Source: Methanocalculus taiwanensis
GTDB taxonomy: Archaea; Halobacteriota; Methanomicrobia; Methanomicrobiales; Methanocorpusculaceae
Assembly (NCBI RefSeq): GCF_024372745.1
Contig: NZ_VOTZ01000003.1
Span: 62,001-126,000, forward strand
DNA: 64,000 nucleotides
Direction: 5' to 3'
The notes beneath the pieces are model-generated. The model was not told where the DNA came from and did not search any database. It saw only the letters and a program-made list of their open reading frames with translations. Made by a program: the position numbers and the translations under genes. Every line of letters begins with the position of its first letter. Position 1 is the stretch's first letter. Shown here in pieces: positions 1-64,000 of this stretch.

Positions 1-989
1 GGTTTTCTGAGAAAGACCGGCTCTGTATCCCGGTGCCGTTCTACCATTGCTTCGGGATGGTCCTCTCAAACCTCGCCTGCGTGACTCACGGCTCAACGAT
101 GGTGCTCCCGGCCCCGGTCTTCAATGCCGAGGCGGTGCTGAAGGCTGTCCAGGATGAGCGGTGCACCGCACTCCACGGTGTTCCGACGATGTTCATTGCC
201 GAGCTCTCGCTCCCTGACTTTGATTCATATAAGCTTGATTCACTCAGAACCGGGATCATGGCAGGCTCTCCCTGCCCGATCGAGGTGATGAAAGAGGTGA
301 ATACACGGATGCATATGTCCGAGATCGTCATCGTTTATGGCCAGACCGAGACCTCGCCCGGTGTGACGATGTCCACTGTTGACGATCCGCTGATACGGCG
401 TGTCTCGACCGTCGGCCGGGTGATGCCCCATACCGAGCTGAAGATCGTCGATCCTCAGACACGGCGGCTCGTGGCCCGTGGTGAGCCGGGAGAGATCTGC
501 GCACGCGGCTACATGGTGATGAAGTGTTATTACAATAATCCAAGCGCCACCCACTCCACAATCGATCCGAATGGCTGGAACCATACGGGGGATCTCGGTG
601 TGATGGATGAGGAAGGCTATATCCGGATCGTCGGCCGTCTGAAGGAGATGGTGATCCGGGGCGGCGAGAATATCTATCCCCGTGAGATCGAGGAGTTTCT
701 TCATCATCACCCAAAGATTGACGATGCATATGTCATCGGGGTGCCTGATATTAAATACGGCGAGGAGCTGATGGCCTGGGTGAAGGTGGAGAACGGCAAT
801 ACCCTCACCGAGGATGATATCCGGGCGTTCTGCAAGGGAAAAATCGCCCATTACAAGGTGCCGAGGTACTACAAGTTCGTCGACAGCTTCCCGATGACCA
901 TCTCAGGCAAGATCCAGAAGTTCAAGATGCGGCAGCAGGCAGTTGAAGAGCTCGGCCTCCAGGATGCCGAGAAGGTTGAGACGGCCTGA
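1..989 (+). CDS. AMP-forming acyl-CoA synthetase (5' truncated by window edge)
   Basis: This is the C-terminal part of an AMP-forming fatty-acyl/acyl-CoA ligase, which makes acyl-AMP and then acyl-CoA. The reading frame is open from base 3 to the left edge, so the GTG at 33 is internal and the N-terminal part lies outside the window. Visible signatures are PFYHCFGMV near the start, the substrate/ATP segment VYGQTETSP (about residues 101-109 counted from base 33), the adenylation motif TGDLGVMDEEGY, the hinge GRLKEMVIRGGENIYP, and the C-terminal catalytic lysine region TISGKIQKFKM. These order exactly as in the ANL superfamily. Substrate chain length cannot be read from the sequence. Family assignment is firm. 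Confidence 0.93.
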   Translation, partial: FSEKDRLCIPVPFYHCFGMVLSNLACVTHGSTMVLPAPVFNAEAVLKAVQDERCTALHGVPTMFIAELSLPDFDSYKLDSLRTGIMAGSPCPIEVMKEVNTRMHMSEIVIVYGQTETSPGVTMSTVDDPLIRRVSTVGRVMPHTELKIVDPQTRRLVARGEPGEICARGYMVMKCYYNNPSATHSTIDPNGWNHTGDLGVMDEEGYIRIVGRLKEMVIRGGENIYPREIEEFLHHHPKIDDAYVIGVPDIKYGEELMAWVKVENGNTLTEDDIRAFCKGKIAHYKVPRYYKFVDSFPMTISGKIQKFKMRQQAVEELGLQDAEKVETA

Positions 990-1278
990 AGGCTGTCCTA
1001 CTCCATGTAATGCGGGAGACAGGGGATCTATACCCTAATAGATTTCATGTCTTCTGGATTCTCTCCGTTGAAACTGCATACATAGAGCGGAAATCTATGG
1101 ATTAGGGAGTCCCTTTCACCCACCATCTCTTTCTCTATCTCCCGGTTTCCAAGCTCCTGTGCATCCATGTGTGGTTGACTGCTCTTAGGGATTTTATCTG
1201 GCGAACATTTAGTGGGTAGTGTTTATTTTTCTTATCGGGAGGGAGATTCATATCAATTGAGGGCTCAACTACCTCACC
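990..1278. other. Intergenic region, nothing clear
   Basis: There are 289 bases between the ligase and the next gene. An AT-rich stretch at 1217-1232 could hold a promoter for the downstream gene, with a GGGAGGGAG run at about 1236-1245, but this lies too far from the ATG at 1279 to act as its ribosome-binding site. No RNA gene or convincing short ORF was seen. Confidence 0.4.
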
Positions 1279-2223
1279 ATGGGGTATGAGATTGTTCTGA
1301 TTGATTCGGCAGAGAAGGATTCTTTGTTAACTGCTCTGGACCGCTCAAAGCTGTATGAAGTCCGGTCTGAGATCTATGGCTGCTGTATCAAGCTGCTCAC
1401 GGATTCCAATGATGTGAGGCTTCGGTTTTCCGAGAATTTCTTCTTTGCATCGCAGTCGATCCGATCGCACGGCCGATTGTTTGTGCTGTATAATGCGGCA
1501 TTCCCGGAGAATGCTGTGCGGTACGATCCCGCCTCAAAGACTGCGTTCCTCTTCAATATGACCTATTACGGGTGGATCAAATCAATTGCCCTCGCACTTG
1601 CCGGCGATATCCTCGAGGATGGCCACGGGATCGCCTCCTGCCATGGAGCCTGCCTTGACCGCCGGGGAGAAGGGTTTGCAATTGTAGGAACATCGGGTGC
1701 GGGGAAGACAACCCAGACATACGGGTTCCTCCTTGATCGAGCGGTCCGGGCGATTGCAGATGACTGGTTCTTCTTTCGGATCTTCGGTGAGGAGGCTCTG
1801 GCGTACTCGAGTGAGAAGAACTTCTATATCCGATCCGATCTCGCCGCTGCCTGGCCCGGGTTTGCCCCGCTCCTGGAACGATCAGACTATGATGCCGAGG
1901 GCCGGGCGGTCGTGGATCTCAGGTGGGCTATTGGAAAAGGCCGGATCTTCCCCCTGACGACGCTTCGCCGTCTTCTGGTGCTGACACCGGATGCAGAGGG
2001 GGTCCGGCGTCTCTCCACCGAAGAGGCGCTGTTTCTGCTTGAGACACACTCCTACTTCAACCCTCATCTGCTGGTAAAGAGCGGGTACAAGGCACAGCTC
2101 CGGCAGCAGTACTATCGGCAGCTCCTCGAGCGGGTGGAGGTGCTCCTTGTCGGGAGGAAGGGAACGCCAGGGGAGACGCTTGCGGTGCTGCGGGAGATTA
2201 TCGAAGGGAAATATCCTGTTTGA
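1279..2223 (+). CDS. HPr-kinase-like P-loop protein
   Basis: The 314-residue protein has a central Walker A motif, GTSGAGKTTQT, at about residues 138-148, preceded by SCHGACLDRRGEG. It is followed by ADDWFFF at about 160-166, which matches the ADD segment after the P-loop in HPr kinase/phosphorylase and PEP-carboxykinase-like folds. This is the layout of the HprK-related P-loop kinases that lack the N-terminal HprK domain. No PTS HPr gene is visible nearby, so HPr is unlikely to be the substrate and the true phosphoacceptor is unknown. The ATG at 1279 has no good Shine-Dalgarno sequence. The gene stands apart from the membrane-protein cassette that follows by about 70 bases. Confidence 0.6.
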   Translation: MGYEIVLIDSAEKDSLLTALDRSKLYEVRSEIYGCCIKLLTDSNDVRLRFSENFFFASQSIRSHGRLFVLYNAAFPENAVRYDPASKTAFLFNMTYYGWIKSIALALAGDILEDGHGIASCHGACLDRRGEGFAIVGTSGAGKTTQTYGFLLDRAVRAIADDWFFFRIFGEEALAYSSEKNFYIRSDLAAAWPGFAPLLERSDYDAEGRAVVDLRWAIGKGRIFPLTTLRRLLVLTPDAEGVRRLSTEEALFLLETHSYFNPHLLVKSGYKAQLRQQYYRQLLERVEVLLVGRKGTPGETLAVLREIIEGKYPV

Positions 2224-2292
2224 TGATTGGGACAGAACGTATAATAGAGTTCAAATCAAGGCTTTAGTATATGATCTCTATGAGGGATGCAG

Positions 2293-2760
2293 ATGCCTGA
2301 TTCCAATCAGGCGGCTCCCGTTGATGGAAGAGAGGAGACACAGGATCCGGAGAGGAGGGTTGCTCTCCTGTATGGGGTTTTCCTCGTTGGATTTCTGGTG
2401 CTGGTTCTGATCCTCTTCAATACGATCTTTACGACTCATGGTCCCTATGAGGTAGTCTCGCCCTCCCCGTTTATCAGCTGGCTTCTTTATGGATGGATTC
2501 CTTTTATTGTCGGGTTCTTTGGAATTCTCAATCGGAAGAGAGAGGATATCTTTGGCCGCACTGTCAATAATGAGACATTACTGAAGAGCAGTTTTTATGG
2601 CTATCTCATCTGGTCTGTCTTCCTGATAGGTGTGTTTCTGTTGCAGCTGGATTTAGGCTGGCTGATGGAGGGGATAGTACCAAATACTGTTGGCTTTATC
2701 CTGATCTTCTGCATATACGGGCTCTGGAGATTGAAGGATTCACAGGGGCGGCGAGAATAA
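2293..2760 (+). CDS. Four-TM membrane protein, unknown
   Basis: No family is recognised. After a charged N-terminus of about 25 residues the protein shows four hydrophobic segments, starting with LLYGVFLVGFLVLVLILF and ending with TVGFILIFCIYGLW, and a short charged tail. Two ATGs are possible, at 2287 and 2293. The GAGGG at 2282-2286 abuts the first and sits six bases before the second, so 2293 is preferred. It opens a run of four same-strand membrane-protein genes to 4142 that look like one transcription unit. A TATA-like stretch TTTAGTATATG lies at about 2262-2272. Confidence 0.6.
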   Translation: MPDSNQAAPVDGREETQDPERRVALLYGVFLVGFLVLVLILFNTIFTTHGPYEVVSPSPFISWLLYGWIPFIVGFFGILNRKREDIFGRTVNNETLLKSSFYGYLIWSVFLIGVFLLQLDLGWLMEGIVPNTVGFILIFCIYGLWRLKDSQGRRE

Positions 2761-2802
2761 TGGTGGCTTTTCGCGTGTATAAGGGTACATTGGAGGTGTT
2801 TC

Positions 2803-3000
2803 ATGGATCGTAAGCGTCTGATAAATGGTCTCGTTGCGATGTCTTTCCTGTTATTCATAGGAGTCATTTATATTTTCATCGGGAGATGGGAGGAAGGTGC
2901 AAAGCCGGGATTTGCAGGGATGGTGTTTTATGTGGGTGCCGTGCTTGGCATGGTTGGGAGCTTGATGATGGTGAAGCTTGAATCTTACCTGAAGTCCTGA
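2803..3000 (+). CDS. Small two-TM membrane protein
   Basis: A 65-residue protein with two predicted membrane helices (about residues 9-27 and 38-58) separated by a short polar loop, RWEEGAKPG. The start is supported by a strong GGAGGTG at 2792-2798, four bases before ATG. It lies 42 bases after the preceding membrane protein and its stop abuts the next coding region. There is no recognisable enzymatic motif. Given the setting it may be a subunit or accessory of the neighbouring membrane proteins, which is inference only. Confidence 0.6.
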   Translation: MDRKRLINGLVAMSFLLFIGVIYIFIGRWEEGAKPGFAGMVFYVGAVLGMVGSLMMVKLESYLKS

Positions 3001-3021
3001 ATGTGGTTTTGGAGTACTCGT

Positions 3022-3546
3022 ATGTCATCGAAAACCATATTCAACACAACCATCCGTTCATTTCAGCAGCTTGAAGGAAAACCCCTGCGGGACGATCTCC
3101 TCCTGTACTTCGGGATTGTGATCCTTGTCTACTGCGCATCATTCCTGATGATGCTCTGTGAGGGTGGTGCTGCTTTTGGTGTTGTGTTTCTTCTTCCTTT
3201 GACAATTGTCCTCGCAGGCGGGCTTCTAACCGGTGCGGTTGTCCTGCTTGGAACCAGCCTCATCGAACAGTTCTTCCTGCTCTTTGTTGATGTGAAAAGA
3301 AGCTTTGAGATGACGATGAAAACGGCAGTCTATACTCTTGCGATTGTGTTTCCACTGGCCTGGGCAGCCCTTCTCATTCCGAATATTCCCCTGACTGCTC
3401 TTCTGATCATCGTCTTTGTGCTGCTGACGTTCTGTGGCATCCGGGTGTTCCATTCGGTTTCAATCGACCGGGCGGCCTTTGTCTCGCTTGCAACAGGAGC
3501 AGTACTGCTCTTCTTCTCATACCGGTGGCTCTTCGGTCAGGGGTGA
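3022..3546 (+). CDS. Yip1-like multi-TM membrane protein
   Basis: The ATG at 3022 is preferred over 3001 because GGAG at 3011-3014 lies seven bases upstream. The 174-residue product begins with a soluble segment (TTIRSFQQLEGKPLRDD) followed by about five hydrophobic helices. This N-terminal pattern with a GKPL-type stretch before the first helix resembles Yip1-domain proteins of archaea, but the match is by eye and weak. Its stop codon overlaps the start of the next gene as TGATG at 3544-3548, so the two are translationally coupled. Confidence 0.5.
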   Translation: MSSKTIFNTTIRSFQQLEGKPLRDDLLLYFGIVILVYCASFLMMLCEGGAAFGVVFLLPLTIVLAGGLLTGAVVLLGTSLIEQFFLLFVDVKRSFEMTMKTAVYTLAIVFPLAWAALLIPNIPLTALLIIVFVLLTFCGIRVFHSVSIDRAAFVSLATGAVLLFFSYRWLFGQG

Positions 3547-4142
3547 TGATTGGGATGGCCTATCGTCTTCTCTTTGCACTCGCCGCGATTCTCCTCTCTC
3601 CGTTTCTGCTCTATCGACTCTTCGGTATGGTTGAGCAGATGCGTTCCCGACAGATTGTGTACCTGGCCGTTCTTCTTCTGGCATTCCTCGGCACAATTGG
3701 CGGCAGTCTTCTGGCAGATATGCTGTATCCACAGGGCCCGGCCGATATGGGGCTGACTCTTGGCATTATCGGATCATATGGACTGATCTCTGTAACTGCA
3801 CTTCTTCTTCCCTATATTCTCTTTTGGGAGCAGCTTCCCCAAAAGATATGCCTGACTGTACTCTCCATTGGATCTGTTCTTCAGATTCCGCTTCTTTTTG
3901 CCTTCTTTGTTAACCCTGAAATCCGGGACGGAGGCCCGCTCCCACTCTTTGCAGACCGGCTGCCGCTTCCGGGCATACTCTTTGATGCGATTGCCGGGCT
4001 CTTTGAAACTGCCGGGGAAACCGGATATGGTATCTGGTTCATAATTGCCCTTTCAATAGGCCTTTTTATCCAGATGGCTCTCATATCGCTCTTCCTCTAT
4101 CTGGCTGGGGTGATTCTCATGAGGGAAAAGAGCCAGAAATGA
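3546..4142 (+). CDS. Multi-TM membrane protein, unknown
   Basis: The start is placed at 3546, where ATG overlaps the TGA of the preceding gene and AGGGG precedes it. The alternative GTG at 3525 would lie inside the upstream gene. The 198-residue product is almost entirely hydrophobic with about six helices. A polar loop, NPEIRDGGPLPLFADRLP, falls at about residues 119-136. No catalytic motif is visible. It closes the four-gene membrane cassette, and the convergent deaminase gene ends 83 bases further on. No function is assigned. Confidence 0.55.
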   Translation: MIGMAYRLLFALAAILLSPFLLYRLFGMVEQMRSRQIVYLAVLLLAFLGTIGGSLLADMLYPQGPADMGLTLGIIGSYGLISVTALLLPYILFWEQLPQKICLTVLSIGSVLQIPLLFAFFVNPEIRDGGPLPLFADRLPLPGILFDAIAGLFETAGETGYGIWFIIALSIGLFIQMALISLFLYLAGVILMREKSQK

Positions 4143-4225
4143 CATTGTCCTTCGTATGTGGGAGAGATTGTCGTTTCGTTCTATTCTCTCCAGTTTCTGC
4201 TGTAAAAAAAGAATTATGATCTATT

Positions 4226-5545
4226 TCAGGACTGATTCCTGATCTCTTCCTCTCTCCGTGCCACAAGCGACGTTGCTGCTGCCTCTGCTCCGGCGAGGAT
4301 TGCGTCTTCTCCCGGGATCTCGCGGTCATGCATCAGGATGGCGCCGTCGCAGATGACAGATCTGACAGCATTGCCGCCGCATGCATAGACGATATTTGAG
4401 ATCGGGTTGTGGAAGGGCGCCTGGCAGATTGCGTTCCTGTCTACCAGGATGATGTCGGCGGCAAACCCGGGTGCGATGGTGCCGCCGCCTGTTCTGAGCG
4501 CTTCTGCACCGGTTCTGGATGCAATATCGATTGCTTCTGCTGCGGGGAGGATGGTCGGATCGCCTGTTGTGAACTTCTGGAGGAGTGCTGCTATCTTCAT
4601 CTCCTCAAAGAGGTCGAGGTTGTTGTTCGAGGCGCAGCCATCGGTTCCAAGGCACACGGGTGCGCCTGCATTCTTCAGTGCCGAATAGGGGATTGCTCTT
4701 CCGCCTGCGAGCTTCATGTTGCTTGCGGGATTGTGGGATGCTGCGGTCTTTCTCTTTCCAAGCAGTTCGCATTCGGAATCATCGAGATAGCAGCAGTGGG
4801 CGGCAACGGTTCTCTCAGTCAGGATGCCGTATTTGTCAAGGTGGGCTGCCGGGGTGATGCCGTTGTTTTTGACGCAGTCGTCAACCTCCTGTTGAGTCTC
4901 TGAGAGGTGGATATGGATGCCGGCGTCGTTTTCCGTTGCATACTCTGCACACCAGGTGAGCCCCTCGGGCGAGACGGTATAGAGGGCATGGGGTCCGGTG
5001 GCGAAGGTGAGTTTTGGGTTGTTTCTGGATTTAATGTGGTTGTGGAGATTGATAGTTGCCTTGATCTCGGCTTCACGCTTCTCTTCTGTAAAGAGGTCGA
5101 TGAAGCCATGCGAGAGGCATGCCCGCATTCCTGCTTCTTCGACGGCATCGGCTGCCCGGTCCATGAAGAAGTACATGTCATTGAAGGCGACCGTTCCGGA
5201 TTTGATCATCTCAAGACAGGCAAGCCGGGTGCCCCAGTAGACATCGTCCCCATTGAGGTGTGCCTCAAGCGGCCAGATCTTCTGTGAAAGCCATTCAAAG
5301 AGGATCATGTCATCTGCATATCCTCTGAGCAGGCTCATTGCCGCATGGGTGTGGGTGTTCACAAGACCCGGCAGGAGGACATCGCCTCCCGCATCGATCT
5401 CAAAGTCCGCACTGCTTTTGAACTCTGATCTGATACCCTCACCAACTGCCTGGATCTTTCCGTCGTCGATGAAGATGTCCGTCTTTCTACAGTTGTGGGT
5501 GGCGCCTTTGATCAGAATTGATGTTCGTTTGTTATAGGGTATCAT
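4226..5545 (-). CDS. dadD: 5'-deoxyadenosine / methylthioadenosine deaminase (amidohydrolase)
   Basis: A 439-residue amidohydrolase of the MTA/S-adenosylhomocysteine deaminase family. Metal ligands are visible as the HTH pair in VNTHTHAAM (His65, His67), a later HIHLSE histidine and the LGTDG aspartate. Full length and co-transcription with a purine-nucleoside phosphorylase two bases upstream fit the archaeal DadD enzyme, which deaminates 5'-deoxyadenosine and methylthioadenosine to the inosine forms. Which adenosine derivative is preferred cannot be told from sequence. The ATG at 5545 follows the upstream stop as TAAGCATG, so translation is probably coupled. Confidence 0.88.
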   Translation of the reverse strand: MIPYNKRTSILIKGATHNCRKTDIFIDDGKIQAVGEGIRSEFKSSADFEIDAGGDVLLPGLVNTHTHAAMSLLRGYADDMILFEWLSQKIWPLEAHLNGDDVYWGTRLACLEMIKSGTVAFNDMYFFMDRAADAVEEAGMRACLSHGFIDLFTEEKREAEIKATINLHNHIKSRNNPKLTFATGPHALYTVSPEGLTWCAEYATENDAGIHIHLSETQQEVDDCVKNNGITPAAHLDKYGILTERTVAAHCCYLDDSECELLGKRKTAASHNPASNMKLAGGRAIPYSALKNAGAPVCLGTDGCASNNNLDLFEEMKIAALLQKFTTGDPTILPAAEAIDIASRTGAEALRTGGGTIAPGFAADIILVDRNAICQAPFHNPISNIVYACGGNAVRSVICDGAILMHDREIPGEDAILAGAEAAATSLVARREEEIRNQS

Positions 5546-5547
5546 GC

Positions 5548-6219
5548 TTATCCCAATTCTTTTACAATCCTTTCAAGGATGATGCTTATTCTTCTACTTC
5601 CCTCTTTTGCAGCAGCAACGATGGTCTCATAGCTGACTTCATCGTCGCCGATCCCGTTTGCATAATTGTCAACGGTGCAGATGGCAGCTATCTGGATGTC
5701 CAGTTCTGCTGCCAGGGTGGCTTCGCTGGCAACGGTCATCCCGACGATATCTGCAATCTTTGCCAGTGCCCGTACCTCTGCATGTGTCTCAAGCCTCGGC
5801 CCTATCGTCTGGATGTAGGTGCCGCCGATTTTAACGTCCGGATGGATTGTGCTGAGGCCGATGATCAGATCCTGATCAAAGCCCGGCATCACGTGGGTGA
5901 TGGTGGTGTCATGGAATGTCGGTATTCCGCCCCAGCTGATGAAGTCCTTTGGGACGACGATCGAGCCGGGGGGATACTCCAGCTTCAGTGAGCCTACTGA
6001 ACCAAATGCCACGATCCGGTCAACCCCCATGATCTTCAGTGCCGCCATATGTGCACGGTGATTGATCTTATGTGGCGGAAGGGTGTTCTGGTGGCGAGGC
6101 ACCATGCAGATCTCCCCGCAATGGACGGTTGCTTTTCCGTACGGTGTTGCAATTACCTTCTCTTCAAGCGGTGGGAGGTCCGCAAAGAGGAGGCTTGTTC
6201 CCCCGATTATTCCGAGCAT
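5548..6219 (-). CDS. S-methyl-5'-thioinosine phosphorylase (PNP/MTAP family)
   Basis: The 223-residue protein starts MLGIIGGTSL, the phosphate-binding strand of the MTAP/PNP family. It carries VPRHQNTLPPHKINHRAH and the late DNYANG segment in the purine-binding site. Bacterial and archaeal enzymes with this pattern cleave 5'-methylthioinosine phosphorolytically to hypoxanthine and methylthioribose-1-phosphate. Being first in an operon with the deaminase, it would take that enzyme's inosine product, which supports MTIP over MTAP activity. The ATG at 6219 has GGAG about nine bases upstream on the minus strand. Confidence 0.85.
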   Translation of the reverse strand: MLGIIGGTSLLFADLPPLEEKVIATPYGKATVHCGEICMVPRHQNTLPPHKINHRAHMAALKIMGVDRIVAFGSVGSLKLEYPPGSIVVPKDFISWGGIPTFHDTTITHVMPGFDQDLIIGLSTIHPDVKIGGTYIQTIGPRLETHAEVRALAKIADIVGMTVASEATLAAELDIQIAAICTVDNYANGIGDDEVSYETIVAAAKEGSRRISIILERIVKELG

Positions 6220-6337
6220 GATCTCTGCTCCTTCCCCAGGTATCCTGCCATCTGAAGTAGTGTTTTACTTCAGGATTATTGAATGAGATGGTTTTTGTAT
6301 ACTCTCTGTCTCTGGCTGTGTGATCATTGCTGGATTA

Positions 6338-6348
6338 TCTTTATACAC
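6338..6348 (+). promoter_or_regulatory. TATA box for the pirin gene
   Basis: TCTTTATACAC is an archaeal TATA-type element. A transcription start about 26 bases downstream of its centre would fall near 6370, just before the chosen start codon at 6382. This agrees with rejecting the longer 6283 start. Confidence 0.5.
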
Positions 6349-6381
6349 TCTTCCCGGTATCTATCACCCATGGGAGATGCA

Positions 6382-7239
6382 ATGATGGGAGATCCAAAAT
6401 CTGTTGCCAGAACATTCTCTGCCCGCCAGACGATGGAAGGAGCTGGCGTCCGGCTCCACCGGGCATTCGGACACTCTGAGATTCCGCTCTTTGATCCCTT
6501 CCTGATGTTTGATGATTTCCGGGGCGATGATCCGGCGGATTATCTCGCTGGCTTCCCCTGGCATCCCCACCGGGGGATCGAGACGGTGACGTACATGCTG
6601 GAAGGGCGGGTCGAGCATGTCGACAGCATGGGGCATGCAGGCGATGTGCCTGCCGGGGGTGTCCAGTGGATGACTGCGGGTTCAGGGATCATCCACCAGG
6701 AGATGCCAAAACCGGTCAACGGACGGATGGGGGGATTCCAGCTCTGGGTGAATCTTCCGAAAAGCCACAAGATGATGAATCCCCGGTACCAGGAGATCGC
6801 AGCAGATGAGATTCCTCAGGTTGCCTTACCCGGAGGGGCGTCTGTCAGGGTGATCTGTGGGGAGGTTGCCGGGGTTTCTGGCCCCGTCCGCGACCTGATG
6901 GCCGATCCGGAGTACCTTGATGTGATGCTTGAGCCGGGATCACGGTTCTCCCATCCGGTGAAGGACGATCATATGGCAGCAGCATATGTGTTTGGGGGTG
7001 CCGGACGCTTCCATCCTGATGCACGCGATGTATATCCGAACCGGACGATGATCCTCTTTGGCGAGGGGGGATCGGAGATCTCTGTTCAGGCTCTGGATGA
7101 AGGATGCCGTTTTCTCTTCTTCTCAGGCATTCCTCTCGGGGAGCCGATTGCCTGGGGCGGGCCGATTGTGATGAATACACAGGATGAGGTCAGGCAGGCG
7201 CTCACTGAATACCGGATGGGGACGTTTATCAGGGGATGA
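6382..7239 (+). CDS. Pirin family cupin protein
   Basis: Pirin-type bicupin. The N-terminal cupin contains HPHRGIETVTYMLEG and the later HIS-rich motif in GSGIIHQEMP, which together hold the metal. FDDFRGDDPADY precedes them as in other pirins, and the C-terminal cupin ends with FFSGIPLGEPIAWGGPIVMN. Some family members are quercetin dioxygenases or transcription cofactors, and the role here is not known. The start is set at 6382, with GGGAG at 6372-6376. The upstream in-frame extension to 6283 overlaps the TATA box and encodes an unrelated hydrophobic stretch. About 285 residues from this start is the usual family length. Confidence 0.85.
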   Translation: MMGDPKSVARTFSARQTMEGAGVRLHRAFGHSEIPLFDPFLMFDDFRGDDPADYLAGFPWHPHRGIETVTYMLEGRVEHVDSMGHAGDVPAGGVQWMTAGSGIIHQEMPKPVNGRMGGFQLWVNLPKSHKMMNPRYQEIAADEIPQVALPGGASVRVICGEVAGVSGPVRDLMADPEYLDVMLEPGSRFSHPVKDDHMAAAYVFGGAGRFHPDARDVYPNRTMILFGEGGSEISVQALDEGCRFLFFSGIPLGEPIAWGGPIVMNTQDEVRQALTEYRMGTFIRG

Positions 7240-7325
7240 GGGCTTTATCAGGTCTCTTGCGAACATATGAAGGCGCAGGTGTGCTCTGTTTTTTTTTGAA
7301 CGGGCACGAGCAGGAGCACCATTCG

Positions 7326-8006
7326 ATGACGAGAGAGCATAATCCGATTGCCAGTGGAATCACAATAGACCGTTTTTCAGGCGTTGATTTCGATCCTTAC
7401 ATACAATTCTATATTGATATTTTTTATGAGCATGAGCCGTTGGGGAATTGCGTCGGCTTAAGCCGGGAGCAGATGGAGTATATCACTAAGAACCTCTATT
7501 GCGGAGAGAAGAATCTCCTCTCCCAGGATCTCTGCTGGATTGCCCGGGATCGCAGCAAGGAGAGCCGTCCCGTCGGCATCATCGCCTGTGATGATCCGGT
7601 TGCCGCAGGGGAACTGGAGATGCCCCAGGATCTTACCGGTGAGGATGCTGAGAAGATCTCGGTTGTAGCAGGTGTGCTGGAAGAGGTGAGCCGCCCCATG
7701 CAGGAGCTCTTCGGGGAGGGGGAAGGCGTCTGCCTGCATGTGGCTGCAATCGGCGTGCTCCATGAATATAAGGGCCGGGGAATTGCATTCCGGCTGTTGC
7801 AGGCTGCCCTTCAGGATGCGACAAGCCGGGGGTTTCGGTATGCTTTTTCTGAATGCGCCAACCCGGCATCCCGGATGCTGCATGAGAAAGCCGGATTCAG
7901 GAGCATAAACAGCATCTCTCTCAGCAGCTATACAATAGGCGGACGGCGGCCATTGGCGCATTGCGATCTGGAGATATACCTGATGAAGAAGGTTCTCGAC
8001 GGCTGA
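7326..8006 (+). CDS. GNAT family acetyltransferase
   Basis: A GCN5-related N-acetyltransferase. The acetyl-CoA pyrophosphate loop is YKGRGIAFRLL with the preceding beta-4 strand LHVAAIGVLHE, and the final NPASRMLHEKAGF is the typical C-terminal helix-turn. The N-terminal half (PYIQFYIDIFYEHEPLGN) matches that of the GNAT at 8779, so the two are paralogues. The chosen ATG at 7326 has GGAG nine bases upstream. The frame is open back to 7236 but that part overlaps the pirin stop and is low-complexity. The substrate is unknown. Confidence 0.75.
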   Translation: MTREHNPIASGITIDRFSGVDFDPYIQFYIDIFYEHEPLGNCVGLSREQMEYITKNLYCGEKNLLSQDLCWIARDRSKESRPVGIIACDDPVAAGELEMPQDLTGEDAEKISVVAGVLEEVSRPMQELFGEGEGVCLHVAAIGVLHEYKGRGIAFRLLQAALQDATSRGFRYAFSECANPASRMLHEKAGFRSINSISLSSYTIGGRRPLAHCDLEIYLMKKVLDG

Positions 8007-8145
8007 GAAGGCTGAATTCCCCTCCTTTCTGGTGGTGCATACGAATCCATGCTGGTTCTATGAGTGTCTTGCTGCTTCCTGCACCGCTCTTCCTCCCATC
8101 CCAGCCGGGCTGTTCAATCTCTCGGGCTTTACACTTAACCGGCCC

Positions 8146-8352
8146 CTATCCCTGCCTGAAGATCCGAATCATCGGGGGAATCGCCGCCAGAACGAAGATG
8201 ATCGCATACCAGTACCACTCAAGACTCAGGATCGGCTCCCAGAGTTTTGCAATCATGAGCGCAAAGGCAAAGACGCTGAGCTTCACGAGCCCCATATCAA
8301 TCCAGCTGAGTTTCTTCATCCGTGCATCAGCCCATTCTGTAAATGCTGCCAT
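8146..8352 (-). CDS. Small two-TM membrane protein
   Basis: A 68-residue protein on the minus strand with a charged N-terminus (MAAFTEWADARMKK), two predicted membrane helices, and a basic end. A clear GGGAGG lies seven to eight bases before the ATG, which argues for a real gene rather than a shadow. The bases around it contain no competing plus-strand gene. No function can be inferred. It stands alone between the two GNAT genes. Confidence 0.6.
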   Translation of the reverse strand: MAAFTEWADARMKKLSWIDMGLVKLSVFAFALMIAKLWEPILSLEWYWYAIIFVLAAIPPMIRIFRQG

Positions 8353-8778
8353 ATTTTTCCTCCCCCTATTGTCATAATGGTGCAGATGGATCTCTGGTGC
8401 TCTTTGGGTATTAGGTTAATCACTCTCAGGGAAGCGGCTCTCTACCTGCTTTTCCCGACAGGCAGGCAGCCATAGGGTGTGTAATTCCTTCATCCGACTG
8501 TTGTATGCTCACTTTTCGCAGTAATGAAGGTGATGCATAACCTCTTATACAGAGAACGATAATCTCCTATCAGGGGAGGCTTTTTGCTCCTGTGCTCAAT
8601 GCGGCCGATGGTTTTGGTCACCTTCACCATCTGGCGGGGCGGGCTTTTTCCCCTGTTTGTTTTCTCTCATCAGATTATGATCCAAAATGGTGATACAGGT
8701 GCAGCATTATTGGACAGGTACCCCACGTTCTTCTGATGGATGTGATATTTAAAACGATCATGAACCGGAGGCAGAGCA
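8353..8778. other. Intergenic region with a TATA box
   Basis: There are 426 bases without a convincing gene. GATATTTAAAA at 8744-8754 is a good TATA element for the GNAT at 8779. The predicted start near 8776 would give a very short leader, although GGAGG at 8767-8771 is also present. Nothing else stands out. Confidence 0.45.
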
Positions 8779-9501
8779 ATGGAGCAGGGATTGCATGATT
8801 CGTTGACGAATGAGACGTTCGAGGCAGATACACCTCATCCCAGGAAGATCTACTCTCTTCTCACCAGTTCTGATATCGATGAGGTCACACAGCTCTATAT
8901 GGATGTCTTTCTTGATGATGAGCCGACATCCCGTGCGATCGCCCCGGACAGAATCGCTGCTTATCAGGATGCACTGGGGTATGTTCTGGCGCTTGCGGAG
9001 AATGGCCTGAGCTTCATTGCACGGGATGGGGAATCAGGGGGAATCGCAGGGTTCATCTTCTGTTTTGACCTCCTCGACGATCCGACATCTGATGGTGCAC
9101 CGATGGCTGCCCTATCCCGTCATTTTCCTGAGGCTATCTCGATGATCGATGAACTTGAAGATATGTTCCTGAAGAGATCAGGGGTTGAAAAGGGGTCTGT
9201 TCTGCATATCTACCAGATAGGTGTCGGCAGACCATACCGGGGACGGGGGATCGCCACTGCCCTGATTCGGCAGGTGCTTCGCCACGCCGGGGAGCTGGGG
9301 TACCGGCAGGTGGTAACAGACTGCACAAGTGCACGGTCACGCCGGGCATTTGAGAGGTGTGGTTTTTCCGGCATAGGGTACCTTGCCTATGATGCGTTTT
9401 CATACAATGGCGTCTGTTTCTTTCAGGGGCTTGAAGGGGGTATCAGCCTGATGGCTAAGTATGTGGATCCTTATCCTTTGGATCCCTCCTCTGAAGACTG
9501 A
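8779..9501 (+). CDS. GNAT family acetyltransferase (paralogue of 7326-8006)
   Basis: A 240-residue acetyltransferase. The acetyl-CoA-binding segment YRGRGIATALIRQVL follows LHIYQIGVGRP, and the C-terminal SRRAFERCGF closes the fold. The N-terminal part VTQLYMDVFLDDEPTSRAI aligns with the equivalent segment of the GNAT 0.8 kb upstream, so the two probably arose by local duplication with the small membrane-protein gene between them. GGAGG at 8767-8771 supports the ATG. The substrate is not inferable. Confidence 0.75.
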   Translation: MEQGLHDSLTNETFEADTPHPRKIYSLLTSSDIDEVTQLYMDVFLDDEPTSRAIAPDRIAAYQDALGYVLALAENGLSFIARDGESGGIAGFIFCFDLLDDPTSDGAPMAALSRHFPEAISMIDELEDMFLKRSGVEKGSVLHIYQIGVGRPYRGRGIATALIRQVLRHAGELGYRQVVTDCTSARSRRAFERCGFSGIGYLAYDAFSYNGVCFFQGLEGGISLMAKYVDPYPLDPSSED

Positions 9502-9644
9502 GCCGTGAAGAAGCGGTTGGGGTTACTGTCTCTCTTGAATACGTCTGAATGCTTTTGGGTTTCCTACAGCCGCATATACACTGCATCAGCCTCTTTGTCG
9601 AGTGTTATGTTCAGGGCCGTTTTCTCCTGTCAGCAGATGCTTGA

Positions 9645-10979
9645 TCAATTCCTTTGATCGTTTCCTTTCAGAAGGCCGCTCTCCTCATTGAAGATGAAGG
9701 CGAATTCCTTTCCTCTCTTCGTTTTCCGGATAAATCCTCTCTCATGAAGCGTGAGCAGATCTGTTCGTGCGGTCTCGTAGACGACGGCATGCATCTGCAT
9801 GATCTGGCGGATGGTGAAATATTCGTCTGCCTGCTCCATCATGGTGCGGAGAATATCTGCCTGCCGCTCATTGATCCCCGGCACCTTCCGGCTGATGGTT
9901 CGTGCCCTCTTCTGTTCTGACTGCTTCTCTTCAATATAGTGGAGCAGATCCTGGAGGGCTTCATTGATGCAGGATATATTGTAGTTGATGAAGTAGGTCA
10001 GATCCATCTCATCGTATCTGGTATGCAGATAGGCGAGTGAGTAGCGCTTTTTTGATCTCTGGATGGCCCGTGAGATCGCCATATATTCAAAGAGCCAGTA
10101 CCCCCTTGAGAGGAGATACCAATAGAAGACGGTTCTCGCGGTCCTCCCGTTGCCATCTGCAAACGGGTGGATATACCCGATGAGATAGTGGAGGATGATC
10201 CCCTTGATGATCGGGTGGATGGAGGTAATGGCTGTTTTTCCTGATTCGTCCTCATCCTCATTTGCAAACCGGCAGAAGGCTGCGATCATCTCTTCGATCT
10301 TCTGGTGGTCGGGGGGTGTATGCTGGATCTCTCCGGTTGCGGCATCGGCAACGACGATCTCGTTGTTGTCCCGGAATACTCCGACCTCCTTTTCATTGAT
10401 GGTTTTGTTGGTGACGATCTCCTGAATGTCGCAGATCATCTCGCGGGAGATAGGCTCATCCTTCTGTTGAAGGATATACTGCATCGCCTGGAAGTTATTG
10501 ATCACCATCTGCTCATCGGTGCTTTTTGGCTTTCTCTTTGAGATCAACAGCTCCTGAGCCTTCTTCCGGGTCGTCACGGCTCCTTCAAGGATGCTTGATG
10601 CGATCGCCTCTTCCATCATCGAATTGATGATATAGGATTTTTCAAGACGGATCTCCCTCTTATTGATCCTGAGTGTGTCGGAGAGGTACCGGTCATAGGT
10701 ATGCAGGTTCTTTGCGATCTCGGGAGTGAGGGAGTAGATGAGCGGGATCGGAGGGTACGGGATCGTCTCGTACTGAAGTCTCCGGTGAGCCTTCATCAGG
10801 TGCCAGATGAGCTCTCTTCTCTTCTGATCTGGCACCCTGTGAATTAATTCGTCCCAGGAGAGGTACCTGCGGTTATATTCGGCCACCTCGTTCTGGAGTT
10901 CCTCATCCCCGTCGATGGCTGCGGCATTTCGGGATGATGGCGAAGCACTCTCCGGAGGAGGTTTTTGAAGTTTTTTCAT
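9645..10979 (-). CDS. Fic protein (AMPylator) with inhibitory helix and C-terminal winged helix
   Basis: A 444-residue Fic-domain protein. The catalytic motif HPFADGNGR is complete at residues 271-279, so AMP transfer is possible. An N-terminal SSILEG at 128-133 fits the (S/T)xxxE(G/N) auto-inhibitory helix of class II Fic proteins. The last 90 residues (IRQIMQMHAVVYETARTDLL, then TLHERGFIRKTKRG) form a winged-helix DNA-binding domain. A palindromic repeat array immediately upstream of the gene is a plausible autoregulatory operator. A relic of a second Fic gene with the same operator is found at 11.87-12.0 kb. Confidence 0.9.
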   Translation of the reverse strand: MKKLQKPPPESASPSSRNAAAIDGDEELQNEVAEYNRRYLSWDELIHRVPDQKRRELIWHLMKAHRRLQYETIPYPPIPLIYSLTPEIAKNLHTYDRYLSDTLRINKREIRLEKSYIINSMMEEAIASSILEGAVTTRKKAQELLISKRKPKSTDEQMVINNFQAMQYILQQKDEPISREMICDIQEIVTNKTINEKEVGVFRDNNEIVVADAATGEIQHTPPDHQKIEEMIAAFCRFANEDEDESGKTAITSIHPIIKGIILHYLIGYIHPFADGNGRTARTVFYWYLLSRGYWLFEYMAISRAIQRSKKRYSLAYLHTRYDEMDLTYFINYNISCINEALQDLLHYIEEKQSEQKRARTISRKVPGINERQADILRTMMEQADEYFTIRQIMQMHAVVYETARTDLLTLHERGFIRKTKRGKEFAFIFNEESGLLKGNDQRN

Positions 10980-10992
10980 TGTGTGCTCTTCC

Positions 10993-11111
10993 TGCCAACT
11001 ACTAATTTAGTGGTAATTAGTATTTATTGGTATTTGCGCTGGCTCTCTCGGTTTGGGTGAGGGTAGTTAACTACTAATTTGGTAGTGATTAGTAGTTGTT
11101 AGTAGTTGGGG
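10993..11111 (-). promoter_or_regulatory. Palindromic operator array upstream of fic
   Basis: Two copies of CTACTAATTTrGTrGT, followed by related TAGTAGTTGTTAGTAGTTGG units, lie between the Fic start and the VapB gene. The core is close to a perfect inverted repeat (ACTACTAA/TTTAGTAGT). A third copy is at 11966-12003 beside the Fic relic, which ties the element to this gene family. Confidence 0.6.
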
Positions 11112-11248
11112 CGGTGATGATCGGATAGAGTACACAGGGATAAGGGAAACATTCTTGTGATAATAACCAATACATACAATTCAGAAGTATGTCATTTGGA
11201 AGTGGCAAGTGACTTCATGTAGTAATATATTCAGGAATTGAACATCAT

Positions 11249-11455
11249 ATGACAGAAATTGAAGAGCTTATACAGGAACTCTCGCCGGATAATAAAAAAG
11301 AGGTAAAGGATTTTATTGCTTTGCTCCTTCGAAAACAGAAAACCGGAGAGGGGAAACCGCTTCGCCTTTCGTGGGCCGGAGCTCTCAGGCGATATCGTAG
11401 TACGTATACCGCTCTTGAGCTTCAGGAACAGTCCTTATCCTGGCGAAGTGAATGA
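11249..11455 (+). CDS. vapB: VapB-type antitoxin (DUF2281-like)
   Basis: A 68-residue protein with the helix EELIQELSPDNKKEVKDFI followed by a short basic linker and the WAGAL...YTALELQEQSLSW tail of DUF2281 antitoxins. The tail is the toxin-wrapping part in this family. The stop TGA overlaps the start of the PIN gene as ATGA at 11452-11455, the standard arrangement of VapBC operons. A TATA-like AATATAT at about 11224-11230 lies 22-27 bases before the ATG. Confidence 0.8.
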   Translation: MTEIEELIQELSPDNKKEVKDFIALLLRKQKTGEGKPLRLSWAGALRRYRSTYTALELQEQSLSWRSE

Positions 11456-11874
11456 TGTATCTTCTGGATACAAATATCTGGCTCGAATTACTTCTTGATC
11501 GAGAGCATGCTCATGAAGTTAAGGATTTTCTTTTATCAGTTCCATCTGAGATGCTTTGTATAACTGATTTTTCACTTCATTCCATCGGAGTTATTCTTGG
11601 AAGACTTGGAAGTATCCCGGTATTCTGTGATTTTATTTCGGATTTGGTAATCAATGGTTCGGTTTTCATTATCGCTTTAAAACCTTCTCAGATGAATTCT
11701 CTTGTTGAAGCAATGGAGATGTATCATCTCGACTTTGATGATGCTTATCAATATACTGCGTCACTTGAATCGAATTTGAGACTTGTCTCCTTTGATAGAG
11801 ATTTTAATAGAACACCTTGTGGAAGGTGCACGCCAGCAGATATTTCTAGAGACCATTATTCTCTTTCAGAATAA
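11452..11874 (+). CDS. vapC: PIN-domain toxin (VapC-type RNase)
   Basis: A 140-residue PIN-domain protein. LLDTNIWLELLLD at the N-terminus contains the first metal-binding aspartate, LDFDDAYQYTAS carries the third acidic cluster and SFDRDFNRT the last. PIN toxins of this kind are Mg-dependent RNases neutralised by the antitoxin encoded just upstream. Either ATG, at 11452 or 11455, is usable, and the first gives the four-base overlap. The C-terminal 12 residues run into the antisense Fic relic, which suggests the original end of vapC may have been altered when that relic formed. Confidence 0.82.
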   Translation: MMYLLDTNIWLELLLDREHAHEVKDFLLSVPSEMLCITDFSLHSIGVILGRLGSIPVFCDFISDLVINGSVFIIALKPSQMNSLVEAMEMYHLDFDDAYQYTASLESNLRLVSFDRDFNRTPCGRCTPADISRDHYSLSE

Positions 11875-11940
11875 ATCCTCTTTCCACGAGCGTGAGCATA
11901 TTTGTTCTTGTGGTCTCGTTGATGATGAGGGAGATCTATA
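11868..11940 (-). pseudogene. Relic of a second fic gene (C-terminal winged helix)
   Basis: The minus strand encodes IINETTRTNMLTLVERGFILKE, read in one frame. It aligns with VVYETARTDLLTLHERGFIRK of the intact Fic protein, about 60 percent identical over 22 positions, and the DNA also aligns with 9740-9800. No Fic catalytic core is present. The operator palindrome sits about 25 bases upstream of the relic at 11966-12003, so a deletion appears to have removed everything between the operator and the last wHTH segment. It overlaps the 3' end of the PIN gene. Confidence 0.6.
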
Positions 11941-11961
11941 CTCGCCTGCGAATCGCTATAG

Positions 11962-12004
11962 TAAACTACTAATTTAGTAGTGATAAGTAGTTCATTGGTA
12001 GTTG
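11962..12004 (-). promoter_or_regulatory. Orphan copy of the fic operator palindrome
   Basis: ACTACTAATTTAGTAGTG, followed by ATAAGTAGTT and TTGGTAGTTGGG, repeats the array at 10993-11111 almost base for base. It lies beside the Fic relic and has no intact gene to control on that side. The next gene on the minus strand is the methyltransferase, whose 3' end is 30 bases away. Confidence 0.6.
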
Positions 12005-12036
12005 GGTGGTGGTTGGCCAATAGCCCACCCAGATAC

Positions 12037-12789
12037 TTACTCCCTTCTCCAGACGGTGAGCAGTATCTCATCCTGCTTCAGACGATAACTCTCCCCGATC
12101 TGATGGTGTTCCTGAAAGTACCGGGCAATTTGTCTGCTTTGTTCCCTGAATTTCGGATCAATCAGCAGGAAGAGGCCGATCTCGGTCATCTCCTCAAGGC
12201 TGTCTGTGATGATCTGGTTCTGGAAGTACTGCAGACCGATTTTGTCGTCTCCGTACTGTGAGATCAGGTCTCCTGCAAGTTCCAGGATCGCTACATCATA
12301 GCGGGTGAACCGGTTGAAAAAATCAGCCACTTCCCCAAGGGGAGATTGCAGCACGATCGCCAGGCACCCGCCGGGTGAGAGGAGCTTGTACATCCGGTAT
12401 ACGAGCGTATCCCAATCTCCTGTTGGTATGTAATAGAGGACATGGGAGCAAAGGATGAGGTCAAATACGTTTCCTCCCAGATCTTTCTCCTGATCTACTG
12501 ATTCCCATCCCGCTTCGACGACGGTAAACTCAGGGTGCCGCCGCCGGAATGCCCTTGCCTGAAGGGGGTTTGGCTCGACAACAACGGTCTCCCCAAAGAG
12601 CTGGGATATCGGGACGGTGAGATCTCCTCCTCCTGCACCAACATCAAGAAATCTCCGTCTGTCGGGAAGTCCGGCGATCACGTCACCGATGACCAGAAGC
12701 TCAATTCCCTTTTCGGTTGAGGAGGAGACGAAGAGCTCTAGCTGACGGGTAAATATCGCATCTTCGTTCTGTATCTCTTCTTCACTCAC
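12037..12789 (-). CDS. Class I SAM-dependent methyltransferase
   Basis: A 250-residue Rossmann-fold methyltransferase. Motif I is FLDVGAGGGDLTVP, the acidic residue of motif II is VVVEPNP, and FDLILCSHVLYYI is motif IV/V. The layout resembles small-molecule N-methyltransferases (histamine-methyltransferase-like), but the acceptor cannot be named. The start is a GTG in the third unit of a 20-base tandem repeat, and each upstream unit also contains a ribosome-binding site and a start codon (see 12781-12840). This arrangement is unusual and probably affects translation. Confidence 0.8.
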   Translation of the reverse strand: MSEEEIQNEDAIFTRQLELFVSSSTEKGIELLVIGDVIAGLPDRRRFLDVGAGGGDLTVPISQLFGETVVVEPNPLQARAFRRRHPEFTVVEAGWESVDQEKDLGGNVFDLILCSHVLYYIPTGDWDTLVYRMYKLLSPGGCLAIVLQSPLGEVADFFNRFTRYDVAILELAGDLISQYGDDKIGLQYFQNQIITDSLEEMTEIGLFLLIDPKFREQSRQIARYFQEHHQIGESYRLKQDEILLTVWRRE

Positions 12790-12840
12790 GGTCTCCCCCC
12801 TTCACTCATTGTCTCCCCCCTTCATTCATGGTCTCCCCTC
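12781..12840 (-). repeat. Three 20-base repeats, each a ribosome-binding site plus start codon
   Basis: On the minus strand the three units read GGGGAGACC-ATG-AATGAA, GGGGGGAGACA-ATG-AGTGAA and GGGGGGAGACC-GTG-AGTGAA. Because 20 is not a multiple of three, the first two starts open seven-codon ORFs (MNEGGRQ and MSEGGRP). Each ends in a TGA that overlaps the next start as ATGA or GTGA. The third start is that of the methyltransferase. All three units are directly visible in the sequence. Confidence 0.9.
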
Positions 12841-13047
12841 GCTGATATGGACATTATCCCAACTCATCATAAAAGAATCAGGTCTTCTTTTTATCTCAAT
12901 CCTCATCTGCCTGCTTCTTGATTCTACTGCCGGGATGGCCGATGACCGTTCGACCATCCCGCTCTTTCGTCCGGGACGCATCCTTATGGGGGATGCATCC
13001 ATCACTCTTCGCAATCTTTCTATCGATTCACGTTCATCTATACTTTC

Positions 13048-14262
13048 ATGAGCCGGTTTGGGAGTCTTGATCCAGATCTGATACAGAGCGGCGGATGTAC
13101 CGATATCTACTTCCCCCGCTGCGAGGCGGTGCTTGAGAAGGCGGGTTTGAACCCGTCTGTTGTGATTGAGGTCTCGGTTGCGTCGCTTCCGCTCGGCTTT
13201 GGCATTCTGGCGGGGCTTGATTCGGTGATGGAACTCTTTTCCGGAAAGCCGGTTTCTGTGTCGGCTCTTCCCGAGGGGTCGATCTTCTATGAAGGCGAGC
13301 CGGTGATGGTGATCGAGGGCTACTACCTAGATATCGCCCGTTTTGAGACGGCGCTCCTCGGCTTCCTCTGCCATGCCTCTGGGATTGCGACTGCCGCCGC
13401 CCATATCGTCTCAGTGGCAGCCGGGCGGCCCGTCTTCTCGTTCGGCTCCCGGCGGCAGCACCCGGCGATCGCCCCCATGATCGAGCGGGCTGCCTGGATC
13501 GGGGGTGTTGCCGGAGTAAGCAATACGGCCGCCCCCGCCGGGATTCCGCTTGCAGGGACGATGCCCCACGCCTATGTCCTCTCCTTTGATAGCCCTGAAT
13601 CGGCGTGGGCGGCATATGCGGAGTATGCGGATCCCGATGTGCCCCGGATCATGCTCTGCGATACGCTCTCAGATGAGAAGGCCGAGGCCCTTGCCGCCGC
13701 CCGGATCGGCTGCTCGGCGGTCCGGCTCGACACCCCCCGGTCACGCCGGGGCGATATCCGCTCCATCATCGGCGAAGTCAGATGGGAGCTCGACACTCAC
13801 GGATACCAGGATGTGAAGATCTTCCTCTCCGGCGGGGTCACGGCAGCCGACATCGCCGCCCTCCGCGATATCGTCGATTCCTTCGGGGTCGGCGGCGCCA
13901 TCGCCAATGCACCCGTCATCGACTTCTCGGCGGACATCGTCGAAAAAGACGGCACACCTATCGCCAAACGCGGCCGAAGGAGCGGACGAAAGCAGATCTG
14001 GCGGCTCGATGGCCGGGGCGAGGAAGACAGCGGCCCGGCCGGCGGCAGAGGCATAGGAGAGAGCAGCCCGGCCGGAAGCCACCTGGGCAATTCCCGGGCC
14101 GGCCGCCGCGTCCTCCCCCACACCCAGACACCACCCGCCGGGGCGGCCCCCCTTCTTGTGGAGCTCATCAGGGCCGGCCGCCCGGTTGCCACCGCCACCG
14201 TCAGCACCGAGGAATCGCGGCGGCGGGCGGCAGAGGAGATGCGGAGCAGGGAAGGGATGTGA
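13048..14262 (+). CDS. Nicotinate phosphoribosyltransferase
   Basis: A type II PRTase of the nicotinate phosphoribosyltransferase family, converting nicotinate and PRPP to nicotinate mononucleotide in NAD salvage. Recognisable parts are YFPRCEAVLEK and FYEGEPVMVIEG in the N-terminal domain. The core has FSFGSRRQHPAIAPMI and SNTAAPAGIPLAGTMPHAY, with VRLDTPRSRRGD and FLSGGVTAADI at the phosphate end. The C-terminal 90 residues are Gly/Pro/Arg-rich and low in complexity (about residues 310-360) before a short ordered tail, longer than in typical relatives. It is divergent from the methyltransferase. Confidence 0.85.
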   Translation: MSRFGSLDPDLIQSGGCTDIYFPRCEAVLEKAGLNPSVVIEVSVASLPLGFGILAGLDSVMELFSGKPVSVSALPEGSIFYEGEPVMVIEGYYLDIARFETALLGFLCHASGIATAAAHIVSVAAGRPVFSFGSRRQHPAIAPMIERAAWIGGVAGVSNTAAPAGIPLAGTMPHAYVLSFDSPESAWAAYAEYADPDVPRIMLCDTLSDEKAEALAAARIGCSAVRLDTPRSRRGDIRSIIGEVRWELDTHGYQDVKIFLSGGVTAADIAALRDIVDSFGVGGAIANAPVIDFSADIVEKDGTPIAKRGRRSGRKQIWRLDGRGEEDSGPAGGRGIGESSPAGSHLGNSRAGRRVLPHTQTPPAGAAPLLVELIRAGRPVATATVSTEESRRRAAEEMRSREGM

Positions 14263-14402
14263 AGCGGGGAAGAGATAGGAGCGACGGAAGAGAAGTGATG
14301 GACAGGGGAAATGCGAAGGACGAAAGAAGTGCGAAGGATGAGTGAGATGCAAGGGATGGAAGAGATGCGAAGGGCGGGGGAGTGTCGGAGGATGGGCGAG
14401 TG
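14262..14402 (+). repeat. Purine-rich low-complexity tract
   Basis: About 140 bases that are over 80 percent purine on the plus strand, built of loose GCGAAGGA and GGAAGAG units. The tract follows the phosphoribosyltransferase stop and shows no coding signal on either strand. It could have arisen by slippage. Confidence 0.5.
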
Positions 14403-14562
14403 CCGCCGCTGAATGGCGGGTACGTTGGTATCCAATTTTACATCCAATACACATTCCCTATACATCCAATAAACAATCTATTTATGCGACTCCTGCGAAT
14501 AGTATAAGGTCAGTGAGCATTTTGTCGCTGGGCAAAATGGGTGTCACCTGGCTTATATCGTT

Positions 14563-14634
14563 GGGCCGATAGATCAGGGGTAGATCGCTACCTTGGCATG
14601 GTAGAGGCCGCGGGTTCAATTCCCGCTCGGTCCA
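14563..14634 (+). tRNA. tRNA-Ala (anticodon GGC)
   Basis: A complete cloverleaf. The acceptor GGGCCGA pairs with TCGGTCC and includes the G3:U70 wobble that identifies alanine tRNAs. The anticodon stem CTACC/GGTAG carries loop TTGGCAT, so the anticodon is GGC. The T arm is GCGGGTTCAATTCCCGC. The discriminator base is A73, and CCA is not encoded. A T-rich stretch follows at once. Base composition drops sharply to AT-rich just after this gene, so it may mark an integration site. Confidence 0.95.
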
Positions 14635-14643
14635 TTTTTGTTT

Positions 14644-15525
14644 TTAGGAAGATTGTTTGTTTACTAGTTTGATGATCTCGGTTGAATTTGGAATCGATAT
14701 CCCCTCAAATTTCTTCTGATTGATAGATTTGATAATTATTCTCGTCTCTTTTTTGAGTTGCGGGTAACGTTCGATTACCTTTTCTCTAGTGTTAGCATCA
14801 ACAATACTACGGATTTGATTTGCAGAAAAAATGGAATACTGCTCAGGTTTTCCAAACCATGTATTGTTATATCCCTCTACTTTCATTATATGGTAAATAT
14901 AATAATTAGTTGGATCAAAAAAATACCATTGAGCATCTACTTCAACCTCTACCCAGGCATGATTATTTTCAGTTAATGTAGCTCTTATGGGTCTTGTATT
15001 ATAACCTGATTTATTCGCGACATCTTCAAATAAAACTGCAAGTTCTCCACAACCACCCATTTTATAATAAGCAATCCATTGTGGATTATTCGCATATTTA
15101 CTGGGTATGCAAAAAACTAGAGAGATAAATGAATGCACTTCTGGCCGTATTTTACCATATGAATCGTATAAATAACGATTAATTGGATAGTCCAAATATT
15201 TTGTTGTATAATTTGGATTGAAGTACTTCTCTTCAAAAAGGAAGTAGGTAAAATTTTGGGATACCCATTCTGCTATTGCCTCTAACTTTTCGGTATCATT
15301 ATCAATAGTGTCGGTTTTGTTCAAAATAAAGGATATTTCACGCTCACCAATTGGATGAATTTGATTGTCATATTGAATAGAAAAGTAAGAGTCAAGCTGT
15401 TCAGTAGATTGATTAAAATGAATATAATGGATGGTGTATAATAAACTAAAGAACAGTATTAATAAAAAAGCTGTAGTGAGCCAATCTTTTCTATTCTTGG
15501 AGTTCTTCTTTGACATTTTATTCAT
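14644..15525 (-). CDS. Membrane-anchored transglutaminase-like protein
   Basis: A 293-residue protein with a single N-terminal membrane helix (about residues 15-34) and an outside transglutaminase-like domain. The Cys/His/Asp triad is present as GGCGE (Cys159), NNHAWVEV (His189) and FFDPT (Asp204). Such domains act as cysteine proteases, peptide cross-linkers or inactive scaffolds, and the intact triad argues for activity. The gene is strongly AT-rich compared with those left of the tRNA and is the first gene of the island. Its 3' end lies ten bases from the tRNA end. Confidence 0.75.
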   Translation of the reverse strand: MNKMSKKNSKNRKDWLTTAFLLILFFSLLYTIHYIHFNQSTEQLDSYFSIQYDNQIHPIGEREISFILNKTDTIDNDTEKLEAIAEWVSQNFTYFLFEEKYFNPNYTTKYLDYPINRYLYDSYGKIRPEVHSFISLVFCIPSKYANNPQWIAYYKMGGCGELAVLFEDVANKSGYNTRPIRATLTENNHAWVEVEVDAQWYFFDPTNYYIYHIMKVEGYNNTWFGKPEQYSIFSANQIRSIVDANTREKVIERYPQLKKETRIIIKSINQKKFEGISIPNSTEIIKLVNKQSS

Positions 15526-15776
15526 TAATTATAATTTGTGTATTTTCTAATACTCCTGATATTAAACAGCGAGTAATTGTCAATAACAATTATTTTAGAA
15601 TTAATGTTATTTATATATAAAACTCTGCCCTAGATGTGCGGCAGCTGATGTGAGGAGGATTTGTGAGAGAAAGTTAGATGGATTATTGGGGTAAATATCC
15701 CTATATTGCCATTGTTTGACTAAAAAAAATTCCAATCATGAATAGCATCAATTAAAAAGAAGAGATATAGGGGAAA

Positions 15777-15902
15777 TTACTTCCCCTTTTTTGCCGCTGA
15801 GGACGTTGAACGGGATTTAAAGCCCTGATTTGTCCCACTGCGATCTGCTGCCGACTGAATTCGTCTGGCCGCACCAGATGTCATTGGTGACTTCTTGGTC
15901 AT
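15777..15902 (-). CDS. 41-residue SMP/LEA-like small protein
   Basis: The start at 15902 is fixed by AGGAGGT, whose GG lies about seven bases upstream on the minus strand. The longer in-frame extension to 16103 crosses the end of the next gene and is not needed. The product is very polar and has the pattern PMTSGAARRIQSAADRSG followed by GFKSRSTSSAAKK. This matches the short prokaryotic proteins that resemble the seed-maturation (SMP) repeat of LEA proteins. These are presumed disordered, and the role is unknown. It may belong to the same unit as the CARF gene upstream on this strand. Confidence 0.6.
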   Translation of the reverse strand: MTKKSPMTSGAARRIQSAADRSGTNQGFKSRSTSSAAKKGK

Positions 15903-15972
15903 GTCATACCTCCTAATGTTTGTAAACATACCTCGCAGTGAAAAGATATAGTAAAAATTGGAAATTGTTTCC

Positions 15973-16872
15973 CTAATTATCAACATTTGTGATGGGCAGT
16001 GACCGACCTTCTGAGCAAAGTATTGACAATGCGAATATTCCATCCTGCGTAAGACGATATTCTTTCTCTCTTTTATTATTCGGACGCTGGCGTTCTTCAA
16101 CAAGTTCCCACTCTATCAATGGGCTGAGAATCTTTGTGATTGTTCCACGATGCGGAGTTCTCTCTTGTTTTTTATCGTCTTTAAATCTGATCGTTGTGTA
16201 TGTTGATATCATCTCTTTAGCAAAGGCTTTTCCAGGCATCCATTTATTCTTGTTATTTGTATTCATTTTTAGACCCATATAATCTCCAAGAATTACCAGA
16301 GCTTGCACATAATTTGGATTTTTTCTGATATCTCTGAGATACATTTTCGGTATAGAAAAGTGTTTGATACTCTCTTCTTCAGGTGTGAGATATACCTCGC
16401 CATCCAGCCAAATAGCCATGACAAATAGGGAGAGAGAAAGTTGCTTTGTTCCTCCACTCAGGTTAAACGAAAGACGCAAATTTTCGGGATTATAATGGGT
16501 GATTAACTCTAGAATTGCATTCCGAACGGATATTAGGGAAGTATCCTCAATTTTGACCTCAGAGAATGTAACAGCGATGGTTTTACACTGGACTTTGACC
16601 TTGCTGATAGATTCCTGGATTTTTGGCTTTGTTTTTTTAAGATATAAAGAATCATCAATTTTTTCTGAATAGATGTCCTTCTCAACTACAACAGCAACAT
16701 GAGTGATTCGTTCAAGATTCTTTAATGCTGTAGGAAATGTTCCATGAATGCTCTCACCAGCGCTGATAATATGAAGATGCATGATATCATTGAAATATTC
16801 GAGCCCTATCAAATTTAATGTTTCCATTATAGAGAAACAATTTCCAATAATTTGGATATACAAATCACTCAT
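15973..16872 (-). CDS. CARF-domain winged-helix regulator
   Basis: A 299-residue protein. The N-terminal 160 residues form a Rossmann-like CARF domain: first strand LYIQIIG, and the ligand-loop motif FNLSGGTKQLSLSLF at about 136-150, which matches the N-x-(S/T)GGTK signature of CARF proteins. The C-terminal part (about 215-290) is a winged helix ending EYRLTQDGIFAL. This is the Csa3/DUF6293-type architecture, in which cyclic oligoadenylate or a related nucleotide tunes DNA binding. There is no CRISPR array or cas gene in the window. It is divergent from the viperin with only ten bases between the start codons, so it is likely to regulate that gene. Confidence 0.78.
   Translation of the reverse strand: MSDLYIQIIGNCFSIMETLNLIGLEYFNDIMHLHIISAGESIHGTFPTALKNLERITHVAVVVEKDIYSEKIDDSLYLKKTKPKIQESISKVKVQCKTIAVTFSEVKIEDTSLISVRNAILELITHYNPENLRLSFNLSGGTKQLSLSLFVMAIWLDGEVYLTPEEESIKHFSIPKMYLRDIRKNPNYVQALVILGDYMGLKMNTNNKNKWMPGKAFAKEMISTYTTIRFKDDKKQERTPHRGTITKILSPLIEWELVEERQRPNNKREKEYRLTQDGIFALSILCSEGRSLPITNVDN
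16854..16863 (+). promoter_or_regulatory. TATA box for the viperin gene
   Basis: GGATATACAA is centred about 25 bases before the ATG at 16883, which predicts a leaderless viperin transcript. The element lies inside the first codons of the divergent CARF gene, so the two promoters must interfere with each other. Confidence 0.45.
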
Positions 16873-16882
16873 ACCCTATTAT

Positions 16883-17716
16883 ATGGCACAACCATCTGCT
16901 ATTCGGTCAGTGAACTGGCACCTGATTTCTGCATGTAATTACTCATGCAGGTTCTGTTTTGCACAGAATCTTGGTGAAAAACCAGTAAATTATGCTGAGG
17001 GTTGCCGGATTCTAACCAGACTAGCTGATGCTGGCATGGAGAAGATCAATTTTGCAGGGGGTGAACCACTTCTTCATCCCCATCTGTTTGATTACTGCCA
17101 TTTTGCGAAAGACCTCGGAATGACAGTATCTATCACAACGAATGGATCACGGCTGAATGCTAACATGATTCAAAATCAAAGAGACAATATCGACTGGATA
17201 GCTCTTTCAGTCGATTCTGCATCAGAACAAACAGAGAAAAAACTTGGAAGAGGTAATGGAAACCATGTCAGTCATTGTATAGCTATTTCAGATGCTATCA
17301 AGGAACAGGGCATCAAACTGAAGATTAATACCACCGTCACTGCACTTTCATGGAAGGATGATATGACAGATTTTATCCAACGAACGTACCCGGATCGCTG
17401 GAAGGTTCTTCAGATGCTTCATATTCAAGGAGAGAATGATGATGCAGTCGCCGATCTCTCGATAAAAGATGAAGAGTTTCAATTTTTTATCGATAAGCAT
17501 AAATCAATTTTCCTTCATGATGGCCATAAGCCGGTTTTTGAATCTGCTCATATGATCGAAAGCTCATACTTTATGCTCACTCCTTCAGGACATGTAAAAA
17601 CTGATGATGGGCAGATAATTCGGAAGCATTCTTTAGATGATGTCCTCAGTTTTGGAGTTTCTGCATATGTAAATGAACAGCAGTATCTTGGAAGAGGTGG
17701 ACTATATGAGTGGTAA
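16883..17716 (+). CDS. Prokaryotic viperin (radical SAM, makes antiviral ddh-nucleotides)
   Basis: A 277-residue radical SAM enzyme matching viperin along its length. The cluster motif is CNYSCRFC (Cys18, 22, 25). It is followed by AGMEKINFAGGEP, then TTNGS, then KINTTVTALSWKDDMTDFI, then RWKVLQMLHIQGEN, all hallmark segments of human and prokaryotic viperins. The C-terminal RGGLYEW corresponds to the conserved end. Characterised family members dehydrate CTP, UTP or GTP to 3'-deoxy-3',4'-didehydro analogues that terminate viral RNA synthesis. Which nucleotide is used here is not readable. The start at 16883 is preferred over 16781 because of the TATA spacing and because the longer form lacks similarity. 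Confidence 0.9.
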   Translation: MAQPSAIRSVNWHLISACNYSCRFCFAQNLGEKPVNYAEGCRILTRLADAGMEKINFAGGEPLLHPHLFDYCHFAKDLGMTVSITTNGSRLNANMIQNQRDNIDWIALSVDSASEQTEKKLGRGNGNHVSHCIAISDAIKEQGIKLKINTTVTALSWKDDMTDFIQRTYPDRWKVLQMLHIQGENDDAVADLSIKDEEFQFFIDKHKSIFLHDGHKPVFESAHMIESSYFMLTPSGHVKTDDGQIIRKHSLDDVLSFGVSAYVNEQQYLGRGGLYEW

Positions 17717-17772
17717 ATACAAAGAATAAATCAACTATTTTTATCACATAAAAATACTTTATAGGTCTTATT

Positions 17773-18516
17773 ATGCATCCTGGATATGGTTGTCTTTATT
17801 CCTCTCATGTTGCAGAAGTATCAATAATATCATCAAATTCGCATCAATCGACCTTCTGTAGAACAAACGACATAAATAAAAAAAATATTGCAGAAAAAGA
17901 CGAGGTTTTTCAATTAGTTAAAAAAATTAAAAAAATGGGTTACAGAAGAATAATTTTTTCAGGAAGTGATCCTGCGTATCATCCAAACTTACTTGAGTTC
18001 TGTAAAAATGCATGGACGAATAATCTAACTGTTGCCATTGCCACAAATGGATCTATTCTAAATCCTGATATGCTTGAACCATTTGAACAATATATTAGCT
18101 GGCTAATCCTTCCTTTGTATGTGCATTCATATATTAATATAAAAACTAACATATTGTGTGAAAGATCACATATTAATCATCTCATTGCCCTACAGGAAAA
18201 GATGACTGAAACTGAAATCGGATTTCACCTCTATTCACTGATAAACCAATTCAATACTAAAAATCCGATAAGTCCAATCTTACAAAAATTAAACCCAGAT
18301 CTTTTAACTTATATTTTGCATTATCATGGAGAAAAAAGAGAGACAATTAGTGGTAATTATCTATTGTCGAAAAAACAGGTTGAGGTTTTTTCATATCGCA
18401 ATCAGGAAATCCGCCTTTTAAATGGTTTACGACCAACTATATTCTTTTCGGATGAAGTAAACCAATTATATCAGTCATTTTATCCAATTAAATGGAGGGC
18501 ATTAATTGATTCGTAA
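17773..18516 (+). CDS. Viperin-like paralogue that has lost the iron-sulfur cluster motif
   Basis: A 247-residue protein that follows viperin by 56 bases on the same strand. Its core aligns with viperin: YRRIIFSGSDPAYHPNLLEF against MEKINFAGGEPLLHPHLFDY, and IATNGSILNPDML against ITTNGSRLNANMI. The cluster segment CNYSCRFC is replaced by NSHQSTFC, so two of three cysteines are gone and GGEP has become GSDP. It therefore probably cannot bind the 4Fe-4S cluster or cleave SAM. It could be a regulatory subunit or a nucleotide-binding partner of the active enzyme. The second half has no recognisable domain. The reading frame is intact, so it is under selection. Confidence 0.65.
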   Translation: MHPGYGCLYSSHVAEVSIISSNSHQSTFCRTNDINKKNIAEKDEVFQLVKKIKKMGYRRIIFSGSDPAYHPNLLEFCKNAWTNNLTVAIATNGSILNPDMLEPFEQYISWLILPLYVHSYINIKTNILCERSHINHLIALQEKMTETEIGFHLYSLINQFNTKNPISPILQKLNPDLLTYILHYHGEKRETISGNYLLSKKQVEVFSYRNQEIRLLNGLRPTIFFSDEVNQLYQSFYPIKWRALIDS

Positions 18517-18526
18517 TTGACAATAA

Positions 18527-19657
18527 TCATGCGATATCATCAAATTGTAATGAACCATTCTTTTGAAATTCGCTCATTTCTTCGAGAAAAGTTTCCAAAT
18601 ATCGGATTGTCAATTCTGTGTGATGTGCAATTTGTGGGAATAATGTAATTAATGGATTTTCGACAGAATAGAAATCATTTGGATTAAATGATCCCCCATT
18701 TTTTGGATACCTACTAAGGGTTGCATGTCTGGAAATTGGAATTGTCAGGTTTAAAAGACGTATTATAAGAGCTTGATCGAGCATATTCAAAGCTAAACCG
18801 GATAAAAAAACCTCAGGTATTTTTTTTTGAGCTATATATTTCATTTGTTCCTGTTCAAAATCACTCAGATCCTGAAAACCTTGAGTAAAATTATCTATAT
18901 CTGTCAATATTCGATCGTTGTTATCAGGATGTTCAGATGTGCATATTATATTATTGATCATTTCATTTTTTGTATTTTGTATAATAAAATCCTTCATCTT
19001 CTCTGGACTTGAAATTAAGGCGAAATACTGTTTCATAAACTCTTTGAATCCGGGCATTGCATCTTTTGCTGATCTTAAAACAACGTTCCAATCAATAACA
19101 CACTGATCAAGTACAGTCAGATACTCATTTATTTCTTCAATTGACAACGAATATTTCTTTGTCACCTCTTTTTGACGCATTAATTCCAATCGAAAAAACT
19201 CTAAATCTTCGATGGTTTTTCTCAAATTATCTTCATGTCCTGCAAAATAGTATAGATTTTGTTTACTATTTTCAATAAAATAATTGTTGTGTGTATTCCA
19301 ATGTTCAAGAGCCGTTGTATGAATTATATCAAAAATACATGTAAGATCATGGGAAAGTAAGCGGGATGCTTCCTCATCAATATATCCATTGAAAAGTGCA
19401 TATGCTTTTGTTGTTTTTTCAATTGATTGTTGGAGATTAAAAATGGCCTGAGGGTATATCTCAACCAAAAAAACTGCTTGAGCTGCTTTAAGATCATTTG
19501 AGGCTGTCTGAAGGTAATTGTTTACGAGTGGATTATTAGAAAAAGCTGAGTTTTGAACTCTATTTGTATCAAGGTGAAGTTTTTTAAGATATTCTTTAGC
19601 TTTTTGGCAATTGGTTTTCCTTACAAAGAATCCAGTGTTTTTTTTCGAGCGACCCAC
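18527..19657 (-). CDS. Large HEPN-domain protein
   Basis: A 376-residue AT-rich gene convergent with the viperin-like gene, with ten bases between their stops. Residues about 45-120 are HEPN-like: YLQTASNDLKAAQAVFLVEI, then AIFNLQQSIEKTTKAYALF and LLSHDLTCIFD. HEPN domains occur in many antiviral RNases. The catalytic RxxxxH motif is not clear here (SRLLSHD is the nearest, with only three residues between Arg and His), so activity is uncertain. The C-terminal 250 residues are helical and unrecognised. Position next to viperin in the island suggests a defence role, which is inference. Confidence 0.55.
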   Translation of the reverse strand: MGRSKKNTGFFVRKTNCQKAKEYLKKLHLDTNRVQNSAFSNNPLVNNYLQTASNDLKAAQAVFLVEIYPQAIFNLQQSIEKTTKAYALFNGYIDEEASRLLSHDLTCIFDIIHTTALEHWNTHNNYFIENSKQNLYYFAGHEDNLRKTIEDLEFFRLELMRQKEVTKKYSLSIEEINEYLTVLDQCVIDWNVVLRSAKDAMPGFKEFMKQYFALISSPEKMKDFIIQNTKNEMINNIICTSEHPDNNDRILTDIDNFTQGFQDLSDFEQEQMKYIAQKKIPEVFLSGLALNMLDQALIIRLLNLTIPISRHATLSRYPKNGGSFNPNDFYSVENPLITLFPQIAHHTELTIRYLETFLEEMSEFQKNGSLQFDDIA

Positions 19658-19857
19658 TAATTAGTCACCAACCCACAATATAAATAATATCTACCCGCTA
19701 TTACGTTTTTCCTTTTCATGTCATTATTCCTCCCTTGGACACATTTACCCGGTAAATTTCGCAATCGCCTTGATGACTCGATGGATGTGATCACCCTCCC
19801 TTTCGCCGATTCATCCTTCCTGATCAGCCCTTTTGCGAGGCACTCCTCAAATTTCAT
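19657..19857 (-). pseudogene. Truncated HEPN partner of the MNT gene
   Basis: The 66-codon frame begins MKFEECLAKGLIRKDESAKG, the N-terminus of small archaeal HEPN proteins that pair with MNT nucleotidyltransferases. The similarity ends after about 35 residues and no HEPN core helices follow. Its start overlaps the MNT 3' end by four bases as in an intact HEPN-MNT operon. The point where similarity stops is close to where AT-rich island sequence begins, so the gene was probably cut by island insertion or deletion. Confidence 0.6.
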
Positions 19858-20546
19858 AACTCTGCCCCAAAGAGAAGTATGTGGTTTTCAAGAACGCTTT
19901 TTACAAAAGGGTCGCCTTCTTTCTTCTTCCTTTCAAATCTGTGCCAGGGAATGACGGTGAGCTGTATTGGTTTTCCAATTTTCTCCTGAATACTGAGGAT
20001 CTTATCCTTATCCACCTGGTCGGCTTCACCAATGATCAGGATATCCAGATCACTCTTATCATTGAAGGTGCCTGATGCAGCACTCCCGTACAGTGCAACC
20101 GATAGTATATTCGGAGATCCCGGAAAGCCCTTGTGACCTGATACTGCATAGGTGGATTCAGCAGTCTCTGCTACAACATTTGTTTCTTTTCTTCCGGTGG
20201 TCTCTTCAGACATCTCCCCGGTACGATCTATACTATCCTCGGTACGATCTGTTCTATCTCTGGCTATCTCTTCGATACCGTATTCAATCAGCATAAAGAG
20301 TATGGCACACTTTTTCAATTCCTTTACAACTGGCTTTTCGTTCCTGAGGATGATCTGGTGGGCGGTTCCGATTTTCTCTATGGTTACAATCCCGGCCTTC
20401 TGGAATACATTGGCATATCGCAATACTGTTGATGGAGAGATGCCCAGTTCCCGGGCCAGCTCATTGATATGAAACCTGGAATCAGGATTCATCAGAAGCC
20501 ATTGGAGGATTTTGTTACCGGCAAAGGTATTGAACTCAGGAATCAT
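19854..20546 (-). CDS. wHTH-MNT nucleotidyltransferase (antitoxin-like)
   Basis: A 230-residue protein with an N-terminal winged helix (HINELARELGISPSTVLRYANVF, about 26-48, shown in parts) and a C-terminal minimal nucleotidyltransferase. The GSx10DxD motif is present at Gly154-Asp168 (LYGSAASGTF, then SDLDILII). In HEPN-MNT modules the MNT protein AMPylates or restrains the HEPN toxin. The two domains are separated by about 45 residues of Thr/Glu/Arg-rich low-complexity sequence (about 96-140), unusual for the family. Its HEPN partner downstream is truncated, so this antitoxin may be orphaned. Confidence 0.75.
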   Translation of the reverse strand: MIPEFNTFAGNKILQWLLMNPDSRFHINELARELGISPSTVLRYANVFQKAGIVTIEKIGTAHQIILRNEKPVVKELKKCAILFMLIEYGIEEIARDRTDRTEDSIDRTGEMSEETTGRKETNVVAETAESTYAVSGHKGFPGSPNILSVALYGSAASGTFNDKSDLDILIIGEADQVDKDKILSIQEKIGKPIQLTVIPWHRFERKKKEGDPFVKSVLENHILLFGAEL

Positions 20547-20748
20547 TCGATAGAGAGAATTATCGTTCTATGTATAAAATGGTTGTTCTATGGGTTGGAT
20601 GGTAGGTTAGTTTGATGGAGTTGTCTGCCTACAGAAAGAAAGGTATGTTATCTTAATCTATAATTGGAAAGTAAGGTAAATACTCCGACATATTTCAAAA
20701 TATTTTGATATAGATAACTATAAGTTACATAATCTCTTAAGGATTTAT

Positions 20749-22491
20749 ATGGCTAATATATTTCCTTCTGAAGCTGCATATCGAGAGAACCATGATCTAA
20801 TTCGCAATTATACTAATAATTCCCGTCTATTATTTGCATTGCAAATAAAATATCAAATAGAGGATATTGACTCAGTAGCTGCTGAATGTTTAACAGATGG
20901 ACCTGATGATAGGAAATGCGATATGGTATATATTAATATAGAAAATAAAACGGCAATAATCGCACAATCCTATGAAGGTCAGAATTATGGCTCTCATAGT
21001 GCACCTGGAAATAAAGCCACTGATTTGAATGGTGCAGTTTCTTGGATATTATCTTCAAATGAAGCCGAATTGCCAGAACGATTAATCCCGGCAACTAGAA
21101 GCTTAAAAACTGCTATTATAAATAATCATATTAAATATTTTTACATATGGTATGTACATAATTGTAATGAATCAGATCAAATAAAATCCGAGTTAAAGAA
21201 TGTTGAGAGAACCGCAAAATCTCTTTTAGATCAATATTTTTTAGAAAACGATGTTCAGGTTATTTCATTAGAGATTGGCATTAATACTCTTGAAGAATGG
21301 TATCATGCACTAAATACACCCATTCTAGTTAATGACAATCTATTAATTGATATTAAGGGTGGTTATGAAATTAATACAGAATCTTGGAAAAGTTATATCA
21401 CAGCTATTCCTGCTAAAATTCTATTTGAATTATATCAAAAACATAAAACGGATTTATTTTCAGCGAACATTCGGGATTATTTAGGCAGCAGAAATAGTGA
21501 TAAAAATATAAATAGCAATATTAAATTTACGGCAATTTCTGATCCCGAAAATTTTTTTATTTATAATAATGGAATTACTGCACTTGTGAATAATTATACA
21601 ATTTTATCCAATCATCAGATGCAGATATCCGGTGTGTCAATCTTAAACGGAGCACAAACCTCTGGATCAATAGGATCATTGGATACTTCCCCAGATGCGA
21701 ATGTATTAGTTCCAACTCGTTTTGTTCATTGTACAAATCAAGACATTTTGATGAAAATTATTGAATATAATAATACTCAAAATAAAATTAAACCATCTGA
21801 TTTTCGTAGCCATGATAGGATCCAAAAAAGGTTACGCGATGAATTTAAAGAAATTCCTAATACTGAATATAATGGTGGAAGGAGAGGTAGCTCGCAAGAT
21901 ATCATTCGAAGGCCTACAAATTTAATGCCATCTGATGCAGTGGCTCAATCATTAGCCTCCTTTCATGGAAATCCAACTGATGCTTATAATAAAAAATCTG
22001 CATTATGGGAAGATGATCTGAAATATAATGAGATATTTAATGACTCTACTAGTGCGAAACATATAGTGTTTGTTTATTCATTATTACGTTCAATTGAGAA
22101 ATTTAAGTCATTATTAAAACAAAATGATCAGACAATAGGATTAAAGGAAATTGAAAAAGAAGAATTAAAATTCCTCCGAGAGCGTGGGTCAATACTCCTC
22201 CTTTTAGGAGCAATTGCCAGCAGTATTGAGGTTATTGTTGATAGACCTGTACCGAATAAATTTGCTCTGTCATTTAGTAGTGGCGTTTCTTATATAGATG
22301 GAATTAATTATTGGATGCCAATAGTTGAAGCAACGATACCTTATTGCGATGCGTTAAAACCGGCTGCAATTAGTAGCATTCAAAATAAGGATAAAGTTAA
22401 TGATGCAATGAAATTATTTAGTAGACATGTTGCCTCCACAAAAGCTCAGAATCAAAAAATATTCTCATATTTCTCGACGAATATTGAATAG
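20749..22491 (+). CDS. AIPR family abortive phage-infection protein
   Basis: A 580-residue protein with the AIPR core: NIRDYLGSR (240-248), ENFFIYNNGITAL (267-279) and SILNGAQTSGSI (297-308) in order. The N-terminal segment DDRKCDMVYI...TAIIAQ (53-73) looks like the nuclease-like region seen before AIPR cores, but the usual Q-x-K is Q-S-Y here, so a catalytic lysine is not obvious. AIPR proteins were named for abortive infection phage resistance; their molecular target is not established. The gene is AT-rich, with AAGGA about six bases before the ATG, and sits alone at the right end of the island. Confidence 0.75.
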   Translation: MANIFPSEAAYRENHDLIRNYTNNSRLLFALQIKYQIEDIDSVAAECLTDGPDDRKCDMVYINIENKTAIIAQSYEGQNYGSHSAPGNKATDLNGAVSWILSSNEAELPERLIPATRSLKTAIINNHIKYFYIWYVHNCNESDQIKSELKNVERTAKSLLDQYFLENDVQVISLEIGINTLEEWYHALNTPILVNDNLLIDIKGGYEINTESWKSYITAIPAKILFELYQKHKTDLFSANIRDYLGSRNSDKNINSNIKFTAISDPENFFIYNNGITALVNNYTILSNHQMQISGVSILNGAQTSGSIGSLDTSPDANVLVPTRFVHCTNQDILMKIIEYNNTQNKIKPSDFRSHDRIQKRLRDEFKEIPNTEYNGGRRGSSQDIIRRPTNLMPSDAVAQSLASFHGNPTDAYNKKSALWEDDLKYNEIFNDSTSAKHIVFVYSLLRSIEKFKSLLKQNDQTIGLKEIEKEELKFLRERGSILLLLGAIASSIEVIVDRPVPNKFALSFSSGVSYIDGINYWMPIVEATIPYCDALKPAAISSIQNKDKVNDAMKLFSRHVASTKAQNQKIFSYFSTNIE

Positions 22492-22599
22492 TAATAATTA
22501 TTAAACATCATTTATTGAAGGTCTTTATAATGAAAAACATTGAATTATCAACGTCGGTCTAGAAATCCCCACTTTCGTATCCTCCCACTCCCCCCCCAA

Positions 22600-22610
22600 T
22601 TCACTTTCAC
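22600..22610 (-). promoter_or_regulatory. GTGAAAGTGAA box upstream of Orc1/Cdc6 gene A
   Basis: An 11-base motif on the minus strand, about 45 bases before the Orc1/Cdc6 start at 22656 and followed by a G run. Identical 11-mers are found upstream of the second Orc1/Cdc6 gene (58890) and of the YdjM gene (59920). Confidence 0.45.
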
Positions 22611-22655
22611 CATGCACGGTTCACCTCTTATTACTCCGACCGCGTTCTTTATGGT

Positions 22656-24122
22656 ATGAATTCAGAAAGTAGTTCGCAGATTGTCTCACGTAACTTCACT
22701 TTTTCCGATAAGCCGCTCTTTCGGGACGCCGATATCCTCGAGTGCGATCACGTTCCCGACCAGGTTCTCTTCCGCGATGCCGAGCTCAAGGAGCTGGCAT
22801 TCCTGATCAAACCGGGGCTCCGGGGCCAGCGGCCAGCCAACATCCTCTGCCGGGGGCTCCCCGCCACCGGGAAGACGACCTGTATCCAGCACCTCTTTGG
22901 CGAGATCCGGGATGTCTCAAATACCCTGATCCCGGTGTACGTGAACTGCCAGCAGAACAGATCAGCATTTGCTGTCTTCTCAACAATCTACCGGGAACTG
23001 GTCGGCCATGCTCCGCCCAGCTCCGGCATTCCGCTCCGGCGGCTGATGGATGCCGTCGCAAAGGCGCTTCAATCACGGAGAGAATCCGAGAGAACCGTCC
23101 TCCTGGTCTGCCTCGACGATATCCACCACCTGATTCATGAGGGAACCGATACCCAGATCCTCTCCTCACTTCTCAGGATCTATCTCGACTATCCCGGCTG
23201 CCGTGCTTCAGTTATTCTGGTCGAGAGCGATCTCGCACTCGATATCTCCCGCAGGCTGGATCGATCCGTTTTCTCCAGCCTCTGCATGGAAGAGGTCTTC
23301 TTTGCCCCCTATTCCGCCGCCCAGATCCGGGGCATCCTGCAGGAGAGAGCACGGCAGGCGGTCTATCCGTCAGTGATCTCCCCTGAGATCCTTGATCTCG
23401 TCACTGACATGACGGCATCAACAGTGACCGGCGATCTCAGGGTCGGGATCGATCTCCTGAAACGTTCCATTCTCAGGGCAGAGCGGGCGGGGCGGCCTGC
23501 TGTCACCGACGAGGATGTTGCCGCCGCCTACGGGGATGCCCGCCTCACCCACCTCCGGGGCCTCGTCTCGGTCCTCACTGAAAAAGAGCGGAGGCTCCTC
23601 TCGGTGATTGCCGGTATGGTAGAGGAGGGAGAAGAGGCTCGTGAGAAGGAGTATAGCAGGAAGGAGTATGGCGGGAAGGAGTATGGCGAGTGCGGGGAGC
23701 CGGTGCCCCCGACCTCAGGAAGGCTCTATTCCCGGCTCCTGGAGGTGATGGCAGCCGAGCAATCGGAAAAGCAGCAGCGAGCCATGGAGCAGCGAGCCGG
23801 GGGACAGCAAACCCGCGAACCGCAAGCCATGGAGCAGGGAGCCGGAGATCTGCGATCAGGGGATCAGCGACCAGTGGAACCGGCGGTATGTGCCGAGCCC
23901 GAGCCGGGATATGGGCGTGACAAAAGCCCTGAAGGAAAGGATGGCCGAAGGCAGGATCAGGTGCCAACCATCTCCTATACCTCCTTCCACGAGCAGCTCA
24001 GGTCGCTTGCCACCTATGCCCTCATCAGGATCTCGGTCCGGCAGGCGAAGGGGCGGACGAGCGAGATCACGCTCCGGTACCCGGCAGCTGATGTGAAGAG
24101 GATCTGTGAGGGGGTAGAATGA
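22656..24122 (+). CDS. Orc1/Cdc6-type AAA+ replication initiator paralogue
   Basis: A 488-residue AAA+ ATPase of the archaeal Orc1/Cdc6 family. Walker A GLPATGKTT lies at 67-75 and Walker B LLVCLDDIHHL at 149-159. A lid domain follows, and the winged helix ends RISVRQAKGRTSEITLRY. It is clearly paralogous to the protein at 57708-58868. The winged helix is split by an insertion of about 90 residues (about 325-425), rich in Glu, Arg and Gln with MEQ repeats, that the paralogue lacks. The protein may bind an origin or act as a specialised regulator. No origin repeats were identified beside it with confidence. Confidence 0.8.
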   Translation: MNSESSSQIVSRNFTFSDKPLFRDADILECDHVPDQVLFRDAELKELAFLIKPGLRGQRPANILCRGLPATGKTTCIQHLFGEIRDVSNTLIPVYVNCQQNRSAFAVFSTIYRELVGHAPPSSGIPLRRLMDAVAKALQSRRESERTVLLVCLDDIHHLIHEGTDTQILSSLLRIYLDYPGCRASVILVESDLALDISRRLDRSVFSSLCMEEVFFAPYSAAQIRGILQERARQAVYPSVISPEILDLVTDMTASTVTGDLRVGIDLLKRSILRAERAGRPAVTDEDVAAAYGDARLTHLRGLVSVLTEKERRLLSVIAGMVEEGEEAREKEYSRKEYGGKEYGECGEPVPPTSGRLYSRLLEVMAAEQSEKQQRAMEQRAGGQQTREPQAMEQGAGDLRSGDQRPVEPAVCAEPEPGYGRDKSPEGKDGRRQDQVPTISYTSFHEQLRSLATYALIRISVRQAKGRTSEITLRYPAADVKRICEGVE

Positions 24123-24153
24123 GGGTTCTATGGCACCCTTCCTATCATCTCTT

Positions 24154-24300
24154 TTAATTTCCGAAGTCCTTGCTCACCAACCGCCCCGAGAACGCCTGTT
24201 CAAGAATCGACTGCCGGAGCTGTTCGGTGTGCTCCTGTGCAGCAGTGACCCGGGCTTCGATCCGATCTGCGAATTGAAGGAGGGCATCGACCCGGCGGAG
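24154..24300 (-). pseudogene. Relic of an hsdS C-terminus
   Basis: On the minus strand, 48 codons between TGA and TAA read LRRVDALLQFADRIEARV, then TAAQEHTEQLRQSILEQAF, then SGRLVSKDFGN. This is the conserved final helix and tail of type I specificity subunits. Nothing of the target-recognition domains precedes it; an in-frame stop lies directly upstream. It shows that another type I locus once stood here or that this locus was rearranged. Confidence 0.7.
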
Positions 24301-24387
24301 TCATACAAGCATGATATCGGCTCTTCTCAATGGCAAATATAAATATTTTAACCCAAAGATTAACTCGCTACAAGTACATCGGTTTCT

Positions 24388-25089
24388 ATGGAAGAGTCAC
24401 GTAAACAGCAGCTTCTTGATATCCTCAATGGTCCTTACTTCAGAATTGAGAAAACCACTGAAGAAGCCCTCGCTCTCTATGACACTGCACTCACACATAG
24501 TTCACTCGCTAATGAAATGAAACAGCAGGGGATGGAGTGTGAAGATTACGAGCGATTGGAATTCTTTGGGAACTACTTCCTGGATTTTGTCATTGCAGAG
24601 CACCTGTATTCTTCTACAAGCCATCCTGTAGGGGAGATGAAGAGGCGTTTAGAGGTGACAGAAAATTACAATCTGGCTCACATTGTTATGGAATATGATT
24701 TGGGGCTAGATGACGCCGTATTATTGTCAAAAGGAACAATACTGAAAGATTCAATTATTGCTGATACCTTTGAAGCCTTTATTGGAGCTATATATATCAA
24801 CCTAGGTCTGGAAAAAGCCAGAGAAGTGATAATTCGGATATTTCCCACTGAAATAGAAAAGGTTTCCGGGGATAAAAACGCAAAAGGGTTACTTCAGGAA
24901 TATTGTCTATCGCATAAAATGAGTAGACCGGAATATAGCTATGTGAAGTCTGGTCAGGATCATGCACCAACATGGACCGCTAGCGTCATGATTGGCAAAA
25001 CGAAATGTGGTGAAGGTTCTGGCACAAAAAAGCAAAAAGCAGCAATTGATGCCGCACGTGAGGCGCTAAGGAAGCTGAATGCTGAGTGA
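24388..25089 (+). CDS. rnc: Ribonuclease III with altered catalytic residue
   Basis: A 233-residue protein with the RNase III domain and a C-terminal double-stranded RNA-binding domain (about 152-230, ending SGTKKQKAAIDAAREAL). The signature reads ERLEFFGNYFLD (55-66), where the family has ERLEFLGDAVL: the metal-binding Asp of GD is Asn62. The second cluster, DTFEAFIGAIY, is intact (Asp126, Glu129). The corresponding Asp is important for cleavage in bacterial enzymes, so this protein may bind double-stranded RNA without cutting or cut weakly. RNase III is uncommon in archaea, and its place beside a type I locus suggests a mobile or defence origin. A TATA-like run lies at 24335-24350. Confidence 0.8.
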   Translation: MEESRKQQLLDILNGPYFRIEKTTEEALALYDTALTHSSLANEMKQQGMECEDYERLEFFGNYFLDFVIAEHLYSSTSHPVGEMKRRLEVTENYNLAHIVMEYDLGLDDAVLLSKGTILKDSIIADTFEAFIGAIYINLGLEKAREVIIRIFPTEIEKVSGDKNAKGLLQEYCLSHKMSRPEYSYVKSGQDHAPTWTASVMIGKTKCGEGSGTKKQKAAIDAAREALRKLNAE

Positions 25090-25300
25090 CCGATTCTAGA
25101 TAATTCCATCACTATGAAATGTACGGAGCTGTAAGCGGCTTCGACCCGCCTCTCTTCAATCATTGAGCGAAACAGACCAAATCAGGTTCAGATACTTTTA
25201 CAATTCTCCCCTCTCCTTTTGAATCACCGCATCAATTCCGAAACAATAATCCTGCCTCAAAAGAAGAGATCACCTATCTACTGATAACGACGGTCTCACC

Positions 25301-27745
25301 ATGGCACTCAAAAAGACCCAACTCTATAGCTCACTCTGGCAGAGCTGCGATGAACTCCGTGGAGGGATGGATGCCTCGCAGTACAAGGATTACATCCTGA
25401 CGCTCCTCTTCATGAAATATGTCTCTGATAAGAGCGAGCGCGATCGGAGTTCGGTTATCAAAGTCCCTGAAGGCGGAAGCTTTTCCGATATGGTCCGGCT
25501 GAAAGGGGACAAGGAGATCGGGGATAAGATCAACAAGATCATCGGCAAGCTCGCCGAAGCAAACGATCTCAAAGGCGTCATCGATCTCGCCGACTTCAAT
25601 GACGAATCCAAACTCGGTACCGGCAAGGAGATGCAGGACCGGCTCTCAAAACTGATTGCGATCTTTGATTCGCTCGATTTCAGTGCCAATGGTGCCGAAG
25701 GAGACGATCTCCTCGGAGATGCCTACGAATACCTGATGCGGAACTTCGCAACTGAGTCCGGCAAGAGCAAAGGGCAGTTCTATACCCCGGCTGAGGTCTC
25801 ACGGATCATTGCGAAGGTGGTTGGAATCGGCCCCGACACCCGCCAGGATCAGACGATCTATGATCCAACCTGCGGCTCCGGTTCACTGCTCCTGAAGGCG
25901 GCCGAGGAAGCCCCCCGTGGCATCTCAATCTATGGACAGGAGATGGATAATGCCACCTGGTCGCTTGCCCGAATGAATATGTTCCTCCACAACAACCCGA
26001 CCCATGAAATATGGCGGGGAAACACCCTCTCCTCTCCTCACTACAAAAACAGCGACGGCGGCCTGAAGACCTTTGACTTTGCCGTCGCCAATCCGCCATT
26101 CTCATCAAAGGCATGGACAAGCGGCCTTAAACCTGAAGATGATGAGTTTGGCCGCTTCGATCTCGGGGTGCCACCATCAAAGAATGGCGATTATGCTTTC
26201 CTCCTCCACCTGATCAAGTCTCTGAAAAGCAGCGGGAAGGGGGCGATCATCCTCCCTCACGGCGTCCTCTTCCGGGGGAATAAGGAGGGCGACATCAGGA
26301 GAAACCTCATCAAACGGGGCCTGATCAAGGGGATCATCGGTCTGCCTGCAAACCTCTTCTATGGAACCGGCATCCCTGCCTGTATCATCGTTATCGATAA
26401 GGAGAACGCCCATGCGCGGACCGGCATCTTCATGATCGATGCCTCAAAGGGCTATGCAAAGGACGGGAACAAGAACCGGCTCCGGTCGCAGGATATCCAT
26501 AAGATTGTGGATGTTTTCAACCATCAGATTGATCTTCCCGGCTACTCCCGGATGGTGCCGGTTGCAGAGATTGCCGATCCGGCAAACGATTACAATCTGA
26601 ATATCCCCCGCTATATCGATGCAAGTGATCCGGAGGATCTCCATGATCTTAATGCTCATATGAACGGCGGCATCCCAAACCGCGATATCGATGCCCTGGA
26701 GGAGTACTGGGCAGTATTCCCCTCGCTCAGGAATGAACTCTTCAAGGGCAATGGGAGACCCGGGTACTCTGAGCCGAAGATCGAAGCCCGCGAGGTGAGG
26801 GGGGTGATCCTCGTTCATCCTGAGTTTAAGGGGTATGCATCCCGGATTGCGGAGATCTTCAGGGAATGGCGTTCCTCTGATGAGCCTCTGCTGAACGGCC
26901 TTTCACCTGAGCATAAGACGAAAGAGGTGATCCATACCCTCTCAGAAGATCTCCTGAAGCGGTATGCCAACCTCCCGCTCCTTAGCAGGTATGATGTCTA
27001 TCAGCGGCTGATGGATTACTGGGCTGAGGTGATGCAGGATGATGTCGGGATGATCATCGCCGATGGATGGGTGGAGGCAGCACGGCCTCGTGGGATCATC
27101 GAGGATAAGGAGCGGAAGATCAAGGAGACGCCGGATCTGGTCGTCAACCGGAATAAGTTCAAGATGGATCTTGTTTCTCCGAATCTGATTGTATCACGAT
27201 ATTTCACCGATGAGCAGGAGAGAATCGACCATCTTCGGATGGAGCAGGAGCAAGCTGCCCGTGAGCTTGAGGAGTTCATCGAGGAGAACACCGGCGAGGA
27301 GGGGCTTCTTGAGGATGCAAAGGGCGAGAGCGGGAAGATCACAAAAGGCGATCTCAGCCAAAAGCTCAAAGAGATCGGCCGTGATCCCGAGGATGCCGAT
27401 GAACGCGATGCCCTGAAACGTTGCCTTGCCCTGATGGATGCAGAATCAGATGCGACGAAGGCGGTCAAAACGGCCCAGGCGAAGCTTGATGCAGCGGTGC
27501 TCGCCATGTACCCGAAACTCAACGAGGATGCGATCAAGGTACTCGTCATTAACGACAAGTGGTTCGCCTCCATCTGTTCAGCCATCGAGGGTGAAGTCCA
27601 GCAGGCGACCCAGCGGCTCGCAAGCCGTGTAAAGGAGCTGGACGAGCGGTATGCCCGCCCGCTGCCGGAGCTTGAGCATGAGGTGGAGGAGTATGCGGCA
27701 AAGGTCGAGGAGCATCTGAAGAGGATGGGGGTTGAGTGGGGATGA
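25301..27745 (+). CDS. hsdM: Type I restriction-modification methyltransferase subunit
   Basis: An 814-residue HsdM. The N-terminal helical domain (LYSSLWQSCDELRGGMDASQ) precedes the N6-adenine methyltransferase, with the SAM motif DPTCGSGSLL at 188-197 and the catalytic NPPF at 264-267. Typical HsdM subunits are about 500 residues, and the C-terminal 300 residues here are long, charged and coiled-coil-like, as in some archaeal HsdM. It modifies adenines as part of HsdM2S and joins HsdR for restriction. It opens an operon-like array to 37566. Confidence 0.92.
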   Translation: MALKKTQLYSSLWQSCDELRGGMDASQYKDYILTLLFMKYVSDKSERDRSSVIKVPEGGSFSDMVRLKGDKEIGDKINKIIGKLAEANDLKGVIDLADFNDESKLGTGKEMQDRLSKLIAIFDSLDFSANGAEGDDLLGDAYEYLMRNFATESGKSKGQFYTPAEVSRIIAKVVGIGPDTRQDQTIYDPTCGSGSLLLKAAEEAPRGISIYGQEMDNATWSLARMNMFLHNNPTHEIWRGNTLSSPHYKNSDGGLKTFDFAVANPPFSSKAWTSGLKPEDDEFGRFDLGVPPSKNGDYAFLLHLIKSLKSSGKGAIILPHGVLFRGNKEGDIRRNLIKRGLIKGIIGLPANLFYGTGIPACIIVIDKENAHARTGIFMIDASKGYAKDGNKNRLRSQDIHKIVDVFNHQIDLPGYSRMVPVAEIADPANDYNLNIPRYIDASDPEDLHDLNAHMNGGIPNRDIDALEEYWAVFPSLRNELFKGNGRPGYSEPKIEAREVRGVILVHPEFKGYASRIAEIFREWRSSDEPLLNGLSPEHKTKEVIHTLSEDLLKRYANLPLLSRYDVYQRLMDYWAEVMQDDVGMIIADGWVEAARPRGIIEDKERKIKETPDLVVNRNKFKMDLVSPNLIVSRYFTDEQERIDHLRMEQEQAARELEEFIEENTGEEGLLEDAKGESGKITKGDLSQKLKEIGRDPEDADERDALKRCLALMDAESDATKAVKTAQAKLDAAVLAMYPKLNEDAIKVLVINDKWFASICSAIEGEVQQATQRLASRVKELDERYARPLPELEHEVEEYAAKVEEHLKRMGVEWG

Positions 27746-27781
27746 AAAAGAATATTTCTGGGCTGGATTCGATCATTGTAG

Positions 27782-29719
27782 GTGGTGCTGATCTTGAATA
27801 CTGCACCTGAGGATTTCTTCGATCTGGAATCTCTCCAAGAGAGGTATGATGTTGAATTTAAAACAGCATTAGGGAGGAATAAGAAGGGACAGGTTCCGGA
27901 TTCATTCTGGGAGACATATTCTGCAATGGCAAATACTGAAGGAGGATATATTCTCCTTGGTGCTGAAGAAAAAGAGAGCAAAGAAAATGGAAAACTGATA
28001 GCAATTCATGATTTACCAGAATATAAACAAGTAATTCAGGATATCTGGAATTCTCTAAATAACTCAAATAAGGTCAGTGTAAATCTTCTCCACAATAAGG
28101 ATATACAACCAATTGAAATTCAAGGAAAAACCTGCATTCTTGTTCATATACCACAGGCATCCAGAAAACAGCGTCCGGTATATATTGGGACAAATCCACT
28201 CAACGGTACATATCAAAGACATAATGAAGGTGATTTCAAATGTCCCCCGGAACTTGTTAAACGAATGCTCGGAGAACAAACAAATGATACAAAAGACGCT
28301 GTTATTCTCGAAAATTTCGGGTTTAATGATATTGATAAAGAATCTTTTCGAGTATACCGCCAACATTTTTCGAATCGTAAACCTGATCATCCATTCAATG
28401 AATATGGCGACTTGGAATTTTTACGCCAGATTGGTGGATGGGCACGTGATCGGCATACTGAAAAGGAGGGGCTCACTCTTGCAGGATTGCTCATGTTTGG
28501 GAGGTTCCGTTCAATTCTTGATGCTGTTCCCAATTACATTGTAGATTATCAGGAACGGGAAGGTACAGAAACCCGGTGGATTGATCGAATCACACTTGAT
28601 GGAACATGGTCTGGGTGTTTGTATGATTTCTACAGGTTTGTCATGAAAAAACTCTCAACAGACCTGAAAGTGCCTTTCAAACTTGCAGGAGATGAGAGAG
28701 TTGAGGAGACGCCGGTCATGGAAGCCCTCCGGGAAGCCCTCGTAAATACTCTCATCCATGCTGATTATTCAGGAAGTTGTTCGATTCTTGTAGTGAAACG
28801 CCCGGATCTATATGGATTCAGGAATCCAGGCTTGATGAGGATCCCAAAGCTTGAAGCGATTCGGGGTGGCGTGAGCGATTGTAGGAATAGGAATCTTCAA
28901 AAGATGTTTCAGCTCATCGGGCTTGGTGAACAGGCAGGCTCAGGATTTCCAAAGATTTACCGTAACTGGAAACTACAACAGTGGCGTGAACCGGTGCTCG
29001 AAGAACGATTCGAGAGCAATCAAACGGTATTAATTCTGAAGATGATCAGTTTGGTTCCAGAAGAGGCTATTGATGTTCTTAAAGATGAAATTGGAGTTGC
29101 ATTCAATGATTTAAGGGAGATTGAAAAGCTTGCTCTTGTGACTGCCCACTGTGAGGAATGTGTGAATCATGGAAGGCTAAAACAGCTAACCAAAGAGCAT
29201 TCTCATGACATCACTATTGCCTTCCATGGGCTTGTCGAAAAAGGACTCCTTTTAAGCGAAGGAAAGGGGAGAAACACCTTCTATTATCGACCCGGGCACC
29301 ATCCAATGGGAAATGAAATGTTTGGGGCTGATGAGGTTTGTTCGAAGTTGAACTCCGAACATTTGACAGGGAGGTTCGAACATTTGACGGGGAGCTCCGA
29401 ACATTTGGCTTCGAGCTCCGAACATTTGATATCCGAATCAATACAGGAAGATACATTGCGTGCGGTCGCTGAAAAAGTTAGTTCTAAGCGAAAAATGTCG
29501 AAAGAGGTTGTTGAGGCGACTATTCTTCAACTTTGCAATGATCGATATCTGACACTTGAAGAGCTAGCAGTTCTGTTGAAACGTAGCAAGGATTCACTCC
29601 GAAATCACTATATCAATCCAATGCTGGAAGATGGTAGGATTGAAGCGAAGTACAAGAATGTTCGCCATCATCCACTTCAGGGGTACAGGACCGCTCAGCA
29701 GCTTAATGAAGGAGCTTGA
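27782..29719 (+). CDS. AlbA_2/Schlafen-type ATP-binding protein in type I locus
   Basis: A 645-residue protein. The N-terminal AlbA_2 (Schlafen-like) domain includes DVEFKTALG and ANTEGGYILLGAEE. A GHKL-type ATPase segment follows with EALREALVNTLIHADY and GFRNPGL, and the C-terminus has winged helices. This is the RecG-like ATP-binding family often inserted in type I RM loci and implicated in regulation or phage response. About residues 522-556 contain four short repeats of the form SEHLTGS, from a 24-base DNA repeat at about 29357-29430. The start is GTG at 27782 or 27785 or TTG at 27794; the choice is uncertain. Confidence 0.8.
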   Translation: MVLILNTAPEDFFDLESLQERYDVEFKTALGRNKKGQVPDSFWETYSAMANTEGGYILLGAEEKESKENGKLIAIHDLPEYKQVIQDIWNSLNNSNKVSVNLLHNKDIQPIEIQGKTCILVHIPQASRKQRPVYIGTNPLNGTYQRHNEGDFKCPPELVKRMLGEQTNDTKDAVILENFGFNDIDKESFRVYRQHFSNRKPDHPFNEYGDLEFLRQIGGWARDRHTEKEGLTLAGLLMFGRFRSILDAVPNYIVDYQEREGTETRWIDRITLDGTWSGCLYDFYRFVMKKLSTDLKVPFKLAGDERVEETPVMEALREALVNTLIHADYSGSCSILVVKRPDLYGFRNPGLMRIPKLEAIRGGVSDCRNRNLQKMFQLIGLGEQAGSGFPKIYRNWKLQQWREPVLEERFESNQTVLILKMISLVPEEAIDVLKDEIGVAFNDLREIEKLALVTAHCEECVNHGRLKQLTKEHSHDITIAFHGLVEKGLLLSEGKGRNTFYYRPGHHPMGNEMFGADEVCSKLNSEHLTGRFEHLTGSSEHLASSSEHLISESIQEDTLRAVAEKVSSKRKMSKEVVEATILQLCNDRYLTLEELAVLLKRSKDSLRNHYINPMLEDGRIEAKYKNVRHHPLQGYRTAQQLNEGA

Positions 29720-29732
29720 GGATGAGGATGGC

Positions 29733-30146
29733 ATGATAAAAGAACAGAGAGAACGAAGCGACGTGCCCACAGCTCACTTACATAATGGTTATCCGGGAAT
29801 GAAGGGCTTCTCATCAATTACTATGCCAATTACTCAGTTTTTTGTGATTTGGTATAAAATAACTCCTTATCTGCAACAGCTTGTTGCAGAAAGTCTACTC
29901 GAACATCCTCGTTCAAAGAAGCGAACCATACTCTCCGGTATTGCCTCAGGATACCGCCGCTCTATTGGAGCTGGGGCTATCCTGGAACAATGGACTTTGA
30001 GTATGAGCTGGTTGGATGAATGGTTTGCTGGCTTACCGGACGAAACAGGAAACGTGACCCCAGCGGTGGCACAATTGCGAGGAATGGCTAATGTGACACA
30101 TCCGGTAATCAATCAACGTATTCTTGCCAAAGGGGGCGGAAGATGA
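29733..30146 (+). CDS. Unknown protein between ATPase and hsdS
   Basis: The start is set at 29733, where GAGG lies six bases upstream; the ATG at 29706 is inside the preceding gene. The 137-residue product has a helical core (FFVIWYKITPYLQQLVAESLL) and a Gly/Arg-rich C-terminus. No family is recognised. Its stop overlaps the hsdS ATG as ATGA at 30143-30146, so it is translated together with hsdS and is probably a functional part of the locus. A 19-base palindrome inside it recurs at 37695. Confidence 0.55.
   Translation: MIKEQRERSDVPTAHLHNGYPGMKGFSSITMPITQFFVIWYKITPYLQQLVAESLLEHPRSKKRTILSGIASGYRRSIGAGAILEQWTLSMSWLDEWFAGLPDETGNVTPAVAQLRGMANVTHPVINQRILAKGGGR
29871..29889 (+). repeat. Palindrome CTGCAACAGCTTGTTGCAG, copy 1
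   Basis: An inverted repeat with 8-base arms and a 3-base centre, inside the coding region before hsdS. The same 19 bases starting TCTGCAACA occur at 37694-37712, on the far side of the locus. Confidence 0.6.
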
Positions 30147-31429
30147 CCGATCAGGATGCTGTGCCGCCGGGATATAAGCGGACGGAGGTTGGTGTAATTC
30201 CAGAGGATTGGGTGACAAAAAATATTGGTTCTTTTGCGTATTGTACCGCAGGAGGGACACCCAGTACTCAAAGCAATGATTATTGGGGTGGAACGATCAG
30301 ATGGATGAATTCAGGTGAATTAAATCTTAAAATAGTTCATGATGTTGAAGGGAGAATCACAAAAAATGGGCTAGATAATTCGAGTACAAAACTTATTCCC
30401 TCAAGGTGTGTCCTAATTGGACTTGCTGGGCAAGGAAAAACCCGTGGAACTGTCGCGATGAATATGGTGGAATTGTGTACTAATCAGTCTATTGCCGCTA
30501 TATTGCCAAATTCATCTTATTATGTTAATTATCTATATTATAATCTCGATAATAGATATCATGAGTTGCGTTCAATGTCAACAGGTGATGGCGGTCGAGG
30601 CGGTCTTAACCTTCATATAATTCGTTCAATTGTTGTACCTTTCCCACCTCTCCCCGAACAACACGCCATCGCCGCCGCCCTCTCCGATGTTGATGGACTG
30701 ATCGGGGCGCTGGATGCCCTCATCGCCAAGAAGCGGGATATGAAGCAGGCCGCCATGCAGCAGCTTCTTACAGGGAGGACGAGGCTGCCGGGGTTTGAGG
30801 GGGAGTGGCTTACAGTAAAGGTTGGAGCCTTAGGGACATTTACAAAAGGCAGGGGAATTAAAAGGGATGATGTGTCTGATACTGGCTTAGCTTGTATCAG
30901 ATATGGGGAATTATATACGACATATAAAAACTATATTCGATCTCCTGTATCAAGGATACCACCTTCAGTAGCCTCCGACGCTTTGCAGATAAAACATGGA
31001 GATTTGCTCTTTGCGGGATCTGGAGAGACGGCTGAAGAGATTGGTCAATGTGCTGCTTACATTGGTCCTGAGCAAGCATATGCTGGGGGGGATATTATTG
31101 TTTTCACACCTGAGGGGATGAATCCAATATACCTTGGTCATTTAATGAATCATGAAAGTGTGACAATACAAAAAGCACGTATGGCTCAAGGCGATGCAAT
31201 AGTTCATATAAGTACACGCAGTCTATCTCAAATTGAAGTCGAGCTACCTTCGATAGATGAGCAATTAGCAATAAGTAAGCTTCTTCTTGACATGGACGCC
31301 GAGATCACAGCCCTAGAACGCCGCCGGGATAAGGTGAAGGAGATCAAGCAGGGGATGATGCAGCAGCTCCTGACCGGGAAGATAAGATTGATAATGTCAA
31401 ATCATCAAGGTTGTAAAGTTAATGTATAA
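30143..31429 (+). CDS. hsdS: Type I specificity subunit with replaced C-terminus
   Basis: A 428-residue HsdS with two target-recognition domains. The first starts PEDWVTKNIGSFAYCTAGG and ends PPLPEQHAIAAALSDVD; the central conserved helix includes MKQAAMQQLLTGRTRLPGF; the second domain ends with ALERRRDKVKEIKQGMMQQ, then LLTGKIRL. The last 12 residues (IMSNHQGCKVNV) are not HsdS-like. A second, better copy of the hsdS 3' end lies at 32881-33015 after two inserted genes, so the terminus was replaced when the cassette entered. The subunit probably still assembles, since both repeat helices are present. Confidence 0.9.
   Translation: MTDQDAVPPGYKRTEVGVIPEDWVTKNIGSFAYCTAGGTPSTQSNDYWGGTIRWMNSGELNLKIVHDVEGRITKNGLDNSSTKLIPSRCVLIGLAGQGKTRGTVAMNMVELCTNQSIAAILPNSSYYVNYLYYNLDNRYHELRSMSTGDGGRGGLNLHIIRSIVVPFPPLPEQHAIAAALSDVDGLIGALDALIAKKRDMKQAAMQQLLTGRTRLPGFEGEWLTVKVGALGTFTKGRGIKRDDVSDTGLACIRYGELYTTYKNYIRSPVSRIPPSVASDALQIKHGDLLFAGSGETAEEIGQCAAYIGPEQAYAGGDIIVFTPEGMNPIYLGHLMNHESVTIQKARMAQGDAIVHISTRSLSQIEVELPSIDEQLAISKLLLDMDAEITALERRRDKVKEIKQGMMQQLLTGKIRLIMSNHQGCKVNV
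31316..31381 (+). repeat. 66-bp direct repeat at left of Kiwa-like cassette
   Basis: This segment of hsdS recurs at 32887-32952 with three mismatches. The two copies bracket exactly the two AT-rich genes of the cassette. Confidence 0.85.
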
Positions 31430-31958
31430 TAGACGGGCAAAATTTCTGTTAGTTTCCACGTCCTTATCTCCAATACTAGGCGCTATCGCTGTCAATCGGT
31501 TTTCTAATGATAAATTATGGATAAATTGGGTTCCATGGCTGATAGCTGCCATTTTATTAGTTTTTTTATGCTGGTTTTTACTTCAATATGCTGAGAGGAA
31601 TCTGCAAACGTTTCCATTTACCGTTAAAGAGTTTGAAAATACTGATAAAGAGATGCTTGCTTTTTTACTTGCCTATTTCCTTCCCTTTATCTCCACAAGT
31701 AATATGGCTTTCATCGACGAATGGTTAACTGGGCTATACATTTTCGCAATTATTCTTTTGGTTATCACCCACGCTGAAGCTTTTCACTTTAATCCTGTTA
31801 TGGGATTATTTGGTTATCATTTCTATGCAGTTAAGGATACAGAGGGTGTATCATCCCTTTTAATTAGTAAAGATAAGTTACGAAGACCCGGAACTGAGAT
31901 CGAAGTAGTTCAGTTAGCATATAATATTAATTTACATGTTGGAGGTAGACATGCTTAA
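31422..31958 (+). CDS. kwaA: Four-TM membrane protein, KwaA-like
   Basis: A 178-residue protein with four predicted helices (about 8-24, 33-53, 75-92, 99-119) and a soluble tail of about 55 residues. It overlaps the hsdS stop by eight bases and the following DUF4868-type gene by eight bases. A small four-helix membrane protein paired with a DUF4868 protein is the architecture of the Kiwa anti-phage system, where KwaA senses infection at the membrane. Sequence similarity to known KwaA proteins could not be tested, so the call rests on topology and partner. The gene is much more AT-rich than hsdS. Confidence 0.5.
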   Translation: MYNRRAKFLLVSTSLSPILGAIAVNRFSNDKLWINWVPWLIAAILLVFLCWFLLQYAERNLQTFPFTVKEFENTDKEMLAFLLAYFLPFISTSNMAFIDEWLTGLYIFAIILLVITHAEAFHFNPVMGLFGYHFYAVKDTEGVSSLLISKDKLRRPGTEIEVVQLAYNINLHVGGRHA

Positions 31959-32835
31959 ACAATTTCAACTTGCAGCTATCGTAAAAAAAGGTAATAATTT
32001 CGGACTTTTCAGAATTCCTCTTCACCAAGGATTACAGAATAAACTTGCTCATGTTTGGTTCAGTCAATATAATTCATTCTCAAGTAATATACGTGAAATT
32101 TCCTTCAATCCAGGCTATAATCCTGATGGAGATGAGCGTTTCCGCATTATGAATTATTGTCCGCCTGATTGGTTAAGAAATGTTAATTGTGAAACTATAC
32201 GAAATTGTGAAGTCATAGGTAAAGATGATGTCATCATTTCATCGATAACAGGTATTGTTGGTTTTGCACGAAATGAGCAAGATAATGAATTGATGTTATT
32301 CCAAAATTTCAGTCGCTCACATGTAATTCGTCCAGGTCATTTTCTTTTTCTTGATAATGACACTTATAAAACTACAGAACGCCCCGGCCTCACACTTGGT
32401 ACATCATTAAGTGCTGTTTATTTTACCGATGAAAGGAAACTGCTTTTCCGTAATCTTAGCAAAGTAAATTCCTTTTTATCTCTTGCTGATTATTATCAAG
32501 AAGCCTCTGAAGAAGAGATTCGAGAAATATTAAATCATCCGATATTTGCAGCTGAAGATCCCGACGCAATCGCAGTTGGATCAAACCAATGGTTCCGTAA
32601 AAGAATCGCAATGGTTAGAGATTCTGGGATTCTTGATCGTTATTCAGCTCAAGATATTTATCGTCATTCACAAGACTATGATGTCGAAATTAGACTTGAA
32701 GGTAATCGATTAATTTTTCCGAAAGAGCGTTCAGAGGCAAAGCGTTTACTACAATTTTTGAACGAGGAAATATTTCGTGGTGCAATAACTGAAACGTTAT
32801 ATGAAACAAATTCAAAGAAACAAGCTGATTCATGA
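31951..32835 (+). CDS. kwaB: DUF4868-like protein, KwaB-like
   Basis: The start at 31951 has GGAGGT at 31941-31946. The 294-residue product has a beta-rich first half and the C-terminal pattern LLQFLNEEIFRGAITETLYE followed by TNSKKQAD. This matches the end of DUF4868 proteins (a strand-helix followed by LT...Y...SK). In Kiwa, KwaB binds DNA and acts with the membrane protein KwaA. Composition is AT-rich and unlike the neighbouring hsd genes, so the two-gene cassette was acquired separately. An alternative is a different two-gene membrane/DUF4868 defence module. Confidence 0.55.
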   Translation: MLKQFQLAAIVKKGNNFGLFRIPLHQGLQNKLAHVWFSQYNSFSSNIREISFNPGYNPDGDERFRIMNYCPPDWLRNVNCETIRNCEVIGKDDVIISSITGIVGFARNEQDNELMLFQNFSRSHVIRPGHFLFLDNDTYKTTERPGLTLGTSLSAVYFTDERKLLFRNLSKVNSFLSLADYYQEASEEEIREILNHPIFAAEDPDAIAVGSNQWFRKRIAMVRDSGILDRYSAQDIYRHSQDYDVEIRLEGNRLIFPKERSEAKRLLQFLNEEIFRGAITETLYETNSKKQADS

Positions 32836-32880
32836 GTTTTTATGCAATCAAACTCTATTATTTCAACTCTCAGTACAGTC

Positions 32881-33015
32881 ACATTGGAGCGCCGCCGTGA
32901 TAAGGCGAAGGAGATCAAGCAGGGGATGATGCAGCAGCTCCTGACCGGGAAGGTACGGCTGGTTGCCCCGGAGGGATCAGGTATCGGACAGAGTGGAGCA
33001 GAAGCACAACCATGA
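32881..33015 (+). pseudogene. Displaced original 3' end of hsdS
   Basis: The frame reads TLERRRDKAKEIKQGMMQQ, then LLTGKVRLVAPEGSGIGQSG and AEAQP, then stops. It is the missing normal C-terminus of HsdS, with 66 bases almost identical to 31316-31381. Its TGA overlaps the next gene's ATG as ATGA at 33012-33015, which preserves the ancestral operon junction. Confidence 0.85.
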
Positions 33016-33692
33016 CCGAAACAGAATCCATCGAGTACAAACAGTCCTGGCGGGACGAATATCTCAAATGGATCTGTGGGTTTGCCAATGCACAGGGTGG
33101 CAGGCTCGATATTGAAATGGATGATTCCGGTCTCTGGGTGGAGTTTCCATATAGATTGGAAGAGAGATCGGCGGGTACTAGGGAAGAAACTAGGGTGATA
33201 GCTAGGGAAGAAACTGGAGAGAGGATCACCACTTTTAACCTGACGCGGTATATCGAACGAATGGGAACCGGGACAAGGGACATGATCAGGCGGTGTGTGG
33301 ATGCCGGGTTGCCAGAGCCTGAATTTGAGGTCACTGACGGGTTCATGACCACCATCAGGCGTAGTAAAACAGATGAAATCATTCCCCCGAAGAAGGCAGA
33401 TCAAGTCACAGGTGAAGTCACAGGTGAAGTCACAGGTGAAGTCACAGGTGAAGTCACAGGTGAAGTCAGATCACTATTGGCAGTGATGAAGCAGGAATTA
33501 TCACGCTCTGAACTCCAGAAAAATCTTGGATTAAAAAGTGAAGCAAATTTCCGCACATTGTATCTCAAACCTGCAACGGATGCTGGTCTCGTTGAGATGA
33601 CAATCCCGGAGAAACCCACAAGCCGGCTGCAAAAATACCGCCTGACAAAGAAGGGCCGTGATCTGCTGGCCGCAATGAGGAAGGAGGAATGA
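33012..33692 (+). CDS. Internally deleted AlbA_2/ATPase family protein
   Basis: A 226-residue protein. The first 30 residues (ESIEYKQSWRDEYLKWICGF) are the start of an AlbA_2 domain. The segment IERMGTGTRDMIRRC with GLPEPEFEV is the end of the linked GHKL ATPase domain, and the last 75 residues form a winged helix. The 200-300 residues that normally lie between are missing and replaced by about 20 residues of TREETRVIAREET type. Five VTGE repeats follow. It is probably a remnant that still has an open frame, and ATPase function is lost. It starts on the ancestral hsdS stop. Confidence 0.65.
   Translation: MTETESIEYKQSWRDEYLKWICGFANAQGGRLDIEMDDSGLWVEFPYRLEERSAGTREETRVIAREETGERITTFNLTRYIERMGTGTRDMIRRCVDAGLPEPEFEVTDGFMTTIRRSKTDEIIPPKKADQVTGEVTGEVTGEVTGEVTGEVRSLLAVMKQELSRSELQKNLGLKSEANFRTLYLKPATDAGLVEMTIPEKPTSRLQKYRLTKKGRDLLAAMRKEE
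33404..33470 (+). repeat. 12-bp tandem repeat encoding VTGE
   Basis: Five copies of GTCACAGGTGAA in frame. Six similar copies, some degenerate, are at 38099-38164 in a relic of the same gene. Confidence 0.9.
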
Positions 33693-33695
33693 GGT

Positions 33696-36600
33696 ATGAC
33701 AATGACAGGCGTCGGTGAGCGTGAGATACGGACACAGGGGCGGGTGATCGGCTTCTTTTCGGAAGCACTTGGCTATACCTACCTTGGTAATCTGAAGGAT
33801 AGAACAGAGAACAGCAACATCGAAGAGAACCTGCTCAAAGACTGGCTTCTGCGGCAGGGGCATGATGATCGGATCATCGAAAAAGTCCTCTTTGAACTTG
33901 GGAAAGCAACGACTGTCGGGGGTGTTCGCTCCCTCTATGATGCAAACCGTGAATTCTACAGCCTTCTCAGGTACGGCGTGAAGGTAAGCCCCTCAATCGG
34001 AGAGCAGCATATCACCATCTGGCCAATCGACTGGAAAAACCCAGGAAAGAATGACTTTGCCATCGCAGAAGAGGTCACCATCGTCGGGGAGAACACCAAG
34101 CGCCCGGATATCGTCCTCTATGTCAATGGCATCGCCCTTTCGGTTCTGGAACTGAAACGCTCCACCGTCTCGGTGACAGAAGGCATCCGGCAGAATCTCG
34201 ATAACCAGAAGAAAGAATTCATCCGGCCGTTCTATGCAACGATTCAACTGGTGATGGCAGGCAACGAGACCGAAGGGATGCGGTATGGCACCATCGAAAC
34301 GCCGGAGAAGTACTATCTCCGGTGGAAAGAAGCCGATGCACACCCCGCTGCCGCCGACAATCCTCTCCTCCGGGAACTCGGCCAGCTCTGTAATAAAGAG
34401 CGCCTCCTTGAGCTTATTCATGATTTCATCGTCTTTGATGCCGGGACCAAGAAGACCTGCCGCCACAACCAGTACTTTGGGGTAAAAGCCGCACAGGAGC
34501 GGGTGAAGCAGCGTGAAGGCGGGATCATCTGGCATACTCAGGGGAGCGGGAAGAGCCTGACGATGGTCTGGCTTGCGAAATGGATTCGTGAGCATATCGA
34601 AAATGCCCGGGTTCTCCTGGTCACTGATAGAATTGAACTGGATGAACAGATCGAGGGCGTTTTCACCGGGGTCAGCGAGGCGATCTACCGGGCAAAGAGC
34701 GGATCAGATCTCGTCAAGCTCCTCAATACAAACGAAGAATGGCTGATCTGCTCGCTGATTCATAAATTCGGACGAGGCGAGGATCTAACCCGGCAGGATG
34801 TCGATGAATATATCCGGAATATACAGGCACACCTCCCCCAGAACTTCCGTGCAAAAGGGGAGATCTTCGTCTTCATCGATGAATGCCACCGGACGCAGTC
34901 GGGTGTGCTCCATGAGGCGGTCAAAGCCCTTCTCCCGAACGCGATGATGATTGGGTTCACCGGAACACCGCTTTTAAAGAAAGACAAGAAAAAGAGCATT
35001 GAGATCTTCGGCACGTACATTCACACCTACAAGTATGATGAGGCCGTTCGTGATGGAGTCGTCCTCGATCTCCGGTATGAGGCACGGGACATCGACCAGA
35101 ATATTACCTCCCAGGAGAAGATCGACCAGTGGTTTGAGATTAAAACCAGAGGTCTCACCGACTTCGCACGGGCCGAACTCAAAAAACGCTGGGGCACGAT
35201 GAAGAAGGTCCTCAGTTCGCAGGATCGACTCGAAAAGATCGTAGCCGACATTCTCCTCGATATGGAGACGAGGGATCGTCTGAGAAGCGGCCACGGAAAT
35301 GCGATGCTTGTTTCGGGGAGCATCTACTCGGCATGCCGGTTCTTTGAGATGTTCCAGAAGACCGACCTCAAAGGAAAGTGTGCCATCATCACGTCGTACA
35401 AACCTTCACCTGCGGATATCAAGGGCGAAGAAACAGGCGAAGGGCTCACTGAGAAGCTGCTGCAATATGATGTCTATCGGAAGATGCTCGCCGATTTCTT
35501 TGATGAACCCGAAGATACGGCGATGTACAAAGTCGAGACTTTTGAGAAAGCGGTGAAGAAGCGGTTCATCGAAACCCCAGGGCAGATGAAGCTCTTAATC
35601 GTCGTTGACAAGCTGCTGACCGGCTTTGATGCGCCACCTGCAACCTACCTCTATATCGATAAGCAGATGCGGGATCATGGGCTCTTTCAGGCGATCTGCC
35701 GGGTGAACCGGCTGGATGGGGAGGATAAGGAGTACGGCCATATCATCGACTATAAAGATCTCTTCATGTCCCTTGAACGATCGATCAAAGACTATACCGG
35801 CGGAGCATTCGAGGATTTTGATAAGGATGATGTCAGCGGTCTCCTGAAAGATCGACTTGAAAAAGGGCGTGAAAGCCTTGAAGAGATACGTGAAGCGATC
35901 AAGGCACTCTGCGAGCCGGTTGAGCCGCCCAAGGCGAGCCGGGACTATATCCGGTACTTCTGTGGTTCAAGTGATGATCCCATTGCCCTGAAACGAACCG
36001 AGCCACTGCGTGTTGATCTCTATAAGCGGGTTGGAACATTTGTCAGAAGATACGCGGATCTTGCCGGGGAGATGCGTGAGGCAGGATATACCGATCAGGA
36101 GGCACGGACTATCAGAAGCGAAGTTGCGCATTACGAGAAAGTCCGTGAGGAGATCATGCGGGCAAGCGGGGATTATATCGACCTGAAACGGTATGAACCG
36201 GCGATGCGCCATCTCCTTGATACCTATATCCGGGCAGAGGAGAGCGAAGTGGTCTCAACATTTGATGATATGACGCTTGTGCAGCTGATCACGATCCGGG
36301 GAGAAGCAGCAATCGAGACACTTCCTGAAGATATCAGGAAGGATCAGGGGGCGGTTGCTGAGACGATCGAAAATAATGTCCGGAAGATCATCCTCGATGA
36401 GATGCCGGTCAATCCGAAGTACTATGAGAAGATGTCCGAGCTCCTAGACTCTCTGATCCATGAACGGAAGCAGCATGCACTGGACTACAGGATATATCTG
36501 AAAAGAATAGTCGAGCTTGCACGGAAGGTGAGCCAGCCTGAAAACGAGGTGTCCTACCCGTCAGCTCTCACCACTCCGGCACTCCGGGCTCTGTACGATA

Positions 36601-36848
36601 ATCTTGTGACAGGCGAGAATCAGGCGATGAGCGAGATTGCGCCGTATGGTAACCGGAGGGCTGAAAACCCCCGTGCAGCGACAGCTCTTGCCCTTGACAA
36701 AGCCATCAGGGAGACAAAAAAAGCGGGATGGCGTGGGAACCTGTACAAAGAGCGGGAAGTGCAACGAGTCATCCGGCAGGTCCTCGGTGACGATGAACAG
36801 ATGATCGAGCGAATCTTTGAGATAGTGAAGAATCAGCGTGACTACTGA
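33696..36848 (+). CDS. hsdR: Type I restriction endonuclease/translocase subunit
   Basis: A 1050-residue HsdR. The nuclease domain has the D...ExK pattern (Asp138, Glu152-Leu-Lys154 in VLELKRS). The SF2 motor has Walker A TQGSGKS at about 281-287 and DECH at 395-398, with GFTGTPL after it. The C-terminal helical domain for HsdM contact follows. The active-site residues are intact, so restriction should work with HsdM and HsdS. The ATG at 33696 is preceded by GGAGGAATGAGGT. Confidence 0.93.
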   Translation: MTMTGVGEREIRTQGRVIGFFSEALGYTYLGNLKDRTENSNIEENLLKDWLLRQGHDDRIIEKVLFELGKATTVGGVRSLYDANREFYSLLRYGVKVSPSIGEQHITIWPIDWKNPGKNDFAIAEEVTIVGENTKRPDIVLYVNGIALSVLELKRSTVSVTEGIRQNLDNQKKEFIRPFYATIQLVMAGNETEGMRYGTIETPEKYYLRWKEADAHPAAADNPLLRELGQLCNKERLLELIHDFIVFDAGTKKTCRHNQYFGVKAAQERVKQREGGIIWHTQGSGKSLTMVWLAKWIREHIENARVLLVTDRIELDEQIEGVFTGVSEAIYRAKSGSDLVKLLNTNEEWLICSLIHKFGRGEDLTRQDVDEYIRNIQAHLPQNFRAKGEIFVFIDECHRTQSGVLHEAVKALLPNAMMIGFTGTPLLKKDKKKSIEIFGTYIHTYKYDEAVRDGVVLDLRYEARDIDQNITSQEKIDQWFEIKTRGLTDFARAELKKRWGTMKKVLSSQDRLEKIVADILLDMETRDRLRSGHGNAMLVSGSIYSACRFFEMFQKTDLKGKCAIITSYKPSPADIKGEETGEGLTEKLLQYDVYRKMLADFFDEPEDTAMYKVETFEKAVKKRFIETPGQMKLLIVVDKLLTGFDAPPATYLYIDKQMRDHGLFQAICRVNRLDGEDKEYGHIIDYKDLFMSLERSIKDYTGGAFEDFDKDDVSGLLKDRLEKGRESLEEIREAIKALCEPVEPPKASRDYIRYFCGSSDDPIALKRTEPLRVDLYKRVGTFVRRYADLAGEMREAGYTDQEARTIRSEVAHYEKVREEIMRASGDYIDLKRYEPAMRHLLDTYIRAEESEVVSTFDDMTLVQLITIRGEAAIETLPEDIRKDQGAVAETIENNVRKIILDEMPVNPKYYEKMSELLDSLIHERKQHALDYRIYLKRIVELARKVSQPENEVSYPSALTTPALRALYDNLVTGENQAMSEIAPYGNRRAENPRAATALALDKAIRETKKAGWRGNLYKEREVQRVIRQVLGDDEQMIERIFEIVKNQRDY

Positions 36849-37566
36849 GAAGCATCTGATCGAAGTCTCCGGGATACCTGTTGAGATCATCAGGAAGAAG
36901 ATCAAGAACCTCCACCTTGGGGTTTATCCCCCTGAGGGACGGGTTCGGGTCTCCGCACCGCTCTTCCTTGATGATGAGGCGATACGTCTTGCCATCATCT
37001 CCCGCCTGAAGTGGATCAAAAAGCATCAGAGGAAGTTCCTTGAACAGGATCGGCAGTCCGAACGGGAGATGATCACCGGTGAGACCCACTTCTTCAGGGG
37101 CAGGCGCTACCGGCTGGATGTCATCGAAGCAGATCAGCCTCCACGGGTATGCCTGAGAGGAACTGCCACAATGGAGCTGCGAGTCCGGCCAGGAACCAAC
37201 CGGGAGAGGCGGGAGGAGATCCTCTATGAATGGTACCGGGGGCAGCTCAAAGAGCAGATCCCACCGCTCATCACAAAATGGGAAGAGATAATTGGTGTTT
37301 CTGTCCAGGCATGGGGTGTCAAACGGATGAAGACACGTTGGGGTTCATGCAATGCAGATGCCCACCGGATCTGGCTGAATCTCGAACTTGTGAAGCGGCA
37401 TCCGCTCTGCCTTGAGTACATCATCGTGCATGAGATGGTGCATCTCCTCGAAAGGCGGCATAATGAACGGTTCAGGGAACTGATGGACGGTTTCATGCCG
37501 GGATGGAGGCATCACAAGGAAGGGCTGAAGGAGGTTCCATTGACAGAGGAATACTGGGAGGAATGA
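36838..37566 (+). CDS. YgjP-like (DUF45) metallopeptidase
   Basis: A 242-residue protein with the zinc motif HEMVH at 198-202 and a downstream HNERF histidine at about 208. RWGSCNADAHRIWLN before it is typical of the YgjP/DUF45 family. These genes are commonly found at the end of type I loci and are thought to act as proteases, perhaps on the restriction complex. The GTG start lies inside the hsdR end (11-base overlap), so it belongs to the same transcript. Confidence 0.85.
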   Translation: MTTEKHLIEVSGIPVEIIRKKIKNLHLGVYPPEGRVRVSAPLFLDDEAIRLAIISRLKWIKKHQRKFLEQDRQSEREMITGETHFFRGRRYRLDVIEADQPPRVCLRGTATMELRVRPGTNRERREEILYEWYRGQLKEQIPPLITKWEEIIGVSVQAWGVKRMKTRWGSCNADAHRIWLNLELVKRHPLCLEYIIVHEMVHLLERRHNERFRELMDGFMPGWRHHKEGLKEVPLTEEYWEE

Positions 37567-37694
37567 TCCCTGTCAATGGCGGATGGAATTTCTCGTGCCT
37601 CCTGAAATTATCATGCTATGTTTTCTTTTTCGATGCGCCCCACAATCCGGTTATCTGGCCTTTGTGTTCATAAGGGCTATTTTATATTCCATTT

Positions 37695-37712
37695 CTGCAA
37701 CAGCTTGTTGCA
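37695..37712 (+). repeat. Palindrome CTGCAACAGCTTGTTGCA, copy 2
   Basis: Shares 19 bases, counting one on the left, with 29870-29888. The flanking plus-strand frame (PFLQQLVAQ) also resembles the coding context of copy 1, so it may be a short gene relic rather than an independent site. Confidence 0.5.
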
Positions 37713-37738
37713 CAATTGCCGATTATCATATCAAAACA

Positions 37739-38002
37739 TCACCTGCGTAAAAGAGCTTTGAGTGGTGTGAACGCGTTTGTCTTCCAAATGGCGTTCATAT
37801 CGCCTTCTATCTTTTCCACATCCCACTCCACATCCCATTCAGTATCCAATTCTTCATCACTTTCTGATAATTGGAGAAACTGATCAGCCATCATGGAAAT
37901 CAGGGAATCATACGACTGCCCATCCTTTCGCAGCCTGAATAGTTACAATAGTTTCATCCGTGTTTCATGGCGTATTGTGTTCGTCTCTCCCTCACGTGCC
38001 AT
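37739..38002 (-). pseudogene. Broken antitoxin-like gene with in-frame TAA
   Basis: On the minus strand, the frame from ATG at 38002 reads MAREGETNTIRHETRMKLL, then TAA (37943-37945), then LFRLRKDGQSYDSLISMMAD and an acidic tail to TGA at 37741. LRKDGQSYDSLI is the core of short archaeal VapB-like antitoxins. The ochre codon at position 20 breaks the gene; re-initiation at the double ATG near 37895 could still give a 52-residue piece. No toxin gene follows. This stretch after the metallopeptidase otherwise shows nothing. Confidence 0.55.
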
Positions 38003-38063
38003 AGAATGGAATACTCCGCAGACGATTTGAGAGTTTACATGGGGGATAATAGATTCTAAAGGG

Positions 38064-38277
38064 AAGATGATGGAATCATTCCATCGAAGAAGTCAGATGA
38101 AGTCACAGGTGAAGTCACAGGTGAAGTGACAGGTGAAGTTACAGGTGTAGTCACAGGTGAAGTCAAACGATACTCTCGCTTGTATATGGTCGCTCTGAGA
38201 AAAGGAGATAATCCGACAGGATCGATAGATTCCAAGAGTCTCCGATATATGTCACTTTGGATGGGTTGCCAGTATTC
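38064..38277 (+). pseudogene. Relic of the VTGE-repeat ATPase-family gene
   Basis: The plus-strand frame reads DGIIPSKKSDEVTGEVTGEV, matching DEIIPPKKADQVTGEV of the gene at 33012-33692. Six VTGE-like repeats follow at 38099-38164 and then unrelated sequence to a stop. No upstream AlbA or ATPase part is present. Confidence 0.65.
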
Positions 38278-38439
38278 GTAAAATAGCGCATCTCTGTAAT
38301 CTCATTGTAAATGGAGAGATAATAAGAAGAGACTATCGTCCCAACAAAGGAACAATAGCGAATATAACACTGCAAAATACTCTCTTGAAACTTAAATAAC
38401 TTCTCTCAGGTCAGATTGAGATCTCAATCCAATGTCGTG

Positions 38440-38500
38440 TGTCAATGGCGGTGTAAAAATGCTCACGTGTGGCGGTCTGAAAGTGCTCACCTTTTGAGCG
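38440..38500 (+). mobile_element. Orphan IS21-like terminal repeat
   Basis: TGTCAATGGCGGTGTAAAAA opens the site. It contains two adjacent copies of GGCGGTnTnAAAnTGCTCAC spaced 24 bases apart. This is the multiple-terminal-repeat pattern of IS21-family ends, which start with TG and carry such repeats. No istA or istB gene and no second end were found in the window. Confidence 0.45.
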
Positions 38501-38539
38501 AACAGATGAGTGTAACCTGATGAGGGAAAAGATCCTATG

Positions 38540-38719
38540 TCAATCAGGAGTGGCAGAACAATCCTCAAGATACAACTCAATGGCCTCCTTTGCCATCTTT
38601 ATTGCCTCCTCGATGGTCTCCCCGAAGGTGACGCAGCCGGGAAGCGTTGGCACGGTGATGGTATACCCGCCTTCTGACTCTTTTCGGAGGAGGATACGTT
38701 AATTCAGGTTTCTGATCAT
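38540..38719 (-). pseudogene. HicB-like antitoxin killed by a nonsense codon
   Basis: On the minus strand the frame reads MIRNLN, TAA, RILLRKESEGGYTITVP, then TLPGCVTFGETIEEAI and so on. It is the same as the intact HicB-like gene at 41843-42040, except that the Tyr codon TAT has become TAA at codon 7. The rest is open to 38540. It lies in the left copy of the segmental duplication. Confidence 0.85.
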
Positions 38720-39240
38720 AATTCACCCTTACATGTGATGGTACATTACCGATCTTACCGATGATGTATAAAGGAGATCCGTCCTGATAGCATCCCAATT
38801 ACGTTCATAAAAGTACCCGGAAAAGTACCCGGATAATTACCCGTAAAATTGTGGCTATTATATGCATAACCCCACAGTGAGCGAAGGAAGATCAGCGGGT
38901 GCCAGGGAAGAAGCCAGGGTGATAACTAGGGAAGAAACGAGGGGGATAACCAGGGAAGAAACCGGAGAGAAGATCATCACGCTGATACAGACAGATTCTT
39001 CTCTCACAGTGAAAGAGATTGTAGAGAGGCTATGAATCCCGTATACTCTCTGGTTGCACATTGGGTATTTTTATTCCGACACACCAGGGGAATTTTATCC
39101 CGACGAATTTGGGTATTTTTATCCCGACGAAACTGGGGAAAAGCACACCAAAATTGAGACGAATACTTTCACCGGATTATAACCCATCAAAATCAACAAT
39201 TTTCAACGGGTTACAACCCATCGAAAACATACCTTTATGC
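38548..39240. repeat. Segmental duplication, left copy
   Basis: About 690 bases that align in the same orientation with 41869-42536, roughly 85-90 percent identical by eye. The copy contains the broken HicB-like gene, a TATA region (GATGTATAAAGGAG), a small REET-repeat ORF and an operator array. The two copies bracket the DUF4143 ATPase and the APH-type kinase. Confidence 0.85.
38862..39035 (+). CDS. 57-residue REET-repeat ORF
   Basis: A short ORF conserved in both copies of the duplication. MHNPTVSEGRSAG is followed by the repeats REEARVIT, REETRGIT and REETGEK (24 bases each), and then LIQTDSSLTVKEIVERL, which looks like the first helices of a winged helix. The right copy has fewer repeats. 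It resembles the linker of the ATPase gene at 33012 and may be a leftover of such a protein. A role as an expressed peptide is not shown. Confidence 0.4.
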   Translation: MHNPTVSEGRSAGAREEARVITREETRGITREETGEKIITLIQTDSSLTVKEIVERL

Positions 39241-39262
39241 TGGGTTACAACCAATCAAAATA
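39060..39262 (+). promoter_or_regulatory. Operator/iteron array before DUF4143 ATPase
   Basis: Two families of repeats. The first is TTTTTATyCCGACgAA, about three copies at 39066-39135. The second is GGnTTAyAACCCATCrAAA, three copies at about 39173-39262, whose core GGGTTnCAACCC is near-palindromic. The same array, shortened, follows the right duplication copy at 42355-42525 in front of the RelE pair. The AT-rich repeats translate to GIFIPT units if read as protein, which is not credible coding. Confidence 0.6.
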
Positions 39263-39264
39263 TC

Positions 39265-40680
39265 ATGCCCCTCCTCCCTCCAACCCCAACTTCCTCCGGC
39301 AACCCCGGCTCCAACCGGCCTCCGGGCTCTTCTGGCGCCCCTCCACCCGCTGGCACTCCTCCGCTCCTTGATATCCTTGCCGCTCAAAACCCCTGGTGGA
39401 GTGGGCGGGATTTCTCAGCGCAGGCAGGTATCTGCCGTGACCGCTACTTCAAAAAGATCCGGGCATATTACGACTCCGGCGAGATCGTGGTCATAAACGG
39501 GGTGCGGCGTTCCGGCAAGACCACCCTCCTCATGCAGATGATCCAGGACTTAATCAATGAGAGGGGGGCCGATCCGCGTTCGATTCTCTTTGTCAACTGT
39601 GATGAGCCTGCAATTGCACAGCTTGCGAATCCGCTTGAAATGGTGCTGGATACCTATCGGAAAGAGGTATACAGCCGGGAGGGTGCAACCCTCGTCTTTG
39701 ATGAAATCCAGACAATTGAAGGATGGGAGCGGTGGATAAAGGCCGTCTATGATCGGAAACAGTTCAGGCTGGCTATATCGGGCTCATCCTCCTATCTTCT
39801 TGACTCAAAGGTATCACAGCTGATCAGTGGCAGATACCTCTCTTTACACGTCTATCCACTTGATTTCTCAGAGTATCTCCTCTTTCACAACATTGACGGG
39901 ATAGCCGATCCTGTTACACTTGCCAGCAGAAAATATGAGGTTCTGGAACTTTTCCATCGATATCTCTATGAAGGCGGGTTTCCGCAGACAGCCCTCCGGG
40001 AGGACGAGCTGGTCAGGGAGGATCAGCTCAGGGCATACTATGACAGTATCGTCTACCGTGATATCATCCGGGAGAACGACGTGAGAAACCATCGGGCATT
40101 GGGTGATCTTCTGGCGTACCTGATGGCGAATATCACGTCCCCATACTCATACCGAAAACTGGTTGATCTCCTCGGTATTGATCCGGAGACCATCAAGGAA
40201 TATATACGATATGCAGAGATGGCACAGATCCTCTTTGAGGTCCAGTTCTTCAGCTACTCGCTGAATGTGCAGGCACGAAACAACAAAAAGATCTACTGTA
40301 TCGACAATGGACTCAGGAACGCAGTATCGTTCTCATTCTCAAAAGATACAGGACGCTGTGCCGAAAATCTTGTCTATATAGAACTGCGTAGGCGTGGGTA
40401 TACACCCTATTACTGGAAGAATAACGGTGAGGTGGATTTCGTCCTGAAGATGAGAGATGCCAGCGTAATGGCGATCAATGTCACGTACACCGATCAGATT
40501 CACCAGCGTGAGACAGACGCCCTGCGTGAGTTCGCAGAAGAGTTTGGATCGAAGGTGAGCCGGTGCCTGCTCCTCACAAAGGATACACAGGGAACTGATG
40601 GAATGATTGAGTATATCCCACTCTGGAGATGGCTGCTGGAGGGGGATGATTACCTGGGAAGAAACCAGGGAAGAAACTAG
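39265..40680 (+). CDS. AAA_14/DUF4143 ATPase
   Basis: An archaeal ATPase of the AAA_14-DUF4143 family. Walker A is NGVRRSGKTTLLMQM, Walker B is TLVFDEIQTIEGWERW, and the sensor ISGSSSYLL and arginine-rich SGRYLSLHV follow. The C-terminal DUF4143 domain is nuclease-like (NGEVDFVLKMRDASVMAINV). The ATG at 39265 is preferred because the upstream extension is the repeat array. The 3' end runs into REET-type 24-base repeats, which provide the stop codon, so the original terminus may have been altered. The cellular role of this family is not established. Confidence 0.8.
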   Translation: MPLLPPTPTSSGNPGSNRPPGSSGAPPPAGTPPLLDILAAQNPWWSGRDFSAQAGICRDRYFKKIRAYYDSGEIVVINGVRRSGKTTLLMQMIQDLINERGADPRSILFVNCDEPAIAQLANPLEMVLDTYRKEVYSREGATLVFDEIQTIEGWERWIKAVYDRKQFRLAISGSSSYLLDSKVSQLISGRYLSLHVYPLDFSEYLLFHNIDGIADPVTLASRKYEVLELFHRYLYEGGFPQTALREDELVREDQLRAYYDSIVYRDIIRENDVRNHRALGDLLAYLMANITSPYSYRKLVDLLGIDPETIKEYIRYAEMAQILFEVQFFSYSLNVQARNNKKIYCIDNGLRNAVSFSFSKDTGRCAENLVYIELRRRGYTPYYWKNNGEVDFVLKMRDASVMAINVTYTDQIHQRETDALREFAEEFGSKVSRCLLLTKDTQGTDGMIEYIPLWRWLLEGDDYLGRNQGRN

Positions 40681-40745
40681 GGTGATTACCTGGGAAAAAC
40701 TAGGGAAGAAACCAGGGAAGAAATGGCAATGAGGCTTTGAATCAG

Positions 40746-41741
40746 TTATATCGTTATCGGGTGGTCATCCCTATAGTACGTCCTCTGGTTTTCTCCGAAT
40801 TCAAGATACCAGAGCGGCACATCCGATTCAAAGCCATCATGGTCACGCCAGATCGTTTGAATTGTCTTCTGGGATCGTTCAATCTGGTCGGTGGTGCCGG
40901 TGCGGATTGAGTAGCGATATGACCAGACGGAATCTGCAACGATGCTCATTGCAACATATAAGGCGTATCTCCTCCAGAACGAATTCGGAATGCATCCCCC
41001 GAAATACCCGTCGATCTGCCCTGCAGAAAACGGAACGCTGACATTCCGTGAAAAGTGTGCCACCTTATAGAAGTCGTGGATAGGATCTCCCCAGTCGTAG
41101 CGGTTGAAATCGATCACACCGGCGAATGATCCATTTTGAATAATAATGTTGCCGGGATGATAATCATCGTGCTGAAATGTCGATTCGACATTCCTCATCA
41201 GATCCATACCTGATTCGATGTACGCCTGGATAGTATCAGGATCAACACCATGTGGCATCGTCGTACACTCGTCAAGCGACCGGAGGTAGTATGAATGTTT
41301 CCGTGTTTTCACCTCATGCCACCCCGGATACCATGCAGGCGCTTTCATGGCATGCATTCTTTTCAGCTCTTCTCCGGCAGCAACGCCTATAGAATACTGG
41401 ATGTCGTTTGAAAGATCAGGCAGGCACTCCTCCGCATTCATCCCCTCGATGAAGTGTAAAACCATGAAACAGAGCGTATTGTCTTTGGATGTTCCGAAGC
41501 ATTGCGTCTTTGGAATTTTATCCGAATAGTGCCTGAGATCCCCAATAACGTTGAATTCGGTCTGCTTTCTACAGATGGTCGCATCATCGGCCTGACTGGT
41601 GATCCGGAGGAGACGTTTTTCGCCGCTCTGCAGGCTGAGAACGTATTTCTGCTCATCAGAATAGCCTTCCTGGATCCTGTCCACATTCACAAATCCGGTA
41701 AGCCTATGCACCATTTCACGTATTTTTTCAAATGAATCCAT
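40746..41741 (-). CDS. APH/ChoK-family small-molecule kinase
   Basis: A protein kinase-like phosphotransferase of the aminoglycoside phosphotransferase family. The catalytic loop is QHDDYHPGN and the metal motif is IDFNRYDWGDP. Substrates in this family range from antibiotics to choline and sugars, and this one is unknown. The start is set at 41741 because a TATA-like AAATTTAAATTT is centred about 36 bases upstream; the longer frame to 41801 adds 20 residues without an obvious ribosome-binding site. It lies between the two duplication copies and is convergent with the ATPase. Confidence 0.75.
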   Translation of the reverse strand: MDSFEKIREMVHRLTGFVNVDRIQEGYSDEQKYVLSLQSGEKRLLRITSQADDATICRKQTEFNVIGDLRHYSDKIPKTQCFGTSKDNTLCFMVLHFIEGMNAEECLPDLSNDIQYSIGVAAGEELKRMHAMKAPAWYPGWHEVKTRKHSYYLRSLDECTTMPHGVDPDTIQAYIESGMDLMRNVESTFQHDDYHPGNIIIQNGSFAGVIDFNRYDWGDPIHDFYKVAHFSRNVSVPFSAGQIDGYFGGCIPNSFWRRYALYVAMSIVADSVWSYRYSIRTGTTDQIERSQKTIQTIWRDHDGFESDVPLWYLEFGENQRTYYRDDHPITI

Positions 41742-41842
41742 GGTTTTATTGGTAACTAAATAATCTTCTGAAAAATTTAAATTTGCCCTGTATCCTGCCA
41801 TAGTGTGTAGATAAGGGGCTCAGGTCCCTGTCTCATCATGTA

Positions 41843-42040
41843 TTAATGATCATCTTTACGATAATCAGAATTAGCAGCACAATCCTCAAGATACAGTTCG
41901 ATTGCCTCTCGTACCATTGTTATTGCTTCCTCGATGATCTCTCCGAAGGTGACACAGCCGGGAAGCGTTGGAACGGTGACGGTATACCCGCCTTCAGGCT
42001 CTCTTCGGAGGAGAATACGATAATTCAGGCTTCTCATCAT
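41843..42040 (-). CDS. HicB-like antitoxin (intact copy)
   Basis: A 65-residue HicB-like protein: NYRILLRREPEGGYTVTVP, then TLPGCVTFGEIIEEAI, then MVREAIELYLEDCAA. Double ATG at 42040/42037 with AAGGGTG upstream sets the start; the longer frame to 42118 crosses the promoter. A TATA element (TTTATAC, about 42086-42092) lies 48 bases before the ATG. No HicA toxin is encoded beside it, so it is an orphan. The duplicate at 38540 is dead. Confidence 0.8.
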   Translation of the reverse strand: MMRSLNYRILLRREPEGGYTVTVPTLPGCVTFGEIIEEAITMVREAIELYLEDCAANSDYRKDDH

Positions 42041-42536
42041 AATGCACCCTTGCATGTGATGGTACAATATCGATCGTACCGATGATGTATAAAGGAGATC
42101 CTCCTGAAAGCATCCCAATTACGTTCCCAAAAAGTACCCGGATAAGTACCCGGATAAGTACCAGGATAATTACCCGGAAAATTGTGGTTATTCTATGTAT
42201 AACCCCACAGTAAGGGAAGGAAGATCAGCGGGTAATAGGGAAGAAGCCAGGGAAGAAACCGGAGAGAAGATCGTCACGCTGATACAGGCAGATTCCTCTC
42301 TCACAATGAAAGAGATTGTGGAGAGGCTATGAATTCCGTATGCTCTCTGGTTGCACATTGGGGATTTTTATTCCGACTAATTTGGGTATTTTTATCCCGA
42401 CATAACAGGGGAATTTTATCCCGACGAAATCGGTGAAAAGCAGACCAAAATTGAGATGAATACTTTCATCGGATTATAACCCATCAAAAACAACACTTTT
42501 CAACGGGTTACAACCCATCGAAACATACATGTATGC
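41869..42536. repeat. Segmental duplication, right copy
   Basis: The partner of 38548-39240, about 25 bases shorter because it lacks some of the REET repeats and part of the operator array. It carries the functional HicB-like gene. Confidence 0.85.
42195..42332 (+). CDS. 45-residue REET-repeat ORF (duplicate)
   Basis: The right-hand copy of the ORF at 38862. MYNPTVREGRSAGNREEARE is followed by ETGEKIVTLIQADSSLTMKE and IVERL. It has lost twelve residues of 24-base repeats in frame, and third-position changes between copies leave the frame open, which weakly favours selection. No function is proposed. Confidence 0.4.
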   Translation: MYNPTVREGRSAGNREEAREETGEKIVTLIQADSSLTMKEIVERL

Positions 42537-42656
42537 CGCCTGTTTCCGCCCATTTCATTGTCCTCCATCTGCCTCACCAAAACGTGATCTGCCTCTGCCC
42601 CACCCCCACTTGCCGCGTGCAACATTGTAAATATAATAAATACTTACAATAAGTGT
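42333..42656 (+). promoter_or_regulatory. Operator array before the RelE-type pair
   Basis: This 324-base gap contains TTTTTATyCCGACnnAA repeats (about 42364-42428) and GGnTTAyAACCCATC repeats (42472-42520), the same as in front of the ATPase. A C/T-rich stretch without visible features follows, and then ATATAATAAATACTTAC at about 42630-42648, a probable TATA region for the antitoxin gene. Confidence 0.5.
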
Positions 42657-42860
42657 ATGGCTGCAACGAAAAGGATCCCCGTCTCGGAAGGAGTATGGGC
42701 GGAGATCTCTGAGCTGAAGTACCCCGGCCAGACCTTCGACGACCTCCTCTCTTCTATGGCAGAGCAGGAGAAAAAACGCCGTTTCATTGAGGATATGGAT
42801 CGCATCGAGGCCAACGGGGATTTTGTGGAGTTGGACTTTGACGTTTCGGATACTGATTGA
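42657..42860 (+). CDS. RelE-partner antitoxin
   Basis: A 67-residue antitoxin with an N-terminal RHH-like part (KRIPVSEGVWAEISELKYPG, then QTFDDLLSSMAEQEKKRRF) and an acidic tail (EANGDFVELDFDVSDTD) that would wrap the toxin. It overlaps the toxin gene, which starts at an internal TTG 20 bases before this stop. The pattern is common in archaeal RelBE-type operons. Confidence 0.75.
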   Translation: MAATKRIPVSEGVWAEISELKYPGQTFDDLLSSMAEQEKKRRFIEDMDRIEANGDFVELDFDVSDTD

Positions 42861-43149
42861 CAAGAAGACCCTTGCGAGTATCCATAGCCTGAGTGAAAAG
42901 AGCCAGTGGATAGTTAAGGAGAAGCTGAAAACCCTGCAGGAAGATCCATATCCCGGAGCTGGCGGCAGCGGAACCCGCAGTAATAGCGACAAAGAACGCC
43001 TATATGTTCACGGGCGTGAAGATACCTATCGGCTTCACATCAGCCGGACATTCACGGCGTTCTATCGCATCCATGAACCGGAGAAGGAAGTCCATATTCT
43101 TGCCGTGATGTCGATCGAGCAGGCTCACAAACGGTATGGTTGGTTCTGA
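42838..43149 (+). CDS. relE: RelE/ParE-family toxin
   Basis: The start is a TTG at 42838 with GGAG at 42827-42830; the earlier in-frame ATG at 42787 lies deep inside the antitoxin. The 103-residue product begins MTFRILIDKKTLASIHSLSE and ends with VHILAVMSIEQAHKRYGWF. Its middle, TYRLHISRTFTAFYRIHEP, is the RelE core. RelE toxins cut mRNA on the ribosome. Arg and His residues near the end are in place, so it should be active. Confidence 0.8.
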   Translation: MTFRILIDKKTLASIHSLSEKSQWIVKEKLKTLQEDPYPGAGGSGTRSNSDKERLYVHGREDTYRLHISRTFTAFYRIHEPEKEVHILAVMSIEQAHKRYGWF

Positions 43150-43313
43150 CTTCTTTCAGCTCTCAAAGGGCGGGTCTTTTCGCCAACTGATCTTTTCACT
43201 TGTATACGCCCACTGAAATGTGATCCGACCATTTAATTTCGATCCGCGTCTTCCATCCCCTCTCACCTCCCACACACACTACCCCCTCTCCCCTAACCCA
43301 AATTCTTTACTTC

Positions 43314-43417
43314 AATTATCACTGATACCTTTATTATACTATCACTGAAATGCGATAATCTCTATCATTCCAATTATCACTGATACATTTATATGGTTAT
43401 CGCATTATAGTGATAGC
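43314..43417 (+). promoter_or_regulatory. Composite operator upstream of the AbiE-like pair
   Basis: AATTATCACTGATACcTTTAT (43314-43334) repeats at 43372-43392 with one change. CTATCACTGAAATGCGATAA (43339-43358) is inverted at 43395-43417 as GGTTATCGCATTATAGTGAT. A TATA element (TTTATATGG, 43388-43396) lies within the array, so binding would block transcription. Confidence 0.65.
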
Positions 43418-43425
43418 ATAACAGC

Positions 43426-44430
43426 ATGATAACCAGCGACGAGGATCAGATACTAAACCATATAAAGCGTACACTGGAGCTCAGTGATAACGCATCCATT
43501 ACATGGGATGTTCTGGTTTTGGAGGGATTCCCGTTCAGAGCAGATATGGTTATTGAGGATTCATCGAAAAAATACATCATAGAGATCACGCCCAGGCTCT
43601 CCATCGATACCATCGGACGTCAGGTGATCCTGAAAAAACTTCTGGGCTCGACAGAACCCGATATAAAAAACATGGAATTTATCATCGCCAGCAAGCTGAT
43701 ACCTTCGGAGATCGAGAAGATTGCCAACTCCTGTGACATCCGGATCATCACATTACCATACCGTTCAAAGATCGACACAAAAAATGAAAAATCAGATATA
43801 CGCCGGATCGAAAAGATCAGCTCCGCAAAGTCCTGGAGGATCGTGACAACACTCCTCACCTGTAAGGGGACTTCCATCCGGCAGCTCGCCATGAAAGCGA
43901 ACGTCTCGTACGGTTGGGCTCATGCTACCGTGAAGAGCCTGATTGCGAAAGGGATTGTCATTGGAAAGAACGATATCCAGATCAACGATTTTCCCAAACT
44001 GCTCAACGGCATCGCCTGGGAACGCCCATTTGAGAAGTTATTTTATGATGAGAGAGTTCTCCCGGAGACTGATGCTACCTTAGCTGCACAGACGATCACA
44101 CGTATGTGTGATTCCCAGAATGTCGGGTGCGGGTTCACGGGTTTTACGGCAGGAGGGATCTATACACACTATGGGTTCCGCCATGACTCGGTATACGTCT
44201 ATATCCAGAAGGAACACCTCGATCAGTTCCTTGATTCATTTGAGACTGCAAATGTGCAGGGAATTAATGTAAGGGTATACAAGCCGGATCGGGATGTCTT
44301 CTCTGATACACGAAAAATAGATGATATCCGTCTTGTATCACCGGGACAGGCTCTGCTTGATCTGGCTGGGATGGGCTATGGTGGCCGTGACCTGACCTTG
44401 CGACTCGTGGAGGACTATGCCAGCTTATGA
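43426..44430 (+). CDS. AbiEi-like antitoxin/regulator with nuclease-fold-like N-terminus
   Basis: A 334-residue protein. The middle (about 135-190) is a winged helix: ISSAKSWRIVTTLLTCKGTS, then IRQLAMKANVSYGWAHATV. The C-terminal half resembles AbiEi antitoxins, which repress their operon and counter a nucleotidyltransferase toxin encoded next. The first 110 residues are different: WDVLVLEGFPFRADMVIED followed by KYIIEITP looks like a PD-(D/E)xK core (D...E-x-T instead of E-x-K). Its stop overlaps the next gene by 14 bases. Confidence 0.65.
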   Translation: MITSDEDQILNHIKRTLELSDNASITWDVLVLEGFPFRADMVIEDSSKKYIIEITPRLSIDTIGRQVILKKLLGSTEPDIKNMEFIIASKLIPSEIEKIANSCDIRIITLPYRSKIDTKNEKSDIRRIEKISSAKSWRIVTTLLTCKGTSIRQLAMKANVSYGWAHATVKSLIAKGIVIGKNDIQINDFPKLLNGIAWERPFEKLFYDERVLPETDATLAAQTITRMCDSQNVGCGFTGFTAGGIYTHYGFRHDSVYVYIQKEHLDQFLDSFETANVQGINVRVYKPDRDVFSDTRKIDDIRLVSPGQALLDLAGMGYGGRDLTLRLVEDYASL

Positions 44431-45169
44431 AGTTCCCCGTTCTCTGATCGAAGCGTCTTTAGCGGAGCTCGCAGCGATCTATCGCTGGGTTAATGATCGG
44501 GAAGATCCTAACAATCCTGTCACGGTTCTGATCGGAGGATGGGCAGTGTACTGCTATAATCCGTGGTATGGGTCAATCGATATTGATCTGGTTACAAATT
44601 CGAGAACAAGACAGCATCTTATGCGTCATCTGGTGGAGACCTGTGGTTTCATCAGGAGGCGCAATCCTCCGTTTCGGAACAGTATTGTGAAGGTCACTCC
44701 TCAAAAAGGCGAGATCATCATCGACTTCATCTCACGGGATGAGAGGAATTGTTTCGAGGGCCGGAATGAATCCTGCCCGATGACTCTGCTGAATGGCAGA
44801 ACAATTGAAATAGCACTATCTACGGATTCACCTGTCACCATCCCTGAACGCACGCTTCTGTTGCTCTTAAAGGTGAAAGCTGCATGGGATCGTGCATACA
44901 GGCTACATCAGCACACCTCAGACAACGAAGACTGGGAGAAAGGCAAGCTCAGGAAAGATCGGGCGGATATCCTCTCCCTGATCGATCCTCATCATGGGGG
45001 GAAGGAACTTGATCTTATGTATCTGGGTTCAATGATGCAGGAATATCCGTTTCTTTTAGAGGTGCTTTCAATAATCCCTCATGACCGGGATGCCATCCAG
45101 ATGTACGGACATATGGATCGGGAAGCTGTACACAATATGATTGAGGATCTTCTCAGCCTTATCAGATAA
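44417..45169 (+). CDS. AbiEii-like nucleotidyltransferase toxin
   Basis: A 250-residue nucleotidyltransferase: VLIGGWAVYCYNPWYGSIDI (Gly40-Asp55, with Asp57) is the GG(x)...DxD signature, and FIRRRNPPFRNSIVKV and IIIDFIS follow. With the upstream AbiEi-like gene it forms a type IV-style toxin-antitoxin pair. AbiEii-type toxins transfer nucleotides to RNA; the target here is unknown. The start at 44417 overlaps the previous gene, so translation is coupled. Confidence 0.72.
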   Translation: MPAYEVPRSLIEASLAELAAIYRWVNDREDPNNPVTVLIGGWAVYCYNPWYGSIDIDLVTNSRTRQHLMRHLVETCGFIRRRNPPFRNSIVKVTPQKGEIIIDFISRDERNCFEGRNESCPMTLLNGRTIEIALSTDSPVTIPERTLLLLLKVKAAWDRAYRLHQHTSDNEDWEKGKLRKDRADILSLIDPHHGGKELDLMYLGSMMQEYPFLLEVLSIIPHDRDAIQMYGHMDREAVHNMIEDLLSLIR

Positions 45170-45516
45170 TTGGCTGGCGTGATAAACCCTCTCCAAATGA
45201 ATCCGAATTTCTGAATGTACCCGCTTTTCCAGGAATGGTCCCCCGGACCCCAAACACCTCCTCTCCCTTCCCCCTCCCCATCATATTTGCTTTTCACGAT
45301 ATTCACTTTTCACGATATTCATATCTCACGATAGTTGATCTCGACGAATCACGATCTTCCCTTCTCTCCCCCTCCCCTAATTCCCCACAAAAACACTCCC
45401 GGCCCGCAGACTCCGCTCAGCCCCATTGCCATTGTCTCCGACATATGATGTGCCGGAGCAGGGGGGCGGGCTGCCTCTGTGTGCAGAAGCCCCCCGCCCG
45501 GCAGGAGCCACCACTA
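45170..45516 (+). promoter_or_regulatory. Intergenic region with 16-bp repeats and a hairpin
   Basis: TTTTCACGATATTCAy is tandemly repeated at 45291-45306 and 45307-45322, with a weaker third unit (ATCTCACGATAGTTGA) at 45323-45338. Just before the next gene, GGGCGGGCTGC (45464-45474) can pair with GCAG and CCCGCCC (45483-45499) in a hairpin that ends 17 bases before the ATG. No gene was found here. Confidence 0.5.
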
Positions 45517-46023
45517 ATGGCAGTAGATTTCGAACAGATACGAAACAACAAAACAGCGGTCCGGAACCTCCCGGCACCGCTTGCAGATACCGCGGCCCTT
45601 GAGGCTGTGGTCGGATCAATCCTTGCAGACAACCCCTTCGGCTGTGTCGCCTATGAGTCCGGCGGCGAGACGATCCCGGGCGTGGTCCGGGGCCGCGAGC
45701 AGTATACTGCCCGGATCGTGTACCTGGACGGTGACGGCAAAAAAGTCGGTGCAGCCACCGTCACTGCCGGGACAACCGCCGGGATGAATGCAGCAGCTGA
45801 TGCTGTCCTCGCAGATGCCGCACTCACAGGAGCCGTCGGCGGCACCCCGCAGCGTGATGCGAATAAGGATTCCTACTCGTGCCAGCTGAAGTGCCATGAT
45901 CCAAACGGCGAGACCTATACGCTCACGTTTGGGAGAAAGGCCGTCCGGCTCACCGGCTACGAGGATGACGCGATCCTTGATGCCGTCGAGGACTGGGCAG
46001 ACACGGTTGTGTCACTGAGCTGA
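45517..46023 (+). CDS. Unknown soluble protein
   Basis: The start is at 45517, with GGAG about nine bases upstream. The 168-residue product is alpha/beta, with an Ala-rich middle (GTTAGMNAAADAVLADAALT) and the repeated sense of two related halves: IVYLDGDGKKVGAATV and LTFGRKAVRLTGYEDD. There is no signal peptide and no recognised domain. The frame is open back to 45235, but that upstream part spans repeats and a hairpin and is not credible coding. Confidence 0.55.
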   Translation: MAVDFEQIRNNKTAVRNLPAPLADTAALEAVVGSILADNPFGCVAYESGGETIPGVVRGREQYTARIVYLDGDGKKVGAATVTAGTTAGMNAAADAVLADAALTGAVGGTPQRDANKDSYSCQLKCHDPNGETYTLTFGRKAVRLTGYEDDAILDAVEDWADTVVSLS

Positions 46024-46211
46024 AGCATAAGAGATCTCAATAGACTGAACTGAGGAGATCTTTTCCTCCTCATTTCATTTCCTCTTCATCTCTTTCCTCC
46101 TCATTTTGACTGGCATCCCTCCCCGATCAGCGTTCTTCATTCAGACGATGGTGGGGGTGTGCTGGCGACTGGATGGGAATCCTTATGCAGATGGTGATCG
46201 ATTGAAGTAGA

Positions 46212-47027
46212 ATGGCAAACGGCACTCCACCATCTCCCCCACCAGCTACAATCCTCTCCTATGCCAGAACTATTCCAAAATCTATTTTTTTGCTCTATCT
46301 CATCTTTCTGGCAGTTCTATTCAGCCTTTTACTCTGTTTTCAGTATGCGATCATCCATGTAATTCCAGTTGAGTTCACCCTCCGGCATATCTACCTCAAT
46401 GTGAACGATCCGAACCTCACGTCCATGTTTCTCAGCAATTACATGCATAATCCCCTGGACTCCTCGCATATCACGAATAATCTCTATTCGACCTATCTTC
46501 TGATCATCTGCATCTTCATTCTCGGTACAGTCATTCTGCCGGCCCTTGGATCTCCGATGCCTCCGAAATTCTTTCCTGCGACATTCCTCGTATTTCTCCT
46601 GGCACTTCCGTTCTCTATCTCAGGAATCTCGATATTGTCCGCCCCTGTCATGGGAAAAGAGTGGTCTTCGGGATTCTCCGGGATTACCTATGCATTCCTT
46701 GGCCTCTTCTTCTTCCTGATGCTCTCACTTGTGTATCGAAGAGTACTCAAGCGCAGATCGGATATGACCTCCCGGTCGATGTTTCTTCTTTTTTCTGGAA
46801 CCTTTCTGACACTGACCCTTGTTATCTGCCAGATCTTCTCTGAGCTGCATCTGGGATGGGTGAATGTGTATGCCCACCTCGGAGGATTCCTCCTGGGCCT
46901 TCTGATCCCTTCCCTCATGGCCCTCGTATTGACAGCTCAGAATCACAGGCAGGCGGCAGTTGCAGGGATATTCATTGGATTAACTCTACTCACCCCATCG
47001 TTTTTCTGGCTTCTTATGCCGGTCTGA
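46212..47027 (+). CDS. Rhomboid-family intramembrane serine protease
   Basis: A 271-residue protein with about six or seven membrane helices. The rhomboid catalytic serine motif is GFSG (Ser156) in SSGFSGITYAFLG, and the partner histidine is His222 in YAHLGGFLLG. HITNN at 86-90 fits the oxyanion His/Asn of helix 2. All required residues are present, so it should cut membrane proteins. It has a short cytosolic Pro-rich N-terminus. It is monocistronic by position. Confidence 0.75.
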   Translation: MANGTPPSPPPATILSYARTIPKSIFLLYLIFLAVLFSLLLCFQYAIIHVIPVEFTLRHIYLNVNDPNLTSMFLSNYMHNPLDSSHITNNLYSTYLLIICIFILGTVILPALGSPMPPKFFPATFLVFLLALPFSISGISILSAPVMGKEWSSGFSGITYAFLGLFFFLMLSLVYRRVLKRRSDMTSRSMFLLFSGTFLTLTLVICQIFSELHLGWVNVYAHLGGFLLGLLIPSLMALVLTAQNHRQAAVAGIFIGLTLLTPSFFWLLMPV

Positions 47028-47512
47028 TCCAAAATTCAAGGGTATTTGTGACCGGAACGATCCTCAGTCCGGGTTTGAAGATTCCCAAAAGGACAAAAAC
47101 CTCCCAAAAAAAACTCTATGGGGGGTTAGTACATATGACGAATATGACGAGTATGAAAGATCATACAAAATGTTTCTGAAACAGGAAAGATAGAGTATCC
47201 ACTCTTCTTTCTCTTCTTCTTCAGACTCCTGTGTTCTGGTTTATTTGAGGATATATATTAAGGGAAGCTGTCCGGTCTGAAAGTGTTTTTTTTGTATTTT
47301 CTCCATTCTTCTCTCCCCGTATGAACGATCATACTCATCATACAGATCATACTCCGGATAGGTACTAGAGCTTTTTTTTCTTTGAGGTAACCTGACCCGG
47401 AGAAGCTCTCTTCACGTGAAGCGTTCTCTCGCCACCATGTAACCCTTCCCGATAAAACACTCACAGACCGCACGGTAAAGATAGATACCCCTGGCTGGAT
47501 TATCTATTCTGC
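47028..47512 (+). promoter_or_regulatory. Intergenic region with ATCATAC repeats
   Basis: This 485-base gap has no convincing gene. GAGTATGAAAGATCATAC at 47149-47166 is an inverted repeat (GTATGA/TCATAC). GATCATACTCATCATACAGA at 47326-47345, followed by TCATACTCC, repeats the unit. These may be binding sites for the RHH-like proteins encoded next. Several poly-T runs are present at about 47285-47294 and 47374-47381. Confidence 0.45.
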
Positions 47513-48238
47513 ATGGAATCACTTGCTTCTGAAAAGATGGCATACCAGCTGACTGGATTAATGCCACAGATGACCAAAAAGACAACCGTCCGGCATTCTG
47601 AAACAGAGATGATAGGGGTTCGCCCGGAAACATCATGCAGATCCCAGCCTTCCTCCTCAGCAGGGAACGGATACTCCCTCCCCCCTCAGAAGGGGCGGTA
47701 CCGGGTCACCTTCAGCCTTATCCCTGCCCTTGCAGAGCCCATTGAGCACTACCGGAAGAATGGAGGCAATCCCTCAGCCCTTGCCTCCCGCCTTCTCTCC
47801 CTCTACTTTGAAGGAGGGATCAGAGTGGATGATGAATATGCCCGTTTCTCCTTTCTGGAAGCAAAGATCGAAGAAGAACAGGCCGAGCTGAACCGCCTTT
47901 CTGCCCTCGTTGTGTCAGCTCAAAAGAGAAAGGAGGAGCAGATGAGGAAAGAGGCGGCGATACAAGAGGAGCAAAGAACACTGATCCGGGCCGAGTTTGC
48001 TGATGCAACCGACAATCCACATGGATGGAGAACCGACCTGAGGATCGACGGCTTTGACCCGGATGCGGTCATCCGGAGCCGGGCACAGTCACTCTCCGAT
48101 CGGCTCGTGGTACCAGTATCCGGGGTGCTTGGAATGATTGCTGAGGAAGTTCCGGGGCTTCTCAGAGTGAAGGGGGATGGAGCAGGGATGGGGCTGACAT
48201 TGGAAACAGGAATAGAGAAGAAAGGAGGTGTGATCTGA
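47513..48238 (+). CDS. RHH-like protein with coiled coil
   Basis: A 241-residue protein. Residues about 62-102 (RYRVTFSLIPALAEPIEHYR, then KNGGNPSALASRLLSLYF) have strand-helix-helix shape like a ribbon-helix-helix DNA-binding unit. They are followed by a coiled coil rich in Glu and Lys (about 112-160). The C-terminal domain is unrecognised. The small protein encoded one base after its stop has the same strand-helix-helix pattern. The two may be a DNA-binding pair or plasmid-like partition proteins. The first 60 residues are low-complexity, so the true start may be later. Confidence 0.5.
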   Translation: MESLASEKMAYQLTGLMPQMTKKTTVRHSETEMIGVRPETSCRSQPSSSAGNGYSLPPQKGRYRVTFSLIPALAEPIEHYRKNGGNPSALASRLLSLYFEGGIRVDDEYARFSFLEAKIEEEQAELNRLSALVVSAQKRKEEQMRKEAAIQEEQRTLIRAEFADATDNPHGWRTDLRIDGFDPDAVIRSRAQSLSDRLVVPVSGVLGMIAEEVPGLLRVKGDGAGMGLTLETGIEKKGGVI

Positions 48239-48406
48239 ATGGCATTTGATCTTGTACTTGATCTCCCCGATGAGTTGCTCCCGATGATAAATGCGTATGA
48301 GGGAGAGGGGGGATCTGCATCAGACCTCATCAACCTTCTCCTCACTGAATACTTCACCCGTGAATCCCATGGAGAGGATAGAGAAAAATGCCTGGATTCT
48401 GATTAA
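48239..48406 (+). CDS. 55-residue RHH-like small protein
   Basis: The ATG at 48239 follows the previous stop directly, and AGGAGGTG at 48222-48229 is a good ribosome-binding site. The protein begins MAFDLVLDLPDELLPMINAY and continues EGEGGSASDLINLLLTEYF, close in pattern to the upstream protein's 65-102. That suggests a single-domain homologue of it. The end is acidic. Confidence 0.6.
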   Translation: MAFDLVLDLPDELLPMINAYEGEGGSASDLINLLLTEYFTRESHGEDREKCLDSD

Positions 48407-48524
48407 AACCTTGGAAAATACCCGGTTCCCACTCTTTTTCTTTTATCGCCCTGATGACTCCAAAATACGCACAATTCACCTGTTATTCCTTTCTCTACTC
48501 CCGGAAACATCCTGACCAGAAACC

Positions 48525-51500
48525 TTAGGCGACCCTGAATCCACCTGCTGGAACCGAAATCTCAAACCGTGCCCCCTCGCCATACACTCCGGTCTCGGAG
48601 ATGGCAATCCCCGTGATCGAAAGGATCTCGCGTGAGAGGAAAAGCCCAAGGCCGGTATTCTTCCCGACTCCCTTATCGAATATCCGCTTCTTCTGTTCAT
48701 CCGGGATGCCGGGGCCGTTATCCTCCCAGATGATGATGAGATCAGAATCACGTTCCTCACACCGGATACTGACGCAGTCTGCCCCCTCGGCGTGCCGGAT
48801 GGTGTTATCGTAGAGGTTATGGAGAACCTTTTCAAGCATCGGATCGGCATACACAGCGAACTCCCCACAGTCATGTTGGATCGGGAGCTCTGAATCATCG
48901 ATCGCCTCAATGAGAGGTGATAGCGGTTGCCAGGTGGGGGCGTGAACACCGAGGGTCTGATAAACCTTCGTAAAATCGATCTGTGTCTGGATGGCAGTGG
49001 CTGCTTTGTCTGCTTCAGAGAGATACCTGGAGAGTCTGGGATCGTGAATCTCAGGCATGGCCAGATCGAGGTATCCCTGGAGTGTCATGATCTTGTTCAG
49101 GATGTCGTGCCGGGTGATGCTTGAGAGGAGCTGGAGCTTTTTGTTTGCAGTCTGTATTGCCTCTTCTGCTGCTTTTCGTTCGGTAATATCCCGTGCCGCC
49201 GCATAAATCAGGTTGCCTTTTGGATGAGAGCGCCACTCGATAGAGCGGTACGATCCATCTTTACAGCGGTAGCGGTTGGTGAAGTTCAGGACATCTTCGC
49301 CCTGCCCGAGACAGGCAATGGTATCGAGAGTGGCCTGCATATCATCGGGATGCACAAATTCAAGGAACTTCCGTTTATTCAGCTCTTCTGTTGAATACCC
49401 AAGAATAGCGCTCCAGGTCTCATTGATCTTAATGAAGTTCCCCTCAAGATCAGCGATGCAGAGCAGATCAAGATTGACTCTGAAGAAGTTTTCCAGTTCC
49501 TCTGACTGCGTTTTCTGCTCGGTGATGTCGATATTGGTTCCTGTCCAGCGAACAGGCCTTCTTTCTGCATCCCTTTCGATGTCGCCGCGGGTAAGTATCC
49601 AGCGCCAGCTTCCGTCCTTGTGGCGGAGGCGGTGCTCAACCTCGTAGCTTTTTGTTCTTCCCTCCAGGTAGTCGTTCACTGCCCTCTCGATACGGGAAGC
49701 GTCATCAGGATGCCAGAGGCTCTTCCAGCCAGAGAATGTATTCTCTATCTCATGATCATCATACCCCAGCATGCTCTTCCACTGGTGCGAGTAGAACACC
49801 CTGTCATTGATCATGTCCCAGTCCCACAGCCCTGCCCCTGTCGCAGCGATCGCACGGCTGAAACGCTCTTCATTCTTCCGGATCGCCTCCTCTGCCGCTT
49901 TCCGGTCGGTGATATCGCGGTGGATGGCGAAGATGTACTCCTTCCCTGCTATGGTCCCACGCCGGAGATTGATCTCGCTCCAGAAGAGGTGGCCGTCCTT
50001 GTGCCGGCAGTGCCAGTCGAAGATCTGTGGCTCGCCGGAGGCAGCTTTTTTGAGAAACGCTATGCCCGTCTCCTCCGTGAATGGCGGCTCATTCGAACTG
50101 ATGGCTGATATCTTCAGGCCCACACTTTCGTCAGGTGTGTACCCGAACAGCTCCTCCACTGTGGTATTGGCATAGACAAACCGAAATGTCGAGATATCAT
50201 GGATCCAGATTGCATTGTTCACGGAGTTGAAGATCTCGCGGTATCGCTGTTCGCTCTCCCGGAGAACAGCTTCCGCAGCTTTTCGTTCGGTGATGTCCTC
50301 GAAGAAGGCAACGAAGAGATTCCTGCCTTCAATGACGATAGCTCCAGCGTGGATATCGGCATAGAAGACTGTTTTGTCTTTGCGCAGGCATGGAATGTCC
50401 GGAGCCAGCGTCTTCTCAGCCCGCACGAGCGACTCGAATTCAGACGCCACGCTCTCCAGCGACTCCTCCGGGTGAATATCCGGCACCCCAAGCCCTGCCA
50501 GTTCATCTTCTGAGTATCCCAGCATGCTGCAGATGGCGGGGTTGGCATACAGGAATTGTTTTGTCCCGGCATCTGCCACAAGGATTCCCTGGGGGCTCCC
50601 CTCAAAGAGTACCCTGAATCTGTTCTCTGACTCAACCAGCCTCTGTTCCGCAGCTTTCCGTTCGGTGATGTCCCTGACAATGGCGAGAAATGCATCCTGG
50701 TTACCATAGCGGACCAGACCCGTTGAAATCTCGACAGGATAGATTGTGCCATCCTTGCGCTGATGAACTGATTCGAAAAAGAATCGCTGCCCCGGCTCCC
50801 ACTCCCTCCATTTACGGATGATCTCATCTTTGGGAGGGTTCAATCTGCTACTCTCCGGATGCCCGTCAAAAATAGTGCGTTCAAGCCACTCCTCTCTGGA
50901 ATAACCTGATTGAATGCACGCCATCCTGTTGATATCCAGAATACGCCCTTGCGGATCATGAAGATAGACGCCTTCCATCGACTGGTCAAACAGGGAATGG
51001 TACCGCTCCTCGCTCTCCCTGAGCGCCACTTCTGCCGCTTTCCTGTCGGTGATATCGAGAATGATTCCATCGCCAATGATGCTCCCATCCGGTAATTCTT
51101 TCAGTGCCGACTGGATCTGCACGCATCGTATCGTGGAATCTGGCTTCTGGAACCGTACTTCAGATATGAACGGATCAAGGGTCCGAATTGCCATCTCTTC
51201 GGCTTCAATCAGTTTTTCTCTGTCCTCATCCAGAACAAGGCCATACACCTTCTGCACATCATCAAGCGCCTCTGCCTGTGTAATGCCAAGAATACGCTCT
51301 ATTGCGGCGCTGACGTAGATGAATCTACGATTGCCTGCCGGATCTGTCACAATCCGGTACACAATGCCGCCGGGGATATTATTGCTCACCGTCCGTAGCT
51401 GCTCCTCCCTCTCCTCAATCGCACGTCTGGTATCTTCAAGCTTCTCCAACTGTTGCCTGAGCTCCTCCTCGGCAGCGGTGAGCTCTTCGTTCTTCTGGAG

Positions 51501-53039
51501 AAGCGCCTCCTCTGCCGCTTTTTGGTCCGTGATGTCGAGTGAGACATTCGCCATAAAGAGGGGAGCCCCTGTCTTCTCATCCCTGATCCCAAAGCACTGG
51601 GCATGTACATCGGTCAGGGCATTGGTCATGAGATTGCGGTATTGCAGGTTGCCTTCCCAGGTGCTTTTCTCAATGAGAGCAGGAAGAAGCTCATTCTGAA
51701 CCAGCTGCTGTAGTTTCTCCGGAATGACATCCCAAATGAGGTGCTGTTCCACATTATCGGGTGAGATGCCCAGCATCCTGGAGCCTGCTTCGTTCAGAAA
51801 GATCATTCTTCCATCAGCCGAGGAGAGGTTTATCAGCTCAGATGAGTATTTAACGACCAAAGCGAGCTTTCGCAGCTCCTCCTCTGCCGCTTTCCGGTCT
51901 GTGATGTTGGTGATCATCGCAAAGGAGCCCTGGTACACGCCATCTGCATCAATAATCGGGGTGAGGGCAACCTGTGCCCAGAGGCTGCTTTCATCCCTCC
52001 TGATGAAGCGCCTCTCAAAGTGCTCAACCTCTCCTCTCCGCACACCGGCTTTTCTCATTTCAACGTCCGCCTGTTCATCAGGAGGGATGAATGAGTTAGC
52101 ATCCATGCCGATCATCTCGTCCGGTGAGTAGCCGAGCATCTCCGCCATCTGGCGGTTCACATAGGTGATCCGAAACAGCGGGTCCAGTTGCCAGATCCCT
52201 TCAGCCGAGGTATCGACGATCCGGCGGTACCGCTCCTCACTCTCCCGGACTGCCTTCTCCCCCAGTTTCACATCGGTGAGATCATGGAACGATGCAACCG
52301 ACTGTCGTGTACCGGGGATCATCCCGACGGTGAGAGATATCTCATGAGCCTCGCCATGGCGATTGAGAAACGTGAACTCGTACCTGGTGGGCGCATCCGC
52401 CCCCTCCTCCCTCCTGGCACGGTGGTGTGCAAGCATACGGTCGAGATCGGGTTTGCTGACAAACTCCGTCCAGCTTCTGCCGATCAACTCTTCCTGTGAA
52501 TACCCGGAAATCTCCGCAAACGCACTATTTACCAGCGAGATGCTGGTATCCTCCTCAAGGATCACGGTCGGCGCTTCGGTATGTTCAAATATTGCCCGAT
52601 ACCGCTCTTCACTCCCCTGCAGAGCTTCTTCCCCCCGCTTCCGGGCGACGGCATACCGTACCTTATTCGAGAGTTCGGCAAACTGCGATTTCGGGTCTCC
52701 TCCTTTCTGGAGATAGAAGTCGGCGCCTTCATTCAGCGCCTGGATGACGACCTCCTCCCGCCCTTTCCCGGTGAAGATGATAAACGGAGTCTTATTCCCG
52801 ATCTTCCTGAGATATCTGAGGAACGAAATACCATCACATTCCGGCATCTGGTAATCGGAGATGATTGCATCAAAGGAATCCTGAGAGATGATCTTCAGGG
52901 CATCATGGGGATTATCACAGGTGGAAACTGAATAATTGCCGGTCCGCTCAAGAAAGAGCCGGGCTATCTCAAGGAGGGCGGGCTCGTCATCAACATACAG
53001 GAGGGAGATCCTCGGCTCATCTGCTGCCGGGGTGGGCAT
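48525..53039 (-). CDS. Hybrid sensor kinase: receiver, nine PAS, histidine kinase
   Basis: A 1504-residue cytosolic kinase with no membrane helix. The N-terminal receiver (about 10-125) has its phosphoacceptor Asp62 in ISDYQMPE. Nine PAS domains follow, each with a leading SEERYR-like segment. The H-box is SSITRHDILNK (His about 1311), the N-box NLYDN is about 1408, and GPGIPDEQ, then GLGLFLS and the G-boxes complete the ATPase. Receiver-first hybrids with many PAS domains are common in Methanomicrobia and probably sense redox or small ligands through several PAS domains. No output regulator is next to it. Confidence 0.92.
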   Translation of the reverse strand: MPTPAADEPRISLLYVDDEPALLEIARLFLERTGNYSVSTCDNPHDALKIISQDSFDAIISDYQMPECDGISFLRYLRKIGNKTPFIIFTGKGREEVVIQALNEGADFYLQKGGDPKSQFAELSNKVRYAVARKRGEEALQGSEERYRAIFEHTEAPTVILEEDTSISLVNSAFAEISGYSQEELIGRSWTEFVSKPDLDRMLAHHRARREEGADAPTRYEFTFLNRHGEAHEISLTVGMIPGTRQSVASFHDLTDVKLGEKAVRESEERYRRIVDTSAEGIWQLDPLFRITYVNRQMAEMLGYSPDEMIGMDANSFIPPDEQADVEMRKAGVRRGEVEHFERRFIRRDESSLWAQVALTPIIDADGVYQGSFAMITNITDRKAAEEELRKLALVVKYSSELINLSSADGRMIFLNEAGSRMLGISPDNVEQHLIWDVIPEKLQQLVQNELLPALIEKSTWEGNLQYRNLMTNALTDVHAQCFGIRDEKTGAPLFMANVSLDITDQKAAEEALLQKNEELTAAEEELRQQLEKLEDTRRAIEEREEQLRTVSNNIPGGIVYRIVTDPAGNRRFIYVSAAIERILGITQAEALDDVQKVYGLVLDEDREKLIEAEEMAIRTLDPFISEVRFQKPDSTIRCVQIQSALKELPDGSIIGDGIILDITDRKAAEVALRESEERYHSLFDQSMEGVYLHDPQGRILDINRMACIQSGYSREEWLERTIFDGHPESSRLNPPKDEIIRKWREWEPGQRFFFESVHQRKDGTIYPVEISTGLVRYGNQDAFLAIVRDITERKAAEQRLVESENRFRVLFEGSPQGILVADAGTKQFLYANPAICSMLGYSEDELAGLGVPDIHPEESLESVASEFESLVRAEKTLAPDIPCLRKDKTVFYADIHAGAIVIEGRNLFVAFFEDITERKAAEAVLRESEQRYREIFNSVNNAIWIHDISTFRFVYANTTVEELFGYTPDESVGLKISAISSNEPPFTEETGIAFLKKAASGEPQIFDWHCRHKDGHLFWSEINLRRGTIAGKEYIFAIHRDITDRKAAEEAIRKNEERFSRAIAATGAGLWDWDMINDRVFYSHQWKSMLGYDDHEIENTFSGWKSLWHPDDASRIERAVNDYLEGRTKSYEVEHRLRHKDGSWRWILTRGDIERDAERRPVRWTGTNIDITEQKTQSEELENFFRVNLDLLCIADLEGNFIKINETWSAILGYSTEELNKRKFLEFVHPDDMQATLDTIACLGQGEDVLNFTNRYRCKDGSYRSIEWRSHPKGNLIYAAARDITERKAAEEAIQTANKKLQLLSSITRHDILNKIMTLQGYLDLAMPEIHDPRLSRYLSEADKAATAIQTQIDFTKVYQTLGVHAPTWQPLSPLIEAIDDSELPIQHDCGEFAVYADPMLEKVLHNLYDNTIRHAEGADCVSIRCEERDSDLIIIWEDNGPGIPDEQKKRIFDKGVGKNTGLGLFLSREILSITGIAISETGVYGEGARFEISVPAGGFRVA

Positions 53040-53224
53040 ACTTTTCCTTTTTTTTGTGATATGATATATTCATTGGTAAGAAACCCCTCCTCCTCTCTCC
53101 ACTCCACACAGTATGCATGATTACACTCCTGCCAAAATCTGATCGTATGCAGGGTTACACTCCCTCGAAAAGAAAAGATACTCCTGAGACAATGCTTTTG
53201 TCAGCATTGGCCTGTTTTTACTCC

Positions 53225-53626
53225 TCAAAGCTCCCTTTCCTGCTCCTTCTGAGGAGTATATGCCTCCATTCTTCCTTCAGAATGGAGCTTCTCAAGGATC
53301 TCCGGGATTGCTGATGCGAGTTTCTGTGCAGCCGAGTGCGACATAAAGATCCGGGTGCCTTTGATCTTCATTCTGCCATCCTCTCCCCTGATCCCCGGCA
53401 TCTCCAGGAAATCTATTGAGATATCCCGGTGGCTGGCCTGCACATAGGCGAGATTTGAATAGGCGCTGGATGAGATATCGATGACCGGATCCTCCTGATT
53501 GAATGTGTAGAGCCTGCTGAGATCGAGTGTTGTTCCACCATCACCGGTCTGTCTTATTTCTTTTTTCAGGGCCTCCCCTTTTACCCTCTCCTCTCTCAAT
53601 TCTTCTCCTCTCTTCTTCTCAGTCAT
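53225..53626 (-). CDS. DUF3467-like protein
   Basis: The start is set at 53626, with AGGAGG six bases upstream on the minus strand; the longer frame to 53671 has no ribosome-binding site. The 133-residue product has a charged N-terminus of about 40 residues and then the DUF3467 pattern: SAYSNLAYVQASHRDISIDF, then GTRIFMSHSAAQKLASAIP. The family function is unknown. It is transcribed with the winged-helix gene just upstream. Confidence 0.65.
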   Translation of the reverse strand: MTEKKRGEELREERVKGEALKKEIRQTGDGGTTLDLSRLYTFNQEDPVIDISSSAYSNLAYVQASHRDISIDFLEMPGIRGEDGRMKIKGTRIFMSHSAAQKLASAIPEILEKLHSEGRMEAYTPQKEQEREL

Positions 53627-53663
53627 CTCTTCCTCCTGCCGAATCTGCTTTCCTCTCTGGCTA

Positions 53664-54215
53664 TCATACAATCACGGAGATGAGAGTATGTCTCCTTCTC
53701 CTCTCCTCAGAATCATCGTCTGTGATGATGCCCTGCCCTGTTTTCCACCCATCTGAGGTGGCAATCGCCTTTGGCTCGTACTCTTCCCTGAGCCTTGAGT
53801 TGTAATAATCGGCAACTGCCATATCCATGCAGCCTGTTCCATCCCGATCATCCAGCATTGCATATGCAAGGAAGGAGAGTGCGGCAAACTTCTTCGACTC
53901 CACCCGTACTCTGTAGACCGGATGTTTCCCCTCGACACTTTTCTCGATCAGCCCGAGTTTCATCAGCTTTTTGAGGATAAGATAGATCGATGCCTCGGAT
54001 TTTCCGGTGATGTCTGCGAGATATTTTGGCCGGTAATCCATTGTCGGATCGGCAACCAGCTCTTCGACTACCTTTGCGATGGCAGTATCTCCAAACAGTC
54101 CGCCATAGGGCTCATCAAGATATATCTCATCATCCTGTGAGAGTATCGGGGGGCTATTATTTGTATTCCCGGCAGCCTCTTCCAATGTATCGGTTTTCTT
54201 CACTCTCTCCATCAT
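53664..54215 (-). CDS. Winged-helix transcription regulator
   Basis: A 183-residue protein. Residues about 60-105 form a winged helix: YRPKYLADITGKSEASIYLI, then LKKLMKLGLIEKS, then the wing KHPVYRV. An acidic N-terminus and a conserved C-terminal helical domain (KFAALSFLAYAMLDDR) flank it. ATG ATG at 54215/54212 follows GGAGGGAGAG. The pair with the DUF3467-like gene suggests one regulatory unit. Confidence 0.7.
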   Translation of the reverse strand: MMERVKKTDTLEEAAGNTNNSPPILSQDDEIYLDEPYGGLFGDTAIAKVVEELVADPTMDYRPKYLADITGKSEASIYLILKKLMKLGLIEKSVEGKHPVYRVRVESKKFAALSFLAYAMLDDRDGTGCMDMAVADYYNSRLREEYEPKAIATSDGWKTGQGIITDDDSEERRRRHTLISVIV

Positions 54216-54290
54216 CTCTCCCTCCTCTCCCGACTTCTGTATGTAATGTAGGATTTTGACACTAAATAATTATTGGTATCCCTTAAAAGA

Positions 54291-54599
54291 TTAGATTTTC
54301 TTCCAGTGCCTGTGGTGGGGCACCTCCACATCATAGTATGTCATCCATCGATCAGCCCATGGAGTATCAACCAGTTTTATCACTTTCCTGCCATTTCCCA
54401 TCTCTCCAATGCGAATCCTCTCAACTCCCATACTTTTGATGAACGCCTTTGCAGTGAAGCCATTCTTTTCGCATTTTCGCTCACAGTCTGAAATCCTTCG
54501 AATAGCTCCACGCTTCTTCAGCCATCCAGGAAAAATAGCTCCGGCAAGCCCGGGATCCGGTCCCTCTGGATAATTATCAGATCGGTTCAATGTGTTCAA
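54291..54599 (-). CDS. Unknown small basic protein
   Basis: A 102-residue frame opened by a TTG directly after a TAA. It has the features of a real soluble protein: RRISDCERKCEKNGFTAKAF, then SMGVERIRIGEMGNGRKVIK and WADRWMTYYDVEVPHH. No family was recognised. The start is uncertain and could be an internal ATG at residue 57, which would shorten it. No ribosome-binding site was found. Confidence 0.4.
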   Translation of the reverse strand: MNTLNRSDNYPEGPDPGLAGAIFPGWLKKRGAIRRISDCERKCEKNGFTAKAFIKSMGVERIRIGEMGNGRKVIKLVDTPWADRWMTYYDVEVPHHRHWKKI

Positions 54600-54785
54600 T
54601 TAGTTCTTTTGGAGAATTATCTGCTTTGTTTTCGTTCCGTGAGAAGCAAATGAACATTCTCATGATTACCCTACGCCTTCATGGAATTGCTCCTTCACAT
54701 CCAGCACCTCTCACCCGCACATTTTTATCCTGCCGCCCCCACAATCCTCTATACCAGCTACACAGCAGATATACAGGTGATACCC

Positions 54786-55475
54786 ATGAAACGCATCTCC
54801 TACCAGCTTATCATCGGCACAATCCTCCTCATACTGGGTGTGCTCCTCCTCCTCAGGGCAGCCGGCATCTACGATACCGGGGAGCTGCTCATCTATGCAC
54901 CCTCATTAATCGTCCTCTTTGCAATCATTGCCCTCATTAAAAGCGGCTTTCGCTCCGTATCGGGCCCCCTCATCCTGATCGTCATCTTCGGCACAATCCA
55001 GCTCGTCATCCTCGGGCATGCCTCGCCTGATGTAATCCTCCCGGTGATCATCATCGCAGTCGGGCTCGGCTTCATCTTTAACCGGATCAGGCGGCCATCC
55101 ATCAGGGAGCGAGTCACCGACAAGGTCGAGATGATGGCAGTCCTCGGCGGTGTTGAGAGCCGGAATTCCTCTAAATCATTCCGGGGAGGGGAGATGCTCG
55201 CCATCCTCGGTGGTGCCGAGCTCGATCTCCGGGACGCACAGGTCGATGATCCGCCCGCCGAGATCCAGGTCTTCACTCTCTTTGGCGGAACCGGGATACG
55301 GGTGCCTGAAGGCTGGAATGTCCGGATGACTGTGCTCCCGGTCCTCGGCGGTGCAGAAGACGAACGGCGGCGGCCGGGTGCCGCAGGAGAAGGTGCAGAC
55401 AAAGAGGGGTACGGCCAGCCGGATCTCATCGTCTCCGGCTTTGTCGCATTCGGTGGAGTCTCGGTGAAGGATTAA
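54786..55475 (+). CDS. LiaF-like membrane protein
   Basis: The start at 54786 has AGGTGAT upstream. The 229-residue product has four N-terminal membrane helices (about 8-100, the LiaF-type TM module) and a C-terminal beta domain with the repeated VLGG/ILGG pattern: MAVLGGVESRN, then LAILGGAELDL, then FGGTGIRVPEGWN and FVAFGGVSVKD. This is the layout of LiaF-type and cell-wall-active-antibiotic-response proteins. In bacteria LiaF controls an envelope-stress kinase; the archaeal role is unknown. Confidence 0.75.
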   Translation: MKRISYQLIIGTILLILGVLLLLRAAGIYDTGELLIYAPSLIVLFAIIALIKSGFRSVSGPLILIVIFGTIQLVILGHASPDVILPVIIIAVGLGFIFNRIRRPSIRERVTDKVEMMAVLGGVESRNSSKSFRGGEMLAILGGAELDLRDAQVDDPPAEIQVFTLFGGTGIRVPEGWNVRMTVLPVLGGAEDERRRPGAAGEGADKEGYGQPDLIVSGFVAFGGVSVKD

Positions 55476-55544
55476 ACTTCATCCTCCCCTCTGAAGCGTG
55501 TCAGTATCCTTTCCTCGGGAGGGCACTCTCCTCCCACCTGAGGA

Positions 55545-56474
55545 TCACGGCTGACCTGTCAGCTGTATATTCAGGCTTTCAGATGCAATTGTAATATCCT
55601 GTTCACCTTCAAATGCCTCGATGATGAGGCGGTTCAATTCTGATCGTACTGCACGGCGTTCCCGGGCATAGGTTACAAACCGGACCGAGAGGAGAATCCA
55701 GTTATCAGTCTGGGTGATGTACACAGCAGGAGAGATATCCTTCTTTGGGAGGAAAAATTTCTCTCCAATCTTCTCAATCTCCTTCTCAGCAATCTGTGAG
55801 ATCTCGCTCGTCTCCTCCTCGGCAATACCGGTGAGGATCCTAACTGCCCGTCTCCAGTCACTATCGTTTGTTACCGGGACCTGGATCTCATCCCAGAGGA
55901 AACTATGATCCCGGGTGAAGTTCTGAACAGATTGCGTTACTATCTTCCCGTTTGGAATGATGATCAGGCGTCCGGTTGGCTGATCTCCTGCAACCCACTC
56001 CCTGATCTCCATCAGGGTCGTGTTCATGATCCCGATATCCATGACATCACCATATCTTCCGTCAATCTCGATTCGATCGCCGACTGAGTATGTGCCGGTG
56101 AGCAGGATCGTCAGGCTCCCCGCGAAATTTTTAAAGAAATCCTGAAGTGCAATGGCGATACCTGCACCAATAATGCCAAAAAAGACTATGAGTGCCTGAA
56201 TATCGCTTACCCAGATCATCGCAATTGTGGCAAGGATCAGGACAAGTTCAATGATAGATATCAGCTTGGTTGCAGTATACCGGGAGCGTGAGTCAGTGAT
56301 CTTCCTCCGGATCAAGCCGTCAAGCACAATACTCAGTATGAAGTATATGGCGGTGATCCAGAGCAGGGTGGTAAACAGTTGTGCCAAAAGCGGTGAAGGA
56401 AACACATGATCGGAGATGAATAGTGCAATGGTTATGGTGATACATACACAGAGGATGATATAGCTCTTCTTCAT
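55545..56474 (-). CDS. mscS: MscS-family mechanosensitive channel
   Basis: A 309-residue channel with four membrane helices; the last includes the pore-lining FGIIGAGIAIALQDFFKNFA. The MscS beta domain (YSVGDRIEIDGRYGDVMDIG and IIIPNGKIVTQSVQNF) and the C-terminal alpha/beta vestibule follow. It releases solutes on hypo-osmotic shock. It is single-gene by position, with a TATA-rich divergent region shared with the next gene. Confidence 0.92.
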   Translation of the reverse strand: MKKSYIILCVCITITIALFISDHVFPSPLLAQLFTTLLWITAIYFILSIVLDGLIRRKITDSRSRYTATKLISIIELVLILATIAMIWVSDIQALIVFFGIIGAGIAIALQDFFKNFAGSLTILLTGTYSVGDRIEIDGRYGDVMDIGIMNTTLMEIREWVAGDQPTGRLIIIPNGKIVTQSVQNFTRDHSFLWDEIQVPVTNDSDWRRAVRILTGIAEEETSEISQIAEKEIEKIGEKFFLPKKDISPAVYITQTDNWILLSVRFVTYARERRAVRSELNRLIIEAFEGEQDITIASESLNIQLTGQP

Positions 56475-56542
56475 CTAAACCTCCTATAGGAGCTGCTTAC
56501 TTTTGATAGTGACTACATTACTATAAAAAGTCTCTCTATAAA

Positions 56543-57412
56543 ATGAGGCACAGGGAGAATCCGTTCGAAGGACTCCCCTGGCATCCTCAGTTGGAATTCA
56601 TCTCTGGCTCCATCATCGGTACCGGACTGTTGCTACGTATCTTAGTTTCATGTCTTTTATTTGAAGACCGCCCATATACCAATGAGCTGGTGAATGCCAC
56701 TATGGAACAAACAGCATTCAAACGATTCAAAAGCGAAATCGGACACTTCTTCCGGGTGTCGATCTTAAACATCGCCTTTGCGGCAATCCTGATGGCTTTT
56801 GGGCTGACGGTCATTGTAATGGAGGTGGTCTCGATGTATGAGACATTCACAACCGATCTATACCTGATCTACTCCCCGGTTGTTCTCTTTGTTGCCATCT
56901 GTGCGATGGCAATCGGATTCTCCTGGATAGTTACCAGTGCGAGAATTCTTGAGGGTGTCGAGGAGATACAGGATGATCTCAGGAAACTCGAAAAGGAGGA
57001 GAGATGGGAGCGAAAACCAAATGCACAGCTCCATGAATCATCCCTGGAACCCGGCATCGGGGACGAGGATCTCACACGTCTCATCGTCAGGATGCTCTCC
57101 CATTACCGGGATAACCACGCAACCATCAACCGGATGATCTATGTCTGCATGCTCGGCAGTGTGACAATCTTCCTCCTTGGAACCCTTGCAAGCCTTGAGT
57201 TCTTCCAGGTCACCTCAACAAGCCTCACCTTCACAATCGGCCCGGATATCCTGCTCCTGCCATCCCTCCTCATCACGACAGCGATCGCCTTTGTAAGCCT
57301 GATCTCTTCGATCTACTTCTACCGGTTCTCAAAGGTCTGGGATGAGCGGATCGGCGAGATCGATCAGGCAGCGGCTCTCCTGAATACGGCGCTGGAGAAT
57401 GATGGACAATGA
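56543..57412 (+). CDS. Four-TM membrane protein, unknown
   Basis: Two pairs of hydrophobic helices (about residues 72-95 and 108-130, then 222-240 and 253-275) flank a charged cytosolic loop with EGVEEIQDDLRKLEKEERWE. The first 53 residues include another hydrophobic stretch. Two starts are possible: the ATG at 56543 with TATA elements just upstream, or the ATG at 56702 (residue 54) with GGTGA. The gene overlaps the following wHTH gene by 14 bases, so they form one operon. Confidence 0.55.
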   Translation: MRHRENPFEGLPWHPQLEFISGSIIGTGLLLRILVSCLLFEDRPYTNELVNATMEQTAFKRFKSEIGHFFRVSILNIAFAAILMAFGLTVIVMEVVSMYETFTTDLYLIYSPVVLFVAICAMAIGFSWIVTSARILEGVEEIQDDLRKLEKEERWERKPNAQLHESSLEPGIGDEDLTRLIVRMLSHYRDNHATINRMIYVCMLGSVTIFLLGTLASLEFFQVTSTSLTFTIGPDILLLPSLLITTAIAFVSLISSIYFYRFSKVWDERIGEIDQAAALLNTALENDGQ

Positions 57413-57704
57413 TCCGGGGGGGCTCAGAATGACCGGACGGCGGACAGCGTACGAGATCTACTGGGAGATCCTGGTCTTCTGCAGAAAGCCGCAGTCATTC
57501 ACCGGCATCATCAACCGGTGTGATCTGAACTCAAAGACCGGACAGGAGTATCTGACATTTCTCATGGAGAAGGGCTACATCACCGAGGAACATGAAGGGG
57601 ATAAAAGGCGGTACCTCTCAACCGACAGGGCAGAAGAGTATATCTCGCTCTTCAACTCGCTCTACCGGAAGCTCTTTGATTCTGCGCCCTCCTTCAAGCT
57701 GTGA
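57399..57704 (+). CDS. Single-domain winged-helix protein
   Basis: A 101-residue archaeal winged-helix protein: TAYEIYWEILVFCRKPQSFT, then GIINRCDLNSKTGQEYLTFL and the wing EEHEGDKRRYLSTDRAEEYI. Such proteins resemble the Sso10a-type or PadR-type archaeal DNA-binding proteins. It is co-transcribed with the membrane protein before it and converges with the Orc1/Cdc6 gene only three bases away. Its target is unknown. Confidence 0.7.
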   Translation: MMDNDPGGLRMTGRRTAYEIYWEILVFCRKPQSFTGIINRCDLNSKTGQEYLTFLMEKGYITEEHEGDKRRYLSTDRAEEYISLFNSLYRKLFDSAPSFKL

Positions 57705-57707
57705 GCC

Positions 57708-58868
57708 TCAGGCTCTGCATATCCCCTCCACCTCCTCCCGGCTGTACCTCGGTGTAATCACGTCCGTTCTCCCCTTCGACTGTCTTATCCTGAGATCAAT
57801 GAGCCCGATTTCGGCTAGTGTTTCCAGCCGATCCCAGAATACCGGGTAGGAGATCTCCTCCTCTTCGATCAGATAGCCATACATCTCACCTGAGGTCAGG
57901 GCTTCGCCACCTGTATTAGTAAGCGTCCGGATGAGGAGGAGGAGGAGGGCACGCTCCTCTTCAGATAGCCCCTGTATCATCTCCGCGAGGTGAAGCAGCC
58001 GGAACTCGCCATAGGCAAGGAGAATATCCTCACGGAGCACCGATCTCCTCCCCTCCCGCATGGCTCTCAGGATCGAGCGCTTCAGGAGATCGAGCCCGAT
58101 CCGGAGATCTCCTGTTTTCTCTGTCTTCCGGACGATCTGATCCAGCACGTCCGATGAGATCACGCCGGGCATAACGCCCTCACGCACACGGAGAGAAAGG
58201 ATCTCCCTGATCTCATCTGCCGTATAGGGGGGGAACGGGATCTCGTCTGCGCAGAGTGTTGATGAGACGCCCGGATCGAAGATCCGCGAGAAGTCAAGCT
58301 GCATCTCGCTTGTGGTCATGATCACACCGGCCCTGCAGCCCGGATAGTCCAGGTGCATCCTGAGGAGCGAGTAGATGACTGCATTTACAGTATCATGCCG
58401 GATCAGGTACTGGACATCATCAAGGCAGACGAGGAGGACGGCATTTCTGTCAAGAACGGCCTTTGCGATCACGTCCATCAGCGTTGTCGTGGAAACTCCT
58501 GTCCTGGGCGGGGCATGGCCCGCGATCATGGCAAAGATCCTCGAATAGATCGCGTATTTCGTCTGGTCTGTCTGGCAGTTCAGGTAAATAGGGAGGATTC
58601 GTCTCGTCGCTTCCCTGATCTCAGAGAAGAGATGTTTCACACTCGTCGTCTTTCCGCTCCCGGGCGGTCCCCGGCAGATTGCATTTCCCGGTGACATCCC
58701 CTCCATACCGGGCCGGATCCGAAATGCAAGCTCTGCAAGCTGGTTCTCTCTGAAGAGCACCTGTTCGGGCATATAATCGAACTCGAAGAGTTCGGGGCTA
58801 TGAAAGAGGCTCTGGTCGGAGATGAGGAAGCGGCGTATCATCTTGATCAAGGATTGCACGGAGACCAT
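57708..58868 (-). CDS. Orc1/Cdc6-type AAA+ replication initiator
   Basis: A 386-residue Orc1/Cdc6 protein. Walker A is GPPGSGKTT (67-75), Walker B is LLVCLDDVQYL (144-154), sensor residues are in TTSEMQLDFSRIFD, and the winged helix ends LRIRQSKGRTDVITPRY. It lacks the long insertion of its paralogue at 22656 and is close to the family's normal length, so it is the better candidate for a working initiator. A start at residue 10 (MIRRFLISD, 58841) is also possible. The GTGAAAGTGAA box lies 22 bases upstream. Confidence 0.85.
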   Translation of the reverse strand: MVSVQSLIKMIRRFLISDQSLFHSPELFEFDYMPEQVLFRENQLAELAFRIRPGMEGMSPGNAICRGPPGSGKTTSVKHLFSEIREATRRILPIYLNCQTDQTKYAIYSRIFAMIAGHAPPRTGVSTTTLMDVIAKAVLDRNAVLLVCLDDVQYLIRHDTVNAVIYSLLRMHLDYPGCRAGVIMTTSEMQLDFSRIFDPGVSSTLCADEIPFPPYTADEIREILSLRVREGVMPGVISSDVLDQIVRKTEKTGDLRIGLDLLKRSILRAMREGRRSVLREDILLAYGEFRLLHLAEMIQGLSEEERALLLLLIRTLTNTGGEALTSGEMYGYLIEEEEISYPVFWDRLETLAEIGLIDLRIRQSKGRTDVITPRYSREEVEGICRA

Positions 58869-58889
58869 AAGAAGTGCGGGGGACGGAGG

Positions 58890-58900
58890 GTGAAAGTGAA
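58890..58900 (+). promoter_or_regulatory. GTGAAAGTGAA box upstream of Orc1/Cdc6 gene B
   Basis: The 11-mer is preceded by GGACGGAGG and lies 22 bases before the start codon on the opposite strand. It is the same sequence as at 22600 and 59920. Confidence 0.45.
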
Positions 58901-58947
58901 GAGCCCTTCATCATACTGTGCTGTTCACAGCAAACACATCTCCATTA

Positions 58948-59127
58948 CTACCGTATCTTGCAGAGGCGCCAGTGTGCGATAAGAGCAGAAATGATGGTCA
59001 GCACAAAGGCAAAGATGACCGCTCCCGTCCAGTCGATGGCTCCGAGAAAACCATAGGTAAAAATTATCCAGAGCAGGCCGCCAAGGATGCCGATTATGCA
59101 ACCTTTACATCGGACTGGCTGATGCAT
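58948..59127 (-). CDS. Small two-TM membrane protein, leaderless
   Basis: The start is set at 59127 (MHQPVRCKGCIIG) because a TATA box at 59146-59158 predicts transcription from that ATG; the longer frame to 59169 would place the box within the gene. The 59-residue product has two helices (about 10-27 and 32-52) and a Cys-x-x-Cys near the N-terminus. No function is inferred. Confidence 0.55.
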   Translation of the reverse strand: MHQPVRCKGCIIGILGGLLWIIFTYGFLGAIDWTGAVIFAFVLTIISALIAHWRLCKIR

Positions 59128-59145
59128 GATGCTATCTTTTGTTAT

Positions 59146-59158
59146 GATATATATAAAA
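59146..59158 (-). promoter_or_regulatory. TATA box of the small membrane-protein gene
   Basis: On the minus strand the site reads TTTTATATATATC, centred 25 bases before the ATG at 59127, which supports a leaderless transcript. Confidence 0.6.
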
Positions 59159-59198
59159 CAACAACACAAACGGGATGTTCGCCTCCCCGTATGTTCGC

Positions 59199-59870
59199 CT
59201 ACACCCGTGAGATCTTCAGGATCAGCACCCAGATGATCGCAAAGAGGCAGATCGAGATGGTGATCACCGCAAGGTGGCTGATTGCATACGTGATCCCGGC
59301 AACCACCAGCCCGATGGCTGCAAACAGGAGCACCGATGCATATAAGCCTGGCCTCACCTCGACTCTGCTTCCGGTATTAATGCTGCCTGCATATTTCCTG
59401 TCACTGAATGGCTTGAATGGCATAAGCCCGCTCCGGGTACAGCAGTCTTCGAGGATATGGAAGATCCCTCCGGCAAAGAGCCCCAGGAAGAAGAACCCGA
59501 TGATGATATTCCAGAAACCAAGCAGGTATAGGGCAGATCCGATCAGGAGAGCCAGAATCAGGGTATACACGATCACACCAGGTAGCGTATGCATCGAGCC
59601 TCGGTGGGCAGGGTTGAAAGATTTTTCGAAAACCCTGTACACCAGCTTTGTTGCCGGGATGACCACCGGCCGCATGATGAGGCTGAAGATGCGTGCAATA
59701 CCATCCATATGATGGAGTTTTGAGTCTGTTGCATCGGTATCCGGGAGGAGCGATCCGATGATCACACCGCCTATGAAGATCGCTACCTGCACCGGATGGA
59801 TGAGAAGCCATGGAGCGGCAAGAAGGAGGGCACTTCCTGTACTGATGGCAATATGGTCTTTTCCACGCAT
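59199..59870 (-). CDS. YdjM/DUF457 membrane metal-dependent hydrolase
   Basis: A 223-residue membrane protein with the DUF457 pattern: MRGKDHIAISTGSALLLAAP at the start, GSLLPDTDATDSKLHH with acidic ligands, HRGSMHTLPG, and GGIFHILEDCCTRSG. About six hydrophobic segments follow these loops. The family is annotated as metal-dependent hydrolases; its substrate is not known. A GTGAAAGTGAA box lies 50 bases upstream of its start. Confidence 0.82.
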   Translation of the reverse strand: MRGKDHIAISTGSALLLAAPWLLIHPVQVAIFIGGVIIGSLLPDTDATDSKLHHMDGIARIFSLIMRPVVIPATKLVYRVFEKSFNPAHRGSMHTLPGVIVYTLILALLIGSALYLLGFWNIIIGFFFLGLFAGGIFHILEDCCTRSGLMPFKPFSDRKYAGSINTGSRVEVRPGLYASVLLFAAIGLVVAGITYAISHLAVITISICLFAIIWVLILKISRV

Positions 59871-59919
59871 TCGTATACCAGAATGCTCTTGTATTTAATA
59901 AGGGTGCACGCCCGGAGCG

Positions 59920-59930
59920 TGAAAGTGAAA
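59920..59930 (+). promoter_or_regulatory. GTGAAAGTGAA box upstream of YdjM-type gene
   Basis: The 11-mer is flanked by CCCGGAGC and AACCGACC. It is the third identical copy in the window and the only one not next to an Orc1/Cdc6 gene. Confidence 0.4.
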
Positions 59931-60076
59931 ACCGACCACCTCCGCATGACTCTTCCTCCCCTTCTTCCGGGAGAGAGAGGCAATGCGTCCCGCTATCGTC
60001 TACTTTTCCCTGGAGGAATTACCCTCAGGAGAAAGCGGTGAAATGGCTTTTATATCCCATCTACTTCCGGAAGGCT

Positions 60077-60511
60077 TTATTTCGATCCAATGACCCCATG
60101 CAGGAACTGCGATATCTTCTCAAAGATGGATGGCTGCGGCTCGGTCTGAGCTGGCGACTCTTTCTTCTCAACCACGCTCTCTGGAAGGGCGGTTTTAATG
60201 GCTGGCATCTCTTTTACTTTCGGATATGCCACATGAGGGGTTGGCTTACCGGAAGCTTGTGCCCGTATATATTCCCGGTTGTAGATGTCAGGCTTTCCGC
60301 TTGCCCGGTGACTCAATACAGTACCCGATTGTCCATATTCCCGGCTGTAGATGTCGGGCTTTCCGCTTGCCCGGTGACTCAATACAGTTCCCGATCGTCT
60401 ATACTCCCGGTTGTAGATGTCGGGCTTTCCGCTCCCCCGGTAACTCAGCACAGTTCCCGATCGTCCATATTCCCGGCTGTACAAATCCTGTTGTGATCCG
60501 CTCTGGCTCAT
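60077..60511 (-). CDS. 22-residue-repeat protein, unknown
   Basis: The start at 60511 (MSQSGSQQDLYSREY) is supported by a TATA element at about 60531-60547, centred 26 bases upstream, giving a leaderless message; the longer frame to 60613 spans the promoter. The 144-residue product consists of 3.5 repeats of the type DIYNREYRRSGTVLSHRASG followed by KP. After these comes a basic, Pro-rich segment and a short amphipathic end (IFEKISQFLHGVIG). No family is recognised. The repeats look disordered and basic. Confidence 0.6.
   Translation of the reverse strand: MSQSGSQQDLYSREYGRSGTVLSYRGSGKPDIYNREYRRSGTVLSHRASGKPDIYSREYGQSGTVLSHRASGKPDIYNREYIRAQASGKPTPHVAYPKVKEMPAIKTALPESVVEKKESPAQTEPQPSIFEKISQFLHGVIGSK
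60270..60490 (-). repeat. 66-bp tandem repeat within the repeat-protein gene
   Basis: Full units at 60270-60335, 60336-60401 and 60402-60467, with a partial fourth from 60468. Units are about 90 percent identical. The unit length keeps the frame, so copy-number change would alter protein length without a shift. Confidence 0.9.
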
Positions 60512-60660
60512 ACCCGTTACTCTACGTATGAGTATATATATGTAATGCAATGTCTTAACAAATTGAATTCCGCTGATTGATAAAAATAATCTTTTTACCG
60601 GATCCTTTCGCAATCCATGGTTTGAAAACGGTTATACCAGAAGAATGATAAGCTTTAATC

Positions 60661-62148
60661 ATGCATCAGGGGAACAACGATCATTCTGAAATAAATTATA
60701 CCCTCCTTCTCATCTCGATCTCACTTGCAACCTTCATGTCGTCACTGGATGGAACCATCGTGAATATCGCTCTGCCGACGATCTCGGAGATCTTCAACCT
60801 TCCGATGACCTCTGTCAGCTGGGTTGCAACCATCTACCTCCTTGTTCTGACAGGGTGTGTCCTCATCTTTGGAAAACTGGCAGATCGGATGGGATTTAAG
60901 ATCATTTTCATCTCCGGCTTCATCATCTTCACAATCGGCTCCTTCTCCTGTGGGTTCTTCCCGGAACTTGTCAACTCATATGGCGTATTGATCGGATCCC
61001 GCATCCTTCAGGCAATCGGCGGGGCGATGATCGTCTCCATTGCACCGGCACTTGTTGCGGCATTCTTCCCAATGAGGATGAAAGGAAAAGCGCTTGGGCT
61101 CATTACGATGTTTGCAGCATTTGGAGCAGCTGTTGGTCCGATCATGGGCGGGATGCTGACACAGTACCTCTCATGGAACTGGATATTTTACATCAACGTC
61201 CCTGTCGGAATCTTTGCCATAGTGCTTGGGCTCTCCTCCATCCCGAAGACACCCCCGGCAGACCATTCCACAACTGCCTTTGACCGGCTCGGGGCAATTC
61301 TGGTCTTTATCGGGATAGGCATGCTGATCTATGCGGTCAGCGAAGGAGCATCACTTGGCTGGACCAGCCCGCAGATTCTTTTCTCCATAGTAATCTCAGC
61401 AATAGCCCTCCTTTCTCTCCTCTTCCATGAACTTAAGGTGCCTGATCCCCTTATAGACTTCAGGCTCTTTGCAAAGAGGAACTTTTTAATCGTCAACCTG
61501 ATGCTCGCTCTCACGTATTTCCTCTTTGCCGGTGTCAATTATATCCTTCCATTCTTCCTTGAGATTGTCAGGGGCCTCGACCCATCCCGGAGTGGGATCA
61601 TCCTCACTGCACTCTCAGGTGCGTTGATGGTAAGCGGCATCCTGTCGGGGATATTGATCAACAGGTATGGAAACCGGAGACTCTGCATCATCGGTGCTAT
61701 TATCGTCTCTCTTGGATACATGATGTTCATCATCTTCTCAACTGATGTGTCAATCACATACATTGTCCTCTCACTTGCGGTGCTTGGATTTGGCCTTGGA
61801 TTCCTGGTATCTCCGGGCACAAACATGATTATGGGTATGGCCTCCCGGGACAGGCACGGCATGGTCTCAAGCCTCCTCAATGTCGAACGGTTCGGCCCGA
61901 TGACCCTTGGGATCTCCTTTGCCAGCATGCTCTTCATCCAGGCGATCCTCATGGTCGGAAAACACCGTGAAGTGACCCTGGAATCTCCTAAAAATCTCGT
62001 CGTTGAAGCTGTTGCAACTGGATTTGATCTCGTTTTCGTAGTTATCTTTGTGATATCGCTTGCAATACTTGCACTCGCCATTCTGAGCAGGGATGAAATT
62101 CATCCTGATAACGTGGATAGCGACGAGCCGGTTTTTGCAGGGATATAG
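60661..62148 (+). CDS. DHA2-family drug:proton MFS exporter
   Basis: A 495-residue transporter of the EmrB/QacA (DHA2, 14-helix) type. The first helix has TFMSSLDGTIVNIALPTI and the A-like motif is GKLADRMGFK; motif C is GPIMGGMLTQYLSW. It exports hydrophobic compounds using proton movement; the substrate is not readable. GGTTATACC at 60630-60638, about 26 bases before the ATG, predicts a leaderless start. It is divergent from the repeat-protein gene. Confidence 0.9.
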   Translation: MHQGNNDHSEINYTLLLISISLATFMSSLDGTIVNIALPTISEIFNLPMTSVSWVATIYLLVLTGCVLIFGKLADRMGFKIIFISGFIIFTIGSFSCGFFPELVNSYGVLIGSRILQAIGGAMIVSIAPALVAAFFPMRMKGKALGLITMFAAFGAAVGPIMGGMLTQYLSWNWIFYINVPVGIFAIVLGLSSIPKTPPADHSTTAFDRLGAILVFIGIGMLIYAVSEGASLGWTSPQILFSIVISAIALLSLLFHELKVPDPLIDFRLFAKRNFLIVNLMLALTYFLFAGVNYILPFFLEIVRGLDPSRSGIILTALSGALMVSGILSGILINRYGNRRLCIIGAIIVSLGYMMFIIFSTDVSITYIVLSLAVLGFGLGFLVSPGTNMIMGMASRDRHGMVSSLLNVERFGPMTLGISFASMLFIQAILMVGKHREVTLESPKNLVVEAVATGFDLVFVVIFVISLAILALAILSRDEIHPDNVDSDEPVFAGI

Positions 62149-62198
62149 CCCTGATAAATCCTTCTTTTTCCCTTTCTCTCCCTGATAAGCAGACTCGC

Positions 62199-62552
62199 TT
62201 ATCGCTCACTTTGCCACAAAGTCTCCGTTCCATCATCACAAAGGAGATCCCGGGCATCCAAAAAAGCGGGCACATTTCCCTCTCTGTAGCAAAATCCTGC
62301 CTTCTTATAGAACAAAATCGATCTATTCCTTGCGATTGTATGGATTGCCTGGCACCCTTTGGCGGACGCATCTGCAGCCACGGTCTCACCAAGCATCGTC
62401 TTACACTCCGGTTCTGCTCTTCCGGGAGCATGCAATATGGAGGATCTAACCGTCAGATATAGATTCAACATGGCCACAAGTCTGCCAACCACCACTCCGC
62501 CATTCCTGGCAACGTACCTGCATTCATCCCTCTGGCTGAATGAATAAAACAC
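62199..62552 (-). pseudogene. Short GNAT-like protein, possibly degenerate
   Basis: The 117-codon frame contains the end of an acetyltransferase fold: GETVAADASAKGCQAIHTIA, then RNRSILFYKKAGFCYREGN. The acetyl-CoA loop (normally RGxGxG/A) is missing or changed and the N-terminal half is shorter than usual. It could be a minimal GNAT, but a decayed gene is more likely. Confidence 0.5.
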
Positions 62553-62692
62553 TGAACCCTATTCCATCATTAAAGGCATCCGGTGGCCTGGATATTCAGT
62601 GAAAGGCCTGAAGGGGGAGTGACGCTGCCGATGGAGTGTCCCCTAAGCCACATGAACGCATAGGGCATATGCAGGAGATGGAGCAGCCACAA

Positions 62693-64000
62693 TCAGCCAA
62701 TGAACTCTTCGGTGAATGGAACGGACTGTTTGCCTCCCCTATCCCTATCCTTCATACTGATATGCGCTACAAGCAGGTTGAGAACGAGTGATCCGGTGAT
62801 CGCGTCATCATCCACCCCTCTTGTTCCCGCCATTGCCAGATCCATCTCCACCATCTCCCTGATCATGGCAATAGCCGGGTGCATCTGTTCAGCTGAGGAG
62901 GCAAGATGATAGATCTCCTTTGGCCTCCTCCTCAGTGAACTGAGGATGATTCTCCTCCCTGCCCGCTTCAGCAGGTGCTTTCGGGTGGGGCGATCGATTG
63001 GCTTCTGATCGGCAAGGGAATCGATCTCTTCTGCCTCCCTGCCAGCGGATCTGATATCCTTAAAGAGGTAGGTTACCACACCCGCGGATTCATCGGTTCC
63101 ATAGAGGATGAGACGATCATTGTAAGTGAAATGGCCGGTGAGATAGAGGGGGATATCATATCTGCTGCTCTCATGGGGCAGGGGGAAGATATACGACAGT
63201 TTAGCCTCCTGTAGTGGTGAACAATCCGGCTCCTCACCAGTCGCTTCTCTTCCGCCTGCCTTCGAAATCTCTTCAGGGTTGATGAAAAGGATGAGTTCGC
63301 CTGGACATTCCGCTGGAGTTTCCATCGAAAGAACAGTTGAGGCAATAGTGGCAGGATTCAGATCCGACAATCTCTGAATCATCACGGGAATGCCGGAATC
63401 TGCCCCGATAACCAGAAGTGCGCTCTGCATCCGATTAGGATCGGGTTCCTTTCCTGCCAGGGTAAAAGGGTATGCGATCCTGCGGAGATCGGATTTGAGA
63501 GCGGATGCGATCATCTGCTGCCCACTGGTATTGCTGCCGATCCCGGAAAGCACTGGAAGGAGCCTCTCAGGTGCCAGATCGGGAGGTCCTGGTATCTCCA
63601 TGCTCTCCGTTCCCGGCACAACGGATGGCGGGGGATTGAGACCGCTCCTCTGGATCAAAAGCCGGGTGAATTCATGATGGCAATCAGGGAATGCTTCCCT
63701 GATATGATGCAAAAGTGAGGCACCCTCTGCTGGAAGGGGGAGACTATCCTCAAAGATCTCCTCGCGGGTTTCAGGAGCTTCCGGGGGCTCCACAATCCAT
63801 GTGACCGTCTCTGTCTCTCTGTTCTTCCGGGTGCCTTTTGGGATCAGCCCTTGATCCTCTGTCAGTCTTCCAAGGTAGGTGCTCACTTTCCTTGGTGATT
63901 TTGTTGTTTTATCGTATCTGCTGGTTGAGTGGTAGACGTAAGGTTTTCCTGAGATATATTTAATCTCAAGGCATTTCGCCCCCTTCTCCCGCTCTCTTCT
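62693..64000 (-). CDS. Transposase-like (IS1634/IS4-type) protein lacking DDE, 5' truncated
   Basis: The minus-strand frame is open from 62693 to the right edge, beyond the GTG at 63886. The edge part reads KYISGKPYVYHSTSRYDKTT, then KSPRKVSTYLGRLTEDQGLI, which is the N-terminal domain of IS1634-type transposases. Later parts match in order: ALLVIGADSGIPVMIQRLSD (the D-x-G-x-P strand region), ELILFINPEEISKAGG where the family has a DRG acidic triad member, and NDRLILYGTDESAG. The catalytic aspartates are not seen at the expected places, so the protein is probably inactive or repurposed. No terminal inverted repeat was found at the visible end. Confidence 0.45.
   Translation of the reverse strand, partial: RREREKGAKCLEIKYISGKPYVYHSTSRYDKTTKSPRKVSTYLGRLTEDQGLIPKGTRKNRETETVTWIVEPPEAPETREEIFEDSLPLPAEGASLLHHIREAFPDCHHEFTRLLIQRSGLNPPPSVVPGTESMEIPGPPDLAPERLLPVLSGIGSNTSGQQMIASALKSDLRRIAYPFTLAGKEPDPNRMQSALLVIGADSGIPVMIQRLSDLNPATIASTVLSMETPAECPGELILFINPEEISKAGGREATGEEPDCSPLQEAKLSYIFPLPHESSRYDIPLYLTGHFTYNDRLILYGTDESAGVVTYLFKDIRSAGREAEEIDSLADQKPIDRPTRKHLLKRAGRRIILSSLRRRPKEIYHLASSAEQMHPAIAMIREMVEMDLAMAGTRGVDDDAITGSLVLNLLVAHISMKDRDRGGKQSVPFTEEFIG

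Follow-up and report, generated by a model that had tools for sequence, protein, structure and literature searches.

The locus studied here raises two questions: how an archaeal viperin is switched on, and why a second viperin-like gene with a degraded cluster motif is kept beside it. It lies in a 64-kb stretch of DNA of a methanogenic archaeon; this stretch is called the window below. With moderate confidence, we read the locus as a CARF-regulated viperin defence cassette with a pseudoenzyme second viperin, which most likely acts as a modulating partner.

Layout of the locus and its viperin gene

An earlier note on this DNA had described a CARF-winged-helix gene, a full viperin gene and a cluster-less paralogue with an open frame, and motif and profile searches found all three in the places and on the strands given in Table 1. 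The paralogue begins 56 bp past the viperin stop, and its NxxxSxxC, GSDP and intact frame were likewise confirmed. The ten bases that were said to separate the CARF and viperin starts had to be corrected to about 100 bp. Residues 1-30 of the CARF frame are missing from the homologues, which begin at Met31, and the AF2 model places these residues with low confidence; therefore, Met31 (16782) is more likely the start.

Table 1. Features of the viperin locus and of the DNA that follows it
Feature	Position	Strand	Basis or remark
41-aa SMP-like small protein gene	15777-15902	(-)	70-75 bp past CARF stop, same strand as CARF
CARF-wHTH ORF	15973-16872	(-)	full ORF; proposed start at Met31 shortens the gene
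CARF-winged-helix regulator, 269 aa from Met31	15973-16782	(-)	PDLC02909, Foldseek, homologue starts
CARF/viperin shared intergenic region, ~100 bp	16783-16882		between divergent starts
Inverted repeat GTTTC-N9-GAAAC, candidate CARF operator	16820-16838	.	centred 54 bp upstream of viperin start
Canonical prokaryotic viperin (pVip)	16883-17716	(+)	CxxxCxxC, GGEP, RGGxYxW; NF038283, PADLOC pVip
Cluster-less viperin paralogue (putative pseudoviperin), C-terminally shortened	17773-18516	(+)	weak pVip/NF038283 matches, predicted fold
HEPN protein	18527-19657		defence-like island
PDC-M05A-like HTH nucleotidyltransferase	19854-20546		defence-like island
AIPR/AbiU-like protein	20749-22491		defence-like island
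Orc1/Cdc6	22656-24122		defence-like island
Type I restriction methylase	from 25301		defence-like island

By its motifs, its NF038283 equivalog score and its PADLOC pVip match, the first of the two viperin-like genes is a canonical prokaryotic viperin. All viperin hallmarks are present (CNYSCRFC for CxxxCxxC, GGEP, and RGGLYEW), the score of 265.9 bits on NF038283 is above the cut-off of 180, the PADLOC pVip match has an E value of 6.7e-77, and comparison with solved viperin structures gave E values down to 5e-42. For prokaryotic viperins (pVips), the reference is Bernheim et al. (2021), cited as ref. 64 in PMC12988326. Set against them, this gene is a canonical member whereas the paralogue fails both the family cut-off and the motif, and the window viperin is additionally coupled to a CARF regulator, a 41-residue small protein and the cluster-less paralogue.

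The CARF regulator and the shared spacer

The CARF gene matched the PADLOC Csa3 model PDLC02909 in the profile search (E 5.4e-80), and its AF2 model (pLDDT 88) was matched by Foldseek to the Csa3-cA4 structures 6w11 and 6wxq and to the apo structure 2wte. Taken together, these comparisons found both a CARF domain, which carries an SGGTK-type motif, and a winged helix. The product has the domain order and fold of the dimeric DNA-binding regulators represented by Sulfolobus Csa3 and by MM_0565, a Csa3-type CARF-winged-helix regulator (PMC7465815). Those regulators adjoin CRISPR loci, whereas the window CARF gene adjoins viperin and belongs to a set of genomes that mostly lack Cas10; unlike the CRISPR-associated Csa3 family, it also falls below the cut-off of NCBIfam TIGR01884 (24 against 60.2 bits).

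The pairing of this regulator with viperin is widespread. Among 42 viperin loci retrieved from the order, phylum and family f8 samples, a CARF gene adjoins viperin in 33, divergently in 31 and in the same direction in 2, and the relatives include Methanoculleus, Methanofollis, Methanocorpusculum, Methanolobus, Methanosarcina and Methanoperedens. The best 17 PDLC02909 matches in the order were all viperin-adjacent, bar one at a contig edge, so that the best matches of this model are the same viperin-adjacent CARF-winged-helix genes. Lower-scoring homologues of genus g34 were considered as viperin partners and set aside, as they do not stand beside viperin in the loci read. In the g34 genomes (L124-L135), as many as six matches to this CARF-winged-helix family lie apart from viperin; the neighbour of several of them is a membrane pyrophosphatase gene or one for a response-regulator-type protein. 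Two contigs labelled Acholeplasmataceae and Bacteroidales (L140, L141) hold a Methanocorpusculum-type CARF-viperin locus and are probably mis-binned. One viperin gene (L216, 5959-6810) shares an IMG/VR contig with virus genes that resemble those for portal and protease proteins, which points to a virus- or provirus-borne viperin.

The earlier note knew of no described system with this trio. The CARF-viperin pair within it is not unique. In PADLOC-DB, PDLC02909 ('Csa3') is numbered alongside PDLC02907 (TPR) and PDLC02908 (Ankyrin) and lies near pVip and pVip-kinase; hence, the database seems to group Csa3 with genes that accompany viperin, and the association appears to be catalogued already. 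The literature searched yielded no text on the function, operator or ligand of the pair or on a second viperin. The pair is known; what appears undescribed is the degenerate second viperin, together with the 41-residue protein linked to the locus.

The spacer between the two divergent genes carries an inverted repeat. GTTTC-N8/9-GAAAC was found in 8 spacers; in each, it begins 65-67 bp before the viperin start and is followed by a conserved TTTC, with diverged flanks. Other CARF-viperin spacers contain related half-forms, Methanolobus-type spacers have a different AT-rich palindrome, and more than half of the CARF loci lack the motif or have it in altered form. Within the window, the repeat occurs once, against 0.13 expected. 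Genome-wide, the bare pattern was found in 10 places against 4 for the reversed control, and the argument consequently rests on position and conservation, not on the bare pattern. We suggest that the repeat is likely the CARF operator; it would be the kind of site used by an autoregulating dimer. Since the pair is conserved and mostly divergent and the spacer holds a conserved inverted repeat, viperin is very probably under the control of the CARF protein, a reading well supported by the anatomy of the locus.

The gene for the 41-residue protein is the sole genomic match to this small protein in the window genome. Across 31 genomes, there were 24 genomic matches, and 16 of the 24 lie at most 250 bp from a CARF or viperin gene; six same-genus relatives that have no viperin or CARF match had no small-protein match. 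Across species, the small protein evolves under purifying selection (dN/dS 0.08-0.36), and in one genome (G095), its gene shares the reading frame of CARF, with no stop between them. No Pfam family was matched. It also adjoins viperins in Lokiarchaeota and Thermococcus MAGs; this uncharacterised component accompanies viperin in methanogens, in Thermococcus and in an Asgard archaeon.

The second viperin-like gene

The paralogue has 247 codons without an internal stop. It reads SSNSHQSTFC where viperins have CxxxCxxC, so that the set of three cluster cysteines is not kept, and it scored 67 bits on PADLOC pVip and 52.3 on NF038283, the latter below the cut-off given above. Of 56 residues that are invariant among 23 viperins of the order, 16 are kept and 40 lost, the lost ones including the cluster ligands C18 and C22, the GE of GGEP, SVDS, GRG, KxNT, RWK and the C-terminal RGGxYxW. 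Some of the lost residues would, going by viperin structures, contact SAM or the NTP. Judged by this alignment, the paralogue has lost conserved residues of the putative SAM/NTP pocket. The earlier idea that it binds nucleotide or SAM is therefore unlikely, because the conserved active-site residues have been replaced.

A viperin-type barrel is nonetheless predicted. The AF2 model (pLDDT 81, pTM 0.82) came from an input alignment made of viperins, which favours the viperin fold; in the same light must be read its nearest fold matches, which are viperins, the best being mouse viperin 5vsl (TM 0.73, E 7e-14).

It might be argued that the paralogue is a relic, a functionless tandem duplicate that is open by chance or lost its function only recently. 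Its catalytic residues are gone, it is AT-rich, and neither the 232 genomes of the order nor the phylum sample yielded an orthologue; the genome contigs and viral contigs likewise gave no close relative, and the matches obtained in the order and contig searches proved to be either ordinary viperins or radical SAM proteins of another kind. Selection on the paralogue could thus be gauged only indirectly, as the scanned collections hold no close relative. In 300 simulated runs, viperin was left to drift neutrally to 20-31% identity over 206 codons. The expectation was 9-11 stops, and none of the 300 runs was free of stops. With about 9 stops expected and none observed, this simulation indicates that the frame is kept by selection through most of its divergence. 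The scarcity of indels when the paralogue is aligned with viperin and the recurrence of the same gene order in other loci also speak against a relic, which we regard as unlikely, although it is the weightiest of the rival explanations; constraint may still have been lost recently, after a long functional life.

The gene order CARF, viperin and second viperin-like gene, the last on the viperin strand, was found in six other loci (L073, L078, L082, L115, L117 and L118), all of them CARF-linked and all from family f8 (Methanosarcinaceae; Methanolobus/Methanosarcina-type). The copy in L117 (L117_2) still resembles a full viperin; five of the six have lost the C-terminal RGGxYxW and several invariant residues and have kept CxxxCxxC. 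The window paralogue shares their place and strand but not this motif, and the cluster-keeping copies may do something different from it; among the degenerate second copies, it is the extreme case. On the neighbours of its homologues, the result was mixed: the scans gave no close homologue, but these more distant second copies do adjoin CARF and viperin genes. Where it could be measured, the second copies are under purifying selection (omega 0.35 for L118/L082 and 0.17 for L117/L082). Second viperin-like genes occur in 7 of 33 CARF-linked loci against 0 of 9 others, which is not significant (Fisher p 0.16, phylum sample alone), and no tandem viperin copy was found in about 55 more distant CARF-less loci. 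Second matches in L155 and L160 turned out to be unrelated radical SAM genes. In the maximum-likelihood tree, the second copies fall into three groups; several independent origins were not accepted, as a single origin was not rejected (AU p 0.32 and 0.35). The Methanolobus second copies (L118 6344-7081, L115 7841-8587, L082 8277-9089) look mosaic, and L118_2 joins a type A N-terminus to a type B body.

Next in weight is a decoy or guard: by imitating viperin, the paralogue would draw off a viral anti-viperin protein, and its rapid divergence would stem from an arms race. The very long branch of the paralogue (9.1 changes per site) and the variable, mosaic make-up of related second copies such as L118_2 would suit it. 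An identity of 18-26% to viperins is poor mimicry, however, and we know of no viral anti-viperin factor in archaea, which leaves this explanation doubtful.

The signal and the working of the cassette

Cas10 was found in 5 of 37 viperin-bearing genomes; all 5 are among the 30 CARF-linked genomes, 25 of which lack it. An mCpol match above the cut-off was found in 1 genome and SMODS matches above it in 5, the window genome belonging to neither group. SMODS matches in 25 genomes were rejected as CD-NTases; they were weak and mostly below cut-off, and from the length of their frames (mostly about 460 residues), they look like CCA-adding enzymes. The window genome, which is 99.86% complete, has no Cas10 (PF22335), mCpol or SMODS match, and no CRISPR array was found in the 64-kb window.

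These findings bear on the view that the CARF protein, by sensing cyclic oligoadenylate of CRISPR origin, links viperin to type III CRISPR. The SGGTK-type motif, the cA4-bound Csa3 structures among the nearest fold matches and the Cas10 genes in 5 of the 30 CARF-linked genomes are consistent with it. A CRISPR-made ligand is nevertheless unsupported, because Cas10 is missing from 25 of the 30 and no synthase match exists in the window genome, and we consider such coupling improbable, third among the rivals. The earlier proposal that a nucleotide signal acts through CARF on viperin was accordingly upheld in one part only: the conserved pair and the shared spacer with its repeat favour control of viperin, while the lack of any Cas10, mCpol or SMODS match argues against CRISPR-type cyclic oligoadenylate as the signal. 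The CARF ligand, if there is one, is likely not CRISPR-made; since Cas10 is absent from most such genomes, and mCpol and SMODS matches too are missing from the window genome, it may be a hitherto unrecognised signal. The last rival, a new enzyme that keeps the barrel and uses no cluster, accords with the predicted fold and the conserved open frame but is very improbable, given that no set of viperin pocket residues is kept, no other catalytic motif was seen and the C-terminal part is shortened.

The cassette with a modulating partner, which we favour, starts from features read in the DNA, namely the gene identities, the conserved linkage, the repeat, the residue losses and the open frame. The regulation, ligand binding, viperin activity and partner role that we infer would combine as follows. 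The CARF-winged-helix protein would bind the inverted repeat, which lies in the promoter region common to both directions, and would control viperin as well as its own operon, made up of CARF and the 41-residue protein. A nucleotide ligand on the CARF domain would alter DNA binding; its maker here would not be a recognised cyclic-oligonucleotide synthase. Viperin would then produce a 3'-deoxy-3',4'-didehydro nucleotide, halting viral RNA synthesis. The downstream gene would be a tandem viperin duplicate turned pseudoenzyme by loss of the iron-sulphur ligands and conserved active-site residues, and it would be kept for a non-catalytic role. Most likely, it binds and modulates the active viperin in the manner of a prozyme; service as a decoy for viral anti-viperin factors is the less likely role.

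Pseudo-radical-SAM partners and prozymes, such as the pseudo-SAM/SPASM proteins of NCBIfam TIGR04347 and the prozymes of trypanosomes, resemble the window pair in that a cluster-less or dead paralogue is kept beside an active enzyme; they are other families. To our knowledge, the putative pseudoviperin would be the first viperin pseudoenzyme described, and its place beside an active viperin would show that viperins, too, have evolved dead regulatory partners. More generally, and tentatively, some archaeal viperins could be two-component, with an active and a degenerate controlling viperin, a CARF protein sensing a non-CRISPR nucleotide signal and a dedicated 41-residue protein. If this is true, orphan CARF-viperin loci would be a sign that methanogens use a nucleotide second messenger yet to be discovered. 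The conserved CARF regulator and the candidate operator make the switching-on of viperin in prokaryotes testable.

The surroundings of the locus are also of note. Its neighbours at 18527-24122 form a defence-like island (Table 1). Farther along the window, two 12-base tandem repeat arrays (CAGGTGAAGTCA) were observed at 33385-33480 and 38082-38177, 4.6 kb apart.
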